NCBI GenBank assembly: GCA_023379805.1 | Contig: JAMCPI010000012.1 | Span: forward strand, 283,777 to 347,776 | Length of the DNA: 64,000 nucleotides | Direction: 5' to 3' | Origin: Nitrososphaerota archaeon | GTDB taxonomy: Archaea; Thermoproteota; Nitrososphaeria; Nitrososphaerales; JACPRH01 | Shown here: positions 1-64,000 of the stretch, piece after piece | How positions within the stretch are numbered: position 1 is the first letter of the stretch | How the letters are laid out: each line of letters begins with the position of its first letter | Position numbers and translations under genes: made by a program | The notes under the pieces: model-generated | What the model was told of the DNA's origin: nothing | Seen by the model: the letters and a program-made list of their open reading frames with translations, nothing else | Databases searched by the model: none

Positions 1-559
1 CTCCAGCGTCAGGGGTCGGGATGAGGTATTCAGTGATTCCTTCACGGGTGTTGTTCACAACCTTTGAAGAATCAAGCCGGCCGATCTGATTTCCGTGGAG
101 CTCGGTGAACCATACTACACCCGAAGAATCGACAGCTATCTGGATAGGGAATACGTCTGGTTGAAGCGGAAACTTCTCGAACGTCTCGGCGGAGGGATCG
201 AACCGCCATATCGCAGCCTCTGTTGCTTCGGTGAACCAGAGGCATCCTTTCGCGTCGAACGCCATCCCCCAGATATTGGCGCCTTTCTTCCTGAGCGTAT
301 CGGTGAGTGGGAGCGCATATTCCTTGAAGGTTAGATTACCCGGGCTGAAGCGGGCGATTCTGCTTACATTTGTTTCCGCAAACCATATCAATCCACTGGG
401 ATCTGCGGTGATTCCGATAGGGCCAGAATTAGGAGTAGGAATATCATACTCTGTGATATACGTGGTTCCGTCTGAAACTGCGGCAACAGGTGCTATCGAT
501 GGCTGAAGCCCCGCAACCAGCATGAGTACCATGAGAATGGTGATAGCTTTAATCAACAT
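1..559 (-). CDS. Secreted Vgb-like beta-propeller protein (3' end cut by window)
   Basis: Open reading frame on the minus strand from an ATG at 559 running off the left edge; about 186 residues visible. An N-terminal hydrophobic segment (residues 3-27, ending in an Ala-rich stretch) looks like a signal peptide. The rest has repeated blades of the type GLIWFAETN, GCLWFTEAT and GVVWFTELHGNQIGRLD, spaced about 45 residues apart, typical of the virginiamycin B lyase/streptogramin lyase-like propeller family. In archaea such proteins are usually uncharacterised surface or exported proteins, so an antibiotic lyase function should not be assumed. The C-terminal part is outside the window. Confidence 0.75.
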   Translation of the reverse strand, partial: MLIKAITILMVLMLVAGLQPSIAPVAAVSDGTTYITEYDIPTPNSGPIGITADPSGLIWFAETNVSRIARFSPGNLTFKEYALPLTDTLRKKGANIWGMAFDAKGCLWFTEATEAAIWRFDPSAETFEKFPLQPDVFPIQIAVDSSGVVWFTELHGNQIGRLDSSKVVNNTREGITEYLIPTPDAG

Positions 560-733
560 ATGGGCGAAAAGTGGGCCGCTTCATAAGGACATCGATAAGA
601 TTGTGGGCGCTGTAAACTCGATACAAGGGCAAGAGCTATTTGACGGTCAATCCTCATTCAGTAGCGCATGCCTGAAAGCGAATGGTCTGTCCTAACTAAC
701 CGTTAGAGAAGATACAGCCCAAAGGATAAGGAG

Positions 734-901
734 ATGGCAAAGATCAAGGGTCTAACTGTTGATGAGATGATAAACCAACTCATTACATCAACCCTAAGGG
801 GAAGGAAGGTCCGTATACGAAGCCTGCGGTGTGACGGTCAGAAATCAAACATTCATGAACAAATGAACAGAGTACAACCGAAGTTGACTGCCAAAGCATA
901 G
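734..901 (+). CDS. Small hypothetical protein (55 aa)
   Basis: An ATG preceded at once by AAGGATAAGGAG (good Shine-Dalgarno) opens a 55-codon frame starting MAKIKGLTVDEMINQL and rich in Arg/Lys. No family recognised. It is the only plausible gene in the 420-base gap between the propeller gene and the IS copy at 980; the rest of that gap shows nothing I can name. It could be a chance frame. Confidence 0.35.
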   Translation: MAKIKGLTVDEMINQLITSTLRGRKVRIRSLRCDGQKSNIHEQMNRVQPKLTAKA

Positions 902-979
902 CCATTAAAACCACTTATGTTTCCACTGCCCGATTATGACGTGGTTTATCACGATTATTTCACCCATGTCAGTGAGAAC

Positions 980-1693
980 GATGTTGTTAGGATAAGCCAT
1001 TGATTAGCACCCAGTTGTAGATGGCTGTGAATGCTTCTAGGAATCTTTTGGTTGATTGCATAGTTGAATGGTAGGGAAAGTTGTTGTAGAAGCGTTTCAG
1101 CTTGGCCTTGAGAATGCCGAACCATCTTTCGATGCGGTTCCTCATACCAAAGGTTTCATGCCTAGACTGGTTTCATGCCTGTACTCTAGGCCAAGCCTCT
1201 TGAATGCCTCAGGATACCAAGGCCCTTTGTCCACTAGAAAGAGCGGTTTATTCGTGCAATACTGAAGAACATCTTTGAGGAACAGCTCCGAGTCAAGGAT
1301 GCTTCGGGCAAATGAGCATCTTATAGCCAGAACCTCCTTTGTATCAACGTCGCGGGCAGCCCAGATGAAGATCTGCTACCCAACCAGCTTAGTCTTGGTC
1401 TCATCAACAGCTATGCAACTACGGCTCATCTTCTCGGGCTCAGGAAAAGCCTTCCTCAACGCAATGAACGCATCCCTGATACTGACGTAAGAAATGCTTC
1501 CACCCATTAATTGAGAAGCCTTCCTGTATCATAGACCTGCAAAGCACAGCATAGCTGCAAGAACCTTACTTTCAGCAGGAACCTTATTCCTCTGAAACAC
1601 GCCAGACTCCCTAAACCCTACCAACCACCACCTCAAGAGCACACATAACATCATAATGTGCACAGAACCGTAAAACCCTATCCTAACAACATC
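980..1693 (-). mobile_element. IS6-like insertion sequence, decayed copy 1
   Basis: Bounded by 15-bp perfect terminal inverted repeats GATGTTGTTAGGATA (980-994) and TATCCTAACAACATC (1679-1693). The body is strongly similar along its full length to the copy at 30101-30817. No matching 8-bp target duplication is seen (gtgagaac on the left, gacaacct on the right), so this copy is old or one flank has been rearranged. It lies just upstream of the cupredoxin gene and may have displaced its original promoter. Confidence 0.85.
987..1646 (-). pseudogene. IS6-like transposase, disrupted
   Basis: Frame equivalent to the DDE transposase of copy 2, broken at least twice. The codon read as Gln in copy 2 (KLVGQQIF) is TAG here, near 1378-1380. 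A 17-bp insertion at about 1159-1175, which partly duplicates AGGCATGAAAC, shifts the frame just before the conserved ETFGMRNRIERWFG block. The ETK, NKPLFLVDKGPWYP and ERWFG motifs of the catalytic core are still readable across frames. Not functional. Confidence 0.8.
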
Positions 1694-1762
1694 GACAACC
1701 TCCAGTTTTTAGAGAAAAGAGTTATCTATATCTCCCTAATTATTGCAACAAAGGTAAGTTGC

Positions 1763-2248
1763 TTGGTCAAGACAATTGTTCTGCTAGCCGCGGTTGTTAC
1801 CATGATAGTGGCGGGAGCAGCAGTTTACTTCCTTTTTATCGCCGCACCTCAATCAAATGCACCTTCTAACGGCTCCAGCAACCAGACCGCCCAAACCGAT
1901 CCTCAAACCAGACAAGTCAGAGTAAAACTTACAGAAATGGATGACAAAACCGAAACATGGATCCCCTCCACCATCTACATGAAAAAGGGACAAACATACG
2001 AACTCACAATCATAAACGGCGACGGTGAAGATACACACAAATTCATCGTTCCCGATCTCAACGTGGAATCAAAGGACATAGCTGCCGCCAATGGGCAAGA
2101 AAAAATACAGATCACGCCTACGAAAGAAGGAACTTTCAACTTTACAGATCCAACTGTACCTGATTGGAGTTCAGCCGAGTGCAGTGCCAAGTCAGGATCG
2201 GCTGAGCAAACATGCGTCAAACCTGGACAGATAATCGTCGAACCCTAA
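1763..2248 (+). CDS. Cupredoxin-fold membrane-anchored/secreted protein
   Basis: About 161 residues from a TTG at 1763 that has AAGGT eight bases upstream; a longer frame starting inside the IS end at 1658 is less likely. An N-terminal membrane segment (TIVLLAAVVTMIVAGAAVYF) and an Asn/Ser/Gln-rich linker precede a domain with the cupredoxin pattern: WIPSTIYMKKGQTYELTI, DTHKFIVPDL, TKEGTFNFTD, GQIIVEP. One His (DTHKF) sits where the first type-1 copper ligand would be. The usual C-x-H-x-M end is replaced by a stretch with two Cys and no His, so copper binding is uncertain. It probably faces outside the membrane. Paralogue of the next gene. Confidence 0.65.
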   Translation: MVKTIVLLAAVVTMIVAGAAVYFLFIAAPQSNAPSNGSSNQTAQTDPQTRQVRVKLTEMDDKTETWIPSTIYMKKGQTYELTIINGDGEDTHKFIVPDLNVESKDIAAANGQEKIQITPTKEGTFNFTDPTVPDWSSAECSAKSGSAEQTCVKPGQIIVEP

Positions 2249-2332
2249 CCGCCAATCCTCTATTTTACGCGTTTACACGGAGAATTTAGCGAAAGGATTA
2301 TCTAGCCTCTCCGCTCCACTGGCACAAGACCT

Positions 2333-2794
2333 TTGAACAAAAAATATCTGATAATCGGCGTAGTTGCAGTAGCTGTCGTGGTCGTGGGCGTCTCATATTA
2401 TTTCATGGCTGCCACAAGCTCAGCCATTATTATTAGGCTAGTTAGCACGAATCCACCGGTGCAAGGAGGGTTGATACTGCCGCAAAACGAGAAGCGAAAC
2501 TGGGATCCGGGAGTTATCGAGTTGAAAGTCGGGCAACCCGTGACTATTGCAGTTGTGAATAACGATGATATCGAGACACATCAACTCGCAATCCCGGAGT
2601 TTGGCATCACGAGCCAGCCGATTCGTCCCTTCGAATCAACAACATTCGAGTTTACCCCCACAAAAACAGGCAACTTCACCTTTATCGATAATCGGCCTCA
2701 GGAGACCTACAACTATACTGACTATCGCGGTGTAGAAGTACATCAGATAGTTAACCACTCTCTTGAGAATGGTACAGTCGTAGTCAAGCCGTGA
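2333..2794 (+). CDS. Cupredoxin-fold membrane-anchored/secreted protein, paralogue
   Basis: 153 residues from a TTG start. Residues 4-26 form one membrane segment; the rest repeats the pattern of its upstream neighbour (WDPGVIELKVGQPVTIAVV, ETHQLAIPEFG, TKTGNFTFIDN, NGTVVVKP). A His is kept in ETHQL, but there is no Cys at all after it, so a classical type-1 copper site is not possible; two further His occur near the C-terminus (VEVHQIVNHS). It may be an electron-transfer relative that lost copper, or a structural or chaperone-like domain. An 84-base gap separates the two paralogues. Confidence 0.6.
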   Translation: MNKKYLIIGVVAVAVVVVGVSYYFMAATSSAIIIRLVSTNPPVQGGLILPQNEKRNWDPGVIELKVGQPVTIAVVNNDDIETHQLAIPEFGITSQPIRPFESTTFEFTPTKTGNFTFIDNRPQETYNYTDYRGVEVHQIVNHSLENGTVVVKP

Positions 2795-2849
2795 CCTTGT
2801 ACATAACTGGGGTATGGTGAAGACGATCTGAAATGGGGCTGTTGGTCTG

Positions 2850-3959
2850 ATGGTTAAAGTAACACTTGAAGATGTAAGCAAATCCTACGGCGCAACTAGA
2901 GCGGTTCAAAACTTCAATCTCACAGTCGAGGATGAGGAGTTTCTATCAATTCTAGGTCCCTCGGGCTGCGGAAAAACAACGCTTCTTAGAATGATAGCTG
3001 GATTAGAAGTCATCTCTGAGGGTCGAATCCTCTTCAACGACCGGGTCATGAACGATGTTCCGCCGAAAGATCGTAACGTGGCCATGGTCTTCCAGAGCTA
3101 CGCTCTCTTCCCCCACATGACTGTTGCGGAGAACATCGGTTTCCCGCTCGCTATCAGAAAAACTCCTAAAGCCGATGTCGATAAACGTGTTCGAGAAGTA
3201 GTGGAACTTCTAAAAATAGAATCCCTGCTCAATCGAAGACCACGGCAGCTCAGCGGAGGCGAGCAGCAGCGGGTTGCAGTAGGCCGAGCAATAGTCAGGA
3301 AACCCGATGTGCTCTTGATGGATGAGCCGCTCTCCAATGTGGACGCAAAAACCCGCGCATACCTGAGATCAGAGCTTAAGCTGCTTCACAAGAAGATTAA
3401 GACAACACTGATCTATGTCACTCACGACCAGACGGAAGCGATGACGATGTCAGATCGCATCGCTGTTATGAAGGATGGAGATCTCCTTCAGGTTGGAACG
3501 CCAGAAAACATCTATGAACATCCTAAGGATGTCTGGATAGCGAGCTTCATCGGTAACCTCCAGATGAACCTCTTCGACTGCGTCCTGCTTGACAGGCGCG
3601 GTGTTCGGGTAATAGGCGGAGCCTGTTTCGGCCCACAATCTCCCAAGAACATTATGGAGCTGCTGAAAGGGCTTCCTGATGGAGCAAAATTCAAGCTTGG
3701 TGTCCGGCCGGAAGACATAGAGATCCGTAAAAGTGCTACGCAGGGAATGACTTGTGAAGCAGATGTCCAGCTACTTGAGCCAACTGGAGACAGCCTGGTC
3801 GTCACGTTAAATGTGAATGATGAACTTATGAAGGCGCGTGTAAACCCCGGATTCAAAGTCAAGGATGGCGAACACGTCTACTTGACCTTCGACTGGGATA
3901 GAGCGCACCTCTTCTTAAATAACACATATCAAAAGCCAGACACCTCTAAGCATTCCTGA
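2850..3959 (+). CDS. Sugar-type ABC transporter ATP-binding protein (MalK/UgpC-like)
   Basis: 369 residues, the normal size for the family. Walker A GPSGCGKTT at residues 36-44, Q-loop MVFQSYALFP, signature LSGGEQQRVAVGRA, Walker B VLLMDEPLSNVD, switch His in THDQTEAM, and a C-terminal TOBE-like beta domain (GVRPEDIEIR onward). This is the energising subunit for carbohydrate importers of the CUT1 class. The matching permeases (4959-6755) and binding protein (7968-9473) lie on the opposite strand, separated by an IS66-like remnant, so the transport genes face each other rather than forming one operon. The sugar cannot be told from the sequence. Confidence 0.92.
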   Translation: MVKVTLEDVSKSYGATRAVQNFNLTVEDEEFLSILGPSGCGKTTLLRMIAGLEVISEGRILFNDRVMNDVPPKDRNVAMVFQSYALFPHMTVAENIGFPLAIRKTPKADVDKRVREVVELLKIESLLNRRPRQLSGGEQQRVAVGRAIVRKPDVLLMDEPLSNVDAKTRAYLRSELKLLHKKIKTTLIYVTHDQTEAMTMSDRIAVMKDGDLLQVGTPENIYEHPKDVWIASFIGNLQMNLFDCVLLDRRGVRVIGGACFGPQSPKNIMELLKGLPDGAKFKLGVRPEDIEIRKSATQGMTCEADVQLLEPTGDSLVVTLNVNDELMKARVNPGFKVKDGEHVYLTFDWDRAHLFLNNTYQKPDTSKHS

Positions 3960-4499
3960 TCGCGAGTTTGAATAATTGATGCTTACTCATTACTATACGT
4001 TGAATAGGACGCTTTCCAATTACTGGGTTTCTTATCGTTGAGCTGAGGAGAAGTGGTGGAAGAAACTTCCGAAGATTAGGTGCGCGATTAGCTGCGTGAG
4101 GAAACATTGGATACTAGACATTTGTAAAGGCTATGAATAGATTCCTTTTCCTATCTCTATGAATTCTACGAATCTGCTGAGCTCTAGGATACTGATGTGA
4201 GGGGGGACCAACGCACTCATAGTCCTCTGAGGGCTCCTGCTACCGCATCACATGTTTTACCCAAATATGGATGCGGCTCCGATGTGCATATAAATTCAAA
4301 GACCAACTATGCGATTTTGTACAGCTGCGCAGTAAATGGAGTATGGTGACCTAAAAACTGTGAATAGCCGAGTATCGGGTGGGGTGGGTATTTTCCTGTA
4401 GATTCAGTCCAGCCGGTCTTATTGTTGGTTGTATCTTGTTTCCACTTTTCCTCCTGTTTATCCGGCGTGTTCGTCGCTCTCTCTCATTCTTCATCCTAT
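3960..4499. other. Non-coding or decayed stretch
   Basis: 540 bases between the ABC ATPase and the IS66-like remnant with stops in all frames and no convincing gene. It is probably degraded mobile DNA continuous with the transposase relic that follows. Confidence 0.5.
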
Positions 4500-4914
4500 T
4501 TCATCAGTTCGGATAGATGGTGTTAGGGCTCTGAACAGGTTGTAGCATGCTCATGGGAAAGGCATCTTCGCCTTCACTCTGACTGCGATTGTAAAGTACT
4601 TTCCTGGCATGGAAGACCCATTTTATGATGATTGAGATAGATGTTCGACCGGGGCTCTGACCGGGGAGAGGATGGTGCGTACCCTGCTCTTTAGACACAC
4701 CAGGTCACGGGTACCCGTAAGGGAGAAGAGAGTGGAGGAGGAGCTAGAGCTGAGATCAAGCGTGGTAATCAGGAAGATAACGCACGGGAACCAGTCGGAT
4801 GAGGGAGCTGAGGCCCACGCCGTCCTGATGAGTATCAGAGAAACATGCAACCTGAGACACGAGAACTTCGACTACGCGATACACTACCTAAGCCAACCAA
4901 CTTCAGAACGGTAA
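4500..4914 (+). pseudogene. IS66-like transposase remnant (C-terminal part)
   Basis: The readable tail at 4672-4914 contains SSVVIRKITHGNQSDEGAEA followed by HAVLMSIRETCNLR and NFDYAIHYL, matching the C-terminal end of IS66-type transposases (R-K-x3-G-N-x-S-x-E-G-A ... LMS-x2-ETC). Just upstream, pieces such as AHGKGIFAFTLTAIVKYF are interrupted by stops. The N-terminal two thirds and the element ends are gone, so this is a dead fragment. Confidence 0.6.
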
Positions 4915-4958
4915 ACGTTTACCAAAAATCCTTTACACAGGTAAGTTATCCAATACCA

Positions 4959-5834
4959 CTATTGCGCGGATCCCAGCGTAAACCCGCGCACGAGGTATCG
5001 TCTGATGACCAGAACCAGCGCGACCGCCGGGAGAAACGCCAGCACACCTCCTGCGTTTATTTGATCCCACTCTACAATCTTGAAGCCGCTGGACTCTCCC
5101 ATTCCATACCATACTCCTTTAGTCACAGTCTTTGTGAGGGGCCCGGTTAGTAGCGATGAGTAGAGGAATTCGTTCCAGGTGAGTACGAAGGCGAATATGA
5201 TTGTAGCGATTAGCCCCGGAATTACAAGTGGAAGAGCTATCTTCCTGAAGACCGTGGTTTCAGATGCACCGTAGACAGAAGCTGCCTCCCAGATGTCTCG
5301 AGGAATGTCTTGGAAGAAGCCGCGCATCATCCATACAACTACCGGCAAATTTATCACCCAGTAGACTATCATCATACCTTGATAGGTGTCCCAGAGACCA
5401 ATCTGCGCGTAAATCGAGTAGAAGGGCACGATCACAGCGAAGGGTGAAATTGTCCTCAATATCAGTATCAGAAACTCAAACAGGCCCTTGCCTCGGAAGT
5501 GATGCCTAGCCAAAGTGAATGCTGCCGGAGTTCCAATCACTATGCTTGTCAGAACGCTTGAAAGCGCGATTATCACCGTGTTAAGGACTAGTCTTGGAAA
5601 CGCGAAGTAGGCGAAGGCGTCAAAGTAGTTGATTATGCTGGGGCGGAATCCACCGCTATAAAATGGGACACCGCCGATGAAGCTTATTCCTCTACCGGCG
5701 AAGAGCGGGCTGAGGTCTATGCGGAGGCTTTCCAAAACCATAATGGTAATTGGCCAAAGGATCCAAAGGCAGACCAATACGTAGATTAGTGTACGCCGCG
5801 CTTTGCGCAGTTTACGTTTAGTGCCTTCATTCAT
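4959..5834 (-). CDS. ABC sugar transporter permease (MalG-type)
   Basis: 291 residues with six predicted membrane segments, the first at about residues 12-33. The EAA loop that docks onto the ATPase reads EAASVYGASETTVFRKIALP followed by LVIPG. Lacks a signal peptide, as usual. It starts 3 bases after the stop of the upstream permease, so the two are translated from one message. It pairs with the MalF-type permease to form the membrane channel of a CUT1 carbohydrate importer. Confidence 0.9.
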   Translation of the reverse strand: MNEGTKRKLRKARRTLIYVLVCLWILWPITIMVLESLRIDLSPLFAGRGISFIGGVPFYSGGFRPSIINYFDAFAYFAFPRLVLNTVIIALSSVLTSIVIGTPAAFTLARHHFRGKGLFEFLILILRTISPFAVIVPFYSIYAQIGLWDTYQGMMIVYWVINLPVVVWMMRGFFQDIPRDIWEAASVYGASETTVFRKIALPLVIPGLIATIIFAFVLTWNEFLYSSLLTGPLTKTVTKGVWYGMGESSGFKIVEWDQINAGGVLAFLPAVALVLVIRRYLVRGFTLGSAQ

Positions 5835-5837
5835 AGT

Positions 5838-6755
5838 TTAACGCGCCTCCCAGGTTCGTCGTCCAACTCTCAGGATGATGGTTGTCACAACTATGCTTAT
5901 GAGCAGTAGTGTCAGCGCTATTGTTGCGATGTATGAGTAAGGTGATCCGTAGACTGGGAAGCTCAGCATCTTGTACATCATCAGGCTCAACGTATCTATT
6001 GGTGTGCCAATGTTTTCTTGACCTATCCACCCTGCCCATGTGAAGGGGATCTCGAAGGCTCGGAACGCGTCGATTGAGCGTATTGCTACAACTATGTAGA
6101 TGACTGGGCTTCTCATAAGCATCGGCAGGGTTACTCGTCTGAAGCTCTGCCAAGCTGAAGCACCATGAAGCTCCGCCGCTTCAAAGATGCCTTTAGGTAT
6201 TGTCTGAAGTACGCTCAGTATGACCAGCATAAAGAGCGGTGTCCAGAGCCAAGCATCTGAAACCACGATGAACGTAAAGGCGAGGTTCGGATCGAATACG
6301 TTGACCATCGGTAGCCCAAGATCATATTTGAGAACTACATTGAAATCATCCCAGATCGCGGGGGGTGCAAAGAATATTCCAGCGATTATGGGTGAAACAG
6401 CTATAGGCAGAATCAAGACAGTCTGTAGACGCCTAAAGCCTTTGTCTCGAAAGATGAGCATAGCGAAGGTTAAGCCAAGCAGGAAGGACAGGGCTACTGT
6501 TCCGAAGACGTAGAGTAAGGTGACTCTGACTGATGTCCAGAAGCTAGCATCAGTTATCATCTTCAGGTAGTTGGCTGCGCCGACGTATATCGGCTCTGGA
6601 GTGGTAGGGTTGAACTCGGTTACGCTCAGGTATATGGAATAGGCGATCGGGTATCCCTCCACTAGCAGTAGCACGAGGATTGCTGGAATAATGAAGAGGT
6701 ATGGTAGCGTATTCCTCAACTGCTCTGCATCCCAATGAGGTGTGAGTCGCTGCAT
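5838..6755 (-). CDS. ABC sugar transporter permease (MalF-type)
   Basis: About 305 residues from the ATG at 6755. A longer frame reaching 6968 is rejected because its extra 71 residues are Ser/Thr-rich, unrelated to permeases, and overlap a CooT-like frame on the other strand. Six membrane segments; the EAA loop is EAAELHGASAWQSFRRVTLP. A TATA-like ATATTTATAG lies only a few bases upstream of the ATG on the minus strand. First gene of the permease pair. The binding-protein gene upstream is about 1.2 kb away, with a 0.5-kb gap between 6756 and 7242. Confidence 0.88.
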   Translation of the reverse strand: MQRLTPHWDAEQLRNTLPYLFIIPAILVLLLVEGYPIAYSIYLSVTEFNPTTPEPIYVGAANYLKMITDASFWTSVRVTLLYVFGTVALSFLLGLTFAMLIFRDKGFRRLQTVLILPIAVSPIIAGIFFAPPAIWDDFNVVLKYDLGLPMVNVFDPNLAFTFIVVSDAWLWTPLFMLVILSVLQTIPKGIFEAAELHGASAWQSFRRVTLPMLMRSPVIYIVVAIRSIDAFRAFEIPFTWAGWIGQENIGTPIDTLSLMMYKMLSFPVYGSPYSYIATIALTLLLISIVVTTIILRVGRRTWEAR

Positions 6756-6804
6756 ATCTATAAATATTTCAGGTTTATCAAAGCTGTTTGCAGGTGCATT
6801 TACA

Positions 6805-6981
6805 ATATGCGAGTTTAAAGTCTTTGTCACGAAGGGCGATCGCGAGGATAGTGTGGCGGAAGACATTCTGTATGCGAAGGTTGAGAACGCCTCAATCGTT
6901 AAGGTTGATGTTGAGGCTGAGCTGCTGATTCTTACAAAGACCGGGGTGCCACATGCAGGCGTTGGCAAACGTATTAGGTAA
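6805..6981 (+). pseudogene. CooT-like small protein, truncated remnant
   Basis: The frame reads I-CEFKVFVTKG, then VAEDILYAKVENASIVKVDV and EAELLIL. It resembles the CooT/nickel-binding small-protein family, which begins M-C-E-F-K-V and has ED-x-x-YAKVE, then a DVLG-type strand, then a final VDV segment. Here the ATG position holds ATA (6805-6807), and the middle DVLG strand is missing, so AKVE joins directly to NASIVKVDV. Loss of start codon and internal strand suggests a pseudogene. A non-standard ATA start or a start further upstream at 6742 cannot be excluded. Confidence 0.45.
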
Positions 6982-7242
6982 CAGGCAAGTAATCTCGATG
7001 ATTAGGTGAGAGGGGGGATTAGGCGGGTTTGACGTTCAGTATAGCGGTTTCAGGCATTAAATGTTAAAAACAGTAAAAGAAGTGAGGAATATTATTACTC
7101 CCTAGATAATGGTCTACTGCTGTTTTCTACTTCTTCCGCATTACTGCTACCCCTAATTTTCATTGCTGCAGTGGTTGCCGCAGTATCTGTTGCTTTGCGA
7201 ATAGATTTGTTGGCTCTGTGACTCATGAAGCGACGCGTCTAG

Positions 7243-7956
7243 TTAATGCGGTGTGTGCCTGTTACTGGTTTGGTTACTGGGCTTTTTGTTAGTGAAGCGG
7301 GGGCTCACGATTAATCCGGCGAAAACAACTACGGCAACCGCGACGCCTAGCATGTAGGGAAGGAGGTTCGATTCTGCACCGCCACCTTGGCTTACTATTC
7401 GCACGGTTCCAGCATCCATTGAGAATGTCTGGAAGGTTGTTTGGGGCAATTGTTCGGCGCGGAACGGCTGGAAGAGGAACTCAGCTAGGCTTACCGTTAC
7501 GTAGATTTTCATCTCATTAGTTCCGCCGGGTGAAGGGTTTAGATCTTTGCCTTCCTGTGAAAGATCGATTGTTATGTTAGTTGGGCCCCAGCGGCCTCCT
7601 GGGTAGATTCGATCTGGGAATTGACCTATTGGGTAGTGGCCGAACGCCACTGATTTCTTCACCTGATGCCCATCCGGAGTCTCGACGGTGATACCAATTG
7701 TGGAGTAGAAGAGGAAGGTCTTGTACCTGTCCATGTAGTCGATGTTGAGTGTTGTGGTTAGCGTCCAGTTAGAACTGCTCTGCACAACATCAGGTGAGTT
7801 GAGGGTTAAAGTATAGTTGCTTTTTCCAGAGGATTCCACGAAGTCCTTCGTCCAGCTCTTGCTGTATGCTGCAGCCTGAGGCAGGCTGGGAACCATTAGA
7901 GAGGATAGAATGATTATGCCGCAGAGCGCGGAGACAAGTAGCTGCTGTTTTCTCAT
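7243..7956 (-). CDS. Exported single-anchor membrane protein linked to sugar-binding protein
   Basis: 237 residues from the ATG at 7956; the longer frame to 8103 overlaps the binding-protein gene and is rejected. Signal peptide MRKQQLLVSALCGIIILSSL ending in QAAAYS, a beta-rich exposed domain of about 170 residues, then a C-terminal membrane anchor (YMLGVAVAVVVFAGLIV) and a short basic tail. Family not recognised. It starts 11 bases after the stop of the substrate-binding protein, so it is co-transcribed; it may help hold or present the binding protein at the membrane (inference). Confidence 0.75.
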   Translation of the reverse strand: MRKQQLLVSALCGIIILSSLMVPSLPQAAAYSKSWTKDFVESSGKSNYTLTLNSPDVVQSSSNWTLTTTLNIDYMDRYKTFLFYSTIGITVETPDGHQVKKSVAFGHYPIGQFPDRIYPGGRWGPTNITIDLSQEGKDLNPSPGGTNEMKIYVTVSLAEFLFQPFRAEQLPQTTFQTFSMDAGTVRIVSQGGGAESNLLPYMLGVAVAVVVFAGLIVSPRFTNKKPSNQTSNRHTPH

Positions 7957-7967
7957 ATCTTCATTAC

Positions 7968-9473
7968 CTAGAACTTGAAAACGGGTCCTCCCTGTAGTTT
8001 GTCGATATTTTCTTGTCCTAGCTTCAAGGCTTCGCGGGGTGTGAGACCTCCGTTCCAGCAGCGTGAGAGAACATCTCCAATCTGAACCCGGACTAGCTGC
8101 CACGCTGGGAAGGTGATCAGCGTGGCCACCTTATTGGATGCTAGGATGTCTTGAGCCACCTTCAAATATTTGAGGCGCCCTGATTTGATGTCCGCCTGAA
8201 CGGTGGGATAGTCGTAGACCTTCGATCGCGTTGGAGTGAAGTAGTGTATTGGGTCTTGAAGCGTAACTATCTGTGTTCCAAAGCCGGTGGCCCATTGAAG
8301 CCACAACCACGCAGCCTCTGGATTACGTGAATATCGTGAAACACCTACACCTGCGCCGCCAAAGGTTGAGAAGGAGCCTGACGGGCCTGACGGGTTGACC
8401 GTATAATCCCACTTTCCGGCGGTCAACGATTGAACAGGGTTGTTTACGACTGAGGCGTAATCGGCCCATTGAATCGCGTTGGCGACTCGGCCTACCGCCA
8501 TGAGGATGCCGAGCTCAGCCCATGTTGATGATGCTGAAGCGGGATCGGAGTAATTCTTGAGCCGAATAAAGTTCTCTAGCGCCGCGACCGCTTCAGGCGT
8601 GTTAAGGGCGCACCGGAGCCCTTTGTCTTCTAGCTCCCAAATTTTGCCACCGAAGCTATGCAGATGGTTCAGATATTCGAAGATGATTGAAGGGTGGGAG
8701 AGAGTCATGCTGCCGGCGCCGAAAACGCCTTTAGCCGGGTCGTCAAACATCTTGAGGTCTTCAAGATACTCATCCCAAGTTTTTCCCGGAGTAATCCCTT
8801 CCTTATCGTAGAGATCTTTACGGTAGAAGCGGAGCATCACAGGCATATCCTGAGGGAACCCAAAGACTGATCCTCCCAGTTCCTTATCGTAGGGTGGAAA
8901 GATTAGATCCTGCGGATATTTACCTGAGAAGGCCATGCCGGCGCGGGCAAACCCGTTCATATCGATATCTGGATATGTGATATCCGGGTATTTTTGGGCG
9001 AGCTCCTGCGGGGGAATCAGGTGCGGTGCAAAGGTCGCTAGGTTTGAGCCGTCCATGTTCATAATATCATATGTGGGTGCTTTTGTGCTGATTGCAAGCG
9101 TCGTGTTTACCAGATTCTGTATGAATGGGGTCAGCTCGTAACCCACATATGTTCCGCTGTAACTAAAGTAATCTGGATCAAGAGACTGCAATGCAAGTGA
9201 TGCGGGCTCAAGCTCGAATGCGGTAACGATCCGTTTGCCTGCATAGGGTTTTGAGACCTCTTTAAGCCAGTCCATAAACTTGAGATACTCAGGAGGCCGG
9301 TAACGGTTGTCAGCTGCATTTCGAGCTGTGGTAGTCATCGTTGTTGTATTCTGCGGAGACTGGGGTCTCGGGCTGCCTTGAGGAAGCATGTATTGGCTGC
9401 CTAGAGTTGCAGCTGCGCCGGCCGCAGCTGCTACAGCCGCGTACTTCAGAAAGCGTCGCCTTGAAGAACTCAT
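7968..9473 (-). CDS. Extracellular sugar-binding protein of ABC importer, Tat signal
   Basis: 501 residues. The N-terminus MSSSRRRFLKYAAVAAAAGA is a textbook twin-arginine (RRxFLK) export signal, followed by a Gln/Thr-rich linker. The body has the family 1 solute-binding pattern, including FPQDMPVMLRFYRKDLYDKEG, TPGKTWDEYLEDL and AAWLWLQWATG. Captures a carbohydrate outside the cell and delivers it to the permeases at 4959-6755. A TATA-like AAATAAAGG (minus strand CCTTTATTT) at 9501-9509 and a palindrome next to the ATG mark its promoter. Confidence 0.88.
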   Translation of the reverse strand: MSSSRRRFLKYAAVAAAAGAAATLGSQYMLPQGSPRPQSPQNTTTMTTTARNAADNRYRPPEYLKFMDWLKEVSKPYAGKRIVTAFELEPASLALQSLDPDYFSYSGTYVGYELTPFIQNLVNTTLAISTKAPTYDIMNMDGSNLATFAPHLIPPQELAQKYPDITYPDIDMNGFARAGMAFSGKYPQDLIFPPYDKELGGSVFGFPQDMPVMLRFYRKDLYDKEGITPGKTWDEYLEDLKMFDDPAKGVFGAGSMTLSHPSIIFEYLNHLHSFGGKIWELEDKGLRCALNTPEAVAALENFIRLKNYSDPASASSTWAELGILMAVGRVANAIQWADYASVVNNPVQSLTAGKWDYTVNPSGPSGSFSTFGGAGVGVSRYSRNPEAAWLWLQWATGFGTQIVTLQDPIHYFTPTRSKVYDYPTVQADIKSGRLKYLKVAQDILASNKVATLITFPAWQLVRVQIGDVLSRCWNGGLTPREALKLGQENIDKLQGGPVFKF

Positions 9474-9474
9474 T

Positions 9475-9510
9475 TCGGATATTTATCCGATTGTCTGAGC
9501 AAATAAAGGT
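9475..9510 (-). promoter_or_regulatory. Promoter and operator-like palindrome of the binding-protein gene
   Basis: On the minus strand a CCTTTATTT box (9501-9509) lies about 30 bases before the ATG at 9473, which predicts transcription starting close to the start codon. Between them an inverted repeat TCGGAT-ATTT-ATCCGA (9475-9490) overlaps the predicted start site, a place where a repressor would block initiation. A sugar-responsive regulator would fit the gene, but none is encoded here. Confidence 0.45.
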
Positions 9511-9639
9511 ATCGAACATAGCATGTGGGAAATACTGAAAAATAATATTGTACCCGCTCTAGATTTGGGGCCTGATAGATAGCGGGTATGAAAATCTAAG
9601 CGTATCTGCTTGCCTATCTGCTGTGCTCATGCATCCGGG

Positions 9640-9760
9640 CAGCCGTTATCTATCATGTACGTCATGTACGACAGATAGCGTGGCCGCTCTTGCTGCATCA
9701 TCATTGTCAGCTACGACCGACCCACTTGTGCGCAAAGCACGTACGGGAGATTGTCGGTCC
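9640..9760 (+). ncRNA. Structured leader of IS110 element, bridge-RNA candidate
   Basis: The 260 bases before the IS110 transposase can form strong stems. GACCGAC (9715-9721) pairs perfectly with GTCGGTC (9753-9759), with a nested GTGC (9728-9731)/GCAC (9737-9740) hairpin. A second stem runs from TTATCTATCATGTAC (about 9647-9661) to GTACGACAGATAG (about 9667-9679). In IS110 elements the non-coding left end is transcribed as a bridge RNA with target- and donor-pairing loops. Loop assignments here are not made; boundaries are approximate. Confidence 0.5.
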
Positions 9761-9801
9761 CGGTTGCATGAACAGGAGGTGAACATGCAATAATAAATAA
9801 C

Positions 9802-10959
9802 ATGATGACCGTAGGAGTGGACGCACATAAGAGAAGCTGCACTGTATGCACATTCGAAGGTCAGATCAAGAAGGAGATCTTCGAATTCTCTACAACCTAT
9901 CAAGGTCTCTCCTCCTTTACAAGCAAGATTCCGGAGGGAAGCGTTATCGTAATAGAGTCGAGTACAACAGGCAAGGTTCTCTCGAGAATTCTGTCAGAGA
10001 GGTATCAGGTTCACATGGTTACGCCTCCTGAAAGGAAGCCCTCTATCAAAACGGATAAGAGAGATGCGGAGAAGCTTGTAAAGGAGGATATGCTGGGCTA
10101 CACCAGAAGGTGCTACATCCCATCGAAGCAAATCGAGGAGATGCGCACCTTGGTCTCAAGGCAGATGCAGATAGGAGAGAAGATATCTGGGGTGAAGAGC
10201 CAGATTCATTCCTTGCTTGAAAGAAACATGCTTCAGAGCGAGTTCGAAGACCTCTCGGATATATTCGGCGTCGAGGGACTCAAGAGGATAGCCAATCTTA
10301 AGCAGCTTCCGAATCATCAACAGGATATGGTGGAGCTCGGGATGCATCTTCAGGAGCTGAACCTCTATGCCCAACAGCACACGCAGGTCGAGACAGAGGT
10401 GGCGAAGATGACCGAATCTGACGAGGACTGTCTCATACTCATGAGCCATCCCGGGATAGCTCAGTTCACAGCGCTGGCGATCAAGGCGAGGATAGGCGAT
10501 GTGTCAAGGTTCCCAACGAAGAGGCATCTCGCCTCCTATGCAGGTCTGGTCCCCGGAGCTGATAACAGTGGAGAGCGTGTTTCACAGCATAGACGCGTCA
10601 AGCATGGGGATGACGTACTCAAATACGCATTCACGTTGGCTGTGGGAGGAGCCGTGAAGGCAAGATCTAACACAGCAGTGAAGAGGTTCTACCTGAAGAT
10701 GAATGCGAAGGGCAGGGCACCACAACAGGCTGAGGTCGCAGCTGCTAGAAAGCTCTCATGGATTGTCTGGAGAATGCTCACATCCAAGCAGAGGTACGTT
10801 GAGGAGGACAAGTATCTCACCGCTAGAAAGGTTAGAGCGATGTCATCCAGAGCCAAAAGAGACATTCAAGAGGCCGTGCACCCGCAAGATGTTCGAGAGC
10901 TAGCAAAAAGCCTTACATCTAAGACAAGCATACTCGAGAGGTATCCAGAGAAGACATGA
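9802..10959 (+). CDS. IS110-family transposase (DEDD recombinase)
   Basis: 385 residues. N-terminal RuvC-like domain with VGVDAHK (Asp7), VIVIESS (Glu52) and TDKRDAEKL (Asp85, Asp88), the DEDD set. The C-terminal Tnp domain has HPGIAQFTALAIKARIG, FPTKRHLASYAGLVPG and DNSGERVSQ with the conserved SG Ser. Full length, no frameshift, so probably active or recently so. The ribosome site GGAGGTG (9775-9781) is 20 bases from this ATG but perfectly spaced for a two-codon frame ATG-CAA-TAA at 9785-9793. Element ends cannot be fixed, because IS110 elements lack inverted repeats. Confidence 0.88.
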   Translation: MMTVGVDAHKRSCTVCTFEGQIKKEIFEFSTTYQGLSSFTSKIPEGSVIVIESSTTGKVLSRILSERYQVHMVTPPERKPSIKTDKRDAEKLVKEDMLGYTRRCYIPSKQIEEMRTLVSRQMQIGEKISGVKSQIHSLLERNMLQSEFEDLSDIFGVEGLKRIANLKQLPNHQQDMVELGMHLQELNLYAQQHTQVETEVAKMTESDEDCLILMSHPGIAQFTALAIKARIGDVSRFPTKRHLASYAGLVPGADNSGERVSQHRRVKHGDDVLKYAFTLAVGGAVKARSNTAVKRFYLKMNAKGRAPQQAEVAAARKLSWIVWRMLTSKQRYVEEDKYLTARKVRAMSSRAKRDIQEAVHPQDVRELAKSLTSKTSILERYPEKT

Positions 10960-11327
10960 CGACGACAACAACAACGAGGACAACACACATCCCCATTAGA
11001 ACCCTTTACCCTATCGTAGATTTTCACGGGAGATAGATAGAAAGATAGAAAGAAAGTATGCATGTAGGTAGGTGTGGGATGCCGCAGTTTCGTGTGAGGA
11101 AGGGGTGATGCGGAGAAGTATCGGTTGAGCGCGTATTCATGGGCCTTGAATCGTAAGGTGCTGTGGAGAGTTTTAGGTGAGGATTTAGAGAAGGTATGAA
11201 TGAAAGAAGGAAAGGAAGAAGCATAACGCAGAAGAAGAAACGAGAAGCACAAGGCGCACACGTTACAAAGATGCGTAACCCTAATGGAAATAGCTGTGGC
11301 GATGAAGGAGGGCAACCATCAGGCCCG
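10960..11327. other. Purine-rich non-coding tract
   Basis: The plus strand is strongly G/A-rich, with simple runs such as GATAGATAGAAAGATAGAAAG (11031 onward), then mixed sequence. The long minus-strand frame here is low complexity (Ser/Phe/Leu/Arg) and not protein-like. The first bases after the transposase stop (repeated GAC/AAC triplets) may be the right end of the IS110 element. Confidence 0.5.
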
Positions 11328-11350
11328 CCGAGATAATGTGATTATCTCGG
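11328..11350 (-). terminator. Hairpin after the cytochrome gene
   Basis: Perfect 10-bp inverted repeat CCGAGATAAT-gtg-ATTATCTCGG, lying 17 bases beyond the stop codon of the minus-strand cytochrome gene. Its position fits a transcript-end or 3'-stabilising hairpin. Confidence 0.5.
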
Positions 11351-11370
11351 TTAGTTAGTTAGTTAGTTAA
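11351..11370. repeat. (TTAG)4-TTAA tandem repeat on the cytochrome stop codon
   Basis: Four TTAG units plus TTAA. Read on the minus strand it is TTAACTAACTAACTAACTAA: the gene's TAA (11367-11369) is the start of a TAAC run that puts stop codons in all three frames within 12 bases. Confidence 0.85.
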
Positions 11371-11846
11371 CGCTGCCGCGGTGGATTGTATGGTTTGTGG
11401 CAGTTTTTGCAGAGGCTTTCGGTGGCGGCTCTTGGAACTCCAAGTTCGAACTTGTGTTCTAGGTGGCAGGTGGTGCACTTGGCGGGCATATGGGCATACT
11501 TTGAGTGGGCATCGATGATAATTCCATACTGCCATCGGAAGGCGGTTTTGTTCGAGCGGCTGTAGTCTTCGTGGCAGGTCAGGCATTGAACATCAGTTAT
11601 CGGGCTTTTGTACTGATGGCAGTCCATACAGGTGACATTTCCCTCGGCGTGTGGAGAGCCTTCATACCCCTTCACGTAGGGGACTTCATTATGGCATGAA
11701 GCGCAGGTCTCAGAGTTGCTGCGATAGGCCGAGCCGCCTACAGAAGTTGTCGTAGCCAATGAGAGCGTTATGGCCGCTGTGGCGAAGATAATTGCGATAG
11801 TGAAGATGATCGTTATCGCCGCGTTGCGCGCCATCTTTCGTAACAT
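11367..11846 (-). CDS. Membrane-anchored pentaheme c-type cytochrome
   Basis: 159 residues with one N-terminal membrane anchor (about residues 8-32) and five CxxCH heme sites: CASCH (48-52), CMDCH, CLTCH, CTTCH and CKNCH. Additional His residues (SPHAEG, DAHSKYAHMP, LEHKF) can serve as distal ligands. The NapC/NrfH-like anchored layout suggests electron transfer between the quinone pool and an external partner, but no oxidoreductase or cytochrome-maturation gene is nearby. A TATA-like ATAAATA lies about 25 bases before the ATG on the minus strand, so the message is probably leaderless. Confidence 0.85.
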   Translation of the reverse strand: MLRKMARNAAITIIFTIAIIFATAAITLSLATTTSVGGSAYRSNSETCASCHNEVPYVKGYEGSPHAEGNVTCMDCHQYKSPITDVQCLTCHEDYSRSNKTAFRWQYGIIIDAHSKYAHMPAKCTTCHLEHKFELGVPRAATESLCKNCHKPYNPPRQR

Positions 11847-12193
11847 TCAACGCAGAAGTATTTATCCACTCCTGATGCTGGTCCTTGTACCTCTGTTATG
11901 CATAAAGGCCTTTTCAAAACTAGGCTGAGGGACGGCATGCATGATCAGCTCCGGCTGAGACAAAACCAGCTGGCCCCAACTAACTTCGATGAAAAAGGGG
12001 ACGTTCTGTGGCAACCATTCGAACGGAATTGGAACGAGGTTAGACGGTCAACACCGGTACGGATGAAGGGCCGAGGGCGCCTGACCCATTCCACCTCTTT
12101 TTTTCTTGTGTAGAAGAGGTTCGGCTGGGGCCGGCTGACTGATTGATTTGGAAGCCTTATGTTTCGCTTTGCGGCTCTACTCTACGGATCGCG

Positions 12194-12403
12194 ATGGTTA
12201 ATCCGGTTCTTTACGCGGTGTTGTTGAGCGTGGTGGCCGGCGGTGCGACGGGGCTGGGTTTCGCAGCTGGTGCGATGGTGTACGTTGTCTTCGCCGAGAT
12301 GATTCCGGAGAGCCACAGCCACGGCTACTCCGAATTGGCAACCCTAACAGCTATTTTGGGATTCGTCTTGGTTCTGGCTCTAAATCTAATTATCGCCAAA
12401 TAA
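12194..12403 (+). pseudogene. ZIP-family metal transporter with the middle deleted
   Basis: The frame joins a ZIP-like first membrane segment (NPVLYAVLLSVVAGGATGLG) directly to the family's C-terminal end (FAAGAMVYVVFAEMIPESHS, then ATLTAILGFVLVLALN). Normal ZIP proteins have eight membrane segments and about 250 residues; only about 70 remain and most metal-site helices are gone. The frame itself is open, so the deletion is in-frame. Not expected to transport. Confidence 0.6.
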
Positions 12404-12539
12404 ACTATGAGGGGTTCGAAAACGAGATATGGCCCGTCGGCTCAGAGGTCATCCGGAAACTCTTTGCGTGATTAATGCGATTACAGGTATTAATGAAGTC
12501 GGAGGAGTTGAGTGATAAGCAGTAGGGTCTCATTATGCT

Positions 12540-12809
12540 GCTTCTGCCTCCTCCGCCTCGGGAGGGCAGACCAAGAGCTGATGTAGGATTACTGTGAACG
12601 CCATCCTGCACGTGCTTACAACTGGGAGCAGGTGGATGGATCTGCCTAGAGAATATGAGGATGATGTTACGGCTTGGAGGAGGCTCATGGAATGGGGCGG
12701 AGAGGAGTGTGGAAGAAGATTAGCAATAAGGTACGAAAGACAAGCGTCAACCTTCCAAGTGCTCATTAACATGGCCCGCTTCGTAATACATTGGAGAGTT
12801 TTGAAATGA
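12540..12809 (+). pseudogene. IS5-like transposase N-terminal remnant
   Basis: Contains REGRPRAD (12556 onward) and, in another frame, VNAILHVLTTGSRWMDLPRE followed by TAWRRLMEWG. These are the usual N-terminal helix and DUF4096-like segment of IS5-group transposases. The frameshift between the two blocks and the loss of the whole DDE core make it a dead fragment. Confidence 0.65.
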
Positions 12810-12857
12810 CCTTCCAAAGAGGCGCATCTATATCGTACCATTAGATTATGCTGGGTA

Positions 12858-12886
12858 TGCAATCCCGCAAAATTAGCGGGATAGCA
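12858..12886. repeat. Stem-loop ATCCCGC/GCGGGAT
   Basis: Perfect 7-bp stem at 12862-12868 and 12876-12882 with a 7-base loop, extended by TGC/GCA outside single bulged bases. It lies between the IS5 remnant and the tyrosine recombinase and could be a terminator or a recombinase site. Confidence 0.4.
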
Positions 12887-13132
12887 TTAGACGAGTCGAG
12901 GGATGTCCGTCGACCGCACTTCCCGTTCATCAGATGATGCAAAAGATCGTTGAAGCGAGACTTTTTATATTTCTAGGTGTTTCGAGTCTTGACCGTTCAT
13001 GCATCAAAAGATGTCGAATCCGAAAATGAATGAAAAGGATTTGATACCAATTGGGTTCGGGAACCGGCATTTATAGTCCTATTTGTGGTGTAGTCCTTTT
13101 ATCCGCTTAATAGCCCTGACACCAGACTAGGT

Positions 13133-14431
13133 GTGAAATTGATGACGGGCAAGTACTCGCATCTGTTTAAGGATCCCGACATTAAGCGTTGGTATGACAA
13201 CATGTGTAGAGGCTCCAAAGTAACCGCAGACGTCTCCATCAGAAGACTAGGAGCTGTATGCACTTACTGCAATATTACGCCAAAGGAGCTGGTGGAGCGC
13301 GGCAGAAGTGATGGCCAGTGGCTATACAACTTTGCCATGGATCTCGTCACCAAGCTTGAGGCGGAGGGGAAGGCCGGCAGCTACATCGAATCAAACCTCA
13401 AGGTAGTTAGATCCTGGCTGAACCATAACGGCGTCGAGTTCCGCAGGAAGATCAAGATACGCGGAGCGGATGACACGCCCACATTGAGAGGCAACCGCAC
13501 ATTAAACAACGACCAGCTCAGAACGCTGTTCTTGGACTCGCCTCCTCAGACTCGCTGCATCTGCGTGCTAATCGAGCAGGCAGGACTTAGGCCCGAAGTG
13601 GTCGGCAGCTACGAGGCAACTGACGGACTGAGAATTGGTGATCTGCCTGAGATGAAGATTGAAGGAGAGAACATCACATTTCTCAACATCCCAACCTTGG
13701 TGGTAGTGAGGCGTGAACTGAGCAAGGCTGGTCATCAATACTTCACCTTCCTAGCGAGAGAAGGATGCGAGTACTTGCAGGAGTATCTACTGCAGCGAAT
13801 AAGGTCAGGTGAGACACTGGATTCTTCAACACCTCTCATCGTACCCAAGGTATCAAAGAAACAGTTTCTCCGCACCGCCATGGCGACAAGATTAGTGAGA
13901 AAGAGGCTCCGAGAGTGCTGGATTCGGGCTCGGCCCTACGACTTAAGGCACACCTTTGCCACACAGCTAATGCTTGCAGAGGGCAAAGGTTTGATTCTCA
14001 GAGATTACAGAACCTTCTTCATGGGACACAAGGGCGACATCGAGAACCGCTATACTACAAACAAGCAGAGCCTACCTGAAAAAGTGGTTGAGGATATGCG
14101 TGCAAGCTTCGCTAGATCCCAAGAGTTCCTGCAGAGCGAAGGCTCATTCCAGGAGACACAGCGATACAAGGATGAGGCTTACACAAGGGTGCTTATTCTC
14201 GCAGGCTTCACAGAGAAAGAGATCAACAATAACAGGATGCTTGAGCTGAGCGAGGAGCAGATTATGCTCAAGGCGAGAGATAAAATCATCTCATCTATCT
14301 TCGGAGACGCTAAAGAGCAGAAATTAGTGCCGCTAGACGCATTGGAAAAATATCTAGTAAAGGGCTGGAGATGCGACCACATCATCGAATCAAGGGGACA
14401 AGCCGTGATAAGCATCCCAACAAGATACTAA
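13133..14431 (+). CDS. Tyrosine recombinase (integrase-like), not next to a tRNA
   Basis: 432 residues from a GTG, or 429 from the ATG at 13142. The catalytic domain shows LIEQAGLRPEVV (first Arg), RPYDLRHTFATQL (usual H-x-x-R with the His replaced by Tyr), MGHKGD (His) and ENRYTT (Tyr nucleophile). The N-terminal 110 residues resemble a SAM-like core-binding domain; the last 90 residues are a helical extension. No tRNA gene or attachment repeat is seen next to it, and remnants of several other elements lie within 5 kb. It is probably a left-over or domesticated integrase, and differs clearly from the integrase at 57490. Confidence 0.8.
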   Translation: MKLMTGKYSHLFKDPDIKRWYDNMCRGSKVTADVSIRRLGAVCTYCNITPKELVERGRSDGQWLYNFAMDLVTKLEAEGKAGSYIESNLKVVRSWLNHNGVEFRRKIKIRGADDTPTLRGNRTLNNDQLRTLFLDSPPQTRCICVLIEQAGLRPEVVGSYEATDGLRIGDLPEMKIEGENITFLNIPTLVVVRRELSKAGHQYFTFLAREGCEYLQEYLLQRIRSGETLDSSTPLIVPKVSKKQFLRTAMATRLVRKRLRECWIRARPYDLRHTFATQLMLAEGKGLILRDYRTFFMGHKGDIENRYTTNKQSLPEKVVEDMRASFARSQEFLQSEGSFQETQRYKDEAYTRVLILAGFTEKEINNNRMLELSEEQIMLKARDKIISSIFGDAKEQKLVPLDALEKYLVKGWRCDHIIESRGQAVISIPTRY

Positions 14432-14740
14432 GCTGATTCTTAATGCGTTGATTAAACACCTATCATTCCGCCCCGCATCAACAATATCCAGTTTTATTCC
14501 ACAAAACCCCTAACCCACAGAAAATTTAGGTCATGGACACATCCAGATGTGTCCAGTCTAGGCTATGGGCCCACATCTCGGGTGGGTGCTGAGGCCTCAA
14601 TATGAGCATTTGGGTTCCGGGTCTACGCCTAAACCGAAGGATATGTGTGACGTTGTTTGGTTGTGTGTGCAGAAGATGTGACTGGATTTAGAGATAATGT
14701 ATTTAGGTTGCTTGAGACATTCTATTAATTTGGTGGAAAG
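14432..14740. other. Non-coding gap with two hairpins
   Basis: Contains the palindrome GGACACATC-ca-GATGTGTCC (14535-14554, 9-bp arms) and a smaller CCCAC...GTGGG hairpin about 20 bases later. They lie about 100 bases after the recombinase stop and could be its terminator or a binding site. No gene seen. Confidence 0.5.
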
Positions 14741-14890
14741 ATGATTAGAAATACCTCTGAGTTAGAGCAGTTGCGAGAGGAAATGTTTCGTAGAATTCAT
14801 CTTATTGAGAAGGATCTTCACGTAAAGATATTCGTCGAATGCGCCTATACATTGGATAGTAACGGGAAACACGATCAGGAACTCGTATAG
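14741..14890 (+). CDS. Small hypothetical protein (49 aa)
   Basis: An ATG preceded by GGTGGAAAG opens a 49-codon frame starting MIRNTSELEQLREEMFRR, with a Leu/Glu-rich helical beginning. No family recognised. Codon composition looks gene-like, but the length allows chance. Confidence 0.35.
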   Translation: MIRNTSELEQLREEMFRRIHLIEKDLHVKIFVECAYTLDSNGKHDQELV

Positions 14891-14961
14891 AGCCGGTCCC
14901 AAGAATTAGTTGGAACTGAGCAACGCCAGATGTGTGGCGGCTAATGTTTACGCTGCTATTT

Positions 14962-16614
14962 TTACTGTTCTAGCTGCTCGGATAATGCGTCTGCGGCTCG
15001 TTCGGTTCCGATGTCTACTATGTAGGTTCCGAGTCGAGGGCCTCTGTTTGTGCCTATGAGGATGCGGTACATTGCTCTGAAGAGGTCTGTCGGCTGGATG
15101 TTGTTGGTTTTTGCGGCTTCGAAGATTGTGTTCTGGATAGCTTCAGCTTCGGCTTTAGGTGTTTTTCGGATAAAGTCGACGATTTGCGATACTGCGTTTC
15201 TCTCAGCGGGGGTTAGTTCCACCTTGGTTTTCTCGGTTGTTTTGCTGAATTCGTCCGCCCAGTTAGCTGCTAGCCTAACTTTTTCTCTGAATGTTTCGTC
15301 AGCTTCTTTGATGGCTCGGTAGCTCTTCAGCCTCTCAATCACATAATCGGTTCTGCCTTCTTTCGGGGCGACTGAGGCGATTTGGGCTATCAGCCGGTAG
15401 GGGGCGTGGACGCTGGGGGCTTTCGGCGGGTTCAGATGGTTGATGTATTCGTAGAGTCCCTTTGTCTTCCTGAGTTTAGCGGGGTTACTCTCCTTTACCT
15501 TCCCGAAATAAACATCCTCTAACGCATCATATTCATCCATGTATGTTGGAATATCTTCGACGCTGAGGTTCCTTGTCCCAGCTATTCGTTTGTACATCAA
15601 GAGAAGAAGTGACTGTGGGGTTCCGTAGGTCAGCCACGCCTGAGGTGTAAACACGTTGCCCAGCGATTTCGAGATCTTCTTGCCGGACTTGTCGAGAAAC
15701 ATCTCATACTTCACATGGAAGGGTGGAGGATAGTTCAACACCGCCTCAGCTATCCAGTCATTCACCTTCACCGAGTCCGCGATATCCTTACCATACGCCT
15801 CGAACCTTATGTCTAAAGCCGCCCAGCGGGCTGCGAACTCGCTCTTCCAGCTGAGCTTACCCTGATCCTTGGTGACGTCAGCCTCGCCTTCGTGGCCGCA
15901 CCCCTCAATTTTCTTATGTGCAATTTCGGCGCCTCGGCAGCGGTACAAAACCTTCTTCTCACTAGGCTCATATCGATAGGCTTCTGCAACGTAGATTCTT
16001 CCGCAGGAACCGCATACAGGATAGTATGGGAGCACGTCTTCAAACTTGGTTTGGCCAAGCATCTCCGAGATCTTTTCACCGATGAGTCGACTGTTCTCAA
16101 GAATCTTGACAACCTGATCCGCTAACAGTCCCTTCCGATACGCTTCAGCCCCACTCTGGAACTTGTATTCGACGTTGAGCTTGTCAAGCCCATCTGTCAA
16201 GATTGAACTCATGTGTGCTCCATAGGAACTGTGGCAACCGAAGGGATCGGGTATCTTGGAGACGGGGTGGGCGATGTAGTCGTTCAGCCAGTCCGGTAGT
16301 CCAACCGGTACCTTTCGGAGGCCATCCATGTCGTCGGAATACGCAATCAGCTCTGAGTTGTAGCCTATATCCTTCAGAGCCTGCCTTATGCCGTAGGCTC
16401 GCACTGCGTCTCCGATGCTTCCTACATGCGGGATTCCTGATGCGCCTAGACCGCTCTCTACTCGGATGAGGCTGAGTGAGCGGCCAAGTTTCTTCTCACG
16501 CTCAACTAGGTCTTCAGCTACTTTGTCGAGCCAGGTTCCTCTTCCAATTATCTTCTCATTCGCGTTTACAGTTTCTTCTTCAATCTCGTTCTCATTCTCG
16601 TTTTCTTCGATCAT
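14962..16614 (-). CDS. lysS: Lysyl-tRNA synthetase, class I
   Basis: 550 residues. Charges tRNA-Lys in the cytoplasm. Class I signatures: HIGH-like PHVGS at residue 63 and KISKSLGN in the second half of the catalytic core. The zinc-binding insert has VCGSCGRIY and CRG...GCGHEG, and the C-terminal helical anticodon-binding domain follows. The class I form is typical of most archaea. An acidic N-terminal stretch (Glu/Asn repeats, residues 3-20) precedes the conserved core and may be partly extra. Its ATG overlaps the stop of elp3 by 4 bases, so the two are translationally coupled. Confidence 0.95.
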   Translation of the reverse strand: MIEENENENEIEEETVNANEKIIGRGTWLDKVAEDLVEREKKLGRSLSLIRVESGLGASGIPHVGSIGDAVRAYGIRQALKDIGYNSELIAYSDDMDGLRKVPVGLPDWLNDYIAHPVSKIPDPFGCHSSYGAHMSSILTDGLDKLNVEYKFQSGAEAYRKGLLADQVVKILENSRLIGEKISEMLGQTKFEDVLPYYPVCGSCGRIYVAEAYRYEPSEKKVLYRCRGAEIAHKKIEGCGHEGEADVTKDQGKLSWKSEFAARWAALDIRFEAYGKDIADSVKVNDWIAEAVLNYPPPFHVKYEMFLDKSGKKISKSLGNVFTPQAWLTYGTPQSLLLLMYKRIAGTRNLSVEDIPTYMDEYDALEDVYFGKVKESNPAKLRKTKGLYEYINHLNPPKAPSVHAPYRLIAQIASVAPKEGRTDYVIERLKSYRAIKEADETFREKVRLAANWADEFSKTTEKTKVELTPAERNAVSQIVDFIRKTPKAEAEAIQNTIFEAAKTNNIQPTDLFRAMYRILIGTNRGPRLGTYIVDIGTERAADALSEQLEQ

Positions 16615-18227
16615 ATTTGCTTCACCATATAGGGTCCTTGCAGATGGTATCCGAGCTTCGCGTAGTATAGTCGGGTTCCGACTGCGCTCATCACAATCAT
16701 CTTCTTCGCATCATACTCTTCGCTTGCGACTCGCTCAGCTTCACGCATTAATCTTCCACCGAAACCTCTGTGCTGCCAAGAACCGTCGTCTCGCAGACCA
16801 ATCGGGACAACAGGCCCGTAGATATGTAGCTCCCTCACTAAGCAGCTTCTAGCCTCCTTCACCTCCGGCCGATGAGCTTCGTCTGAAGGGCTGCGAACCC
16901 TTACGAAGCCAACTAAAGCATCAGCTCGCTTGTCTACTAGTGAAAGAAATGTTTCTTCGCCGCCTGAAGCCTCGTATTGCTCCATCTTCAGCTCCACATT
17001 GTAATCATCAGGGTAGCTGATGCTGGGCCGCTTCAAACCGATTTCGCGGCAACGGATACATCTACATTCTGCTCCTCTACGGTTAAGATCTTCGTGAACT
17101 AGTTCACGCAGGTTGCTCTTCTTGACGCCGTCCTCAATCAGCCTGGCTGGAATATCTCTTTGAATCCTCATTATTCTAACCCAGTCAGGTAGCTGCTGCT
17201 TCACGTCGGCGAGAAGGTTCACTGTGGTCTCTAAGCTGTAGGGCTTGTAGTCACCTTTCGACCACCATCTATGGAGCTCAGCTGAGGAAACTACGAGTGT
17301 AGGGTAAATCTTCAGCATGTCAGGCTTGAAGTCGGAGTCTTCGAAGAGTCTCTTGAAGGCTTCAAGATCCTTCGCCGGGCTTGACCCGGGGAGCCCAGGC
17401 ATCATGTGTGCCACCACCTTCAACCCTGCGTCCTTAGAGATCCGGAATGAGTCAACTACATCCTGCACTGTGTGGCCCCGTTTAACCAGCCTGTAGATCT
17501 CGTCGTCAGGTATCTGTACCCCTATCTCTACTCGGGTAGCTCCGAGCCTAAGCATCATATCCACTTCAGGCTCACGGCACAGATCCGGCCTTGTCTCAAA
17601 GGTTACACCGACATTTCTTCTCGGCGCCGACTCCGATATTCTGTGAGCCTCCTCTAGGCTGCTGGATGCTGTTCCGTTTAGAGCGTCGAAGCATCCTTTG
17701 ACGAACTCCTCCTGATACTGTGCGTGGAAGTTAAGGAAGGTTCCACCCATGATGATGAACTCAGATTTCTGCACCTGATGACCGGCTGCCTCAAGCTGTC
17801 TCAGACGCGCCTCAACCTCTCGGTAACCATCAAAATCGTTCTGCACTCCTCTCAAAGCAGCAGGCTCATAACCCGTGTAGGATTTCGGAGAGCCTGTTTT
17901 GACTCCGCCGGGACAGTAGACACACTGAGCTTGAGGTGGGCAAGGATGCGGCTTCGTCATTATCGCGATGACTGAGATGCCGGAGGCGGTTCGCACCGGT
18001 TTAATCATCAGGAGCCTTCGAAGCTCCTCCCTTCTCTCTGGAGGCAGCGATGTCAAGATGGTGGAGTTGGATGGGATGCGGCTCAGCTTATGCTTAGCAC
18101 TGATTCGTCGTTTAATTTTCATGAAATCGTTTTTGGTTGGATTCCGCTTCTTGCTCAGTGTCTCCGCGATTTCTTGGCAGGCCTTGACGGTACGTTCATC
18201 GCTTTGCTCTGTCTTAGGTGTCTCCAA
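16611..18227 (-). CDS. elp3: Elp3 tRNA uridine-34 acyltransferase (radical SAM + GNAT)
   Basis: 538 residues. The radical SAM cluster cysteines are C96, C102 and C105 (PHPCPPQAQCVYCPGG), followed by KTGSPKSYTGYEPAALRG for the Elp3 family. The C-terminal GNAT domain (about 400-538) has GFGGRLMREAERVA for acetyl-CoA binding. Adds the carboxymethyl group at wobble uridine in tRNA from acetyl-CoA. Paired with lysyl-tRNA synthetase in one transcript, a translation-fidelity operon. Divergent from the CdvB gene. Confidence 0.95.
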   Translation of the reverse strand: METPKTEQSDERTVKACQEIAETLSKKRNPTKNDFMKIKRRISAKHKLSRIPSNSTILTSLPPERREELRRLLMIKPVRTASGISVIAIMTKPHPCPPQAQCVYCPGGVKTGSPKSYTGYEPAALRGVQNDFDGYREVEARLRQLEAAGHQVQKSEFIIMGGTFLNFHAQYQEEFVKGCFDALNGTASSSLEEAHRISESAPRRNVGVTFETRPDLCREPEVDMMLRLGATRVEIGVQIPDDEIYRLVKRGHTVQDVVDSFRISKDAGLKVVAHMMPGLPGSSPAKDLEAFKRLFEDSDFKPDMLKIYPTLVVSSAELHRWWSKGDYKPYSLETTVNLLADVKQQLPDWVRIMRIQRDIPARLIEDGVKKSNLRELVHEDLNRRGAECRCIRCREIGLKRPSISYPDDYNVELKMEQYEASGGEETFLSLVDKRADALVGFVRVRSPSDEAHRPEVKEARSCLVRELHIYGPVVPIGLRDDGSWQHRGFGGRLMREAERVASEEYDAKKMIVMSAVGTRLYYAKLGYHLQGPYMVKQI

Positions 18228-18390
18228 GGCTTTGCTCCCACTCTCCCAATTGCTTTTTCTTCAAGTTCGCCGTTAACTGATGTTTATTAAATCTCTCGAT
18301 TCATAGACTTAGGAGTTTTTTACCTTCTAGTCTACTGTTGTAAACGCTCTAGTGTTTCACTTTATTTGATCACTTCAGCCGTGATCTGGT

Positions 18391-19032
18391 ATGAGCAATT
18401 TTACGGATAAGTGGGTGCAGGCGCGAAAGGAGCCTCTAGGCGACTCGGTACGACATGCCGTCGTTCCTCAGAAGCCTCTGAAAGAGCAGATACATACTGT
18501 TCAACAGGCGTTAAAGCGAGAGATAAACCATCTTGACGGTGTAGACAACCGGCTAAGAAAGAAGGACTCTACACTAATGCACAGCATGGTTCAAGCGACT
18601 GAGAAGCATGAGGTCGAACGTGCCTCAGCGCAGGCGAACGAATTGGCTGAGACTCGTAAGATGGCGCGGTTAACGAACCAAACTAAGATGGTTCTTGAGC
18701 AGATATCTCTTCGCATGGACACCATTGAAGAAATGGGCGATCTAGCCACCGTTATGGCACCAATTGTGCCAGTGGTCAGAGGGTTAAAGAGCGGAATATC
18801 CAACATAATGCCTGACGCGAGCTCAGCAATAGGCGAAATAGGCGACATGATGGGCGGCCTGCTCGTAGATGTAGGACACCTAAGCGGCAGCACACTAACC
18901 TTCGAACCGGGAAGTGAAGATGCAGAGAAAATCATGGCTGAAGCAATGGCCGTAGCCGAACAGAAACGAATGGAAAAGTTCCCTCAAGTACCCACCAACA
19001 ACGTAAACTTCGGCCAACCCGAGCAAAGCTAA
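18391..19032 (+). CDS. cdvB: ESCRT-III-like cell-division protein CdvB family
   Basis: 213 residues, almost all helical: a basic N-terminus, a long helical hairpin with LKREINHLDGVDNRLRKKDS, then MRLD-like second helices and an acidic C-terminal tail (FEPGSEDAEKIMAEAMA). This matches the Snf7/CdvB fold. Polymerises at the division site with CdvA and is remodelled by CdvC, neither of which is next to it. A stop-proximal GC-rich hairpin follows at 19075. Confidence 0.88.
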   Translation: MSNFTDKWVQARKEPLGDSVRHAVVPQKPLKEQIHTVQQALKREINHLDGVDNRLRKKDSTLMHSMVQATEKHEVERASAQANELAETRKMARLTNQTKMVLEQISLRMDTIEEMGDLATVMAPIVPVVRGLKSGISNIMPDASSAIGEIGDMMGGLLVDVGHLSGSTLTFEPGSEDAEKIMAEAMAVAEQKRMEKFPQVPTNNVNFGQPEQS

Positions 19033-19074
19033 ACAAGCAAATAACACCCACGCCTACACCCAGGCAACGCGATA

Positions 19075-19104
19075 CCCACCGCCTCACGATTATCAGGTGG
19101 TGGG
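19075..19104 (+). terminator. Hairpin after cdvB
   Basis: CCCACCGCCT (19075-19084) pairs with AGGTGGTGGG (19095-19104) with one G-U pair and a 10-base loop, 43 bases after the stop codon. Likely a transcript-end structure. Confidence 0.45.
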
Positions 19105-19198
19105 CGGGTTTAGGTTGGATCTCAGATATTTTACGACACCTTTACCAACCCTGTTGCGTTATTTGTAACGACGTTAATGTGCATCTTGCTATTCTAGC

Positions 19199-19660
19199 CT
19201 ACTCCCCTTTTATCTCCTGTTTCTCGGCTTCACGTTGACTACTCGTTTTTGTGGATAATCTTCGAGCAGACCATAGAAAGAAAATTGCGGGGATCAACGT
19301 TAACAAGAACAATCCGTCGAATATCAGGGGAACTGATACAGCGAAAAGGATGATGGATGCACCGACTAGAAGCCTTGGATGAACGCGGTGAACTCCTACA
19401 ACTCCGAGGAAAACTGTAATCAATAGTCCACCTTGAGATATCAATCGCAGTAAGGCCCCAGCGAAGGTATCGGATGTACCTCTAACTCCACCCGAGCAAG
19501 GCCCTATAGGCTGGTGTGAAAGGCTCCCTCCAGAGAACCCCCACGTCAAGCACGGATCAAAGAAACTCAAGGTAAGGGTGGCCATTGATGTTAAGATGAT
19601 GAACAGTATTGGCGTCACGGTGAGTAAAGCGATTGAGGTAACCCTCCAAGACTTACTCAC
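19199..19660 (-). CDS. Small multi-pass membrane protein, unknown
   Basis: 153 residues with about four hydrophobic segments (residues 8-30, 64-82, 90-110, 114-132) and a charged Lys/Glu C-terminal tail. Not a family I recognise. It lies between cdvB and a secreted protein on the same strand; no motif suggests a function. Confidence 0.6.
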   Translation of the reverse strand: MSKSWRVTSIALLTVTPILFIILTSMATLTLSFFDPCLTWGFSGGSLSHQPIGPCSGGVRGTSDTFAGALLRLISQGGLLITVFLGVVGVHRVHPRLLVGASIILFAVSVPLIFDGLFLLTLIPAIFFLWSARRLSTKTSSQREAEKQEIKGE

Positions 19661-19717
19661 AAGACATCGCCTAGAATAGGAGCTACCTCAATATAAGATA
19701 CAGCAAATAACATTGAG

Positions 19718-19745
19718 TATCTTCTACCTATCTTCTACCTATCTT
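19718..19745. repeat. 11-bp tandem repeat ending on a stop codon
   Basis: TATCTTCTACC occurs at 19718-19728 and 19729-19739, then a partial TATCTT. On the minus strand the gene's TAG (19741-19739) begins the repeated run. Confidence 0.8.
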
Positions 19746-20314
19746 ATCTCAATCACTGTAGTTACGTTTCCTACTATCGGTAGGCTGGGTGAAGGCGGTT
19801 CTCGGATCTCGGCTTGTATGAAGTATTGTCCCGGCGGGACTCTTTCAGGTACGAGTCCAGACTCGGTCAGTACCATCCCGGTTTGGTTCCAGATGTAGCG
19901 TTCGATTAGTAGTTCGGAAAATGGGGCTATCTTGGCAGGAACTAGGATTTTGCCTAAGTAGGCGCTGCGAATGAACTTTTCAGCTCCGGTTGAGTTCAGT
20001 ATTCTTAGAGTGAATGCTTCAGGAGGAGTCGAAAGGTCGACAGTTGTTGTGCTGTTGTTGATTATGGCGATTTCTATCTTGACCGGTTCTCTCTGCTGGA
20101 AGACGGTGCCGTTAGTTCTCACCTTGAAGATGACGTTGTTGCCGTTAACCATTGCTTGAATAGAGTCGTTGAATTGCCCTCCATGTTGCCCGTTAGGGAG
20201 TTGATTCTGCCCATTTGGTTGAGCGCCTCTGAAGGTGGTTGCGTAGAAGACTGAGGCGGTTAATGCTATGATGATAGCAAGCAGCACAAGCGTCGGTAGT
20301 CTATCGCGAGACAC
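19739..20314 (-). CDS. Secreted protein with BsuPI-like beta domain
   Basis: 191 residues. N-terminal signal or anchor (LPTLVLLAIIIALTASVFYA), Gln/Asn/Gly-rich linker, then a domain with PVKIEIAIINNSTTTVDL, FTLRILNSTGAEKF, YIWNQTG and VPPGQYFIQAEI. That order resembles the intracellular proteinase inhibitor BsuPI domain found widely in secreted archaeal proteins. Function unknown. Similar in build to the proteins at 48935 and 50471. Confidence 0.6.
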   Translation of the reverse strand: MSRDRLPTLVLLAIIIALTASVFYATTFRGAQPNGQNQLPNGQHGGQFNDSIQAMVNGNNVIFKVRTNGTVFQQREPVKIEIAIINNSTTTVDLSTPPEAFTLRILNSTGAEKFIRSAYLGKILVPAKIAPFSELLIERYIWNQTGMVLTESGLVPERVPPGQYFIQAEIREPPSPSLPIVGNVTTVIEIR

Positions 20315-20598
20315 AGCTCTAGATAATCAGGGCGGCATATACACATTGTTAACTAGGTAGTGGATCAACAGGTTGATGGTTAACATTCATAAGGGAGAGA
20401 TTTTTCTACCGTATGTTGAGGAACGATCGGTTCAGTGTCTTTCGGGGATTGATCCTCTGTTTGTCGTCTAGTCAGGTTGAGAGTTTAAAATGAGTTCACT
20501 GCGTAAATCAAGTTCCTGCCGCGTCAAGGTGTATTGCGGTCATCTTCTACCGGTAAGGTTGAATCTAAGCAATAGTAGCAATTAGATGAGTGATGGTT

Positions 20599-22401
20599 AT
20601 GGCGCATCGAGTAGCTGTTCTTGATAGAGATAATTGCCTTTCGCGTAAGTGTGGGTTAGAGTGCATCAAGTTCTGCCCAGTCAACAAGATGGGCTGCGAA
20701 TGCATTGTTCTCGGCGAAGACAAAAAGGCCCTTATCGACGAGGAGCTCTGCACGGGCTGCGGAATCTGTCCAAAGAAATGTCCGTTCCACGCTATCACAA
20801 TCGTCAACTTGGCTGAGGAGCTAAAGCAGGAGAAGATTCATCAGTACGGGCCGAACGGCTTCAGACTCTACCGGCTCCCTGTGCCAAAAAAAGGCGAGGT
20901 GGTTGGGTTGGTGGGTCGCAACGGGATCGGTAAATCAACCACCCTAAGCATCCTCTCAGGAAGCTTAACTCCAAACCTTGGTGACATCAAGTCGCCGCCG
21001 AGCTGGGAGAAGGTCATCAGCTATTATCAGGGCTCAGAGCTGAAGAGCCATTTTGAGCAAATCGCCAACGGCACACTCCGCGTCTCTATGAAGCCTCAGG
21101 CGGTATACATGATACCGCGTGTATGGAAAGGTGATGCCGGCTCCCTGTTGAAAGAGGTTGATGAGCGAAAAATCGCTAACGATCTGCTTGAACAGCTGAG
21201 CCTGAGGGAGAGCACCGGTCGTCAGGTCAGTGAGTTAAGCGGAGGCGAGCTTCAACGACTCGCAGTCGCAGTAGCCGCCTCTAAAGATGCTGACATCTAC
21301 TTCTTCGACGAACCCTCATCTTACAACGACGTGTTTCAGCGGATGGCTGTCTCAAAGGTCATTCAAAGCCTAGCGGATATGGGTAGATGCGTGCTTCTAG
21401 TGGAGCATGACCTTACCTTCCTAGACTATCTCAGCGATTACCTCCAAGTTTTCTACGGTGAAGCAGGAGCCTACGGAGTAGTCTCAAACATCCACCCTTC
21501 AAGAACCGGCGTCAACCTATTGCTCGACGGATATCTGCCGGATGAGAACGTCAGATTCCGAGACCGACCTGTAACCTTCGAGGTCTACTCACCCGTAGAT
21601 GAGACAAGCGAGATGCCTGATCTAGCAAAGTACACGGATCTAGTGAAACGCTACCCCGACTTCAACCTCAAAGTAGAGTCAGGCTCAATGAAGGCCGGCT
21701 CCGTAATCGGCATCCTCGGAGCTAACGCAATAGGAAAAACAACATTCATGAAGATGATAGCAGGCGTCGACAAGCCTGACGAAGGCGCAATCTCAACTGA
21801 AGCCAAAATATCGTATAAGCCTCAGTACTTGACTCCCGACTATGAAGGAACCGTGGAGATGCTTCTTGAAGAGGTCTCCGGCGGCGGCTACAATGACGGT
21901 GCAACACAGTCCACACTGATAACTCCGATAAGAGTGAACCGGCTGTACGAGAAGATGGTGAAGGATCTTAGCGGCGGCGAACTCCAGAAGGTCGCGGTCA
22001 CTGCCTGCCTGCTCCGTGACGCTGAGCTATATGCGCTTGACGAGCCATCCGCATTCATAGATGTTGAAGACCGCATTACGCTTGCACGGGTACTGAGCCG
22101 CTTCGTCAAATCTCAAGGCCGGACCGCCTTAGTAATCGACCACGATGTGCAGCTAATCGATATCATCTCTGATTCGCTGATGATCTTCCGCGGTCAGCCG
22201 GGTGTAAGCGGTACAGCCACCAAACCTATGCGCAAAGAGGATGGGATGAACATGTTCCTACAGGATCTGGGTGTAACGTATAGGCGAGATATTGACTCTA
22301 ACCGACCCCGGGTGAATAAGCCGGGTAGCAAGTTGGACAGACGTCAGAAGGATATGAATGCCTTCTACTATCTAAGCAAAGCTGCTGAGCCGCAAGATTA
22401 A
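20599..22401 (+). CDS. abcE1: Ribosome-recycling ATPase ABCE1
   Basis: About 600 residues. The N-terminal iron-sulphur domain has CLSRKCGLECIKFCPVNKMG and CTGCGICPKKCPF (two 4Fe-4S sites). Two ABC domains follow: GRNGIGKST with LSGGELQRLAVAVA, and GANAIGKTT with LSGGELQKVAVTA, both with FDEPS/LDEPS Walker B motifs and hinge regions. Splits ribosomes after termination. I take the ATG at 20599; GTG 20590 and ATG 20593 in the same frame are alternatives. Monocistronic; a small zinc-protease-like gene follows after a GATG/GATA microsatellite. Confidence 0.95.
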   Translation: MAHRVAVLDRDNCLSRKCGLECIKFCPVNKMGCECIVLGEDKKALIDEELCTGCGICPKKCPFHAITIVNLAEELKQEKIHQYGPNGFRLYRLPVPKKGEVVGLVGRNGIGKSTTLSILSGSLTPNLGDIKSPPSWEKVISYYQGSELKSHFEQIANGTLRVSMKPQAVYMIPRVWKGDAGSLLKEVDERKIANDLLEQLSLRESTGRQVSELSGGELQRLAVAVAASKDADIYFFDEPSSYNDVFQRMAVSKVIQSLADMGRCVLLVEHDLTFLDYLSDYLQVFYGEAGAYGVVSNIHPSRTGVNLLLDGYLPDENVRFRDRPVTFEVYSPVDETSEMPDLAKYTDLVKRYPDFNLKVESGSMKAGSVIGILGANAIGKTTFMKMIAGVDKPDEGAISTEAKISYKPQYLTPDYEGTVEMLLEEVSGGGYNDGATQSTLITPIRVNRLYEKMVKDLSGGELQKVAVTACLLRDAELYALDEPSAFIDVEDRITLARVLSRFVKSQGRTALVIDHDVQLIDIISDSLMIFRGQPGVSGTATKPMRKEDGMNMFLQDLGVTYRRDIDSNRPRVNKPGSKLDRRQKDMNAFYYLSKAAEPQD

Positions 22402-22461
22402 TCCGAACCGGTTAAACCTGAGCAGCAACCAGAGTAGATGGATGGATAGATAGAAGAAGAG

Positions 22462-22836
22462 ATGAAAATGGGGTTGCAAAACGAGTCAGAGGATGATATT
22501 CTCTTCAAGGTCAGCGTTGTAGAGACGATTCTGGCTAAGCGACCTGAGGACGCATTACAGATGCTTAGTAAGCATTACAAAGTTACAGTGCCGGCTCTGC
22601 ATGTAGGGATGGTTAAGGGGCGCTCTACCGGAGTTCTCGGAGTCTATGTAGCGAAGAAGCACGCGATCTATGTTCGGGACAGCGAGGTTCTCTTCGAGCC
22701 TTTTGTTCTTATCCATGAGTTCTATCATCATCTGAGAACCCACGGCACGTTTCACCGCGGAACAGAGAAGCACGCTGATCTCTTCGCCGACAGCTTCATC
22801 AAAGCCTATCTGTACGTAAAAGGGCGAGCAGGTTGA
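22462..22836 (+). CDS. Small zincin-like metallopeptidase
   Basis: 124 residues with LIHEFYHHLRTHG, an HExxH zinc site, and EKHADLFADSF downstream that could supply the third ligand, as in compact ImmA/IrrE-like and related archaeal peptidases. No signal peptide, so intracellular. The next gene starts 8 bases later and is presumably its partner. The purine-rich tract GATGGATGGATAGATAGAAG (22436-22455) just before the start is a tetranucleotide microsatellite near the ribosome-binding region. Confidence 0.65.
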   Translation: MKMGLQNESEDDILFKVSVVETILAKRPEDALQMLSKHYKVTVPALHVGMVKGRSTGVLGVYVAKKHAIYVRDSEVLFEPFVLIHEFYHHLRTHGTFHRGTEKHADLFADSFIKAYLYVKGRAG

Positions 22837-22843
22837 TAGCTGT

Positions 22844-23362
22844 ATGAACAGCATCGAGCTAACGACACCGGCGGAAATCGAGCGGTTTGTAGACATCTTG
22901 AATCGATACAGCAGAGCACCGCTCAGCGCATACTGGCAGATATGCATCACAGGCGAAACGTCACTTAAGGATCTGAAGTTTCCTGTAAGTTCAACCGTCT
23001 TCGGCAACGTGGAGAAGAAGGCTCGTCGCCTAAGGGAAACCGGGAAGATCGGCAAAGTCTCAAGGGGTCGAGACATCGCTTGGGATCAGTTCGATCAAAG
23101 GGTGCTTCGCTCTCTGAAAAAGCTGAATCTAATCGCTATTGAAGAAAGCGGGAATCAGGTGTTCATCAAACCTCTGGTTGACCGGGTGGTTTTCAAGGTC
23201 GGCGAGGGTCGTCACGTCGAGCAAATCGAGGACATCGCGGAGGCGCACAACCTGATTAGAGATCTAAGAGGCGAGTCAAGAGTTCGCTTATTTTTTGAGA
23301 GAAGGTTAAAACAGGTGATACCTGACACAGTGGTAATCATCTTCCCGGTTGCGCAGGAGTAG
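22844..23362 (+). CDS. Hypothetical protein in operon with zincin
   Basis: 172 residues, soluble, mixed alpha/beta, basic (many Lys/Arg in residues 60-100, including KKARRLRETGKIGKVSRGRD). The middle section looks like a winged-helix unit (LRSLKKLNLIAIEESGNQVF). Family not recognised. Its start lies 8 bases behind the metallopeptidase stop, so the two are co-translated; a protease plus regulator or substrate pair is possible but unproven. Confidence 0.6.
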   Translation: MNSIELTTPAEIERFVDILNRYSRAPLSAYWQICITGETSLKDLKFPVSSTVFGNVEKKARRLRETGKIGKVSRGRDIAWDQFDQRVLRSLKKLNLIAIEESGNQVFIKPLVDRVVFKVGEGRHVEQIEDIAEAHNLIRDLRGESRVRLFFERRLKQVIPDTVVIIFPVAQE

Positions 23363-23520
23363 TTCTCTCAATTCTTCCGCAGCAGTTAGTTCAATTCTCT
23401 TTTAATCTGTAAAGTCGAATCTGTTAGTTAGTCTCGCTTGGCTGCCTGTTTATCGTTGAATGGAGCTGGTGGGTGAGTGGTTTTCGCTTTAAATATTCGT
23501 TTTGACCATTTTTACTTAGA

Positions 23521-24342
23521 ATGAGAGCAAATAGAATGGCGCCCTTTTTGAGAGACGGCCGGAGCATGCTTCTGGCGTATGATCAGGGGTTGGAGCATGG
23601 CCCCTCTAGCGATTTCAATGATAGAAACATTGACCCCGCCTTTGTGATGGATCTGGCGGTTAAAGGAGGCTTCAACGGAGTGGTCTTACAGAAGGGTATT
23701 GCTGAAAGGTTCTACGATGGAAAGGTCCCTCTGATATTGAAGGTGAATGGCAAAAGCAGTCTCGTGAAAGGTGATCCAGTGTCAAGACAGGTGTGTTCAG
23801 TCGACTATGCAGTTTCTCTCGGTGCTAAAGGAATTGGCTACACCATCTATCTTGGAAGCGAGAAGGAATCTGAGATGTTCGCAGAGTTCGGCAGAATACA
23901 GGAAGAAGCGCATCAGAGAAACCTCCCAGCGATAGCTTGGGTTTACCCTAGAGGTGCAGGCGTGACAAACGATACTTCAAAGGAAATTGTTGCATACGCT
24001 GCTAGAACTGCTCTTGAGCTAGGTGCGGATGCCGCCAAAATCAAGTACACCGGTGACAGCGCGAGCTTCTCTTGGGCAGTTAAGGCCGCAGCCGGGATAA
24101 GGGTCTTCATGTCAGGCGGACCTAAAACCAAAACTGATGAAGAGTTTCTGAGACAGGTGAAAGGAGCAATCGATGCTGGAGCCACTGGGCTGGCGGTTGG
24201 AAGAAACGTCTGGCAGCACCAAGACCCTCTTGCTATGGCTAACTATCTGAAGAAAATAATCTTCGAGAAGAAACCGGTCGAAGCGGTAATCCCGCCTAAC
24301 CCTGTGAAGCGTGCTCCTAGGCCGATTTATCAGTCTACGTGA
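23521..24342 (+). CDS. fba: Archaeal class I fructose-bisphosphate aldolase (DhnA type)
   Basis: 273 residues. LLAYDQGLEHGPSSDF at the start, AIAWVYPRG in the middle, AAKIKYTGD carrying the Schiff-base Lys, then FMSGGPKTKT and GLAVGRNVWQ for phosphate binding. Interconverts fructose 1,6-bisphosphate with dihydroxyacetone phosphate and glyceraldehyde 3-phosphate. A TTTAAATA box at about 23490 sits 25 bases before the ATG, so leaderless. Its 3' end overlaps that of the phosphofructokinase gene by 8 bases, tail to tail. Confidence 0.93.
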   Translation: MRANRMAPFLRDGRSMLLAYDQGLEHGPSSDFNDRNIDPAFVMDLAVKGGFNGVVLQKGIAERFYDGKVPLILKVNGKSSLVKGDPVSRQVCSVDYAVSLGAKGIGYTIYLGSEKESEMFAEFGRIQEEAHQRNLPAIAWVYPRGAGVTNDTSKEIVAYAARTALELGADAAKIKYTGDSASFSWAVKAAAGIRVFMSGGPKTKTDEEFLRQVKGAIDAGATGLAVGRNVWQHQDPLAMANYLKKIIFEKKPVEAVIPPNPVKRAPRPIYQST

Positions 24343-25357
24343 AAATCTGGCCGATTTTGAGCAGATTCAGATCCAGCTTCTTAGGTTTAAGGGCGCTCTC
24401 GAGATCGACAGTTACTATCTCAGTTCCTTTTAGAGCTACCATCACGTCGAACCTGCCCTGTTTGACCATGTCCACCGCCGCAACACCCAATCTGCTTGAC
24501 AGAACCCGGTCGAAGGCTGAGGGTACAGCTCCTCTAAGAGTGTGACCCAGTACAATTAGCCTTGTTTCGCGATGCGTCCTATTCTCAATCTCATCAGCCA
24601 AAAGATGCGCGATGCCGCCGAGCTCAGGATGACCAAACTCGTCAACCCTTCTTCCAGAAGGGGTTTGACCAGCCTTGAACTTCACTTCAGCACCCTCAGC
24701 GACAACAATCAACGTGAAGTTCTTACCTCCTCTATCCCTAGTCGTTACAACTTCACATATCTTGTCAATATCAACAGGTTGTTCAGGAACTAGGATAACA
24801 TGGGCGCCACTAGCGATACCTGCGTATGCGGCAACCCAGCCAGCATCACGCCCCATCACTTCCACAATCATTACACGTTCATGCGACATTCCTGTGGTAC
24901 GTATCCTGTCAATAGCATCCATGGCGACATTTACCGCAGAATCAAAACCGAATGTGAAATCAGTCTCGGAGAGGTTATTGTCAATGGTCTTCGGAGCGCC
25001 CACCGCCTTCAACCCGTAGTCTCTAAGATTATGTGCCACTCCTAACGTATCCTCCCCACCTATTGCAAGAAGAGCATCCAACCCGAGGCTCTGAACATTC
25101 TTCATCACAAGCTCGGGCCCGCCTTCTCTCTTGAAGGGATTCGTCCTAGAGGTTAGCAGAACAGTTCCTCCAAGAGGCAATATGCCTGCCACGTCATCAT
25201 AGCTTAGTGGGAGCGTGTCAGGTTCAAGCAGGCCTGCCCATCCTCGTCTGATCCCGACCACCTCAAAGCCGTAATCGGTAGCACGTTTCACAGCTGCGCG
25301 GATCACAGCGTTGATACCGGCGCAGTCTCCTCCGCCAGTTAAAACCCCTAGTCTCAT
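24335..25357 (-). CDS. pfp: Phosphofructokinase, probably PPi-dependent
   Basis: 340 residues of the PfkA family: TGGGDCAGINAVIRAAV, AIGGEDTLGVAH, GAPKTIDNNLSETDFTFGFD, EVMGRDAGWVA. Two positions decide the phosphoryl donor: ATP enzymes have GGDGS and PGTIDND, PPi enzymes have Asp in GG-x-D and Lys in PKTIDN. This protein has both PPi-type residues, so it is probably reversible and PPi-using, serving glycolysis and gluconeogenesis. Convergent with the aldolase gene that uses its product. Confidence 0.88.
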   Translation of the reverse strand: MRLGVLTGGGDCAGINAVIRAAVKRATDYGFEVVGIRRGWAGLLEPDTLPLSYDDVAGILPLGGTVLLTSRTNPFKREGGPELVMKNVQSLGLDALLAIGGEDTLGVAHNLRDYGLKAVGAPKTIDNNLSETDFTFGFDSAVNVAMDAIDRIRTTGMSHERVMIVEVMGRDAGWVAAYAGIASGAHVILVPEQPVDIDKICEVVTTRDRGGKNFTLIVVAEGAEVKFKAGQTPSGRRVDEFGHPELGGIAHLLADEIENRTHRETRLIVLGHTLRGAVPSAFDRVLSSRLGVAAVDMVKQGRFDVMVALKGTEIVTVDLESALKPKKLDLNLLKIGQIFT

Positions 25358-25582
25358 AACGATTGATTAGAGCGGCTCCGAGCAATAAAAAACGTGCGTA
25401 ACAGATTAATGCTGAAGATTCCTGTCTAACCACAAGCCACATTTCCCTTAAAGAAATTATAATTTAATCGAAACAGATTTCGTGTCGAAAACAGCTAACG
25501 CACATCATTTATCAGATATTTCTAATATGAGCTATAGCGGCATGATGGGATTCGGGTACGGTGTCTGGCGTTAGATTCTAAC

Positions 25583-26389
25583 TTGACTGCGGTGCAGAGA
25601 TATAAAGTCGTCCTGTTCTACGTCTTTGCATTCGCGATTTCTTGGACCTTCTGGTTCCTGATGTCTCTGACTTATCATGGCAGCACCACCGACTACACGG
25701 TGATTGCTCTGTCATCAATCGCAGGACTAGGGCCATTGTTATCATTGATCATTCTTGGGAGAGTTACTGGAAATGCGGTTGACTTCAAGAAGATTGCGGC
25801 AACTGCGAGATTTCGAGGTGCGGCACATAAACGATGGTTCCTTCCTGCCACCCTAGCGATTCCATGTTTCACTGTGTTAGGTGTTCTACTGAGTTTTCTA
25901 TTAGGCTTGGAAAATGCAGGCGACGGGCAGCTTCGATTGATCAAGTCTGGACCCGATACACTAGGATTGCTGGTGCTGCCCATAATGGCTGTTTATCTCT
26001 TTGCAAGTCTTCCAACGAGCCCGTTGTTCGAGGAGCCAGGGTGGCGTGGGTTTGCGCTTCCGAAGTTGCAGAGGCGATTTGGACGAGAAGGAGGAAGCAT
26101 AATCGTGGGTTTCTTGTGGTGGGTTTGGCATCAACCTTCTAATCTCACCTTCGGAATAGAACCAACCGCTTACGCATTCCTGCAAATGGTGACTGTTTCA
26201 TTTATGATCGATTCTCTTTTCAATCTTTCTGGAGAAAACCTTCTCACCGCGATGCTTGCCCACGCATCCTCTGGTGTCGTGTTCACTTTTCTCTATGAGG
26301 GCTCTCAAACTCTTTTCGCGTTGATTCCGTTGGTTGGTTTTGTGGCGATTCTGCGAATCCGAGTCGAAGAAGATTCAAGCTCATTTTGA
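25583..26389 (+). CDS. CPBP-family intramembrane metalloprotease
   Basis: 268 residues, about seven membrane segments. Catalytic motifs of the CAAX protease/bacteriocin-processing family: FEEPGWRGFALPKL (EExxxR), FLWWVWHQPSN (FxxxH) and LLTAMLAHASSG. Cleaves membrane-embedded substrates; the substrate here is unknown. TTG at 25583 or GTG at 25592 may be the start. A tiny frame at 25527 (MSYSGMMGFGYGVWR) upstream may be the stub of a lost short membrane protein. A (CTAA)4 repeat follows the TGA stop. Confidence 0.85.
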   Translation: MTAVQRYKVVLFYVFAFAISWTFWFLMSLTYHGSTTDYTVIALSSIAGLGPLLSLIILGRVTGNAVDFKKIAATARFRGAAHKRWFLPATLAIPCFTVLGVLLSFLLGLENAGDGQLRLIKSGPDTLGLLVLPIMAVYLFASLPTSPLFEEPGWRGFALPKLQRRFGREGGSIIVGFLWWVWHQPSNLTFGIEPTAYAFLQMVTVSFMIDSLFNLSGENLLTAMLAHASSGVVFTFLYEGSQTLFALIPLVGFVAILRIRVEEDSSSF

Positions 26390-26390
26390 A

Positions 26391-26408
26391 ACTAACTAAC
26401 TAACTAAC
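26391..26408. repeat. (CTAA)4 directly behind a stop codon
   Basis: Four CTAA units (26392-26407) start two bases after the TGA of the protease gene, giving TAA in every frame within 15 bases. The unit is the same as at 11351, on the coding strand in both cases. Confidence 0.85.
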
Positions 26409-26559
26409 GCCTAAATTGTGCTTCCAGCTAGATTCGACACTTCAGCAGAAATGTGACTGTTATAAGTGACGGGCCTAAGAGCAACCACAGCATCTTTATC
26501 GTGGTCCTGCTGACCGTTAAAGTTGTAATTCAAGCAACACCATTATTAAGCTAAAAACA

Positions 26560-26586
26560 GACTATATAAGGAGCCTTTATATAGTC
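26560..26586 (+). promoter_or_regulatory. Palindromic TATA element of the tbp promoter
   Basis: GACTATATAAGG (26560-26571), two bases, then CCTTTATATAGTC (26574-26586): a near-perfect inverted repeat with a TATA box in each arm. The left arm is placed to start transcription around 26590, some 25 bases before the TTG of tbp. TBP would recognise both arms, so occupancy of both could limit expression of its own gene (inference). Confidence 0.65.
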
Positions 26587-26615
26587 GGTATTAAGTTCAT
26601 ATCGCTGAAGCTGAT

Positions 26616-27173
26616 TTGCCGCAAACTCAACCTATAATCAGTATCGAAAATGTGGTTGCTTCGGCCACCATTAACCAGACTGTTGATTTGAACCAGATTA
26701 CCCGTGACTTTCCTGATGTTGAATACCACCCTGATCAGTTCCCTGGACTGGTCTTCCGATTAAAATCCCCCAAGACCGCTACACTGATCTTTAGTTCCGG
26801 AAAGATGGTTTGCACCGGCGCCAAATCCGAGGAGCAGGCGATGAAAGCAGTTCAAACGGTTGTTCAGAAGCTCCGGAAGGGCGGCGTCGAAATCCACAAC
26901 GAGCCGATTATTGAGATACAGAACATAGTTGCATCCGCAAGCTTGGGTGGAAAAGTTCACCTTGAGGAAGCGGCGCGACAGCTAACAAAATCAATGTATG
27001 AGCCTGAGCAGTTTCCAGGCTTAATCCATCGTATGAGCGATCCGAAAACGGTCATTCTGCTCTTCGCAAGTGGAAAACTGGTTTGCACCGGCGCCAAGAA
27101 AGAGGTAGAAGTCTACAGGGCTGTGAACAACCTTCACAACACCCTTGAAGAAAAGAACCTAATGATTTACTAA
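26616..27173 (+). CDS. tbp: TATA-box-binding protein
   Basis: 185 residues made of two direct repeats: IISIENVVASATI ... QFPGLVFRLKSPKTATLIFS and IIEIQNIVASASL ... QFPGLIHRMSDPKTVILLFA, each ending SGK-x-VCTGAK. This is the saddle-shaped general transcription factor that binds TATA boxes and recruits TFB and RNA polymerase. TTG start, because the domain begins at once (MPQTQPII). No acidic tail. Confidence 0.96.
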   Translation: MPQTQPIISIENVVASATINQTVDLNQITRDFPDVEYHPDQFPGLVFRLKSPKTATLIFSSGKMVCTGAKSEEQAMKAVQTVVQKLRKGGVEIHNEPIIEIQNIVASASLGGKVHLEEAARQLTKSMYEPEQFPGLIHRMSDPKTVILLFASGKLVCTGAKKEVEVYRAVNNLHNTLEEKNLMIY

Positions 27174-27227
27174 GCAGCTCGCCTACAAATCTAGTGAACA
27201 ATAATTACCGCGTCGAAACCGCATTCA

Positions 27228-27243
27228 AACTAGCTTGCTAGTT
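27228..27243. terminator. Hairpin between tbp and pyrE
   Basis: AACTAGC-tt-GCTAGTT, perfect 7-bp arms, in the short gap between two convergent genes. It could end both transcripts. Confidence 0.4.
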
Positions 27244-27982
27244 AGGAATCGCTCCATCTATCTGAGCGGCTGCTAAACCTGCCCTTACCAGTTGGGGTGC
27301 GGGCTGCGCCTTGCTGGATCTGCGATTTGACCGCAGCGTTCTCATCTTCGTTGATTAGATCCATGTCGTATAGGAGGTTGGTTAGCTCAAGCATGTCTGT
27401 GACTGGGTTCAACTTAACCTTCTTCTCAGCAAGTCTTTCACGACCCCCTTCAAGCCGGTCGATGAGAACCACTGCGTTGTCAACCTCTCCGCCTTCGCTA
27501 CGTATAGCATCTATTGTTTTGATCAGTGAGTTGCCTGTTGTGATTAGATCGTCTAGGATCACGACCTTGGCTCCAGGCTTCATAACACCCTCAATCTTCT
27601 TTGCAGTCCCATACTCCTTTACTTCGTCACGCACGTAGATCAGCGGTTTTCTTAGATTATAGGCGACCGCTGTCGCATAGGTTAACCCAGAAGTTGGGAC
27701 TCCCGCCACCGCATCAACCTTCTCCAGCCCAATAAGATTCTTCACGGCATCTATGTATGCGGTAACTGCTTTCTCAAACACGTCAGGATAGCTGGGAACA
27801 ATCCTAAGATCAACATAGTAGGAGCTCATTTTTCCGCTTGACAGGGTAAAGGTTCCGAACTGTATCGCTCTAGTTTGAACAAGAATCCTACCGAGGTCTC
27901 TGACAACCTGTTCCCTCTCCTCTTTCCACTTCAAGCCCAACCAAACTCCCTTATCCGTGACGAGTCGGGAGCACCCTCCCAT
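27242..27982 (-). CDS. pyrE: Orotate phosphoribosyltransferase
   Basis: Converts orotate and PRPP to OMP in pyrimidine synthesis. Core motifs: FTLSSGKMSSYYVDLR, the DAVAGVPTSGLTYATAVAY loop, and the PRPP-binding VVILDDLITTGNSLIKTID. The family is usually about 200 residues; this frame has 246. The true start is probably one of the in-frame TTG codons near 27929-27935 (before KWKEEREQVVRDL), and the C-terminus has an extra Ser/Arg-rich tail. Single gene, convergent with tbp. Confidence 0.9.
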   Translation of the reverse strand: MGGCSRLVTDKGVWLGLKWKEEREQVVRDLGRILVQTRAIQFGTFTLSSGKMSSYYVDLRIVPSYPDVFEKAVTAYIDAVKNLIGLEKVDAVAGVPTSGLTYATAVAYNLRKPLIYVRDEVKEYGTAKKIEGVMKPGAKVVILDDLITTGNSLIKTIDAIRSEGGEVDNAVVLIDRLEGGRERLAEKKVKLNPVTDMLELTNLLYDMDLINEDENAAVKSQIQQGAARTPTGKGRFSSRSDRWSDS

Positions 27983-28223
27983 TAAATAACCATTCCGAAG
28001 CCGAATTAGACCCGATTCTGTGGATTTTTACAGATTCGTATCCTTCTCTGAGAGCAGAGGAACCGGTGACCACCTTTGATCAGCACCGCCCGAGGACAAC
28101 AACATCAGTATTACAAGACAAAAAGTGCTGCATGCCTTGATCGAGGAGCCAGACTCAGTCAATCGCAGCTATCATGCAGCCTTCGCAATGGTTCTTGGGA
28201 ACGCTAGTTTAATGAGGTCGTCT

Positions 28224-30050
28224 TCAGCCGATAGTTAGTTTTCGGGTTTCTGAAACTTGAGAACCAGCTTGTCCTTCTACTGAGTGTTCCTCCACAGTTG
28301 AGCCACTCTGTAGCTTCACGGAGTTCTGAATGAGCATTGGTGCACTTATAGGATAAGTTCCTGTTTCTTGTTTATGTTGATCGTTGCAGTTAGATGTAAT
28401 CTGAAGTGTATATGGGGTGGGAACTGAGGTGAGCTGGAACGTAACATTTCCCCATAGGGAAATATACATTCCTCCTACAGTAAAACTATAACTTGTTTGT
28501 CCGTCACCTGTGCAGCCTATGCCATCGAGATGATAAACGAAAAATCCTGTTCCACTCCCTTGCACGGTACCATCAGCCGCCACCGTGAATGAGATTGTTC
28601 CCTTATCTGTGAGGGTTACCTTTCCCGCAGCACTAGTAATTGTAACGGTGCCTTCGTAGCTGGCGGTCAAGGCTCCCGGCTTGCATACTCCGCCTTCGTT
28701 TCCACTTCCGCCTCCTATGTTGCCTCCACCGATAACGTTGCCTCCGCCACCACCTAGGCCACCAGCGCCGCCACCACACTGCGGTGATTCACAGGGAGTA
28801 ACCATGTTTGAAACTGATTTTACGAGGTCTTCACTGACCTGCTTTAGCGTCGCTTCACTGTATGCGGTGGCTGGCGCCATCGCTATTGAGAGCTCTGGAA
28901 GCCCGATTAAACCTGAGCCTACGGAAACCTCTTTGTTCAGGAAACTAACTGCAGTATTCGCTTTCAGTTCGGTTCTAGCGTTAGCGATTGTATCAAGTAT
29001 TTTTTGTTTAGTTCCAGGATCTTCTGCATAGGCCTTTATGGTTAACGGGTTTGTGGGGTTTTCTGCGCAGTGTTGCAGTGCATCGAGTTGTTTAACCCAT
29101 TCCTGATATTCGGCGCGGGTGTTTAACGCTTCAGCTACTTCGAGTATGGAGCTAGCGCCAGTCGATATAGGGCTTTGTCCTTCAACTCCAACTCCTTTCT
29201 CTATGAGGAACTCTTCAGTTTTTGAGACAAATTCGTTTCCTGCCTCGTTAACTGTAGCCTCAACCATCACACTGACCATTGACTGCTGACCCCCTGCTTC
29301 GTCAGCTATGTTGACAGCATTACCTTGACTTGGTGCTTGGAAAAGAGTTATCTTATCTCCGGAGATGCTTGAATATTGAGGAGAACTTTCCTGTAAAGAT
29401 AGTGGTTTTATGCTTTCCACGAGTTTCGGTGGAAGAGCCTTAGTCGGTACGAAATATTCCAGTCTAAACCGATACGTGTTACCTGTGTTGCTGTACGTGA
29501 ATTTGACGTTGTAAAACTGGTTATTAGTATTATTCAGCTCTGCGGGGGTTGGGGTATAGTTCTGCCCTGGAGTCAGCCTGATAGATACATCAGCAGTTGT
29601 GTTTGTCGGGAATACTTCAACGAAGTGATAATACGTCTTGTTGGAACTTACGACTTCCAGTTTCGTTGACGCGAGAAAAGCAGCGCCCTGCCGCGACAAC
29701 CCGCCTTTGCTTGCAAACTCGGTCACTAGACTTTTATTCAGGCCAGCATTTTGCTTACTCTGTGAGGTGTTTGTTGTACTGATCTTGGTGGTGGCGGTGG
29801 TGGTCAATGTCAGAGTAGACGATGATGATGAGGATGTCTTGCTTGAACTTGATTTTGTCAGGGTTGTAGAGGATGTTGATGAACTTGTGGTTGAGGACTG
29901 TGATGAGGTTGTCGATGATCCTATTTCTGTAGGTGTCTTAGCAAGGTTTGCGTAATAGAGATAAGCTGCACCGCCCACGGCGGCCAGCACGACTACGATA
30001 AGCACGACCGTTGCAATAGTGTTGATTCCTCGCTTCGTAGAATAATACAT
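28224..30050 (-). CDS. Large pilin-like/surface protein with Ser/Thr-rich stalk
   Basis: 608 residues. N-terminus KRGINTIATVVLIVVVLAAV resembles the archaeal type IV pilin signal (charged stretch, Gly, then a hydrophobic helix). It is followed by about 60 residues of Ser/Thr (likely glycosylated stalk), a folded region of about 300 residues, a Gly-rich hinge (GGGAGGLGGGGGN, GGGNIGGGSGN) and a C-terminal beta domain with several Gly/Thr strands. No enzymatic motif. The repeat-rich DNA coding for the stalk is a likely hotspot of length variation. Confidence 0.7.
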   Translation of the reverse strand: MYYSTKRGINTIATVVLIVVVLAAVGGAAYLYYANLAKTPTEIGSSTTSSQSSTTSSSTSSTTLTKSSSSKTSSSSSSTLTLTTTATTKISTTNTSQSKQNAGLNKSLVTEFASKGGLSRQGAAFLASTKLEVVSSNKTYYHFVEVFPTNTTADVSIRLTPGQNYTPTPAELNNTNNQFYNVKFTYSNTGNTYRFRLEYFVPTKALPPKLVESIKPLSLQESSPQYSSISGDKITLFQAPSQGNAVNIADEAGGQQSMVSVMVEATVNEAGNEFVSKTEEFLIEKGVGVEGQSPISTGASSILEVAEALNTRAEYQEWVKQLDALQHCAENPTNPLTIKAYAEDPGTKQKILDTIANARTELKANTAVSFLNKEVSVGSGLIGLPELSIAMAPATAYSEATLKQVSEDLVKSVSNMVTPCESPQCGGGAGGLGGGGGNVIGGGNIGGGSGNEGGVCKPGALTASYEGTVTITSAAGKVTLTDKGTISFTVAADGTVQGSGTGFFVYHLDGIGCTGDGQTSYSFTVGGMYISLWGNVTFQLTSVPTPYTLQITSNCNDQHKQETGTYPISAPMLIQNSVKLQSGSTVEEHSVEGQAGSQVSETRKLTIG

Positions 30051-30092
30051 TATTTAGGCTACCAATCGTACTTGCCTATATTGTTTTGTCCG

Positions 30093-30825
30093 CAACAAAT
30101 GATGTTGTTAGGATAAGCCGTTGAGTAGCACCCAGTTGTAGGTGGCTGTGAATGCTTCTAGGAATATCGTTATGGATTGTATAGTTGAGCGGTAGGGGAA
30201 GTTGTTGTAGAAGCGTTTTAGCTTGGCCTTGAGGATGCCGAACCATCTTTCGATGCGGTTCCTCATACCAAAGGTTTCATGCCTGAACTAACTGGTCTCA
30301 TGCCTATACTCTAGGCCAAGCCTCTTGAATGCTTCCGGATACCAAGGCCCCTTATCCACTAGGAACAAAGGCTTGTTGGCGCAGTACTGGAGAACCTGTT
30401 TGAGGAAGAGTTCAGAGTCGAGAATGCTTCTAGCAAAGCTGCATCTGACTGCTAGGATTTCCTTAGAATCAACATCTCGGGCTGCCCAGATGAATATCTG
30501 CTGCCCAACCAGCTTAGTCTTGGTCTCATCCACAGCAACCGCTCTTCGACTCTTCTTCTCAGGCTCAGGGAAAGCCTTCCTCAACGCAATGAACGCATCC
30601 CTAACACTGACGTAAGAGATGCTTCCACCAATCATCTCAGAAGCCTTTCGATACGACAGGCCTGCAAAGCACAACATAGCAGCCAATACCTTGCTCTCAG
30701 CAGGAACCTTATTCCTCTGAAACACACCCGACTCCCTAACCCTACTAACCACCACCTCAAGAGCACACATAGGATTACAATACGCACAGAACCGTAAAAC
30801 CCTATCCTAACAACATCCAACAAAT
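30093..30825 (-). mobile_element. IS6-like insertion sequence copy 2 with 8-bp target duplication
   Basis: The element spans 30101-30817 between terminal inverted repeats GATGTTGTTAGGATA (30101-30115) and TATCCTAACAACATC (30803-30817), the same as copy 1. The flanks carry the direct repeat CAACAAAT (30093-30100 and 30818-30825), the 8-bp duplication typical of the IS6 family, so this insertion is comparatively recent. It sits between the pilin-like gene and the membrane/wHTH gene starting at 30930. Confidence 0.93.
30108..30770 (-). pseudogene. IS6-like DDE transposase with in-frame TAG
   Basis: Frame open from MCALEVVV through AVDETKTKLVGQQIFIWAAR (first Asp), FLVDKGPWYP (second Asp) and LEYRHETS, then TAG near 30288. 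After that, FRHETFGMRNRIERWFGILK (catalytic Glu region) and FYNNFPYRST continue in the same frame to TAA at 30108. The TAG lies inside a 21-bp insertion that repeats the RHET codons. Without the insertion the frame would be intact, so the gene is one small lesion away from function; readthrough could in principle restore it. Confidence 0.8.
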
Positions 30826-30929
30826 GGCCAATCGATACAGCGAAACCGGTTTGCGGGCCCCGTGGCCGTTTGGTCTCAAATGGCTCAGGTTGTCTTCTGC
30901 TCTCGAAAGTTTATGCGACCTTCCAAATT

Positions 30930-31544
30930 ATGCGGGTCTTGAGAGAAGGACCAAATTTATTTACTCAAGGGTCGCTATGGTGGGCAATGGGACTAGGTAG
31001 AGCCGTCGTTAATATTGTGATTTCAATTGTAGGCGCGTTAGTGCCGCTTCTCTTCCTGTCTGGATCCTTCTCACCCTTCGGAGCATATATGCCGAATCTC
31101 TTTGGAGACGGGAGTCAGCTAGGGAGCATGCTAGGCATCTCGTCACAATCTGACATGGCAATACTTCCGTTCGGTGCAGCAGGGATCACAGGTCTTGTGC
31201 TTTACAGTGTACTTCAAAGGATACTTGGCGCAGCGCAACAGGCGACATACTCTATGTCGCAACCAGATCCGGCGGAAATGATGCGTTCAATGCAAAACCA
31301 GATGCCGTGGATGAGTGCGCAGGGAACTAGCACCCCGAAGAATCTTCCCGCAGATATGACCAAATCACAATTCACAGTTCTCCAGAAGTACAGTGAAGGA
31401 CAAAAGAACCCGAAAAATGTAGCCAAGATTCTCTCAATGGACAAACATGAAGTTGAGAAAGAAACCGAGACGCTAAGAGCCAACGGCTACCTAACTAAAG
31501 ACAATAAGCTGACAAGCAAAGGCATGGAAGTAGTGAAAAGCTAA
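30930..31544 (+). CDS. Membrane protein with C-terminal winged-helix-like domain
   Basis: About 204 residues from the ATG at 30930 (the frame is open back to 30870, but TTTATG-type promoter bases overlap that stretch). Two membrane segments (VVNIVISIVGALVPLLFL and LPFGAAGITGLVLYSVLQ), a Met/Gln/Pro-rich link, then a helical domain FTVLQKYSEGQKNPKNVAKI ... ETETLRANGYLTKDNKLT with the build of a winged helix. A membrane-tethered DNA-binding protein is possible. IS copy 2 ends 112 bases upstream and may affect its promoter. Confidence 0.6.
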   Translation: MRVLREGPNLFTQGSLWWAMGLGRAVVNIVISIVGALVPLLFLSGSFSPFGAYMPNLFGDGSQLGSMLGISSQSDMAILPFGAAGITGLVLYSVLQRILGAAQQATYSMSQPDPAEMMRSMQNQMPWMSAQGTSTPKNLPADMTKSQFTVLQKYSEGQKNPKNVAKILSMDKHEVEKETETLRANGYLTKDNKLTSKGMEVVKS

Positions 31545-31727
31545 ACACTCATTCTACACAGAAAAAAACTACAATAAGTAAAAGCGATTGCCTATCAGCC
31601 TTCAGGTTGAAGTCAAACTGGATAGATTCACATCCATTTTATCAAGAAGATAGTCTAATCTAATGATAATGCCGCTGGCTATGTAACAGGTTTAATAGTT
31701 AGGGTATAGAGGTGTCTATGACCTCGT

Positions 31728-32897
31728 ATGCCGGAGATTTGGCTCCCCTACGGCTCCGTTGAAGTCGCGGTCAGCATCAAAGCTGAGAACTTGGCAGATC
31801 AGCTTGAGCCTAACTCCACATTAATGGGTGAAGAGGCTCTTACAGAGAGTCTTAGGGGGGTGGAGGTGAAGGAGCGTACTTGCCTCTTCATGCCGCGGCC
31901 AAGCCGCAGCTCAATCGACATTATGGCGAGGCTGATCAAGACGCTTACAGACAAAGGCGTCAACCCGTCAACGGTAACAGTCGCGACCACTAAGGAGTAC
32001 GCGATATACCTCCGGAAGCAGCTATTGGAGAACAAGGTGAATGTTGCTGAGATTGGGGAAGCTACTGATCTTATCGGTTCAATAGATAAGGTTGAAGTCA
32101 AGATTCCCCGCGTTTTGAAGGAGTGTGAAACACCTGTTCTGATAAGCGACACAGGTTTTGACCCTCTCTTCGGTTTCGCAGGCGGCCCAACCGCTCTCGT
32201 CAGACATTTGGGGAACGGCTTAATGGCCGAAGCATTTAGGAGGCGCAAAGGCGATAAACCAGCCCCCGGTATAGCCTCTTCAGACTCTGCTACCTTTGCT
32301 AATCAGGTTGCCGAGCTGCTGGGTGAAGCTGTTTCAGTTGAGATTCTTACAGGCCGAGGTGGAATATCAGGTGTTTACGTCAACAAGCCTGTTGCCGCTC
32401 ACCAAGCCGCATCGCAAGGTCTCCTAAACTCCTCCCGTGTTTCCGTCAAGAATGACTTGAAGGTCGCTATGGTGAGCGCCGGCGGCTTAGGATTCGACGG
32501 CACACTGGCTGATAGTTTACGGGCTGTGTGGAATGTTGTGGATGCATTGGGTGATAAAGGGCTGGTAGCCCTGATAGCTGAATGCTCTGGCAGCCTCGGC
32601 TCGGAAGCGTTGAAGCGGCATATCACCGGCAGGCTGGATTTGGAGGGGCTTCTGCGCCGCGGAGAATACGTGGATGGTTTAGAGGATCTTCTCTATGCCA
32701 AAACTGCTCTTCGTCGTTACACTCTTGTCTTGGTTTCAGCTTTGCCTGACTATTATGCTGAGATGAAGCTGGGCTTTCACCCATGCCGGAAGACGGGGGA
32801 TGCTCTCGCATATATTCTAAGTAGCCTCGGCTCGCGAACCAAGGTGCATCTAGTCCCTTACGGCTCCGCAACCTTACTCTCGAAAGGCGAAGCGTAA
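31728..32897 (+). CDS. cobT: Nicotinate-nucleotide-dependent phosphoribosyltransferase, archaeal CobT type
   Basis: 389 residues. Resembles the archaeal CobT group (TIGR00303-type): LISDTGFDPLFGFAGGPTAL, EILTGRGGISGVY, VSAGGLGFDGTLAD, LIAECSGSLGSEALKRH. Activates the lower-ligand base for cobamide assembly. Isolated from other cobalamin genes here; the corrinoid protein at 42319 is a plausible user of the product. Confidence 0.82.
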   Translation: MPEIWLPYGSVEVAVSIKAENLADQLEPNSTLMGEEALTESLRGVEVKERTCLFMPRPSRSSIDIMARLIKTLTDKGVNPSTVTVATTKEYAIYLRKQLLENKVNVAEIGEATDLIGSIDKVEVKIPRVLKECETPVLISDTGFDPLFGFAGGPTALVRHLGNGLMAEAFRRRKGDKPAPGIASSDSATFANQVAELLGEAVSVEILTGRGGISGVYVNKPVAAHQAASQGLLNSSRVSVKNDLKVAMVSAGGLGFDGTLADSLRAVWNVVDALGDKGLVALIAECSGSLGSEALKRHITGRLDLEGLLRRGEYVDGLEDLLYAKTALRRYTLVLVSALPDYYAEMKLGFHPCRKTGDALAYILSSLGSRTKVHLVPYGSATLLSKGEA

Positions 32898-32954
32898 CCA
32901 GTCACAGACTAACCGACGTAGTCGTTGTTGCTCTCTTAATTCTCTTCTCTTTTG

Positions 32955-34058
32955 CTATAAGTTTAGGTTTAGCGCGAAGAACGGGTTATTCATGATTGTC
33001 GCGGCGTAGAGAATGATTGCGAGCGCGATTACTGCGACGAAGAGTAGACGGCGGCCTCTTGAGAGCTGTGAAACTTCGTCCAGCGGATGAGCCTCAGGTG
33101 TTTGCAGCGATAACACGAGCACGAGTAACGCCATTACTGTGAAGCCTAGTGTGAAGAGGATGATTATGCTGAGATAAGTAGCGACCTTGTGTTGTGTTCT
33201 TGTTAACGCGGCTCCAGCAATATGGCCTCCGTCGAGCTGCCACGCCGGCATGAGGTTGAGGAATGTGATTAGGAAGCCGAGTGTGGCTGCGAAGGCTAAG
33301 GGTGAAAGAATAGTTACAGAGCCTTTAGGTGAGTTCGCGAAGAGGTTGATGACAAAGTCGGTGAAGGCGTCCACCTTAACGTTCTGAGCCCCGATGCTGG
33401 CTGCTACTCCCTCAGGTACGACCGCAGATGTCAACGCTCCGACCACCCCCACCACTAGCGTCACTGCGAGGCCGGCGAGAGGACCAGATATGCCTAGATC
33501 GAAAAGCGAGTCACGGTTTACCGGCGGATCTCGGGTTGAAATGAACGCCCCGAAAGTTGGCAGCACGGTTGGTACCCCTGGTATGAAGTAGGGCAGTGAA
33601 GATCTCATCCCGTGCTTCGCTGAGGCCACCTTATGCCCGAGTTCATGCAGTCCAATGATTCCCATTACAGCGACCGTGTAGAGCAGCACCGTTTTGTTCA
33701 GGTCGTATCCGGGAATACTTGGTGTTCTAAGTAAACCATCGATGCTGATGGTGACAATGGTGACTGCGAAGAGAATGTAAGGTATTGGTATACGTCTCCC
33801 CTTTTTCTCAGCATTATCCACCACCCCGACTCTGAGCACGATGTGGTCTCCACTTCTTCTCAAAAGCCCAATGTAGCCCTGCTGCTTCAATCGGCTGATA
33901 AGGGTCTCAAAATTCTTCTTCAGCGTCGCTGTCTGCCCGACCTCAAACTCGATTGAGCCGTCCTCCCTCATGTGCTGATCAGTCACTTCGAAAAGTGATT
34001 TTACGGTTGCAACTAATTCATCATATCTAGATGGTGTACCGGCGCTTTCGATGGTCAT
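32955..34058 (-). CDS. Site-2-protease-type (M50) membrane metalloprotease
   Basis: 367 residues. The zinc site LHELGHKVASAKHG has HExxH at residues 138-142 and the second motif NLMPAWQLDGGHIAG supplies the Asp. About seven membrane segments; an N-terminal cytoplasmic domain of about 90 residues precedes them. Cuts within membranes to release regulators or clear signal peptides; the substrate is not evident. Confidence 0.9.
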   Translation of the reverse strand: MTIESAGTPSRYDELVATVKSLFEVTDQHMREDGSIEFEVGQTATLKKNFETLISRLKQQGYIGLLRRSGDHIVLRVGVVDNAEKKGRRIPIPYILFAVTIVTISIDGLLRTPSIPGYDLNKTVLLYTVAVMGIIGLHELGHKVASAKHGMRSSLPYFIPGVPTVLPTFGAFISTRDPPVNRDSLFDLGISGPLAGLAVTLVVGVVGALTSAVVPEGVAASIGAQNVKVDAFTDFVINLFANSPKGSVTILSPLAFAATLGFLITFLNLMPAWQLDGGHIAGAALTRTQHKVATYLSIIILFTLGFTVMALLVLVLSLQTPEAHPLDEVSQLSRGRRLLFVAVIALAIILYAATIMNNPFFALNLNL

Positions 34059-34240
34059 ATTGTCTCTTACTAGAGACCCCGATTAACTTAATCTTTTAAG
34101 AGTTATTCCTTCCACCGCCTCTGTTTCATCGCTGGGTGACGTATGCTAGCGCGCTCTGCGTGATCACGAGGGCGCGGGACAGAATCTTCATTCTAGTTTG
34201 AAACTTTAAAAAGCTCGCACTCCTAATCTAGAAAGCGAAA

Positions 34241-34747
34241 TTGGAGAACCTCTTCATCAACACAATAGGGGATTACACTATTCGCAAGTGCAGCAAGGAT
34301 GATTTAAGCGAAGTTATTTCAATCAACTTCACTACACTCCCTGAGCACTACTCCGACTACTTCTTCGAAGACCTCCTACGCTCAGCCCCGGAAAGCTTCC
34401 TAGTTGCAGAGAAAGACGGGCACATAGTGGGCTACATAATGTGCCGAGTCGAATACGGCTTCTCCAACTTCAAGCGCTTCAGCCTCACCCGCAAAGGCCA
34501 CATTGTCTCACTAGCCATCACCGAAGGCAACCGCCGAAAAGGACTGGGTGATGCCCTCGTAAGAAACGTGATTGAAGCATTGAAACTCAAAGCATGCACC
34601 GAAGTCTACCTTGAAGTCAGAGTCTCAAACCATGATGCGGTACGCCTCTACCAACGTCTCGGCTTTGAAGTCATAACAACAATGGAGGGCTACTACCGAG
34701 ACAATGAAGAAGCATACTTAATGGGTCTCAACATAGCTGCCAAGTAA
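34241..34747 (+). CDS. RimI/ArdA-type N-terminal protein acetyltransferase
   Basis: 168 residues, GNAT fold. The acetyl-CoA loop is EGNRRKGLGDALVRNVIEAL; then EVYLEVRVSNHDAVRLYQRL and GFEVITTMEGYYRDNEEAYL, the classic RimI/Naa10 ending. Acetylates the N-termini of proteins co-translationally. TTG start. Confidence 0.88.
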   Translation: MENLFINTIGDYTIRKCSKDDLSEVISINFTTLPEHYSDYFFEDLLRSAPESFLVAEKDGHIVGYIMCRVEYGFSNFKRFSLTRKGHIVSLAITEGNRRKGLGDALVRNVIEALKLKACTEVYLEVRVSNHDAVRLYQRLGFEVITTMEGYYRDNEEAYLMGLNIAAK

Positions 34748-34874
34748 ACCATAACGGTACTCCTCAACCACTGCCGCTACATATTCATCCATTCGTCGGT
34801 GTAGTTGCGGCTTAAAATCATGCCGTGCTTAAAGCATAAATACGCCTCTTGAAGAATCTTGGTTCTGAAGAGAT

Positions 34875-35189
34875 TTGACTAACGATCGCACAATGGGTTT
34901 AGGTCTTCTGGTCGCAGGCGTTCTCGGTATCTTGATTTACGGCTGGCTCGTCTTCTTCTATAACCCGATTTTCATTCTGCAGCTCACAGCATTCTTGGCT
35001 GTAGCCGCGGTCTTCGCAATACTCATCTGGATCGGGTACACTATGGCAACAACTCCACCGCCGCCTGAGACGATAGAGGTGTCAGAGGCTTCTGAGACGG
35101 TTGCGAAGGAAACAGTGGCTCCTGAGACTCCTGCTGCTAAACCAGATGAGGCTGAGAAGCCCTCTAAAGGTAAGGCTAAGACCAAGTAA
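34875..35189 (+). CDS. Small two-span membrane protein with acidic/Ala-Pro tail
   Basis: 104 residues: membrane segments at about 8-28 and 34-54, then a cytoplasmic tail rich in Glu, Pro, Thr and Ala ending PSKGKAKTK. TTG start. The stop region TAAAGTAGTAAATTAG has stops in all frames within 16 bases. Family not recognised. Confidence 0.55.
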   Translation: MTNDRTMGLGLLVAGVLGILIYGWLVFFYNPIFILQLTAFLAVAAVFAILIWIGYTMATTPPPPETIEVSEASETVAKETVAPETPAAKPDEAEKPSKGKAKTK

Positions 35190-35198
35190 AGTAGTAAA

Positions 35199-36041
35199 TT
35201 AGGACGTAGTAACCTTCAGGTCGAGCACTACTTGATACCATCTGGGCCCGACCTCCCTGACGACTCGCTGCGCCGTGACCTCGTAATTAGTCTTCATTGA
35301 TTTGTCAAGCTCTTTGCGAGCCTCGTCGAAAACGTTCTCTCGTTTCTCAGCGTAAACGTGGGTGTAGTAGTGAATTACACCGGAGGGCCGCTTTAACGCC
35401 TTTACTGCAACATCTAGAAAATCTGCGGCCTCCTCAGGCAGCGGCATCAACACTCGATCCGCTTCACCCTTAATCCGCTCAATAACCTCTCGCGCATCAC
35501 CGAGCATCGCCGTCACCCTGTCACCCACTTTGTTCAACCGGATGTTCTCAAGCGCCAGCTGATGAGCCGCTGGGTTCGCGTCAATACTGTAGCCTTTTGT
35601 CTCAGGCACCTTCTTGGCTATGACTATTGAAAAGGTGCCTACGCCTGCGAAGAGATTTGTCACCGTTTCACCAGGCTTAACCAGCTCGGCTATCCTGAGC
35701 CGCTCTGTTGAAAGACGCGGAGAGAAATAGGCTTGAGCCAAATCTATCTTGAACACGCACCCATGCTCCTTCGACACGGTTTCGGTTCGCTCTTCCCCGC
35801 CGATGACTTCTAGGCTTCTTGTACGATATTTGCCGGAGACCGGGGTAGTCTGCATTAGAACAGTCTTAACTGACTTGACATGCTTCATCAGAGCATCTGC
35901 AATCATCTTCTTCTTAGGCAGCAGCGAGTCAGGTATCTTGATAACCGCTATATCCCCGACGATGTCAAAACCGCCGTAGAGCTGAGTAACTTCTTCCTCG
36001 CTGATGACTCCCTTCAAAGCGTCCTTCAACATTCGAACCAT
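35199..36041 (-). CDS. trm5: Trm5-type tRNA methyltransferase (class I SAM)
   Basis: 280 residues. The SAM-binding motif is VTNLFAGVGTFSIVIAKK, then GYSIDANPAAHQLALENIRL and DRVLMPLPEEAADFLD. The N-terminal D2-like domain ends with FKIDLAQAYFSPRLSTER, typical of Trm5/Taw2. Probably makes m1G37 in tRNA; a wyosine-branch enzyme of the Taw2 type cannot be fully excluded. Confidence 0.82.
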   Translation of the reverse strand: MVRMLKDALKGVISEEEVTQLYGGFDIVGDIAVIKIPDSLLPKKKMIADALMKHVKSVKTVLMQTTPVSGKYRTRSLEVIGGEERTETVSKEHGCVFKIDLAQAYFSPRLSTERLRIAELVKPGETVTNLFAGVGTFSIVIAKKVPETKGYSIDANPAAHQLALENIRLNKVGDRVTAMLGDAREVIERIKGEADRVLMPLPEEAADFLDVAVKALKRPSGVIHYYTHVYAEKRENVFDEARKELDKSMKTNYEVTAQRVVREVGPRWYQVVLDLKVTTS

Positions 36042-36156
36042 GTTAGCTGCTACTCACCTTTTCCTCGCCTTCTATCTCTATTAGAAATGAGATAAAGTGT
36101 TCAGACGTTATAGGCCGAAATATTTGTGAAATGCTCTTTCTTCCGCCTAAATGAGA

Positions 36157-36762
36157 CTAGGTTAGGCTGTCAGCGTCGTCAGGCTTGGTTGGACCTGTAC
36201 CGCCCTGTTCAGGCTGTGGCTGTTGTTGTTTCTCCTCGGTTTTCTGGGAGCGGAGTTCGAGGATAAAGACTGCGGCGATGATTATGACGATGAGAATGTA
36301 GTTGGTGGGTGGGGTCAGTATTGTTGTGAGCAGCCCAACTTTAGGTATTGTGAAGAGTACTCTGCCGATGTAGTCTTTGGACGTTACTCGCCAGTCGTCT
36401 GGTGCATAGTTGTTGTCTCCTTTAGTTTCAATTCGTCTATACGGGTCATCCAGGATTGCGTAGACTCGGTGAACAATAACCTTGCCTACCCCCGGCTCGT
36501 TAAACACGATGATGTCGCCTGTGTGAAGATCTTGAAAATGCGCATTCCCGTTAACAACAATGATGTCTCCAACCCAGAGAACAGGCTCCATACTGCCGCT
36601 GGAGACTACGAAGAACGGTGTTGTTGTGCCGAATACGACTGTGAAGCCCGCCCAGATGCCGCCCATGGCCAGAAGCACGATACCGATGTTGATCAGCGCC
36701 CTGACAATCGGTTTTCTCGGCTTCTCATTCTCTTTGATTTCTTCAGCCATACTGCTCTTCAC
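36157..36762 (-). CDS. Archaeal signal peptidase I (Sec11-like, S26)
   Basis: 201 residues. The catalytic Ser lies in SSGSMEPVLWVGDIIVVNG; the family's His is in KVIVHRVYAI (archaeal Ser-His type rather than Ser-Lys) and the Asp in ETKGDNNYAPDDW. Two membrane segments flank the active domain, and a Pro/Gln/Glu-rich tail follows the second. Removes signal peptides from Sec-exported proteins such as those at 19739 and 48935. Confidence 0.9.
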   Translation of the reverse strand: MKSSMAEEIKENEKPRKPIVRALINIGIVLLAMGGIWAGFTVVFGTTTPFFVVSSGSMEPVLWVGDIIVVNGNAHFQDLHTGDIIVFNEPGVGKVIVHRVYAILDDPYRRIETKGDNNYAPDDWRVTSKDYIGRVLFTIPKVGLLTTILTPPTNYILIVIIIAAVFILELRSQKTEEKQQQPQPEQGGTGPTKPDDADSLT

Positions 36763-37021
36763 TTAGATTCGTTTACAGGCTTGTCTCTAGGAAGCTTAGA
36801 CAGCACCGCATTGATGCCAAGGCACTAATAGTTAATCATTTATTGAAATCTTGAATAGGCGTCTCCGACAAATGCCTTTTCTTCACCAATCTGTTCAACT
36901 CTGAATCTTCATCGACGCCAACAAACATTGATGTGTTGCCGTAATTATCTTTTTTTAACCTGTTAGTTACCTGCTGTAAGGGCTTCTCCGCTTATCTCAG
37001 AGCTCGGATTCTATGGTCTAC

Positions 37022-37987
37022 TTACCTGCCTCTTCTGCGTATCGTCGGGTAGGCTGATTCGACTAGTCTTACTGATGTCTCGTATCTTCTTCCGTTTCTG
37101 AGTATTGTTAGTCTGAGAATATCGCCGATGTTGGCTTTTGAGAGCATGCGTAGCAGATCTTTCATCTGCTTAATCTCCCGTCCCTGAGTTTCAACTAGGA
37201 TGTCACCTTGCTTTAGCCCGGTTTCGTAGGCTGGGCTATCAACTCCCACTTCAAGGATAAGTACACCTGTTTCTGTCGGTAGCTCATATTTTCTCGCGAC
37301 GGCGCGGTTGATGTCTACGCCAGATATGCCGAGCCAGGGCCTGATTACTCTTCCGTGTCGCCGTATCTGTTCTATAACCTCGGTTACTGTGCTTGCCGGG
37401 ATGGCGAAGCCTATTCCTTGAGCTAGAGGTATCATCGCAGTGTTTATGCCTATAACGTTCCCGTTAATGTCGACGAGTGGGCCGCCGCTGTTGCCGGGGT
37501 TGATTGCCGCGTCGGTCTGGATTAGCCCTTCTAGGACGAAGTCTGTTCCAGGTAAAGGTCTTCCCCGCGCACTGATGACGCCCATCGACACTGTAGGTGC
37601 TCCGGGCAAACCTAGTGCATTGCCGATTGCGAGCACTATCTGTCCTACTCTGAGCTTCTCTGAGTCGCCGAGCTTTGCTGCTGGTAGATCTTCAGCATCC
37701 ACCTTGATTAATGCTAAATCGGTGGCTGGATCTGTTCCCACCACTTCACCTATGAATGTTCTTCCATCCTTCAACGTGACGTGGACTCTGTCCGCCTCTT
37801 CTACAACGTGGTTGTTGGTGACAATGTACCCCCTTGGGTCGATGATGACTCCTGAGGCCTGACCCTCTAGCGGCACAACTCTGAACCTGTAATCTCTAGC
37901 CAGCTTTACGCTGCCTATGCTGACAACGTTCTCTTCAATCTTTGACACGACCCCTGTTATCTGATCCTCAAATTCCGCTATGTTCAT
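37022..37987 (-). CDS. HtrA/Deg-type serine protease with PDZ domain
   Basis: 321 residues. Catalytic triad His60 (TNNHVV), Asp90 (ATDLALIKV) and Ser167 (INPGNSGGPL), followed by one PDZ domain (SPAYETGLKQGDILVETQGR). No signal peptide or membrane anchor, so probably cytoplasmic quality control, which differs from periplasmic bacterial HtrA. Gene lies 21 bases before the PPOX gene on the same strand. Confidence 0.92.
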   Translation of the reverse strand: MNIAEFEDQITGVVSKIEENVVSIGSVKLARDYRFRVVPLEGQASGVIIDPRGYIVTNNHVVEEADRVHVTLKDGRTFIGEVVGTDPATDLALIKVDAEDLPAAKLGDSEKLRVGQIVLAIGNALGLPGAPTVSMGVISARGRPLPGTDFVLEGLIQTDAAINPGNSGGPLVDINGNVIGINTAMIPLAQGIGFAIPASTVTEVIEQIRRHGRVIRPWLGISGVDINRAVARKYELPTETGVLILEVGVDSPAYETGLKQGDILVETQGREIKQMKDLLRMLSKANIGDILRLTILRNGRRYETSVRLVESAYPTIRRRGR

Positions 37988-38008
37988 CTTCTTTTCTCGC
38001 CTCCTAAA

Positions 38009-38374
38009 TTAAAGCCCCCAGCTGATCTTTCTCAGCGGAGTTATCCTGACATAGGGCCGCCCGTTCTCCTCCATTATCTCTGCAACACCTTGGATCTCTA
38101 TTCCTCTGGGATGCCACGGGTTAACTGAGGCTAGATCATCAACGATAAAGGCAACCTTTTGGTTGCGCTGAATGTTGCGATACTTGCGGCTCTTCGCCAA
38201 GTTCCATCCGCCAAAGTAGATGTAAATTCCATCAAACTCGAAGCCAACCGGCACGATATGAGGCTGCCCATCAGGAGACACAGTTGCGACTCTGCTGAGC
38301 CGGCTCTCCATCAGCATCTCAGCCTCTCTCTCAGTGAATCTCACCTTCAACGTCTGCTGCTCCAATACGGTCAC
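38009..38374 (-). CDS. Pyridoxamine-oxidase-fold protein, probably F420-dependent
   Basis: 121 residues with the split-barrel pattern LSRVATVSPDGQPHIVPVGF, IYFGGWNLAKSRKYRNIQRN and VAFIVDDLASVNPWHPRGIEI. This matches the PPOX-class group predicted to use F420 or flavin. CofE in the same neighbourhood makes F420 the likely cofactor. Upstream of htrA and divergent from the HxlR-type regulator. Confidence 0.78.
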   Translation of the reverse strand: MTVLEQQTLKVRFTEREAEMLMESRLSRVATVSPDGQPHIVPVGFEFDGIYIYFGGWNLAKSRKYRNIQRNQKVAFIVDDLASVNPWHPRGIEIQGVAEIMEENGRPYVRITPLRKISWGL

Positions 38375-38442
38375 TACCCAACAATAGACAGGTCAGACTT
38401 TTATACTTGGTAGTTTCCTAACACTAAGTAGGTAAGAAAGAG

Positions 38443-38787
38443 TTGACCAAGTCAACTGAGCTTAACCAGGAAGTGTTAGACTCCTGCAAAATAGTGCACG
38501 CTGAATGGAACGAGCTCAGCAGAGTATGGACTCTCCCGGTAATCCACGCAATAGGGCTCAAAGAACCCGCCCGTTTCAACGAGCTTAAACGCAGAATCGA
38601 AGGTATAAGCGCAACCAGCCTCGCGGAGAGACTTAACGAACTTGAGAAACAAGGCATCATAGCCAGAAAAGTCTACCCGGAGACACCTCCACGCGTAGAA
38701 TACTCATTAACGAAGAAAGGCACCGAACTCTGCGCACTCCTTGAACAGTTCGCCGACTGGGCTAAAAGATGGGCAAACACCAAGTAA
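38443..38787 (+). CDS. HxlR-family winged-helix regulator
   Basis: 114 residues. One Cys near the N-terminus (residue 11), then SRVWTLPVIHAIGLKEPARF, RRIEGISATSLAERLNELEK and RVEYSLTKKGTEL: the HxlR/MarR-like fold. TTG start. The 68-base gap to the divergent PPOX gene holds a TTTTATAC box (38397-38404) and imperfect CTTGGTAG/CTAAGTAGG half-sites, suggesting it controls that gene and itself. Confidence 0.85.
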   Translation: MTKSTELNQEVLDSCKIVHAEWNELSRVWTLPVIHAIGLKEPARFNELKRRIEGISATSLAERLNELEKQGIIARKVYPETPPRVEYSLTKKGTELCALLEQFADWAKRWANTK

Positions 38788-38986
38788 TTTATGCGAGCCA
38801 GCCTCGTCAGCCAGCACTTAGCCGTATTGACCATACTCTGATGCATGATCGGTGTTAACTCATTAAATGAGCGTTTTAAGCAGCCAACTCAAACCCAGGA
38901 TCTTGATGGTCTGTCTTACCGTTTCTCGTGCGGCTGCTCTAAACGCGCCGGACTTTAACGCCAGAGTCGAGATTCCTTCATCACAT

Positions 38987-39766
38987 CTAACATACCTGTA
39001 TCCTCTTACCAGCACCACCGGCAACCCCTTCATCGGTCTGACCCATTAGAAGTGCAGCAGCACACGCCAACTCCTGAGCCACAAAGTCAACGCCACCAAA
39101 CTTAGGCTTACCGTACCGATCGCGTCTACCGAACTTTTTCGTGATAACTTGGATGCCTGATGCACCTCTTGCAAAATCAATAGATCCCTGAGACAACCAC
39201 ATCTCAGTATCGGACACTATGACCGCTACATCTCTTCCAGTCAGAGCGGATATTCGAGCCCTTAACTCTCCCGCAGACATATTCGGATCCTTAGGGGGAA
39301 CACTGACCACGTCTTCGGGGTGATTCGAGCTGTCGATACCTGCATCACTGTAAATTTGGCCGCCGCTAATAACAATCAAAGCGGTGGGTGACTTTTTCAG
39401 AACCTCGTATGCAACCGAGCTGTCCTCAGCGAACTTGCCGATATCCACCAAACCTTTGCGCGCAAAATCATAGATAGGCAGAGTCAACAGAACCTGATCA
39501 CTATTGTCGAGAACAACCTGAATATAGCGAGGATCCCCACCGGCTTTCTTAGCAATGCTCACAGCTCTTCTAGAAGGTTTAACGTTACGCAGATCAACAA
39601 GAAGCCCATCCGCTTTTGAAACCACCTTGCTTGTCACAATTAGGATGTCACCATCCTCCAGTCCATTCACCAACTGAACGGCGCTTTCCGAAATCATCGC
39701 TGCAAGATTATCACCCGGCTTGATCTCGGGCAGTTCAAGGCCAAACAGTTCAACCTTAGATTTCAT
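38987..39766 (-). CDS. cofE: Coenzyme F420-0:gamma-glutamyl ligase
   Basis: 259 residues. LVNGLEDGDILIVTSKVVSK, GQIYSDAGIDSSNHPED, PKDPNMSAGELRARIS and VIVSDTEMW are the CofE core that adds glutamate to F420-0 using GTP. Ends GQTDEGVAGG. A single gene here; the other cof genes are not in the window. Confidence 0.93.
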   Translation of the reverse strand: MKSKVELFGLELPEIKPGDNLAAMISESAVQLVNGLEDGDILIVTSKVVSKADGLLVDLRNVKPSRRAVSIAKKAGGDPRYIQVVLDNSDQVLLTLPIYDFARKGLVDIGKFAEDSSVAYEVLKKSPTALIVISGGQIYSDAGIDSSNHPEDVVSVPPKDPNMSAGELRARISALTGRDVAVIVSDTEMWLSQGSIDFARGASGIQVITKKFGRRDRYGKPKFGGVDFVAQELACAAALLMGQTDEGVAGGAGKRIQVC

Positions 39767-39844
39767 AGAGGCTTCATTTATCTAATCTGGCTGCGCATAT
39801 CTTAAACTGTATTGGAACAAACGCCTAGGCTGATTATTGCATTT

Positions 39845-40504
39845 CTACCTGATCTTCTCGATCAACGACATTAGCTCTGCTAGCGAAGGGATCAGGTAAT
39901 CCGGTTTCTCCTTCAGCAGCCTAGTTGTCAGCGTAGGGCCTGTTAACAGCGCCACAGAGATTACGCCAGCATCTCTGGCCGCCATAACGTCAATCGTGCT
40001 GTCGCCTACGAACAACGCGTCGCCGGGGTCTATGTGAAGTCTGTTCAAGGTCTCCTTAACCATCGCTCCATCAGGCTTCCACCTCGGCGCATCTTCACGT
40101 GTCACCAACGCATCAACCAAGGGCTGGAGTCCGAAGCGGTTGATCACAGTCTTGGTGGCGTTTAGGCAGTTGTTAGTTACGATTGCCGTCTTGAACCCCT
40201 GCTCCTTGAGGCTAACCAGCGTCTCCCGAGCATACGGCTGTAGGTCTGTTGATGCTGCTGAGGCGATCTCATATCTTTCGAAAAGGCTCTGAACCTTGTC
40301 TACGAATAGTCGAAATCTTTCATCGGGCATCAACCCCTTAACATTGTCAAGCATCATGTAGAGCATCATGCCATCCTTTAGGCTGTGCTCACCGAGACCT
40401 AGTGTCACAAGCTCCGCGTTAACATCACGTCTAGCGGATCGATAATCAATATTGAATCTAGTAAGTGTTCCATCTAAATCAAATAATACTGCCTTGAGAT
40501 CCAA
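39845..40504 (-). CDS. HAD-family phosphatase (phosphoglycolate-phosphatase-like)
   Basis: 219 residues. Motif I DLDGTLTRFN, motif II IVTNN, motif III with the Lys of PRWKPDG, motif IV VGDSTIDVMAARDAG, with a helical cap after motif I. Substrate not identifiable from sequence. Confidence 0.85.
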   Translation of the reverse strand: MDLKAVLFDLDGTLTRFNIDYRSARRDVNAELVTLGLGEHSLKDGMMLYMMLDNVKGLMPDERFRLFVDKVQSLFERYEIASAASTDLQPYARETLVSLKEQGFKTAIVTNNCLNATKTVINRFGLQPLVDALVTREDAPRWKPDGAMVKETLNRLHIDPGDALFVGDSTIDVMAARDAGVISVALLTGPTLTTRLLKEKPDYLIPSLAELMSLIEKIR

Positions 40505-40689
40505 CTAGTATCTCCTTCACAATCTCTTACTTGTACAGCTAAATATACAGTTCCACACAGGCAAATAACGAGCCCTCCGAAGTAGCAGACACGCTTTCTC
40601 AGTCGTCAGCGGGATTACGTTAATAAGGTTCAACCTCTATACTCTGCTATCTCACCACTAGAGTAGATAGGGATCTGTGAGCAACCAAG

Positions 40690-41130
40690 TTGTCCAAAAT
40701 CGTGGTCTTGTCAATCTCATACGCCATCTCAACTTTCCTGCTTATCGTGGTCGGCGCTTATGTCCGAGCGTTCGGTGCCGGTATGGGCTGCGGCCCTAAT
40801 TGGCCCACTTGCAACGGATACATTATTCCGCCTAACCTGACGGATCCGAAGGTCTTCCTCGAATTCATTCACCGCGTAATAGCCTTGATTCCATCGGTTC
40901 TGGTTGTTCTGACTGTGGGAACAGCTTGGACAAGTTACAGGAAAGATAGGTCGATCCTGCTTTGGTCAACGGTTACCAGCATACTCTTTCTAGCTCAGGT
41001 TCTCCTTGGGATGTTGGTGGTTCTCTGGGAGCTCCAATTCGTAACCTCAGCTTCACATCTTGGTTTAGCTACGGCTACCTTCGGTTCAGCCGTTGTCTTG
41101 GCCGTAGTGGCTACACACAGAGAAGGCTAG
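40690..41130 (+). CDS. ctaA: Half-size heme A synthase
   Basis: 146 residues with four membrane segments, half the bacterial CtaA length, as in some archaeal versions that work as one half of the duplicated fold. The paired Cys of the first extracellular loop (C34 and C41 in MGCGPNWPTC) and heme-ligating His (EFIHRV, SASHLG) are present. Converts heme O to heme A for aa3-type terminal oxidases. TTG start; ctaB follows after about 100 bases. Confidence 0.88.
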   Translation: MSKIVVLSISYAISTFLLIVVGAYVRAFGAGMGCGPNWPTCNGYIIPPNLTDPKVFLEFIHRVIALIPSVLVVLTVGTAWTSYRKDRSILLWSTVTSILFLAQVLLGMLVVLWELQFVTSASHLGLATATFGSAVVLAVVATHREG

Positions 41131-41226
41131 ATTTTTGCAGCTCATGAAGGGTCAATCACAAAATATTCGCTGCTTGTACAGGTTTGACTTAAAATGATCT
41201 TTTTATTTTGAGGCGGTAATATTAGA

Positions 41227-42084
41227 TTGGTGTGGTCTCAACCTAACTTCTACGGCCTGTTCAAACCGCGATCATCCCTACTTCTGACATACACCGGGTT
41301 ATCCGCATACATGTATTCAGCCGGCAATACCAATACGTACAGCCTACTGCTCTTCATCATCCTAGGTGTTCTAGCCACGATGAGCGCAAACAGTCTGAAC
41401 AACTACTTTGATCGAGACATCGACGCATCAATGAGTCGAACCAGAAACCGTCCTCTGCCAAGCGGTCTGATCCCCGCCGCATACGCTCCACTACTCGGGA
41501 TACCCATGATCATCATCTCTGTAATATCATTCATCCTCTGGTTCAACCCACTCTCAGCGCTTCTCGTTCTCTTCGGATGCACCTACTACGTCGTCTTCTA
41601 CACGCTTTACCTCAAACGCAGAACCTCGTTGAACACGGTAATCGGCGGGCTTTCAGGAGTTATCCCACCGTTAGCCGGATGGGCTGCAGCAACCGGCGGA
41701 CTAGGAGTTGGGGCTGTTCTTCTCGGAGCAACCATTTTCTTCTGGACACCAAGCCACTTCTGGTGCCTCTCAATACGGTTCAGAGACGATTATGTCAGGA
41801 CAGGAATCCCTATGCTTCCGTCACAAACTGGGCTTGCAACCTCAATTCGCTGGATCATAATCTTTAATCTACTCACCGCAGCCTCAATCACCGTTTCAAC
41901 CCTGTTCTTTGACTCACTGGTCTACAGGGTCTCTGCTCTCGCCGCCTTAGCCCTTATAATCGCTTCATCACTTCTCCTCCACAGGAAGCAGGATGATACA
42001 TCGGCTTGGCACGCCTACAAGATGTCAAGCCCCATTCTGATAATCATCTTTACCGGGGTTCTACTCTCGCTGCTGACGTTCTAA
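41227..42084 (+). CDS. ctaB: Protoheme IX farnesyltransferase (heme O synthase)
   Basis: 285 residues, about nine membrane segments. The prenyl-diphosphate site is NNYFDRDIDASMSRTRNRPL (first Asp-rich motif); further motifs are YTLYLKRRTSLNTVIGGLSG and FFWTPSHFWCLSIRFRDDY. Adds a farnesyl (or geranylgeranyl) group to heme B. With ctaA it points to a heme-copper oxidase elsewhere and thus aerobic respiration. TTG start. Confidence 0.93.
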   Translation: MVWSQPNFYGLFKPRSSLLLTYTGLSAYMYSAGNTNTYSLLLFIILGVLATMSANSLNNYFDRDIDASMSRTRNRPLPSGLIPAAYAPLLGIPMIIISVISFILWFNPLSALLVLFGCTYYVVFYTLYLKRRTSLNTVIGGLSGVIPPLAGWAAATGGLGVGAVLLGATIFFWTPSHFWCLSIRFRDDYVRTGIPMLPSQTGLATSIRWIIIFNLLTAASITVSTLFFDSLVYRVSALAALALIIASSLLLHRKQDDTSAWHAYKMSSPILIIIFTGVLLSLLTF

Positions 42085-42160
42085 ACATGGTTCAAACTAC
42101 AAGCCAGTCTACCGGGGTGTCATCTTGACCGAAGAGTTGAGGGGCGGTTACGGTATTTGG

Positions 42161-42268
42161 TATACCAAGAATACTAAGTATACTGAATGTAAAATGTATA
42201 CGTAATATACAAAGAGTGCTAGATATACTAGGTATATTAAATATATTAGGAATACTGAGTATACTTGA
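42161..42268. repeat. Twelve degenerate 9-bp tandem units with GTATAC cores
   Basis: Units read tataccaag, aatactaag, tatactgaa, tgtaaaatg, tatacgtaa, tatacaaag, agtgctaga, tatactagg, tatattaaa, tatattagg, aatactgag, tatacttga. Palindromic GTATAC cores fall at 42160, 42178, 42196 and 42259, all in the same 9-bp register. The array ends about 50 bases before the corrinoid-protein start. Apparent frames through it only reflect 9 = 3 codons. Confidence 0.85.
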
Positions 42269-42318
42269 ACTTAGAAGCAAATATAATGTCGATCCGGTAC
42301 CGCTTCGGAGATAAGCGG

Positions 42319-42978
42319 ATGCCGAATAAGACTGAAGAGCTGAGGCAGGCGATCATCGACGGTGATGAAGAAGCGGCTAGGCGTCTCTCGGAGGAGATGC
42401 TGACTGAAGGTTCAGATCCGTTGAAGACAATAGAGGAGTGCGTCTATCCTGCCGTTGCGGTGGTCGGCGAACGGTTCGAGAAAGGCGAATACTTTCTTAC
42501 CGAACTGATGCTCTCAGCCGAAGCCATGAAGGCTGCTGTCGACATCTTCACCAAGAAAATGAGCGGCGAAGGAAAGAGCGGTGCAATAAACAAGCGGGGA
42601 GTAGTTCTTCTCGGCACCGTCAAAGGCGATGTGCATGAAATCGGTAAGAATCTGGTGGCCACTATGATGAAGGTGAACGGCTTCGATATCCATGATGCCG
42701 GAAAAGATCTCTCCCCTACAGAGTTCCTTGAAAAGGCTGATCAGGTTAACGCTGACATAATTGGGCTCTCCGCCCTAATGACCAACACAATGCTCCGCCA
42801 GAGAGAAACCATCGACTACATTCATGAGAAACGCGGCGGCAAATACAAGATAATCGTCGGCGGCGCACCCACCACGCAGGGATGGGCGGACGAGATTGGA
42901 GCAGACGGATGGGCGCCAGACGCACCTTCCGCAGTAGCTCTAGTGAAGAACCTTCAGGAAAAAACCAACCACCCCTAG
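42319..42978 (+). CDS. Methyltransferase corrinoid protein (MtmC/MttC-like)
   Basis: About 219 residues from the ATG at 42319, which has GGAG 9-12 bases upstream and gives the usual N-terminus (MPNKTEELRQAIIDGDEEAA). The longer frame from 42265 begins inside the repeat array. An N-terminal helical cap domain (EECVYPAVAVVGERFEKGEY) precedes the B12 Rossmann domain with DVHEIGKN (base-off His), SALMTNT and GGAPTTQGWADEIGADGW. Carries a methyl group between a substrate-specific methyltransferase and an acceptor; neither partner is nearby. Confidence 0.88.
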   Translation: MPNKTEELRQAIIDGDEEAARRLSEEMLTEGSDPLKTIEECVYPAVAVVGERFEKGEYFLTELMLSAEAMKAAVDIFTKKMSGEGKSGAINKRGVVLLGTVKGDVHEIGKNLVATMMKVNGFDIHDAGKDLSPTEFLEKADQVNADIIGLSALMTNTMLRQRETIDYIHEKRGGKYKIIVGGAPTTQGWADEIGADGWAPDAPSAVALVKNLQEKTNHP

Positions 42979-43026
42979 AGACACAGTGCATCTAAACGGT
43001 TTTGGCCGCTTATACTCTACTATATT

Positions 43027-43737
43027 CTATTCTGCTTCTAGACGGCAGACATCTCTCAAGGCGCTTGTGTAGCCCTCAAACTCGCGCAGAAAACCGCTGA
43101 GCCTAGTTACAGGCACGACCGGTACTCCGTCGATTAACTGAACATTTTCTTCGTGAAGCGTAGCTATAACCGGGTATAGGCTTAACAACCGCGGGATTCC
43201 AAGTTCATTGGTATCTACGAGCCGCTTGGCTCTGCCTGTCTGCAGTTCCGCTACCCTCCTCATTGATGAGGCTCCTGTGGTTCGCTTCCAATGTTTGCAG
43301 TCAATAACTAAGCCGAGACCATTCCTATAGGCAACAACATCAATCTCTGCCCTAGGTTTCTTCAGACGAATAGTCCTCTTCACGGTGTATCCGTCAGCCG
43401 CCAATATTTCGGCCACGAAATCCTCAAAATCTCGCCACCCGATGTGCTGCGATGCTTCATCGACGCTACAGCCCAGCCTCACAGCCAAGACGGCGCCTGC
43501 AACCTTGTCTCCCCTGCTGAATTCGACTGAGCAATCTCCGAGTCTTCCGACACCATTTTCAATCATCTGGTTCAACGTATCCTGTACAACGAGTTCTCCG
43601 AGGCCGCTCTTCTCAGCAAGTTCCTCCAAAGTGTGCCGTCCTTCGTCGAGGAACTGGGTGAGGCGTAGGAGTGTCCTAGGATTCATGCTGGCATCACATA
43701 CGTAAACGAGGCGTTTGCAGAGATGTAAATCATGCAC
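43027..43737 (-). CDS. Restriction-endonuclease-like (Mrr/HJR fold) protein
   Basis: 236 residues. An N-terminal helix-turn-helix-like region (RLTQFLDEGRHTLEELAEKS) is followed at about 110-170 by a PD-(D/E)xK nuclease core: GWRDFEDFVAEILAADGY, AEIDVVAYRNG, LVIDCKHWK. Such proteins cut branched or foreign DNA or serve in repair. Divergent from the membrane-anchored helical protein at 43776, with only 38 bases between starts. Confidence 0.72.
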   Translation of the reverse strand: MHDLHLCKRLVYVCDASMNPRTLLRLTQFLDEGRHTLEELAEKSGLGELVVQDTLNQMIENGVGRLGDCSVEFSRGDKVAGAVLAVRLGCSVDEASQHIGWRDFEDFVAEILAADGYTVKRTIRLKKPRAEIDVVAYRNGLGLVIDCKHWKRTTGASSMRRVAELQTGRAKRLVDTNELGIPRLLSLYPVIATLHEENVQLIDGVPVVPVTRLSGFLREFEGYTSALRDVCRLEAE

Positions 43738-43775
43738 AGTTTATAGGTTACGGTGATACTCCGAGATGGCCGGCA

Positions 43776-44315
43776 ATGCAGCAGCAGATCCCGTCGGGCA
43801 TCGTTGATACGGATGTGTTCCTAGCATGGGTCATATTGACGGTGGCGACCGTGATACTGCTCTCGCTGGTGTATCGGGCTGTAGCCAGAAGCGCTCCGAA
43901 ACCCGGGGACTTCACGCCTGTTCCACCCTCACCAGTACCGCTTCAGAAGCCGCGTCTATACATCTCAGCCGATGTAGATGAAGCATATTCACTTCTAAAC
44001 CGGTCAGTAGACGACATTAACGACGGCTTTTTTAACTCAGCAGCTGAGAAAGCGTACCAAGCCGCAACTAACGTTCTCTCGCAGCTCCTACGTTACTTCT
44101 CGGTAGAGGCTGAGGGAATGAGCATCATGCAGATGTTGAAAACGCTTCACGATAAAGGCGCGTTGCTTCGACCCCACGCGGGACTAGAGCGCGTAGACGA
44201 AATCCTAGAAAAGAAGCATCAGGGCAAGAGCCTCAGCCGCGAAGAAACCCACTGGGTAGTTCACATAGCTCACTTCCTCATCGAAACATCAAAAGAAGTA
44301 CCAGTCAAAGACTAA
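43776..44315 (+). CDS. Membrane-anchored helical (HEPN-like) protein
   Basis: 179 residues. N-terminal membrane segment (FLAWVILTVATVILLSLVYR), a Pro-rich linker, and a C-terminal helical domain of about 110 residues (VDEAYSLLNRSVDDINDGFF ... AAEKAYQAATNVLSQLLR) that resembles HEPN/TPR-like bundles. The R-x4-6-H RNase motif of active HEPN proteins is not evident. Shares its promoter gap with the nuclease gene. Confidence 0.5.
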   Translation: MQQQIPSGIVDTDVFLAWVILTVATVILLSLVYRAVARSAPKPGDFTPVPPSPVPLQKPRLYISADVDEAYSLLNRSVDDINDGFFNSAAEKAYQAATNVLSQLLRYFSVEAEGMSIMQMLKTLHDKGALLRPHAGLERVDEILEKKHQGKSLSREETHWVVHIAHFLIETSKEVPVKD

Positions 44316-44389
44316 GTGTACAGCAAACGAGTGAACAGCAGAGTTTAACGCTTTTATCAGTAGCCAGATCTTTCTAATTTGGATCGAGC

Positions 44390-44977
44390 GTGCGGATCAG
44401 GCTTGAGAAAAGAGGCATCCGCGCATTAGGTGTCTCAGAGGTCTTCAGGGAAGGCAGCGGCCGAAAATCAACGTTGGCCGGGGTAATAATTAGAAGCGAC
44501 CTGATTGTAGACGGCATCATCTACGGCGCCGCAACTCTTGAAGGAGATGATGCGACCGACGCAATAATCGACATGTTCAGGAGACTAAACAGAAACGACA
44601 TCAACGTCATCATACTCGGAGGCGCAGTCATCAGCCTCTACAACATAATCGATGTGGATAAAGTGTCAGCAGAGACGCAGGTACCGGTGATATCAGTCAC
44701 ATTCGAGGAGTCAGAAGGACTGGAATCCGCGATAAAACATCACTTCCCGAACAACTGGGCGAGAAAAATCGAAACCTACCGAAAACTTGGAGGAAGAGAG
44801 CCGGTAGATTTGAAGACCGGTTACCGAGTCTACGTCAGAGCCGCCGGTACAAGTACACAGGAAGCCAAGAAGGCACTCGACAAGTTCACTCTCCAAGGTG
44901 CCCTACCCGAACCCATCCGAATCGCCCACCTAGCAGCAAAAGCAAAATTCGAAGCCGATCAACAACATCTAGACTAG
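44390..44977 (+). CDS. DUF99 family protein
   Basis: 195 residues matching the archaeal DUF99 family: RALGVSEVFREGSGRKSTLA, DGIIYGAATLEGDDATDAII, ILGGAVISLYNIID, PVISVTFEESEGLE. The family shares its fold with endonuclease V, but no function is proved. GTG start. Confidence 0.85.
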   Translation: MRIRLEKRGIRALGVSEVFREGSGRKSTLAGVIIRSDLIVDGIIYGAATLEGDDATDAIIDMFRRLNRNDINVIILGGAVISLYNIIDVDKVSAETQVPVISVTFEESEGLESAIKHHFPNNWARKIETYRKLGGREPVDLKTGYRVYVRAAGTSTQEAKKALDKFTLQGALPEPIRIAHLAAKAKFEADQQHLD

Positions 44978-45187
44978 TTTCTTTACATCTGTAGTTTGAT
45001 GGATTGGTCATGAGGCGCCCACTACAAAAGACACCGCGTGTGAATGAGCAAGTAACGCCAAGTACAAACGGTTACAAGAAATTATTCGATTAAGGATGGC
45101 TGAATGAGATGCCACAATACATTATATATTGAAGGGTACCAGACTATCTGAGCCTCGAGGAAAAGAGCAGGAGGGTATCAGTTCAGT

Positions 45188-46549
45188 ATGGCAAAGAGCA
45201 CCGGGAAAGATCGGATTGATGTTGCTGGTTTAGGTGCGATTGCTAAGAATCAGTTAGCACAGCGCGGTGTCGTAACCTTCGAGGATTTGGCGAGAACCGA
45301 TCCTTTCAACTATGGTCTGCGTTTTCTGGGTGACAAGCTTGAGGGTTGGGTGAACTTTGCGCGGCAGGTCTTAGCTGATGAGGTGATCAGAGAGATTCAT
45401 GTGGGGGACGCAATCACGGCTAGGTGTGCCAAAACGTATGATGTTGAGTTAACTCTGCAGGCTGTGAAGGCGCGGCTCGGTGTTTACGAATATTATGTTG
45501 AGGTGTCTAGGAGGGTGCTGCCGGATCTCTATGAGTTCACCTTCACGATTAATCAGCAACACCGGCAGTACGCGTTAGGCTCCTGGCTGGAGTATAAGCA
45601 GACCGCTCGGATGCTGGATGAAGGTCTTCACCAAACCGGTGAGAAAGAGGTTGCGGTTCCCCAGAAGGAGGTCAAGGAGATTCCCTACCCTGAGCTTCTG
45701 TCACTCTTAGCACCTGAGGTTCTTGGTATTGGTGATGTTCCATTGATTAAGGAGGTGCTTCTCCATCTTCTCTTCGCAGACAGGTTGAATGTGCTGGTTA
45801 TCGCAGCCCCGTCGGTTGGTGCGAAGACCGTTTTGAGAAACGCGTTGGAGCGATGCGCTCCTGCGCTCTACAACCACTACTGTGGAAGCAGGGATAGCCA
45901 TGTTGACTTTGCTGAAGCGTTGTCCGGGATCGGCGAAGGGGTCTTAGCGTTAGAGGGGCTTGAATCTATGACCGGTGATGAGAAAGATGTCCTTTACGAT
46001 ATCCTCTCATCCCAGCAGGTGAAGATCCGGCCCCAAGGCGACACCTACGAATATGAAGCCAAGATTAACATCTATGCGCAAGCAAACCCAACAAGCCCAG
46101 CAACAGCTGGCCGCGGAAAACGCGTGAAACCCTCGCTGTCTGTAGACGAGAAGTTCCTCGAGTACTGTCACTGCGTAATCATGGCTAAACCGTACTCCGC
46201 TGCCGAGTTTGAAGACCTGACCCGATTCATCCCAAACGCCAAGAAACCCGGTGAAGAAGATGTGAAGAAGCTACGAAATTATCTGCAGCGAGCCCGTTCA
46301 ATCCAACTGATACATGACGGGCCACCTGAAGAAGTGTATGAGTTCCTCAAAGCAGTCTATCGGCAGCGAGAGAAACTCCCAATCCCAATCACAGCCGAGA
46401 TGGAGAAAGGCATCATCGAGCTCGCAAAGGCTCACAGCCGCATCAGACTCAGTTCACGCGTCAACCGAGATGACTTCCTCTATGCGTTAAGGCTGATGGA
46501 AGCATGTCTGGAGCGAGTAGGCTTCCAGAGCGGCGGAGCAAAGAAGTAG
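45188..46549 (+). CDS. MCM-like AAA+ paralogue with degenerate catalytic motifs
   Basis: 453 residues. The N-terminus has a helix-hairpin-helix-like start (VAGLGAIAKNQLAQRG). From about 167 it follows the MCM helicase pattern: LLSLLAPEVLGIGDVPLIKE, Walker A position APSVGAKT (207-214), Walker B position GVLALEGLESM (normally D-E, here E-G), sensor-1 YAQANP, and a C-terminal ITAEMEKGIIELAKAHSRIR. The arginine-finger SRFD is replaced by EKFLEYCH. It is therefore probably an ATPase-dead paralogue, perhaps regulatory. Too short for a replicative MCM, which is usually 600-700 residues. A TATATATTG box lies upstream. Confidence 0.72.
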   Translation: MAKSTGKDRIDVAGLGAIAKNQLAQRGVVTFEDLARTDPFNYGLRFLGDKLEGWVNFARQVLADEVIREIHVGDAITARCAKTYDVELTLQAVKARLGVYEYYVEVSRRVLPDLYEFTFTINQQHRQYALGSWLEYKQTARMLDEGLHQTGEKEVAVPQKEVKEIPYPELLSLLAPEVLGIGDVPLIKEVLLHLLFADRLNVLVIAAPSVGAKTVLRNALERCAPALYNHYCGSRDSHVDFAEALSGIGEGVLALEGLESMTGDEKDVLYDILSSQQVKIRPQGDTYEYEAKINIYAQANPTSPATAGRGKRVKPSLSVDEKFLEYCHCVIMAKPYSAAEFEDLTRFIPNAKKPGEEDVKKLRNYLQRARSIQLIHDGPPEEVYEFLKAVYRQREKLPIPITAEMEKGIIELAKAHSRIRLSSRVNRDDFLYALRLMEACLERVGFQSGGAKK

Positions 46550-46605
46550 AGGCAAGTAACAGCTCACTGCAGCAACTTCTGCTCGCCAACATTCTTTATC
46601 GCTAA

Positions 46606-47358
46606 TTAGACGCCTGCCTGCTCTCGGATAACCATTGAGTGGTACAGCACTGTGATAGCTATGAAGTATAACGGGTCGATAATCGATCCTACGGCGGTAC
46701 CCAGAATAATGCCCAGCGGTGGAGGTGAGAAAATTACGCTTAGAAGACTTGCTATACCGGTTAGCACTCCGACCATTAATAGGAGCCCAAAGGTCTTCTT
46801 CCAATGGCCGTCGATTAGTCGTTGGCTGCGGCTTAGGCTTTCAAGTGCGCCGCGTTTCTCAATCATTACTACTGGGATGGTGAGGCTGAAGATTATTGCT
46901 AAGATGACGCCGGGCGCAATTAGGAGAATGAAGCCTACGCCTATCAGTAGGGAGGTGATTAGGCTGACTGCGATCAGCGAAGGGAATCTGGCAATTGTTT
47001 CATCGAAAGACTGCTGAACACTTCCTTTGCCTGTCTCAATAATGTCTGAAGTATACTTGACGACCATACCGCCTGAAATCATAAACACCACCATACTAAC
47101 CAACGCGAAGAAGAATACTGAAAGAATCAGGCGTCCTATACTGTCCATTATGACGCTTGGAGCAGGATAGCCGCCGCTCGCTATCTCATTTACGGGAATA
47201 AGCGTATAGGTGGTGTAGGAGAAGAAGCCGCTGACAAGGCCTGCCAAGATGAACGGTATCGCAACCTCTGCGAAATGAGATGAGTATATCGAGAAGACGT
47301 TGGACATCATCTCGCCGACTGTGCGTTCCCCTTCCGGCCTCTCCTCAACAATACTCAT
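46606..47358 (-). CDS. Multi-pass membrane protein (glycerophosphodiester-type membrane domain)
   Basis: 250 residues, about six membrane segments. GEMMSNVFSIYSSHFAEVAI, LLIAPGVILAIIFSLTIPVV and SLSRSQRLIDGHWKKTFGLL resemble a widespread archaeal/bacterial membrane domain with a conserved amphipathic loop. No catalytic residues stand out. Confidence 0.6.
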   Translation of the reverse strand: MSIVEERPEGERTVGEMMSNVFSIYSSHFAEVAIPFILAGLVSGFFSYTTYTLIPVNEIASGGYPAPSVIMDSIGRLILSVFFFALVSMVVFMISGGMVVKYTSDIIETGKGSVQQSFDETIARFPSLIAVSLITSLLIGVGFILLIAPGVILAIIFSLTIPVVMIEKRGALESLSRSQRLIDGHWKKTFGLLLMVGVLTGIASLLSVIFSPPPLGIILGTAVGSIIDPLYFIAITVLYHSMVIREQAGV

Positions 47359-47433
47359 AACAGGTCACTCAACACCTGTTAAATATAAGCAGATCTCGAG
47401 ATAGGTGGTAAATCAATGGTTCTAGAGCCGTGT

Positions 47434-48747
47434 TTAGGTGAGAATGTTCCGGTCTATCTGTAATGGGCCGCAGGGGAAGACTCCAGCTGATGCATCTTGC
47501 CGAGCGGTTCTCTTTAGCTCCTCCTCCACCTCTCTCCACTGGCGGCAAAGTAGCGTTGTCTCCGGAAGAAAGTCATGAATATCTCTGGGAATCAGGTTGG
47601 GTGAGAAGAAGATGATTCTTCTGCCGTTGATAATGTCTTTGAAGGAGCCGTGTTTGTCTCGCCTGACGTAGAGCCTCATCCCCTTGTCGGTTAACCCGTG
47701 GTATCCCACGCCTTCAGGGCAGCTTGAAGCAATCACAACTGTGCCACCCTGCTTCACAATCTGTCGATCACCGCTTCGGCTGCTCCACACATTCAACGAG
47801 TTGAACGATTGAATAACACCCTCATCCTTAGGAAAAGCGTTGAACACCGCAACATCCAGGTTATACGGTACCTCAGTCGCATACACCTTCTGCGCATACC
47901 TGACAGCCTCTCGGTAAGACTCCGCGAGACCACCTGCGAAAATGCCGGCCGTCCTCCCCTCCGAATTGCATATACTGTTAACCGCGAAGTCTATTCCAAC
48001 CATCTCCGCAGCCTCCTCAATTTCAGCTCGGCGCTGATTCCCCTCAACCCGCCCAATTGTGCCCGACATACTTGCATAGGCCGGCTTATGGTTCAGCTCA
48101 ATCGTATCCATGCCTGCGAGCCCAGGCAAAACCAGCTTCGCACCACCGCCGAAACCCGCGTACGGATGAGGAATAACCGACCCTACGATAATCTTCAAAT
48201 CAGCTTCTACAAGCGTTCGGTTAAGGTGGAGTGGCGTTCCGAAAGAGGTCTTCCCGACTAAGGTCAGGTTCTCATAGGGACTGTGGTTGTAAACCTTCAA
48301 CGTATCAACCATCTTCTCCCCTATCTTCTTCACGAGCTCGCTCCGAGACATAGGTCGATGAGCGCCTAGACTGACAAGCACATCTATCTCCTCCGTCCGG
48401 ATACCTGCGTCTTCCAGCTCATCCAGAAGCACAGGGAGAATACGATGCGTCTCAGTGGGGCGGTTAAGGTCGTCAATAACGATGGCAGGTCGCTTCTTGC
48501 CTCGGGCAAGATCTCGAAGAGAAGGCGATGCCCGAGGAATCGCGATACATCTCCTAATCTCCTCATCAGAGATGGTTTCAGCATCACTCATCTCTATTTT
48601 CTTGACATTCCAGCCGCTGGGAAAAGTAAGCTGCATCTTCTCGTCACCAAACCAGCGTTTCCAAGGTACATCGATCGAGACGCGTTTTCTCAGATCTCGG
48701 GATACCTCACTCGGTTTAGCGCGATTATCCTCTTTTTCGTTCGGCAT
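47434..48747 (-). CDS. LarA-family nickel-pincer racemase/epimerase
   Basis: 437 residues of the LarA/DUF2088 family: DDLNRPTETHRILPVLLDEL, LVSLGAHRPMSR and IGSVIPHPYAGFGGGAKLVL, where the Lys would carry the nickel-pincer nucleotide and His residues bind nickel or act as bases. Lactate racemase is the founding activity, but most archaeal members act on unknown 2-hydroxy acids. The cofactor genes larB, larC and larE are not in the window. An N-terminal extension of about 35 residues precedes the family core. Confidence 0.82.
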   Translation of the reverse strand: MPNEKEDNRAKPSEVSRDLRKRVSIDVPWKRWFGDEKMQLTFPSGWNVKKIEMSDAETISDEEIRRCIAIPRASPSLRDLARGKKRPAIVIDDLNRPTETHRILPVLLDELEDAGIRTEEIDVLVSLGAHRPMSRSELVKKIGEKMVDTLKVYNHSPYENLTLVGKTSFGTPLHLNRTLVEADLKIIVGSVIPHPYAGFGGGAKLVLPGLAGMDTIELNHKPAYASMSGTIGRVEGNQRRAEIEEAAEMVGIDFAVNSICNSEGRTAGIFAGGLAESYREAVRYAQKVYATEVPYNLDVAVFNAFPKDEGVIQSFNSLNVWSSRSGDRQIVKQGGTVVIASSCPEGVGYHGLTDKGMRLYVRRDKHGSFKDIINGRRIIFFSPNLIPRDIHDFLPETTLLCRQWREVEEELKRTARQDASAGVFPCGPLQIDRNILT

Positions 48748-48934
48748 ATCGTTGCTCTAGTCTCTCCTGAAGCGTCGTATTTAGTGATTATCTCAAATCG
48801 AATTGCGATGATAAATGGTTGAGATAGTTAGACAGACTCGTTCACGATAGGCTGTTCTAATTTCTGTACAGACTGTTCGCATCATTACTCTTAACCTTAG
48901 CATTAACTTAATCATCTAGCGGTGAATAACAAGA

Positions 48935-50104
48935 ATGATGCGCACAATTAGCATCTTGGTAACAGCTGCGGTAGTAGTGGTAGGAGCGGTTCTTCTCGGA
49001 GCAGCATTGCTGTATCCGGTTGAACGGCAGGTTGGAGGAGTCAACGAGCTCATCTTCACAAGAACAGGCGGCTTCATGGGGTTAAACGAGAGGCTGCACA
49101 TAACTGAAGATGGAACAGCAGATTATGTCTCCAACAGATTCGGCAACGCAACCATCCACTTAGATAAGGCCGAAGTTGCGGATCTTCTCAGCAACAAGAC
49201 TGGTTTCTTCACAACCGACAAAACATATCACCCGACACCAGGTGCCGCTGACTACTTCATCTACGATCTAACTGTGCAGAGAGGGTTTAACGTAACAACA
49301 ATCCAGTGGGTTGACAGCGGAGTGTTGGCGGGCAACGAGACCCTGCCGCCTCAGCTAATAGAACTCCAGAGCCAGATAGAGAACATAATCCTAAGAGCAC
49401 GCAACGCAACAACCACCACAACTGCAACTACGACCACGACTACAACTACAACTACAACTACCACAACCAAGACAACACCCGGCGGCTTAGATACTAGGGA
49501 AGTAACTGTAGCGAAGAACTTCATAGTTGAAGCGCCAACATTCAAGTTTGACGGCATGAGCGAAACACTCCGGGTCACCGACGCAAGAGTACTCGAATCA
49601 TTCCCTGAGCAGCATGTCATCACAATAACCTTCGAGTCAAGATACGCAGGATACGGCGACAGATCAGGACAGGTACTGGCGCAGGTAATAACCAAGCACA
49701 CAGCCGTAGTCACAGTAGTCAACTTCACAGTAACATCAGCAGTAATCGACGGAAAATGGGATGAGCTGAGACAGAAGCCGGTTACGACTGGTGAACAGAT
49801 GGGTGTTGTGTCTGGAAGGGTCAGTATTGGTCCGCTTTGCCCAGTGGAGCCTTGTAAAAGTACTGTGCCTGATGTTTACTCGTCAAGATACGTTGTCCTG
49901 CAGCCTGAAGTCCCGGTTGAGCCCACTAGAATTAAGCTAAGCTCCAACGGAACCTTTGAGGCGCAGGTGAAACCAGGCACCTACAAGGTGGATGTGACTG
50001 ACTGCACCTTCATGGGCTGTTCAAGAGTACTGCCAACGACCGTAACCGTCAAAGAAGGTCAGGTAGTCTACATCAAGATAGACATCGACACAGGCATAAG
50101 ATAG
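48935..50104 (+). CDS. Secreted protein with Thr-repeat linker and Gly-Val-Ser C-domain
   Basis: 389 residues. Signal or anchor at 4-28; a beta domain of about 130 residues; then a linker of almost pure Thr encoded by an ACN microsatellite (about 49411-49471); a second beta region; and a C-terminal SGRVSIGPLCPVEPCKST ... VKPGTYKVDV domain like the carboxypeptidase-regulatory fold common in surface proteins. The Thr tract is probably glycosylated and length-variable. Confidence 0.65.
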   Translation: MMRTISILVTAAVVVVGAVLLGAALLYPVERQVGGVNELIFTRTGGFMGLNERLHITEDGTADYVSNRFGNATIHLDKAEVADLLSNKTGFFTTDKTYHPTPGAADYFIYDLTVQRGFNVTTIQWVDSGVLAGNETLPPQLIELQSQIENIILRARNATTTTTATTTTTTTTTTTTTTKTTPGGLDTREVTVAKNFIVEAPTFKFDGMSETLRVTDARVLESFPEQHVITITFESRYAGYGDRSGQVLAQVITKHTAVVTVVNFTVTSAVIDGKWDELRQKPVTTGEQMGVVSGRVSIGPLCPVEPCKSTVPDVYSSRYVVLQPEVPVEPTRIKLSSNGTFEAQVKPGTYKVDVTDCTFMGCSRVLPTTVTVKEGQVVYIKIDIDTGIR

Positions 50105-50470
50105 GCACGTAGGTGAGATGAGAAACTCTTCCAGCCGATAGGTGCCGGCTAGAAAGCACCTACTTTCCTTATTTATCTCAAGCTCAAGGTCTCATCCCAG
50201 AAGCGGGATGAAAACCAGTTGCTGTATCTCAGTGGGATCTAATTTATGTTTCGTTGGCGGTTGGTAGAAGGGATTTTTAGACAGGCACCAACCATAGATG
50301 AAATAGAACCAAATTCCATCCGAATACTAATACTGTCAATTTATTATTGTTTGTAGAGTACCGTAGAAGCAGACTACCAATCGCTACAGACTTGCATCAC
50401 TAAACTGCACAATAGATGCGGAAAAGAAAGAAAGTTTATATCGATATATTATGCTGAGAATTAATCTAGT
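50105..50470. other. Non-coding gap with nested stems
   Basis: Directly after the stop, GTAGGTG (50109-50115) pairs with CACCTAC (50157-50163) and encloses AGCCG (50133-50137)/CGGCT (50146-50150). A further CATCCC (50203-50208)/GGGATG (50215-50220) hairpin follows. It could be a terminator or a small structured RNA. The remaining 240 bases hold only A/T-rich promoter sequence for the next gene. Confidence 0.45.
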
Positions 50471-51187
50471 TTGAAAGAATTTGGGTACATTGTTATAATT
50501 GGAGTACTATTGGCGTTAGCGTCTGGAGGCGCCTACTACATAGGATACTTAACAACGCCAAGCGGTAATGTGAGCACGATCACGATTACCGATACGACAA
50601 CCACCATCAAACCTGTAGAGGTGACTAAAACTATTACCGTCACTAATACATCAACAATTCAAGGCCTAGAGACGACTAGAACAATAACAATCACTCAAAC
50701 TGTTACAACCAAGATTACTACACCTAATAACACTGAAACACCGGTAGTCGCGGAAGTAACACAAAACAACTTTACTCTTAGTATTCATATGGATAAGGCC
50801 ACGTTCAGGTCAGATGAACAGGTAATTGTACTTTTCAACCTCTCCTACTTGGGAGACTTACCAATAAAGGTTCAAAGCCCAGCCATAAATGACGTGTTTC
50901 GCCTAAGAGTTTGGAACCAAACTCGCAGCATTGACAACGGTCTGACAAGCCTTCTGGCACTTAAAACATACATTATTAGTAAAAGCCAACCGATTTTGGG
51001 TCAAGCAGTCATAGATGATGACCGGATAGTATTTTACGTTAATGGTGGATCTGGGCCTGGTGGAGGCTTCATCGGCTTCTCACCTGGGAGCACATACTAT
51101 ATACAGGGCTCCGCATTTCTATATCTGGGTAACGCGAATATTCTTAACATGACTGCGCCCCCACTTAACATCCGCATAACGAAATAG
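50471..51187 (+). CDS. Secreted Thr-rich beta protein
   Basis: 238 residues from a TTG. N-terminal membrane segment (YIVIIGVLLALASGGAYYIG), a Thr/Ile-rich repeat region with TITITDTTTT, TKTITVTNTS and TRTITITQTV, and a C-terminal beta domain of about 130 residues ending GSTYYIQGSAFLYLGNANI. Similar build to the proteins at 19739 and 48935; function unknown. Confidence 0.6.
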   Translation: MKEFGYIVIIGVLLALASGGAYYIGYLTTPSGNVSTITITDTTTTIKPVEVTKTITVTNTSTIQGLETTRTITITQTVTTKITTPNNTETPVVAEVTQNNFTLSIHMDKATFRSDEQVIVLFNLSYLGDLPIKVQSPAINDVFRLRVWNQTRSIDNGLTSLLALKTYIISKSQPILGQAVIDDDRIVFYVNGGSGPGGGFIGFSPGSTYYIQGSAFLYLGNANILNMTAPPLNIRITK

Positions 51188-51233
51188 TTGTGGACTTTCT
51201 ACAAACAGATGTGAATTAGTAACGTCAGCAGAG

Positions 51234-51290
51234 GAGTGCCAAACTGATTTGAGCCCAATTAGTTGTGTCGAAGTCCTGCCCTCGGCACTC
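51234..51290. repeat. Nested inverted repeats between convergent genes
   Basis: GAGTGCC (51234-51240) pairs with GGCACTC (51284-51290); inside, AACTGATT (51242-51249) pairs with AATTAGTT (51257-51264) with one G-U. Lies in a 244-base gap between two converging genes. Could be a terminator or small RNA. Confidence 0.4.
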
Positions 51291-51431
51291 ATTTGAATGC
51301 TATGTTCTGCCAGATTCTCGGGACATAAGTAGGCCGTTCACGAAAATATGTCCAGAGGGTTTGACAGAGTGGGATTTCGGGTAGGCACATGGCTGTTCTT
51401 GAGTGCCTGTTATATGGGAAAATATTTTTGA

Positions 51432-52337
51432 CTAAAGCATCTTGTATAGGAAGCGCATTGTTCTGACGTCAAATTTTAGGATTGAGAGGAAAATTGCGTT
51501 CATTCCGCATCCGCATCGTTCGCAGTTGGTTCCTCCGCCCATGGCGCAGGGTTGCTTGGGTTTTCCGTCGGCGCCGTAGGCTAATCCGTATATGGCGACT
51601 GGGCAGCGTGATGGGTCGTTCCATCTGCTTAACCCTTTCAACGGGTTTTGGTAGTATGCCATCTTAGGTGTGAAGAAGATGAAGTCTGGGTATTCTTTGG
51701 CCATTGCTAAGATTCGCTGTATCGCCTGATCCCGCTCGTCGTCTTGGAGGCTGAATACTTCTGCACCTCTCCATAGCGAGGTGTAGAAGCTGTAGATGAT
51801 TCCTTTGATATCGGTTTTCGCCATGAAGTGGGTGAACTCCTCGATGTACTTCACGTTCTTCTGATTCAGCGGGGTGTTGGCGACTACTGTCGAGGATGAC
51901 TCAGGTATGGCTGCTACAGTCTTCTCGAAGGCTCCATATCCCTTAATTTTGTCGTGAAACTCCTGCGGCCCATCTATAGATGCTATCCATGCGGACGGCT
52001 TCACTTCAGGTGGGAAACCGTTCAAACCATTGGTGTTCACCCAGGACTGAGGGAACAGCCTCACCCCCTCAGCTAAGACGTTTAAGCGAAGAGTCGGCTC
52101 GCCGCCGATGAATGTCGCGTGGAAAACCCCCCCGTTCTTGGCGACACTTTTGATAAGGCCAATCATCTCCTCATCCGGAAGCTCCTCAGGAGGCTCACGG
52201 CTAAAATAGTAACAGTAAGGACATCGGATATTACATTTGTTAGTAATGTCAAAGCTGACACTGAACGGCTTCTTCTTCAAATAACGGTAAAGAGTACCAG
52301 GCAGCACACCTCCATACTCCACCGCCTTGCCCAGCAT
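51432..52337 (-). CDS. Radical SAM protein
   Basis: 301 residues. The cluster-binding motif is DITNKCNIRCPYCYYFSREP (CxxxCxxC), with GGEPTLR following. A second Cys group near the C-terminus (PCAMGGGTNCERCGCGMNAI) suggests an auxiliary iron-sulphur site of the SPASM type. The reaction is not identifiable; peptide or lipid modification is common for this layout. Confidence 0.82.
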   Translation of the reverse strand: MLGKAVEYGGVLPGTLYRYLKKKPFSVSFDITNKCNIRCPYCYYFSREPPEELPDEEMIGLIKSVAKNGGVFHATFIGGEPTLRLNVLAEGVRLFPQSWVNTNGLNGFPPEVKPSAWIASIDGPQEFHDKIKGYGAFEKTVAAIPESSSTVVANTPLNQKNVKYIEEFTHFMAKTDIKGIIYSFYTSLWRGAEVFSLQDDERDQAIQRILAMAKEYPDFIFFTPKMAYYQNPLKGLSRWNDPSRCPVAIYGLAYGADGKPKQPCAMGGGTNCERCGCGMNAIFLSILKFDVRTMRFLYKML

Positions 52338-52584
52338 CGCCTGACACGTCGCCTGTGCCCGTAGAAGTTTCCCCTATATTTTAGGATTTAACTAGTAAAA
52401 TCTGTCCAGCGTCACCTACATCTAAACATACGCTAACAGCCACTTTACTCGGTAACAACATAACAGCTCTAACCCGAATAATCGGCAAAGCAGATTCATC
52501 CCAAATACATCTATCTGTATAGGAGAAGGTCTCTTCAGTCGCCGACAGGAATAAATCGGGACAGTTTCCGATGGCATATCGAGG

Positions 52585-52911
52585 ATGGCGATGGTCAGCA
52601 CCTCTTACACGAGAGGTCGGGCTCGGGAGTATCAGGTTCTTCAGAAGCTTCGGAGCGAGGGTTGGCTCTGCAGTAGAAGTGCAGCATCTCACAGTGCAGT
52701 GGATATCTTTGCCTGCAAAGACGGCGAGGTGCTTCTGGTTCAGGTGAAAAGTGGGCGAGCCCGGGTTTCAAGTGAGGAGCGGGTTGAGCTGGCGAAATGG
52801 GCTGAAGCCTCAGGTGCCAGAGTAGAGGTCTGGTACTTTCCGAGACGAAACGGTATGCGAAAAGAAGTCGTCTCAGATGGGCCTAAATCGAAGAAGCAAA
52901 GCGACAACTGA
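52585..52911 (+). CDS. hjc: Holliday junction resolvase Hjc-like
   Basis: 108 residues. RGRAREYQVLQKLRSEGW (catalytic Glu), SAVDIFACKDGEVLLVQVKS (Asp, and the Q-V-K version of E-x-K), then ERVELAKWAEASGARVEVWY. The E-x-K glutamate is Gln here, as in some family members; if essential, activity could be reduced. Resolves four-way junctions in recombination. The start may be ATG 52585 or 52591. Confidence 0.75.
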   Translation: MAMVSTSYTRGRAREYQVLQKLRSEGWLCSRSAASHSAVDIFACKDGEVLLVQVKSGRARVSSEERVELAKWAEASGARVEVWYFPRRNGMRKEVVSDGPKSKKQSDN

Positions 52912-52948
52912 CTGGTCGGCAAAATGACTGTGACTGGCCAGATGGTTA

Positions 52949-53347
52949 TTATTCTTCGTCTGCTTCGCTGTCTTGCTGTGCTGCCGGTTGCGCTACGTCC
53001 TCTAGGAGTTCTGCGGTGATCATTTCGTATCGGAATATGTCTTCCATTGTGACTTGGTACTCGTCTGCGAGGAACTTCTTCACCTTATCGCTCAAGACGG
53101 ATTTGAAGGTCTTGATTTCGAAGGAGTACACTTCACCTCTCTTCAACGCGTCTATTGCAATGCTGCTTGGCACGTCAACGTTGAGAATGTATCGGCCTTC
53201 AGGTGACGGATCGTAGAGTTGAACATCGGCTGTCTTATCATTGGAATTTACGTCGAGGAAATATCCTGTTGCTTTGAAGGAGTCACGTGCCTCCCACTTC
53301 GCGTTAGTTATTTCCTCAGCGACCCATTTAGGCAGCTTTTCCGGCAT
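52949..53347 (-). CDS. Hypothetical soluble protein with acidic tail
   Basis: About 132 residues from the ATG at 53347, chosen because TATATAT lies about 30-35 bases upstream; a TTG at 53365 is possible. Beta-rich core (FKATGYFLDVNSNDKTADVQ, GRYILNVDVPSS), helical end, and a Glu/Asp tail. Stop is TAA TAA. No family recognised. Confidence 0.6.
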   Translation of the reverse strand: MPEKLPKWVAEEITNAKWEARDSFKATGYFLDVNSNDKTADVQLYDPSPEGRYILNVDVPSSIAIDALKRGEVYSFEIKTFKSVLSDKVKKFLADEYQVTMEDIFRYEMITAELLEDVAQPAAQQDSEADEE

Positions 53348-53461
53348 ACTAATCAAGCTTCCCAACTACCCCCCATATATACATAAACCCAAATTGGTTC
53401 ACTTTAACCTGAGCTGCTTTCAGGGAAACTGTTATAACTTGAAGTTGAGCATCAACCTCCA

Positions 53462-54100
53462 ATGAAAACTCATCAGCTTGATGAGGGACTTGAGACAATC
53501 ACTAAAGATCTTAATGCCAAAGTATCCCGAAGAGAAGATCTAATCAAAGAGTCCCGCGCCGTTATCTCATTTGCCTCCAAATGCATCGTCAACATCCACA
53601 CAGGAAAAATCGACGAAGCGGAGAAAGGTCTCAAAGAGGCTAAGAGCATGTTGATTCGGCTGAGAAAGGTTGCAGGCGGCGATCTCACCCGCTACCTTAT
53701 TTCACCCGAGACTGAATATGTTGAAGCTGACACGGTAGTGTCTGTCGCATCGAACAAGCCTATTCCTGAGCAGAAGACGCTCGGGGTCAGCAACGAAGCC
53801 TACCTCCTTGGACTGCTTGACGCAATAGGTGAAATGAAACGAATGATATACGACAGCATCCGCAGAGGAGATATTGAAAGAGCCTCAGATCTCTTCAACC
53901 TGATGGAGAACATCTACATCCACCTCTCCCCGTTTGCGATTTACGACAACGTTGTGGAAGGTCTCAGACACAAACTGGACGTTGCGAGAGGCATCATCGA
54001 AACCACAAGAGCCACCATAACCGAAGAAACACGGCGAGACGAATTCATCAAAGACATGGAAAACCTGACCGAAAGGTTCCCGCAACAACTGAAAAAGTGA
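53462..54100 (+). CDS. Translin-family protein
   Basis: 212 residues, all helical. SRREDLIKESRAVISFASKC, the YVEADTVVSVAS segment, EAYLLGLLDAIGEMKRMIYD, and AIYDNVVEGLRHKLDVARGI near the end match the archaeal translin/TRAX family of nucleic-acid-binding proteins. May bind single-stranded RNA or DNA or act as RNase. Followed after 26 bases by endonuclease V, probably one transcript. Confidence 0.85.
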   Translation: MKTHQLDEGLETITKDLNAKVSRREDLIKESRAVISFASKCIVNIHTGKIDEAEKGLKEAKSMLIRLRKVAGGDLTRYLISPETEYVEADTVVSVASNKPIPEQKTLGVSNEAYLLGLLDAIGEMKRMIYDSIRRGDIERASDLFNLMENIYIHLSPFAIYDNVVEGLRHKLDVARGIIETTRATITEETRRDEFIKDMENLTERFPQQLKK

Positions 54101-54126
54101 CGCGAAGATTAGGGTAGACCGCCAGC

Positions 54127-54762
54127 TTGCTGAAACCGGACACCCATCTCAACAACTTCCTCAAACAGATACAGAGCCGCATCTCCGAAGTTCCCCCGAA
54201 AAGATACGTCGAAGCAGAAGATGTCAAACATTTCTGCGGCGTCGACATCTCATATAAAGCGGATAGAGCCGCAGCTGCAGCGGTTCTCAGAAGCATTCGC
54301 AGCGGCGAAATTGTAGAAACGAAGATAGTTCAAGGCGAACCCCCGTTTCCATACATACCTGGACTGCTCTTTATGCGTGAAGCCCCGTTGATGACTGCCG
54401 CAGTTAAGGCACTTTCCAAGCAACCGGATGTTATCCTTGTGGACGGCCACGGGATAGCGCATCCGAGAAGAGCGGGGCTTGCGGTGTTCGTCGGGCTGAC
54501 ATTAGATACTCCGTCAATCGGTGCAGCAAAGTCGCTGCTGGTCGGAGAAATAGGTGAGTCAAAGAATGGTTTCGCACCTATTCTGCTTGACGGTTCACCA
54601 GTAGGTTTCCAAGTGGATGTTGGGCGTCGCCGCCCCTTATTCGTCAGCCCCGGGTACGGTGTCCGCTTAGAGTCTGTCAGGGAGATTCTTAGCCGGCTTG
54701 GGGCGGGTTTTCCAAAGGTTCTTTTAGAGGCCGATAAGATGTCTAGAGCCAGTTTGAGGTGA
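54127..54762 (+). CDS. nfi: Endonuclease V
   Basis: 211 residues. Catalytic Asp in FCGVDISYK, the wedge PFPYIPGLLFMREAPL, DVILVDGHGIAHPRRAGLAV, and SIGAAKSLLVGE are the EndoV core that cuts next to hypoxanthine (inosine). TTG start. Confidence 0.93.
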   Translation: MLKPDTHLNNFLKQIQSRISEVPPKRYVEAEDVKHFCGVDISYKADRAAAAAVLRSIRSGEIVETKIVQGEPPFPYIPGLLFMREAPLMTAAVKALSKQPDVILVDGHGIAHPRRAGLAVFVGLTLDTPSIGAAKSLLVGEIGESKNGFAPILLDGSPVGFQVDVGRRRPLFVSPGYGVRLESVREILSRLGAGFPKVLLEADKMSRASLR

Positions 54763-54772
54763 GTGTGTCTGA

Positions 54773-55456
54773 ATGAAGGCGGTGCACATCCCTACTTTGC
54801 TGGAGCTGCTTCTTCTCGGGGCTAAAGAAGAGTACGTGGAGATATCGACTATAGACCTTGCTAAGCGGCTGGGTAAGTCGCAGCAGGTAATTTCAAGACA
54901 CCTATCAGATCTTGAGAAGGCTGGTTATGTGGAGCGGATGCAGAGAAGCGGAAGAAACAGCGTCAAGCTGACGAAGAAAGGCATCGACACTATGACCGGT
55001 CTGTACGCGGCTCTCCGCAGCGCCTTCGAAGGCACAGAACCTGTTTTCGAAATAAGGGGAAAGGTCTTCGCGGGCCTAGGTGAAGGCGCCTACTACGTGT
55101 CACTCAGAGGCTACCGGAGACAATTCATCAACCTACTAGGCTTCGACCCGTACCCCGGAACCTTGAACCTCCAGTTAGACTCGCCGCAGGACAGGCGTCT
55201 CAAAAGAGACTTGGAGAAACACTCCAGCATCAACATCGAGGGCTTTGAAGACGGTCACCGAACCTACGGCTGGGCTAAATGCTACCCTGCGGAGATCAAC
55301 GACGGATTAAGCGGTGCAGTCATCATACTGGAACGGACACATTACGATGACTCAGTTCTAGAGCTAATCTCGCCGGTGAACATCCGAGAAGCGCTGCAGC
55401 TCAAAGACGGCGAAATAGTCTCGGTGAGAATCCTACCAGTTACAGAGAAACCGTGA
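54773..55456 (+). CDS. ribK: CTP-dependent riboflavin kinase with N-terminal helix-turn-helix
   Basis: 227 residues. Residues 1-75 are a winged helix-turn-helix (LAKRLGKSQQVISRHLSDLE). The rest is the archaeal CTP-type riboflavin kinase: GLGEGAYYVSLRGYRRQF, GFDPYPGTLNLQL, ALQLKDGEIVSVRIL. Makes FMN. The HTH may repress the pathway, as in other archaeal RibK/RbkR proteins. The gene begins 10 bases behind endoV and is convergent with the FAD synthetase gene. Confidence 0.92.
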   Translation: MKAVHIPTLLELLLLGAKEEYVEISTIDLAKRLGKSQQVISRHLSDLEKAGYVERMQRSGRNSVKLTKKGIDTMTGLYAALRSAFEGTEPVFEIRGKVFAGLGEGAYYVSLRGYRRQFINLLGFDPYPGTLNLQLDSPQDRRLKRDLEKHSSINIEGFEDGHRTYGWAKCYPAEINDGLSGAVIILERTHYDDSVLELISPVNIREALQLKDGEIVSVRILPVTEKP

Positions 55457-55489
55457 CCCTAAGCTCGGGCATGATGAGATCGCGTAGGT

Positions 55490-56140
55490 TTAGAACTCCT
55501 CGACCGCCTTTGTATCTTTGATTATCTTTGAGCTCTTAACTCCCGGCATCGGGGTGTCGAAGCGAACCACTTTGATGTGGAGTCCTCGGCTACTCGCCTC
55601 CAGAGTTAGCTCATCAGTATCATGCTTCTGATCATATCCTAACGCTATTACATCGGGTCGCACCCGTTCAACCACCTCAAACATATCAGTCTCGCTTCCG
55701 AGAAGCGCTAGATCGACTGTTCTAAGAGCGGCGACCAGCTCAACTCTCTTAGCTTCGCTGTTAAGCGGAGCATGCCCCTTCATCTTCTTCACCGTCTTAT
55801 CGGTAGCGACAGTGACCACCAATACGTCTCCGAGATTCTTAGATGAGGAAAGTGTATGAATGTGGCCTGGGTGGATAATGTCGAAGACCCCTCCGGTGAA
55901 CACGACCACTATACGTTTTCGCCCAGCCTCAGTCAGCACCCATTCACCACCCTTCTTCTTGGCGACCAGCTTGTCTCCCGCAAGACTGCGGCAATCATCC
56001 TCTACGCAGCCGGGGTCAACTAAGATCGCGTTGCCAATAGCCTCTGAAGAGCAGCTTAACCCAAGAATACTGCGGCAGTAAATAGTCTTCAGAATATTTC
56101 TCCTGGAGACACTTAATTCTTCTACGCTCATACCTGCCAA
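55490..56140 (-). CDS. ribL: FAD synthetase (archaeal RibL) with HTH-like N-terminal domain
   Basis: 216 residues, starting at TTG 56140 or ATG 56131. The nucleotidyltransferase core has VVVFTGGVFDIIHPGHIHTL (HxGH), VTVATDKTVKKMKG, and PDVIALGYDQKHD. Converts FMN to FAD. The first about 70 residues look like a winged helix (ILKTIYCRSILGLSCSSEAI ... VLTEAGRKR), unlike the usual RibL of about 150 residues without such an extension. Convergent with ribK, whose product FMN it uses. Confidence 0.88.
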   Translation of the reverse strand: MAGMSVEELSVSRRNILKTIYCRSILGLSCSSEAIGNAILVDPGCVEDDCRSLAGDKLVAKKKGGEWVLTEAGRKRIVVVFTGGVFDIIHPGHIHTLSSSKNLGDVLVVTVATDKTVKKMKGHAPLNSEAKRVELVAALRTVDLALLGSETDMFEVVERVRPDVIALGYDQKHDTDELTLEASSRGLHIKVVRFDTPMPGVKSSKIIKDTKAVEEF

Positions 56141-56167
56141 TACACTCTTCTGACACGTTTATTTAAT

Positions 56168-56208
56168 CCATTCATTCATTCACTCGTTTGTTCATTTACT
56201 CGTTCGTT
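56168..56208. repeat. Degenerate tetranucleotide tract across a stop codon
   Basis: On the plus strand: ATTC ATTC ATTC ACTC GTTT GTTC ATTT ACTC GTTC GTTG, ten 4-base units. The dphB stop (56196-56198) is inside it, so the last codons and the 3' flank form one repeat, with several stops in other frames beyond. Confidence 0.75.
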
Positions 56209-57275
56209 GCCGGCTGTTCCCAGATATTCAGGAATTTGTCGGAGAGGTATGTTAACGCGTCAAGCAGCCCCTCCGCATATCCTGTGCTGAGGATAGCGAG
56301 CTCATCTCTGCCTTGGCCTAGAAACCTCTCCGCATCAGAGACGTAGCACTCAACGTTTTCGAAAAGTTCCGCGTAATACTGCTGCTCCTCCTTGCTGCAC
56401 AGGGCGCGGGCCTTTTCAAGCGCGACCCTAGCCTTCTTCGTGTAGCGGTTCACCATCTTTTCAGCGAGCCTTGGTATCCTCTCAGAGTTGTCGCGTATTT
56501 CCCCTTCACCGGTTTTCAGAAGCGTCTTCAAGGCGTCAACCTCGGTGAAGTGAAGCCTCCCGGGCACCACAAGCACATGAGGAGGTTGACCGAACTGCTT
56601 CTGCCGAAGCGTAGAGATGCGGCCAGCCGCCACAAATTGATCTTTTCTACCGATCCTTGAAGCGGAAATCAGCAGTGTATCCTCGTCAAAGATGCCCTGC
56701 TTCAACTCCGTCTCCGTGTCGAGGAGCCCTTTAATCGCGCTCAACGGATCGAAGAAGAATCCGGAAGCATAGTCATGTTCAAGAAGAATTATGGTGTGGA
56801 GCCGGCGGACAAGGTTCTCGAAGACCGTGTTGTAAACAGTCGTGTGAAGAGTAGGGCCGCTCCTAGCCATCGTAACCGTCTTACCGAACTTATACGCGTG
56901 AAGCCCGGTTTCACCGAGCAGCGCAGAAAGAATCGAAGCGTTATGAACAACCCTTGTTTCAACACCTTCAGCCTCAGCCCTGATCCTCAAATCCATATGC
57001 GTAGTCGCAACCATCGAATCACCGGGCGCAATCAAAACCACATCTCCGCTCCTTGACTCCTCGATTATGCGGCGGCCATCCTCAATAATCTCCCGGCCGA
57101 TAAGCTCAACCTCTGAACCGATAATTCCCTCCAACTCACGCTTCAAACTATCATCCGACGGACTAGTATACACCTCCAAGTACACCTTATCCGCAGCCTT
57201 AGCCGCAACAACCCCCTCAAGAGAAAGGCTCACGCTACCAGCCAAACCAAACCCAACAAACACCAAACTACCCAT
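56196..57275 (-). CDS. dphB: Diphthine synthase fused to a DUF357-like helical domain
   Basis: About 359 residues from the ATG at 57275; the longer frame to 57326 has extra non-conserved residues. Residues 1-250 are DphB: FVGFGLAGSVSLSLEGVV, DVVLIAPGDSMVATTHMDLR, VVHNASILSALLGETGLHAY, TLLISASRIGRKDQFV. It methylates the EF2 His precursor of diphthamide. The last about 105 residues (RYTKKARVALEKARALCS ... GRDELAILSTGYAEGLLDAL) match the DUF357 helical domain, usually a separate short protein. Divergent from tRNA-Lys. Confidence 0.85.
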   Translation of the reverse strand: MGSLVFVGFGLAGSVSLSLEGVVAAKAADKVYLEVYTSPSDDSLKRELEGIIGSEVELIGREIIEDGRRIIEESRSGDVVLIAPGDSMVATTHMDLRIRAEAEGVETRVVHNASILSALLGETGLHAYKFGKTVTMARSGPTLHTTVYNTVFENLVRRLHTIILLEHDYASGFFFDPLSAIKGLLDTETELKQGIFDEDTLLISASRIGRKDQFVAAGRISTLRQKQFGQPPHVLVVPGRLHFTEVDALKTLLKTGEGEIRDNSERIPRLAEKMVNRYTKKARVALEKARALCSKEEQQYYAELFENVECYVSDAERFLGQGRDELAILSTGYAEGLLDALTYLSDKFLNIWEQPATNE

Positions 57276-57369
57276 AGCAAACCAACCGCAACACACCCAA
57301 CGTATAAAGATGACCAGAACAATCATCCTTTAATCTTAAATATACCCCTCCGACCGCCTAACATCCGAT

Positions 57370-57447
57370 GGGCCTGTGGCTCAGCCAGGTCAGAGCGGCT
57401 GGCTCTTAACCAGCACGCCGTGGGTTCAAATCCCACCAGGCCCGCCA
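57370..57447 (+). tRNA. tRNA-Lys (anticodon CTT), CCA encoded
   Basis: Acceptor GGGCCTG/CAGGCCC, D-arm GCTC...GAGC, anticodon stem GCTGG/CCAGC with loop CTCTTAA (CTT), T-arm GTGGG TTCAAAT CCCAC, discriminator G at 57444, CCA at 57445-57447. No intron. A TTAAATATA box at about 57335 gives its promoter. An integrase gene starts 43 bases after the 3' end, so this tRNA is the attachment site of the following element. Confidence 0.97.
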
Positions 57448-57489
57448 CTATATCGGTGCATAAATAGGATTTCTTATATAACGCAGGAT

Positions 57490-58722
57490 ATGCAGAGCGT
57501 CACGGTCGATCCATTGGTCGAATTCTTCGACGCTATCAAGTCGCCTCTCACTAAGGACCGTTACGAGAAGAGGTTTGATCTCTTCCTGAAAGGAATCAGC
57601 ATGGAAGGATCTACGCTTCAGGAGCGAGCTAAGAACTTTGCAGATAAGGCTAGAGACACACAGTGGGTAACAGTAACTATCAACAACTACATGCGGTATC
57701 AGAAGCAGCGAGCTGAGAAAGGCGAGATCTCAGAGTCCACGGTGCCGAACTACTACAAGCCGGTTAAGCTCTTCCTGGAGATGAACGATATCACCTTGAA
57801 CTGGAAGAAGATCTCTAAGCGCATACCTCAAGGACGCTCGTACGCTCTGGATAGGACACCGACACCGGAAGAGATCAAGACGCTCATCGCATACCCTGAC
57901 CGCCGGATCAAAGCGGTCGTCCTCACCATGCTAAGCTCAGGCTTCAGACTCGGAGCCTGGGACTATCTCAAATGGGGTCACATTGAGCCGATTGAGAAGG
58001 ACGGCCCTTTACTGGCTGCCAAGGTAAAGGTGTACGCCGGTGAGGCCGAGGAGTACTTCACATTCATCACTCCAGAAGCATACAGCGCCCTGAAAGAGTG
58101 GATGGACTTCCGGGAGCAGCACGGCGAGAAGATCACGAAGAACTCACCGTTAATGAGGGACCTATGGGACGCAACTTCTAAGGCGAAGCGAGGCTTAGCT
58201 TCAGCTCCTCAACCATTGAAGAGCACCGGCATCAAACGACTACTAGAACGGGCACTATGGGCCCAGGGACTCTGGCAGCCTTTGGAAGAAGGAAAGAAGC
58301 GCCACGAATTCAGCGAAGCTCACTCCTTAAGAAAACTGTTCAAGTCAATCTGCGAGCGCAGAATGAAGAGTCTCCACGTGGAGCTGCTAATGGGCCACTC
58401 ACTCGGGCTCGGCAACAACTACTATCGGCCAAGCGAACAGGAGATACTTGATGAGTACCTTAAGGCGGTGCCTGAGCTAACAATCCTAGAGACAATATCA
58501 CTCGACATTGAGAATGTAAAAACGGATCTAACCAAGAAGATTGAGGAGCTAGAAGGCAAACTCCATGAACGGGACACCTTCATCAAGGAGCAGGCTGAAG
58601 CAATGATCAAGATGGATAATTCGTTCAAGGCTAAGCTCAAGGAGCACAGCGATCTAATGCAGCAGGTCCTAAACAAGCTCGAAAAAGAGGAGGAGTCCTC
58701 GGCCAATCAGTCAGATGTATGA
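57490..58722 (+). CDS. int: Tyrosine integrase of the tRNA-Lys element
   Basis: 410 residues from the ATG at 57490; the frame is open back into the tRNA, but those residues are just translated tRNA. Catalytic domain: LSSGFRLGAWDYL (Arg), AHSLRKLFKSI (H-x-x-R), LMGHSLGLGNNYYRPSE (His and Tyr). The N-terminal SAM-like arm-binding half (TKDRYEKRFDLFLKGI) and a C-terminal coiled coil (TKKIEELEGKLHERD) complete it. Integrates the element at the tRNA 3' end; uninterrupted by the attachment site, so unlike SSV-type split integrases. Confidence 0.9.
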   Translation: MQSVTVDPLVEFFDAIKSPLTKDRYEKRFDLFLKGISMEGSTLQERAKNFADKARDTQWVTVTINNYMRYQKQRAEKGEISESTVPNYYKPVKLFLEMNDITLNWKKISKRIPQGRSYALDRTPTPEEIKTLIAYPDRRIKAVVLTMLSSGFRLGAWDYLKWGHIEPIEKDGPLLAAKVKVYAGEAEEYFTFITPEAYSALKEWMDFREQHGEKITKNSPLMRDLWDATSKAKRGLASAPQPLKSTGIKRLLERALWAQGLWQPLEEGKKRHEFSEAHSLRKLFKSICERRMKSLHVELLMGHSLGLGNNYYRPSEQEILDEYLKAVPELTILETISLDIENVKTDLTKKIEELEGKLHERDTFIKEQAEAMIKMDNSFKAKLKEHSDLMQQVLNKLEKEEESSANQSDV

Positions 58723-58755
58723 ATTAAGTAAGATAGAGTTATAAATCAATGCACA

Positions 58756-59016
58756 ATGAAATATAGCAAAGAGAATATGAGCCGAAAACTTACAAAAGAA
58801 CAAGATGCCTTCATAATAGGTGGGATTCTTGCGGTTCTAGGTCTTTATAGCATTATCTCTAGTCATGACCTGCAATCGGTGCAATCAGGATTCTTAATAT
58901 TGGGTATAGGCATCGTGTTTATGGCTTCAACATCTAAAGAGCGTAGTAAGCAGGTTTTCGATTTCTTCCTCTCAATATTTAAGGGCTTATGGAAATGGCT
59001 CTCACATTCAGATTAA
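58756..59016 (+). CDS. Small two-span membrane protein
   Basis: 86 residues. Two membrane segments (AFIIGGILAVLGLYSIIS and GFLILGIGIVFMAST), a basic patch, and an aromatic C-terminal helix (FFLSIFKGLWKWLSHSD). No family recognised. Follows the integrase in the same direction. Confidence 0.6.
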   Translation: MKYSKENMSRKLTKEQDAFIIGGILAVLGLYSIISSHDLQSVQSGFLILGIGIVFMASTSKERSKQVFDFFLSIFKGLWKWLSHSD

Positions 59017-59345
59017 TCGGTCCGTTATGTCGCATACCTGTAATCCTAGGAGTGCTCTACGCACCGTTCTGGGTAGCCATGCCAAGCTGAGGAGAAGAAG
59101 GGCGATTAACCCCATAATCCTCTGAGCGTCGTTTCCGGCCATAGTACTGATGAAAAGACATCCTCCTGATAAGGTTTCGAGTGCAATTACTAGATGAGAG
59201 AGGACTCCTAGGAAAGAAAAGTTGTGCCTATTATGTCCTAAAAAACATACATAACTATGGACATAATGAAACTACTGTGTCTGAGACGACCTAAGTGAAT
59301 TCGACGGTCTGATTAGGCTCTAATTGAGCACCTGCATGACACCAA
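59017..59345. other. Non-coding gap with a long inverted repeat
   Basis: ATTATGTCC (59230-59238) and GGACATAAT (59259-59267) are perfect 9-bp arms around 20 A/T-rich bases, between two converging genes. The rest of the gap shows nothing clear. Confidence 0.55.
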
Positions 59346-59714
59346 TTAGCTAGCCTTCTGTGCCCTTTCTTCTGAGGCTCCACCCTTTTTACTAGACCGT
59401 TTAGTCTGGGTTTGTGCTTCTATCTTCTTATCGATGGTGTCAAGCTTTTCCCTGAATGTTTCCATATCATGCATGAGTGAATTGATCTTCTCTTCGCTGG
59501 CAGCAACTACTTCTTTAGTTGGCTTCGCAATACATATCAGCTCGACAGATCTATACTCAACAAAACCTGCTATCACTAATGATACTCCAAATATGTACGC
59601 AGCGAAAGCTTCCGATATGGAACGTTCATCTGAGGATATGGTGATGGCTGAAGCAACCATTATAATAGCACCAAAAATGAAAAGAGCATACACTATGAGG
59701 TATTCTCTGCGCAT
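59346..59714 (-). CDS. Membrane protein with coiled coil and basic tail
   Basis: 122 residues: two membrane segments (LIVYALFIFGAIIMVASAIT and AYIFGVSLVIAGFVEYR), then a cytoplasmic coiled coil (EKINSLMHDMETFREKLDTI) and a Lys/Arg/Ser-rich tail (TKRSSKKGGASEERAQKAS). Unrecognised; typical of small viral or plasmid membrane proteins. Confidence 0.6.
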   Translation of the reverse strand: MRREYLIVYALFIFGAIIMVASAITISSDERSISEAFAAYIFGVSLVIAGFVEYRSVELICIAKPTKEVVAASEEKINSLMHDMETFREKLDTIDKKIEAQTQTKRSSKKGGASEERAQKAS

Positions 59715-59802
59715 ATATTTATGCCAAGACAGAGCACTAGATAAGGATTTTTGAGAGACTGTTCGCTTATCGGGTGCATTAATCGCAACAATCGGTCTTT
59801 AT

Positions 59803-60069
59803 CTAAGTGAATTCGGCCATCTCGCCGGGCTTTAACACGATGTTGTACTTCTGCAGCAGAGACGCTGAAAACCGGTTGTAGTTGTCAACGGCCTCGACAG
59901 GTGTATCAATCCGGGTGGCTTGATCCCAGAGTCTCCACAAGAATACCCAATCAGCAGTAGAGACCTTCACCTTGATCTTGGGCTCTAGGCCGTGGATGCC
60001 TATTCCTGTTCCCAGTCTCAGGGTTGGTCGCCCTTGTATTTCGGACTCGGTCTCAGTCTTGGTCTCCAC
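59803..60069 (-). CDS. Small hypothetical protein of the element
   Basis: 88 residues with a Thr/Glu-rich start, a beta stretch (RPTLRLGTGIGIHGLEPKIK) and a helix (ADWVFLWRLWDQATRI). No family recognised. Divergent from the AbrB-like gene across a 154-base A/T-rich promoter region. Confidence 0.55.
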   Translation of the reverse strand: METKTETESEIQGRPTLRLGTGIGIHGLEPKIKVKVSTADWVFLWRLWDQATRIDTPVEAVDNYNRFSASLLQKYNIVLKPGEMAEFT

Positions 60070-60223
60070 GGCCCTTTACTCACTTCACGCACCTGTATGA
60101 ATAGGCGGGGTATTTATCATTTAGTGTATCACATTAGTGAATCTTAATATTATCTCTATTTAGTAATCAAATACGGTTATACAATCGGTGTACCAAACCA
60201 CCGCTAAGGGAGGCAGCAGCAGA

Positions 60224-60466
60224 ATGGCTAGAAACGGCATCGGCACCCTCATAGGTCGGAAGACCGCTACTGGCGGAAGGACATACATGAGAGCATGGAT
60301 CTACGTGCCCACGGAGGTCTTCAGAGACACCAGCTTCCCCTTCGCAGTAGGTGATCCCTGCATGGTCTCGATAGACATCGAGAAGAAAAGGCTCATAGTC
60401 ACCCAGATCTCAGAAGATGAGGCTCAACGCCAGGGATGGGCCAAAAGGCAACGAGTAACCGACTAA
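60224..60466 (+). CDS. AbrB/SpoVT-like small protein
   Basis: 80 residues from the ATG at 60224, which has GGGAGG 10 bases upstream; the GTG at 60188 is less likely. The stretch MRAWIYVPTEVFRDTSFPFA followed by VGDPCMVSIDIEKKRLIV resembles the swapped-hairpin AbrB fold (IP-x2 ... GD-x-V-x-V). It may be a DNA-binding regulator of the element. A strong hairpin follows. Confidence 0.5.
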   Translation: MARNGIGTLIGRKTATGGRTYMRAWIYVPTEVFRDTSFPFAVGDPCMVSIDIEKKRLIVTQISEDEAQRQGWAKRQRVTD

Positions 60467-60549
60467 CTGACTCTAAAGAAAATAGGAACGTCCCCCACCA
60501 AGGTCAACCTACCTGCACCCTTAGATGCTCAGGTGAGGGATCGCACACG

Positions 60550-60581
60550 CCTGTAAGGAACCATAGGTTCTTTACAAACAG
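60550..60581. terminator. Hairpin between two converging element genes
   Basis: GTAAGGAACC-ata-GGTTCTTTAC (60553-60575) with one G-U, extended by CCTGT/ACAGG outside. It lies between the stop at 60466 and the stop at 60606 and can terminate both directions. Confidence 0.55.
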
Positions 60582-60605
60582 GTTACGGAATTGCAGCCTT
60601 GACTT

Positions 60606-60890
60606 TTAAGCCTTCTCTACTCTGCTCTGCCTGATCTTCAGTAGATTCTGCAATCCCTTCGCTCTTTTCCTTCGTGGACCGCTCCAACTGTATCTAACAA
60701 TGCGACCCAGGCTCCAACCCTCAAATTTCTTATTCGTGAGCTTGTGCCATCGGCAGTGGACATACCTCTCGGACCAGCTGATCGGGTTGTTGCAGATCCA
60801 GCATTGATGAGTTTGATATGTTGCAGATGAGTGACACGGGGTTAGCTTCTGCATCCTCAAGAACCCTTTAGCAGGCTCCAGGCTTTTCAA
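60606..60890 (-). CDS. Small zinc-ribbon-like basic protein
   Basis: 94 residues. HQCWICNNPISWSERYVHCR followed by WH forms a CxxC plus C/H pair likely to bind zinc; the C-terminal half is Arg/Lys-rich (SGPRRKRAKGLQNLLKIRQ), consistent with nucleic-acid binding. Its ATG overlaps the previous stop by four bases (ATGA). Last gene of the minus-strand module. Confidence 0.6.
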   Translation of the reverse strand: MKSLEPAKGFLRMQKLTPCHSSATYQTHQCWICNNPISWSERYVHCRWHKLTNKKFEGWSLGRIVRYSWSGPRRKRAKGLQNLLKIRQSRVEKA

Positions 60891-61375
60891 GTTCCCCGAT
60901 ACACAGCTAGCCTGTTGCTATTAACATCGCTGTTGGCGCCTATCAAGACAATGAACCTGCCGGTCTCCTCTATGCCGATGGCAAACTCACTGGTGAACAG
61001 GTCGAAGTTACTCGGGATAGCGATTGTCTGGAGCAGGGCACCGTCCTTGTAGATGAAGAGGTTGAAGTTCTTGTCATCCAGTAAAACGATGTATTTCTTG
61101 TGTACGCTGCTGACCACCCGCTGCCAGCACCGGTTGTCACTTATTCCTGCAAGTGAATAATTCTTGATTACCGTCCCGTCCTTTTTCATGAACCACATCT
61201 GCGGCCTATTATCCTGCCAGGCCATGTTGCAGTCGGCGTCAACCACGACCAGTCCCCGAGGGGTGCTGATTGACCCTACCGCATTATACGTGAAGGTGGT
61301 GTCCAGAACATAACTGGAATAGTCACCCTCGACTACACCAAGCGGAGGAGAATAACTCAATTTATTTCCAACCAC
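60887..61375 (-). CDS. Beta-rich protein, propeller-blade-like
   Basis: 162 residues from a GTG. Repeating blade-like strands: GLVVVDADCNMAWQDN, QMWFMKKDGTVIKNYSL, KYIVLLDDKNFNLFIYKDGA, RFIVLIGANSDVN. No signal peptide. It could be a short propeller or a virion/surface protein. It begins exactly where the GTAG repeat after the upstream stop ends. Confidence 0.55.
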   Translation of the reverse strand: MVGNKLSYSPPLGVVEGDYSSYVLDTTFTYNAVGSISTPRGLVVVDADCNMAWQDNRPQMWFMKKDGTVIKNYSLAGISDNRCWQRVVSSVHKKYIVLLDDKNFNLFIYKDGALLQTIAIPSNFDLFTSEFAIGIEETGRFIVLIGANSDVNSNRLAVYRGT

Positions 61376-61388
61376 CTACCTACCTACC
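61376..61388. repeat. (CTAC)3 across a stop codon in the element
   Basis: On the minus strand TAGGTAGGTAGG: the stop TAG (61386-61384) of the collagen-like gene starts three GTAG-type units that fill the whole 8-base gap to the next GTG start. Confidence 0.8.
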
Positions 61389-62079
61389 GCCAAAACATCC
61401 AGACATTCAGGATGCCAGCGGTTGAGACAGCTTTGTGATGTATGGCTGTAACGTGCAGCGGCGATGTGAGACCTGCATTCGCCTGCAAGGCTGGTGTGGT
61501 TGATGCGATCTGGTTTTCCTCGGTTTCACTGTCAAACTCGACCTGGCATGCCGTACTCGGAGAGACGACGACCTGTTCAGGCAACGTGTTAGCCTCCAGG
61601 CCGAGCCTGCTGTCTAAATCCTTGATGAGTGTCTTCCCCTCAGTCGTGGCGTAGCTTACCGTGATGAATTTGTGATGGCTGTAACCTAGCGTCTGTGATA
61701 GAACATAGAGGACCGGCAGCCTCACATCTAACAGTTGAGCCTGTAAAGGCAGGGTCGACGGAGAAATAACCGGCGGCAAAGGCTTACCCACTCCACCTTC
61801 AGGTGCAGGTGCAGCAGTTGGTGTGGGTGCCGCTCCAGGTGCAGGTGGTGATGGTGCAATGATGCCTAAGCCGATCAATCCTCCTCCTTTACCAGGTCGA
61901 CCACGCCTGCCTTGTTGACCGGGTGTGCCTTCTGGACTGGTGCCGATGATGTTTTGGATCTCTAAATCCGAGACGCCGCTGGCTTTAGCCTGCAGTATGG
62001 CGATTTTGACTAAAATTATTAGGAGCTCGTCGACCCTGGAGAAAAGGTCCCGGACCTGCTGCCTCGGATACTCAGACAT
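61384..62079 (-). CDS. Collagen-like plus beta-domain protein (fibre-like)
   Basis: 231 residues: a helical start (VDELLIILVKIAILQAKASG), five Gly-x-y triplets (GTPGQQGRRGRPGKG), an Ala/Pro linker (PSPPAPGAAPTPTAAPAPEG), then a beta domain of about 130 residues ending LHVTAIHHKAVSTAGILNVW. The sequence order (oligomerisation helix, collagen stalk, beta head) resembles fibre proteins of viruses, but no direct family match is recognised. Confidence 0.6.
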   Translation of the reverse strand: MSEYPRQQVRDLFSRVDELLIILVKIAILQAKASGVSDLEIQNIIGTSPEGTPGQQGRRGRPGKGGGLIGLGIIAPSPPAPGAAPTPTAAPAPEGGVGKPLPPVISPSTLPLQAQLLDVRLPVLYVLSQTLGYSHHKFITVSYATTEGKTLIKDLDSRLGLEANTLPEQVVVSPSTACQVEFDSETEENQIASTTPALQANAGLTSPLHVTAIHHKAVSTAGILNVWMFWR

Positions 62080-62083
62080 CTAA

Positions 62084-62332
62084 TCAGACACCTGACTGTA
62101 CGTTTCTTTTGACCCTGATTCTCAGTGGGCTCTTCGGTGAAGGACTTGGAAAACGTCCCAGCTTCAGGACACCGAACAATGGACCCGCCTTCTCAGGGAT
62201 GGGAAGGAAGGGCGGATCGAAGTATTTGCCGAGCTGCAGCTCAAGCTGGATGCGAGGCTGCTGCTCCTTTCCTCCCATTGGCACCAGGTCAACGATTTTC
62301 TTGCGGTGCTGCCAGTCGATTTGGGTGCTCAT
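62084..62332 (-). CDS. Small hypothetical protein of the element module
   Basis: 82 residues, Pro-rich and basic (QLGKYFDPPFLPIPEKAG, FPSPSPKSPLRIRVKR). No family recognised. Starts directly at the stop of the Gln/Asn-rich gene and is followed 4 bases later by the collagen-like gene. Confidence 0.55.
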   Translation of the reverse strand: MSTQIDWQHRKKIVDLVPMGGKEQQPRIQLELQLGKYFDPPFLPIPEKAGPLFGVLKLGRFPSPSPKSPLRIRVKRNVQSGV

Positions 62333-62725
62333 TTATTCTCGGAACCGCCGATACTGGATTTTTGCGCCGCTCTTCGTGAACCCGACGGGGACGTTGGCGC
62401 TTCTCTGCAGGCCCATTGAGGCTAACGTCTCGTCGTCTAGACTGGCTAGATCTACGTTGTTATTGGCCTGGTTGCCCTGTTGGTAGTTATTTCTGGGAGG
62501 CTGGCCCTGACCACCGAGCTTTATCATCTCAAGCCGGTTTCCTAAACCTGAAGTCCGTTCGGATAGGCGTACTGTGACTTGATCCAACAGAGGCGTCAAC
62601 ACTTGGGCCCGAAGTTTACCCCGGGCGCCCTGTATCTGCGATTGAAGTGCTCCTAACCTCTGGCTAAGGTCGTCTGCCGAAACCTGTTGGTTTTGGCCCT
62701 GATTCTGGTTTTGGTCCTGGCTCAA
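62333..62725 (-). CDS. Gln/Asn-rich small protein
   Basis: 130 residues. Low-complexity start (MSQDQNQNQGQNQQ), a helical centre (LGALQSQIQGARGKLRAQVL), a disordered Asn/Gln segment, and a conserved-looking end (SLDDETLASMGL ... GFTKSGAKIQYRRF). No family recognised; packed head-to-tail with no gap to its neighbours. Confidence 0.55.
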   Translation of the reverse strand: MSQDQNQNQGQNQQVSADDLSQRLGALQSQIQGARGKLRAQVLTPLLDQVTVRLSERTSGLGNRLEMIKLGGQGQPPRNNYQQGNQANNNVDLASLDDETLASMGLQRSANVPVGFTKSGAKIQYRRFRE

Positions 62726-63475
62726 TTACGCAATCAGCCCCTTTCTTTTCAGCTCTTCAGCCATTGCCGACTCTCCCACCTGTTCGATTGTTGCCTTCGT
62801 AGGTGGTGGACTTGAGCCTAGCAAGTATTTGCTTAATGGATTGACCAGATTTTCTCCGATTTTATCCACCCTTTTATCAATACTTCGCAACAATTCGACC
62901 TGAACGTTGTTAGAATATGGTTCTCGGCTATCCAGTTTCTTCGTTAAAAGGTCGATCTGGTCCTGCATCTTCGTTAGCTTCTGGTTCTGGAGCTCAGTCT
63001 TCAACGTGGCGATCTCTTTTTGCGCCTGGTCGAATTTCTCTTCAAGCCTTGAGATAGCTGGATCTGGATCGGCGCTGACTCGCTGAACCCCTTCCTTTAG
63101 GGCCTGAGTTTTTGTCTGTAAGTATTCGCTGTACTCTAATTCTGCGAGGCTTGGCACAGTTTCGGGTAACGGGCTCTTTGCAGGCTCAGGCGGTTGATAC
63201 TTCGTTTTTTCCCGTTCAAGTCTCAAGGCTTTGAGCTCCAGACTCAACCTTGAGATTTGGTCCTGCAAGTAGGACCTCTCAGGGTCGGGGTCTAAACTTG
63301 ATCTAACAGATGGCTGTACAGGCTCAGGCTCAGGTAGCCTCTTCGAGGCGTGGACTCGTAAATGGCCGTTTAAGGATGCCTGCGAGGTGAAGGTTTTGTC
63401 GCAGTCTGAGCAGGCGAATTCTGTCTGATCTTCACTCGTAGGGGGGCCGTCCTCTATCTGTTCTGAGACTGCCAT
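62726..63475 (-). CDS. C2H2 zinc-finger coiled-coil protein
   Basis: 249 residues. A classic C2H2 finger at 22-42 (FACSDCDKTFTSQASLNGHL then RVH; C22, C25, H38, H42), then long coiled coils (LQDQISRLSLELKALRLERE and EEKFDQAQKEIATLKTELQN). C2H2 fingers are frequent in archaeal viruses and plasmids, but fusion to this much coiled coil is unusual. Could recruit the module to DNA. Confidence 0.72.
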   Translation of the reverse strand: MAVSEQIEDGPPTSEDQTEFACSDCDKTFTSQASLNGHLRVHASKRLPEPEPVQPSVRSSLDPDPERSYLQDQISRLSLELKALRLEREKTKYQPPEPAKSPLPETVPSLAELEYSEYLQTKTQALKEGVQRVSADPDPAISRLEEKFDQAQKEIATLKTELQNQKLTKMQDQIDLLTKKLDSREPYSNNVQVELLRSIDKRVDKIGENLVNPLSKYLLGSSPPPTKATIEQVGESAMAEELKRKGLIA

Positions 63476-63476
63476 G

Positions 63477-63743
63477 CTACCTCACTCCAGGTCTCGGCCC
63501 TTCGTAAACAAGCGGCTGACTGGCTACAGCCTCCATTAATCGAACTTCCCAGGCAGCGGCATGGTTGCTTCTCATAATGTCCAGCAGTTGATCAGTGACT
63601 TGGGCTCGACGCTCACGCACCTCAACGAGGCGGTCAAGCAGGGTCTCGAAGAGGCTTCCACGCTTAGAATAAATCCGTGAGCCCTTAGCGGCTCGGAGGA
63701 GGCTCGGAGGCACCTGAACTGCCTCGGAGGGTTTAGCTGACAT
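63477..63743 (-). CDS. Helical protein, first of the minus-strand module
   Basis: About 88 residues from the ATG at 63743; a longer frame to 63809 is possible but begins with extra residues. Helical, with RGSLFETLLDRLVEVRERRA. The stop is 1 base before the C2H2 gene start, so the genes from here to 60606 form one transcript of seven. Confidence 0.55.
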   Translation of the reverse strand: MSAKPSEAVQVPPSLLRAAKGSRIYSKRGSLFETLLDRLVEVRERRAQVTDQLLDIMRSNHAAAWEVRLMEAVASQPLVYEGPRPGVR

Positions 63744-63886
63744 AGTTAGCCGATGGAAACCCTTCGATTTATCCGTTACCCTACGAAATGTAGAAATTGC
63801 ATAGAACAATCGTATATGTTACAGGTGTATGATTGTGGAGCCACAGTTTTATCGCTATTCAGTCAGAATAACTCAGAAAACATGAT

Positions 63887-64000
63887 TTTATATAATACGT
63901 CAGTATTACGTAGGATATGCCTAGACAAATAGGAACCGTGCGGCAGATCATTTGTATCTCAATGCATCCTTTCTGGGTTAAAGAGTTAGATAAGCAACGT
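63887..64000 (+). CDS. Partial gene at the window edge (RHH-like start) with TATA promoter
   Basis: ATG at 63917 opens a frame MPRQIGTVRQIICISMHPFW that continues past the window. TTTATATAAT (63887-63895) lies about 25 bases upstream, so leaderless. The beginning resembles ribbon-helix-helix regulators only loosely. Divergent from the seven-gene module across about 170 bases. Confidence 0.45.

Follow-up and report, generated by a model that had tools for sequence, protein, structure and literature searches.

Replication in archaea normally relies on one MCM, and extra copies are often helicases of mobile elements. The locus described here raises the question of what a further, strongly altered MCM-like protein is and what it may do in its host. 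The window, by which we mean the whole stretch of 64,000 nucleotides that was analysed, comes from an archaeal genome of 2.34 Mb, in which it belongs to contig C12. It contains an MCM-like open reading frame of 453 codons on the plus strand (45188-46549) whose boundaries are exact. The original prediction described its product as an MCM paralogue with eroded ATPase motifs. The gene is laid out as follows, with positions referring to the window.

45188-46549, plus strand: degenerate MCM paralogue (open reading frame, MCM homology, 92% identical orthologue, dN/dS about 0.08)
45122-45130, plus strand: TATA box TTATATATT, about 66 nt 5' of the ATG; ACATTATATATTGAAGGGTACC is identical in both species
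45188-45637, plus strand: N-terminal domain, aa 1-150, in place of the MCM N-terminal tier; no relative found outside the genus
45218-45304, plus strand: weak helix-hairpin-helix-like stretch, aa 11-39 (9.2 bits with the HhH model)
45638-45682, plus strand: fast-evolving linker, aa 151-165 (5 of 15 residues differ between the orthologues)
45683-46192, plus strand: MCM AAA+ core, aa 166-335, catalytically degenerate (hhalign, Foldseek)
45803-45829, plus strand: Walker A equivalent AAPSVGAKT (alignment A2, hhalign)
45884-45934, plus strand: site of the helix-2-insert deletion, about 14 columns (alignment A2)
45953-45958, plus strand: Walker B D-E changed to E256-G257, A-G in the orthologue (alignments A1 and A2)
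46013-46063, plus strand: pre-sensor-1 beta-hairpin, conserved Lys changed to Pro282 (alignment A2)
46085-46087, plus strand: sensor 1 Asn300, kept (invariant in 40 sequences)
46163-46165, plus strand: arginine-finger position, Tyr326 (alignment A2)
46268-46507, plus strand: MCM AAA+ lid, aa 361-440 (PF17855, E 2e-8, above the cut-off)
46397-46399, plus strand: sensor 2 Arg changed to Glu404 (alignment A2)

Descent of the protein from MCM is confirmed at the level of sequence because the lid exceeds its Pfam cut-off, the PDB matches are all MCMs and hhalign reaches 97%. The lid domain (MCM_lid, PF17855) scored 35.0 bits against a cut-off of 27.4. The MCM P-loop domain PF00493 stayed below threshold (15 bits, cut-off 23.3), and the NCBIfam MCM model NF040949 was not reached (35, cut-off 940). 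Searches of the PDB with phmmer returned MCMs exclusively (best E 1e-9), and the matches in NCBIfam and PHROGs were of MCM type only. Against a Nitrososphaeria MCM profile made from MCMs of the order, hhalign aligned aa 166-448 with a probability of 96.8-97.0%. The aligned part opens with the linker helix (YKRLIESVAPAIHG / YPELLSLLAPEVLG) and runs through the whole lid; no control, neither the reversed query nor any of 30 shuffles, exceeded 4.4%. The AAA+ core alone (aa 166-335) reached 85% (E 6e-6), and aa 1-165 showed no MCM signal (0.3%). An AlphaFold model that used only the two orthologues as alignment had a pLDDT of 33; with MCM AAA+ rows added the core folded (mostly 65-96) and the N-terminal domain remained without confidence. 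The MCM-like fold of this model is not independent proof since MCM rows had been supplied, and for the same reason the best Foldseek matches, which were all MCM, are supporting only. A weak Mg_chelatase match over the same stretch (E 0.06) would fit a protein of another AAA+ family such as Mg-chelatase, YifB or MoxR, but the lid, the PDB and the profile results all point to MCM. The profile searches yielded no other AAA+ family with intact catalytic residues, and these residues are not intact under either assignment. We consider such an affiliation extremely improbable. Lid, PDB matches, hhalign and the motif alignment described below together lend the original prediction good support.

The motifs were compared in an alignment of 40 sequences (A2). 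In Walker A, GDPGTAKS of MCM is changed to AAPSVGAKT; its glycines have disappeared or moved, and the loop has gained one residue. The P-loop keeps only K213-T214, its end reading A-K-T with the preceding alanine, and does not match the pattern GDPG[TA]AK[ST]. Walker B, IDEFDK in MCM, reads LEGLES in the paralogue and LAGLDA in the orthologue, the arginine finger [ST]RFD reads EYCH, and sensor 2 is changed from TPRQLE to TAEMEK. Sensor 1 (ANP) is retained with its invariant asparagine. The loss of D-E in Walker B, the missing SRFD finger, the replaced sensor 2 arginine and the kept ANP had all been called beforehand and hold in the alignment, as does the call that the N-terminal part differs, since aa 1-165 carry no MCM similarity. 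Beyond this list we found the Walker A change, the deletion of the helix-2-insert, the loss of the conserved lysine in a pre-sensor-1 hairpin of unchanged length, and the absence of the C-terminal winged helix, the paralogue stopping at about position 599 of the 682 positions of MCM. This lysine contacts DNA in MCM. Of the key elements for hydrolysis and translocation, only sensor 1 and the Lys-Thr of the P-loop are left. The N-terminal tier of MCM (helical bundle, Zn, OB), of which hhalign found no trace, helps the rings to form.

Compared with canonical archaeal MCM (the copy of the same genome, PfMCM and SsoMCM), the paralogue is collinear over aa 166-448 and shares the sensor 1 asparagine, the hairpin length and the lid. 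However, it lacks Walker B D-E, the arginine finger, the sensor 2 arginine and the helix-2-insert as well as the N-terminal Zn/OB tier and the winged helix, and it carries another N-terminal domain. We are confident that the protein is to be read as a vertically inherited, catalytically dead derivative of MCM, which apparently neither hydrolyses ATP nor unwinds DNA. For the N-terminal domain, neither a Pfam match nor a significant PDB match was obtained. Its aa 11-39 are perhaps HhH-like, which is a weak lead rather than a result. With an HhH model built from HhH domains of these genomes the stretch scored 9.2 bits, against a maximum of 7.9 for the scored shuffles and 5.0 for the next peptide of the window; Pfam did not detect an HhH there. 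When the region was searched in 400 genomes of the order, one of them gave a weak match to a Y-family polymerase, in its HhH region (E 0.007), as expected by chance, and the other matches were weak.

The gene is evidently under purifying selection and maintained, and not a pseudogene, because its frame is intact in two species, dN/dS is about 0.08, the promoter is conserved and the locus is syntenic. The comparison rests on the two genomes of the genus. In the sister species (G001) the orthologue is syntenic, of the same length and 92% identical, with dN 0.044 and dS 0.56; the neighbouring DUF99 gene gave much the same values (dN 0.045, dS 0.43). The identical TATA box 66 nt upstream represents a conserved promoter of the gene's own. 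Sixteen of the 36 differences fall within the 86 residues of aa 250-335 (Fisher p 2e-4), a segment that reaches from Walker B as far as the arginine finger and in which 16 nonsynonymous stand against 17 synonymous codon changes; aa 166-249 show 2 nonsynonymous and 30 synonymous changes. Because the residue changes cluster in aa 250-335, the hydrolysis site has been freed specifically from constraint, with the remainder kept.

An intact canonical MCM of 682 aa was found in the same genome on contig C14, preceded by a 189-aa gene that we read from its sequence as GINS, and the sister species likewise has an intact MCM. The paralogue itself is carried by both genomes of the genus and by no other among 400 genomes of the order, 398 of the phylum, GTDB contigs, IMG/VR, phages and plasmids; the other matches were ordinary MCMs, lid-only or chance. 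It was also not found in three further genomes of the family, an absence weakened by their incompleteness (61-88% complete). Within the genomes searched, its distribution is thus limited to two species in a single genus. In one genome (G263) an open frame of 447 aa matched aa 167-235 (E 0.008), but this looked like chance on inspection and was rejected. Second lid matches were few among 300 genomes of the phylum, and the four second MCM copies with real lids whose sequences were read have 620-700 aa and keep Walker B. In two genomes of the same order a second MCM, about 680-700 aa long, has diverged very far, one in G101 (L074) with GNPGTAKS and DELDK and one in G024 (L073) with NPGRAKT and DEVDK; both are probably helicases of mobile elements. 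The tree branch of the paralogue has about 10 changes per site. Sisterhood with the MCM of its own genome gave an AU p of 0.013, which mildly disfavours a recent duplication of that gene. An origin with the MCMs of the order was not rejected (AU p 0.17), on a branch too long to place.

The surroundings are chromosomal and syntenic. The paralogue is preceded by genes for a corrinoid protein, an Mrr-like nuclease, a HEPN-like membrane protein and Endo_dU/DUF99 and followed by UPF0259 and a lactate-racemase-like gene; by sequence reading, heme A/O genes also appear to belong to the syntenic neighbours. The DUF99 gene and the nuclease/HEPN-like pair had been correctly named in the original prediction, Endo_dU/DUF99 and the nuclease exceeding the Pfam cut-offs and the HEPN-like protein staying below. 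The nuclease (Mrr_cat with an HTH-like part, 43027-43737, minus strand) is divergent from the HEPN-like protein (43776-44315), which has one N-terminal hydrophobic stretch. The nuclease resembles the corresponding parts of candidate defence systems (PDC-S02, CARF-PDDEXK), yet stands alone. In the sister species an insertion of 4.1 kb (L034; contig C39, 8484-12598, equivalent to 45115-45127 of the window) sits at the TATA box of the paralogue; its genes include one for an IS-like transposase and a Nudix-like one. About 12 bp (AATACATTATAT / AACACATTATAT) flank the insertion on both sides, and the gene retains a full TATA box. The insertion separates the paralogue from the DUF99 and nuclease genes. 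The suggested role in defence was not borne out: the paralogue had no match in the PADLOC defence library, the gene is served by a conserved TATA box of its own, and purifying selection persists while the insertion splits off the DUF99 and nuclease genes. The two-species comparison showed no conserved operon or partner gene beside it. An operon or defence island was rejected, there being neither a defence-library match nor a conserved operon.

Inactive MCM relatives have been described before. One archaeal example is M. kandleri MCM2 (PDB 3F8T), in which deletions have arisen naturally and Walker A is degenerate (PMC2933578). It has degenerate ATPase motifs and internal deletions in common with the paralogue (PMC2933578), but keeps subdomains A, B and C (PMC4619765), which are replaced in the paralogue. 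Sequence similarity between the two is marginal and confined to the lid (E 0.18), so they are probably independent cases. In animals, MEI-218 of Drosophila and MCMDC2 of mammals are related to MCM but lack Walker motifs, and were proposed to act with active MCM partners (PMC5070785, PMC6553819). Like them, the paralogue has an MCM-related AAA+ domain in which Walker A and B are not conserved (PMC6553819). However, they are eukaryotic and meiotic and have unrelated N-termini, and the likeness claims no orthology. Inactivated RecJ homologues of the archaeal replisome are dead enzymes thought to be kept as structural parts of replication (PMC3307487); they differ in fold and are conserved across whole lineages, whereas the paralogue is found in one genus.

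Our best guess for the function of the paralogue is an accessory factor at forks or repair sites that would bind DNA or a partner and work like MEI-218/MCMDC2. In full, we tentatively propose, at a confidence somewhat short of probable, that the dead AAA+ part would serve as a rigid scaffold without ATP hydrolysis or unwinding. The protein could bind DNA, using its HhH-like N-terminus and its core without the insert, dock on an MCM subunit through the retained lid, or both. The ring of the canonical MCM might thereby be modulated, or forked and branched DNA be shielded in replication restart or repair, a role like the one suggested for MEI-218/MCMDC2 and their active MCM partners in animals. 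Regulation of the replicative helicase or a role in repair, both of which had been suggested, would fit as an inference. In M. thermautotrophicus MCM, loss of the helix-2-insert abolished unwinding and shifted duplex affinity from >1 uM to about 8 nM, roughly 100-fold tighter (PMC4619765). Because deletion of the insert raises duplex affinity in this way, an insert-less core may plausibly act as a DNA clamp. The boldest form of the idea, in which the motor is switched off and the helix-2-insert lost so as to yield a tight ATP-independent clamp on duplex or fork DNA that regulates the canonical MCM as an independently evolved counterpart of MEI-218/MCMDC2, seems unlikely. Against the accessory proposal stand the lack of a conserved partner gene beside the paralogue, the weak HhH reading, the loss of the DNA-contacting hairpin lysine, the restriction of the comparison to two genomes, and the structure model, which gives the N-terminal domain no confidence. 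Whether the protein joins an MCM ring is uncertain because the ring-supporting N-terminal tier is missing.

Other explanations have to be weighed against this accessory role. The protein could still bind ATP without hydrolysing it, and act as a nucleotide-dependent switch or, as a poison subunit, cap or break the rings of the canonical MCM. K213, T214 and N300 are retained, and constraint is strongest in the Walker A region (2 nonsynonymous and 30 synonymous codon changes), although this constraint may be structural only. With the P-loop glycines lost or shifted in a loop one residue longer, and the Mg-coordinating Walker B aspartate, the trans-acting finger and sensor 2 all gone, we think this rather unlikely. 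Alternatively, the MCM fold could have been recruited to a task that has nothing to do with MCM or replication, for instance structural DNA or RNA binding, with its ring interfaces unused. The loss of tier, winged helix, insert and interface residues, the branch of about 10 changes per site and the new N-terminal domain would all agree with this. In MCM, sensor 2 of the lid acts across subunits. The lid is the best-kept part of the paralogue, which speaks against a job away from MCM, and we give this reading a similarly low, though real, chance.

That the gene is a pseudogene, or what is left of a decaying MCM from a mobile element, appears very improbable. Extra MCMs are often carried by mobile elements (PMC6563490), and a recombinase-like gene lies beside tRNA-Lys 11 kb away. 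However, the frame is unbroken in two species with dN/dS of about 0.08, a conserved promoter and chromosomal synteny. Viral contigs, phages and plasmids gave only ordinary MCMs or lid-only matches, and the other second MCMs found in the phylum, at 620-700 aa, have largely intact motifs. As to possible mobile elements in the window, tRNA-Lys (57370-57447) is overlapped by the recombinase-like frame (57376-58722), which was recognised by eye and has no Pfam match. Uncharacterised genes come next, among them one for a C2H2 zinc-finger protein (62726-63475), and 57370-64000 looks like an integrated mobile element. A second integrase-like gene lies at 13133-14431, with PF00589 just below the cut-off.

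Inactive archaeal MCMs are already known, M. kandleri MCM2 being an example (PMC2933578). New is the combination of a lost N-terminal tier, a new N-terminal domain and a natural lack of the insert within one Thaumarchaeota-type genus. The paralogue offers a small, natural insert-less MCM core for studying the behaviour that has been published as 'engine in neutral' for mutants of the helix-2-insert. An ATPase-dead MCM under selection with a new N-terminus would mean that archaea can put the MCM fold to non-enzymatic use, the step that is presumed in the evolution of MEI-218/MCMDC2.
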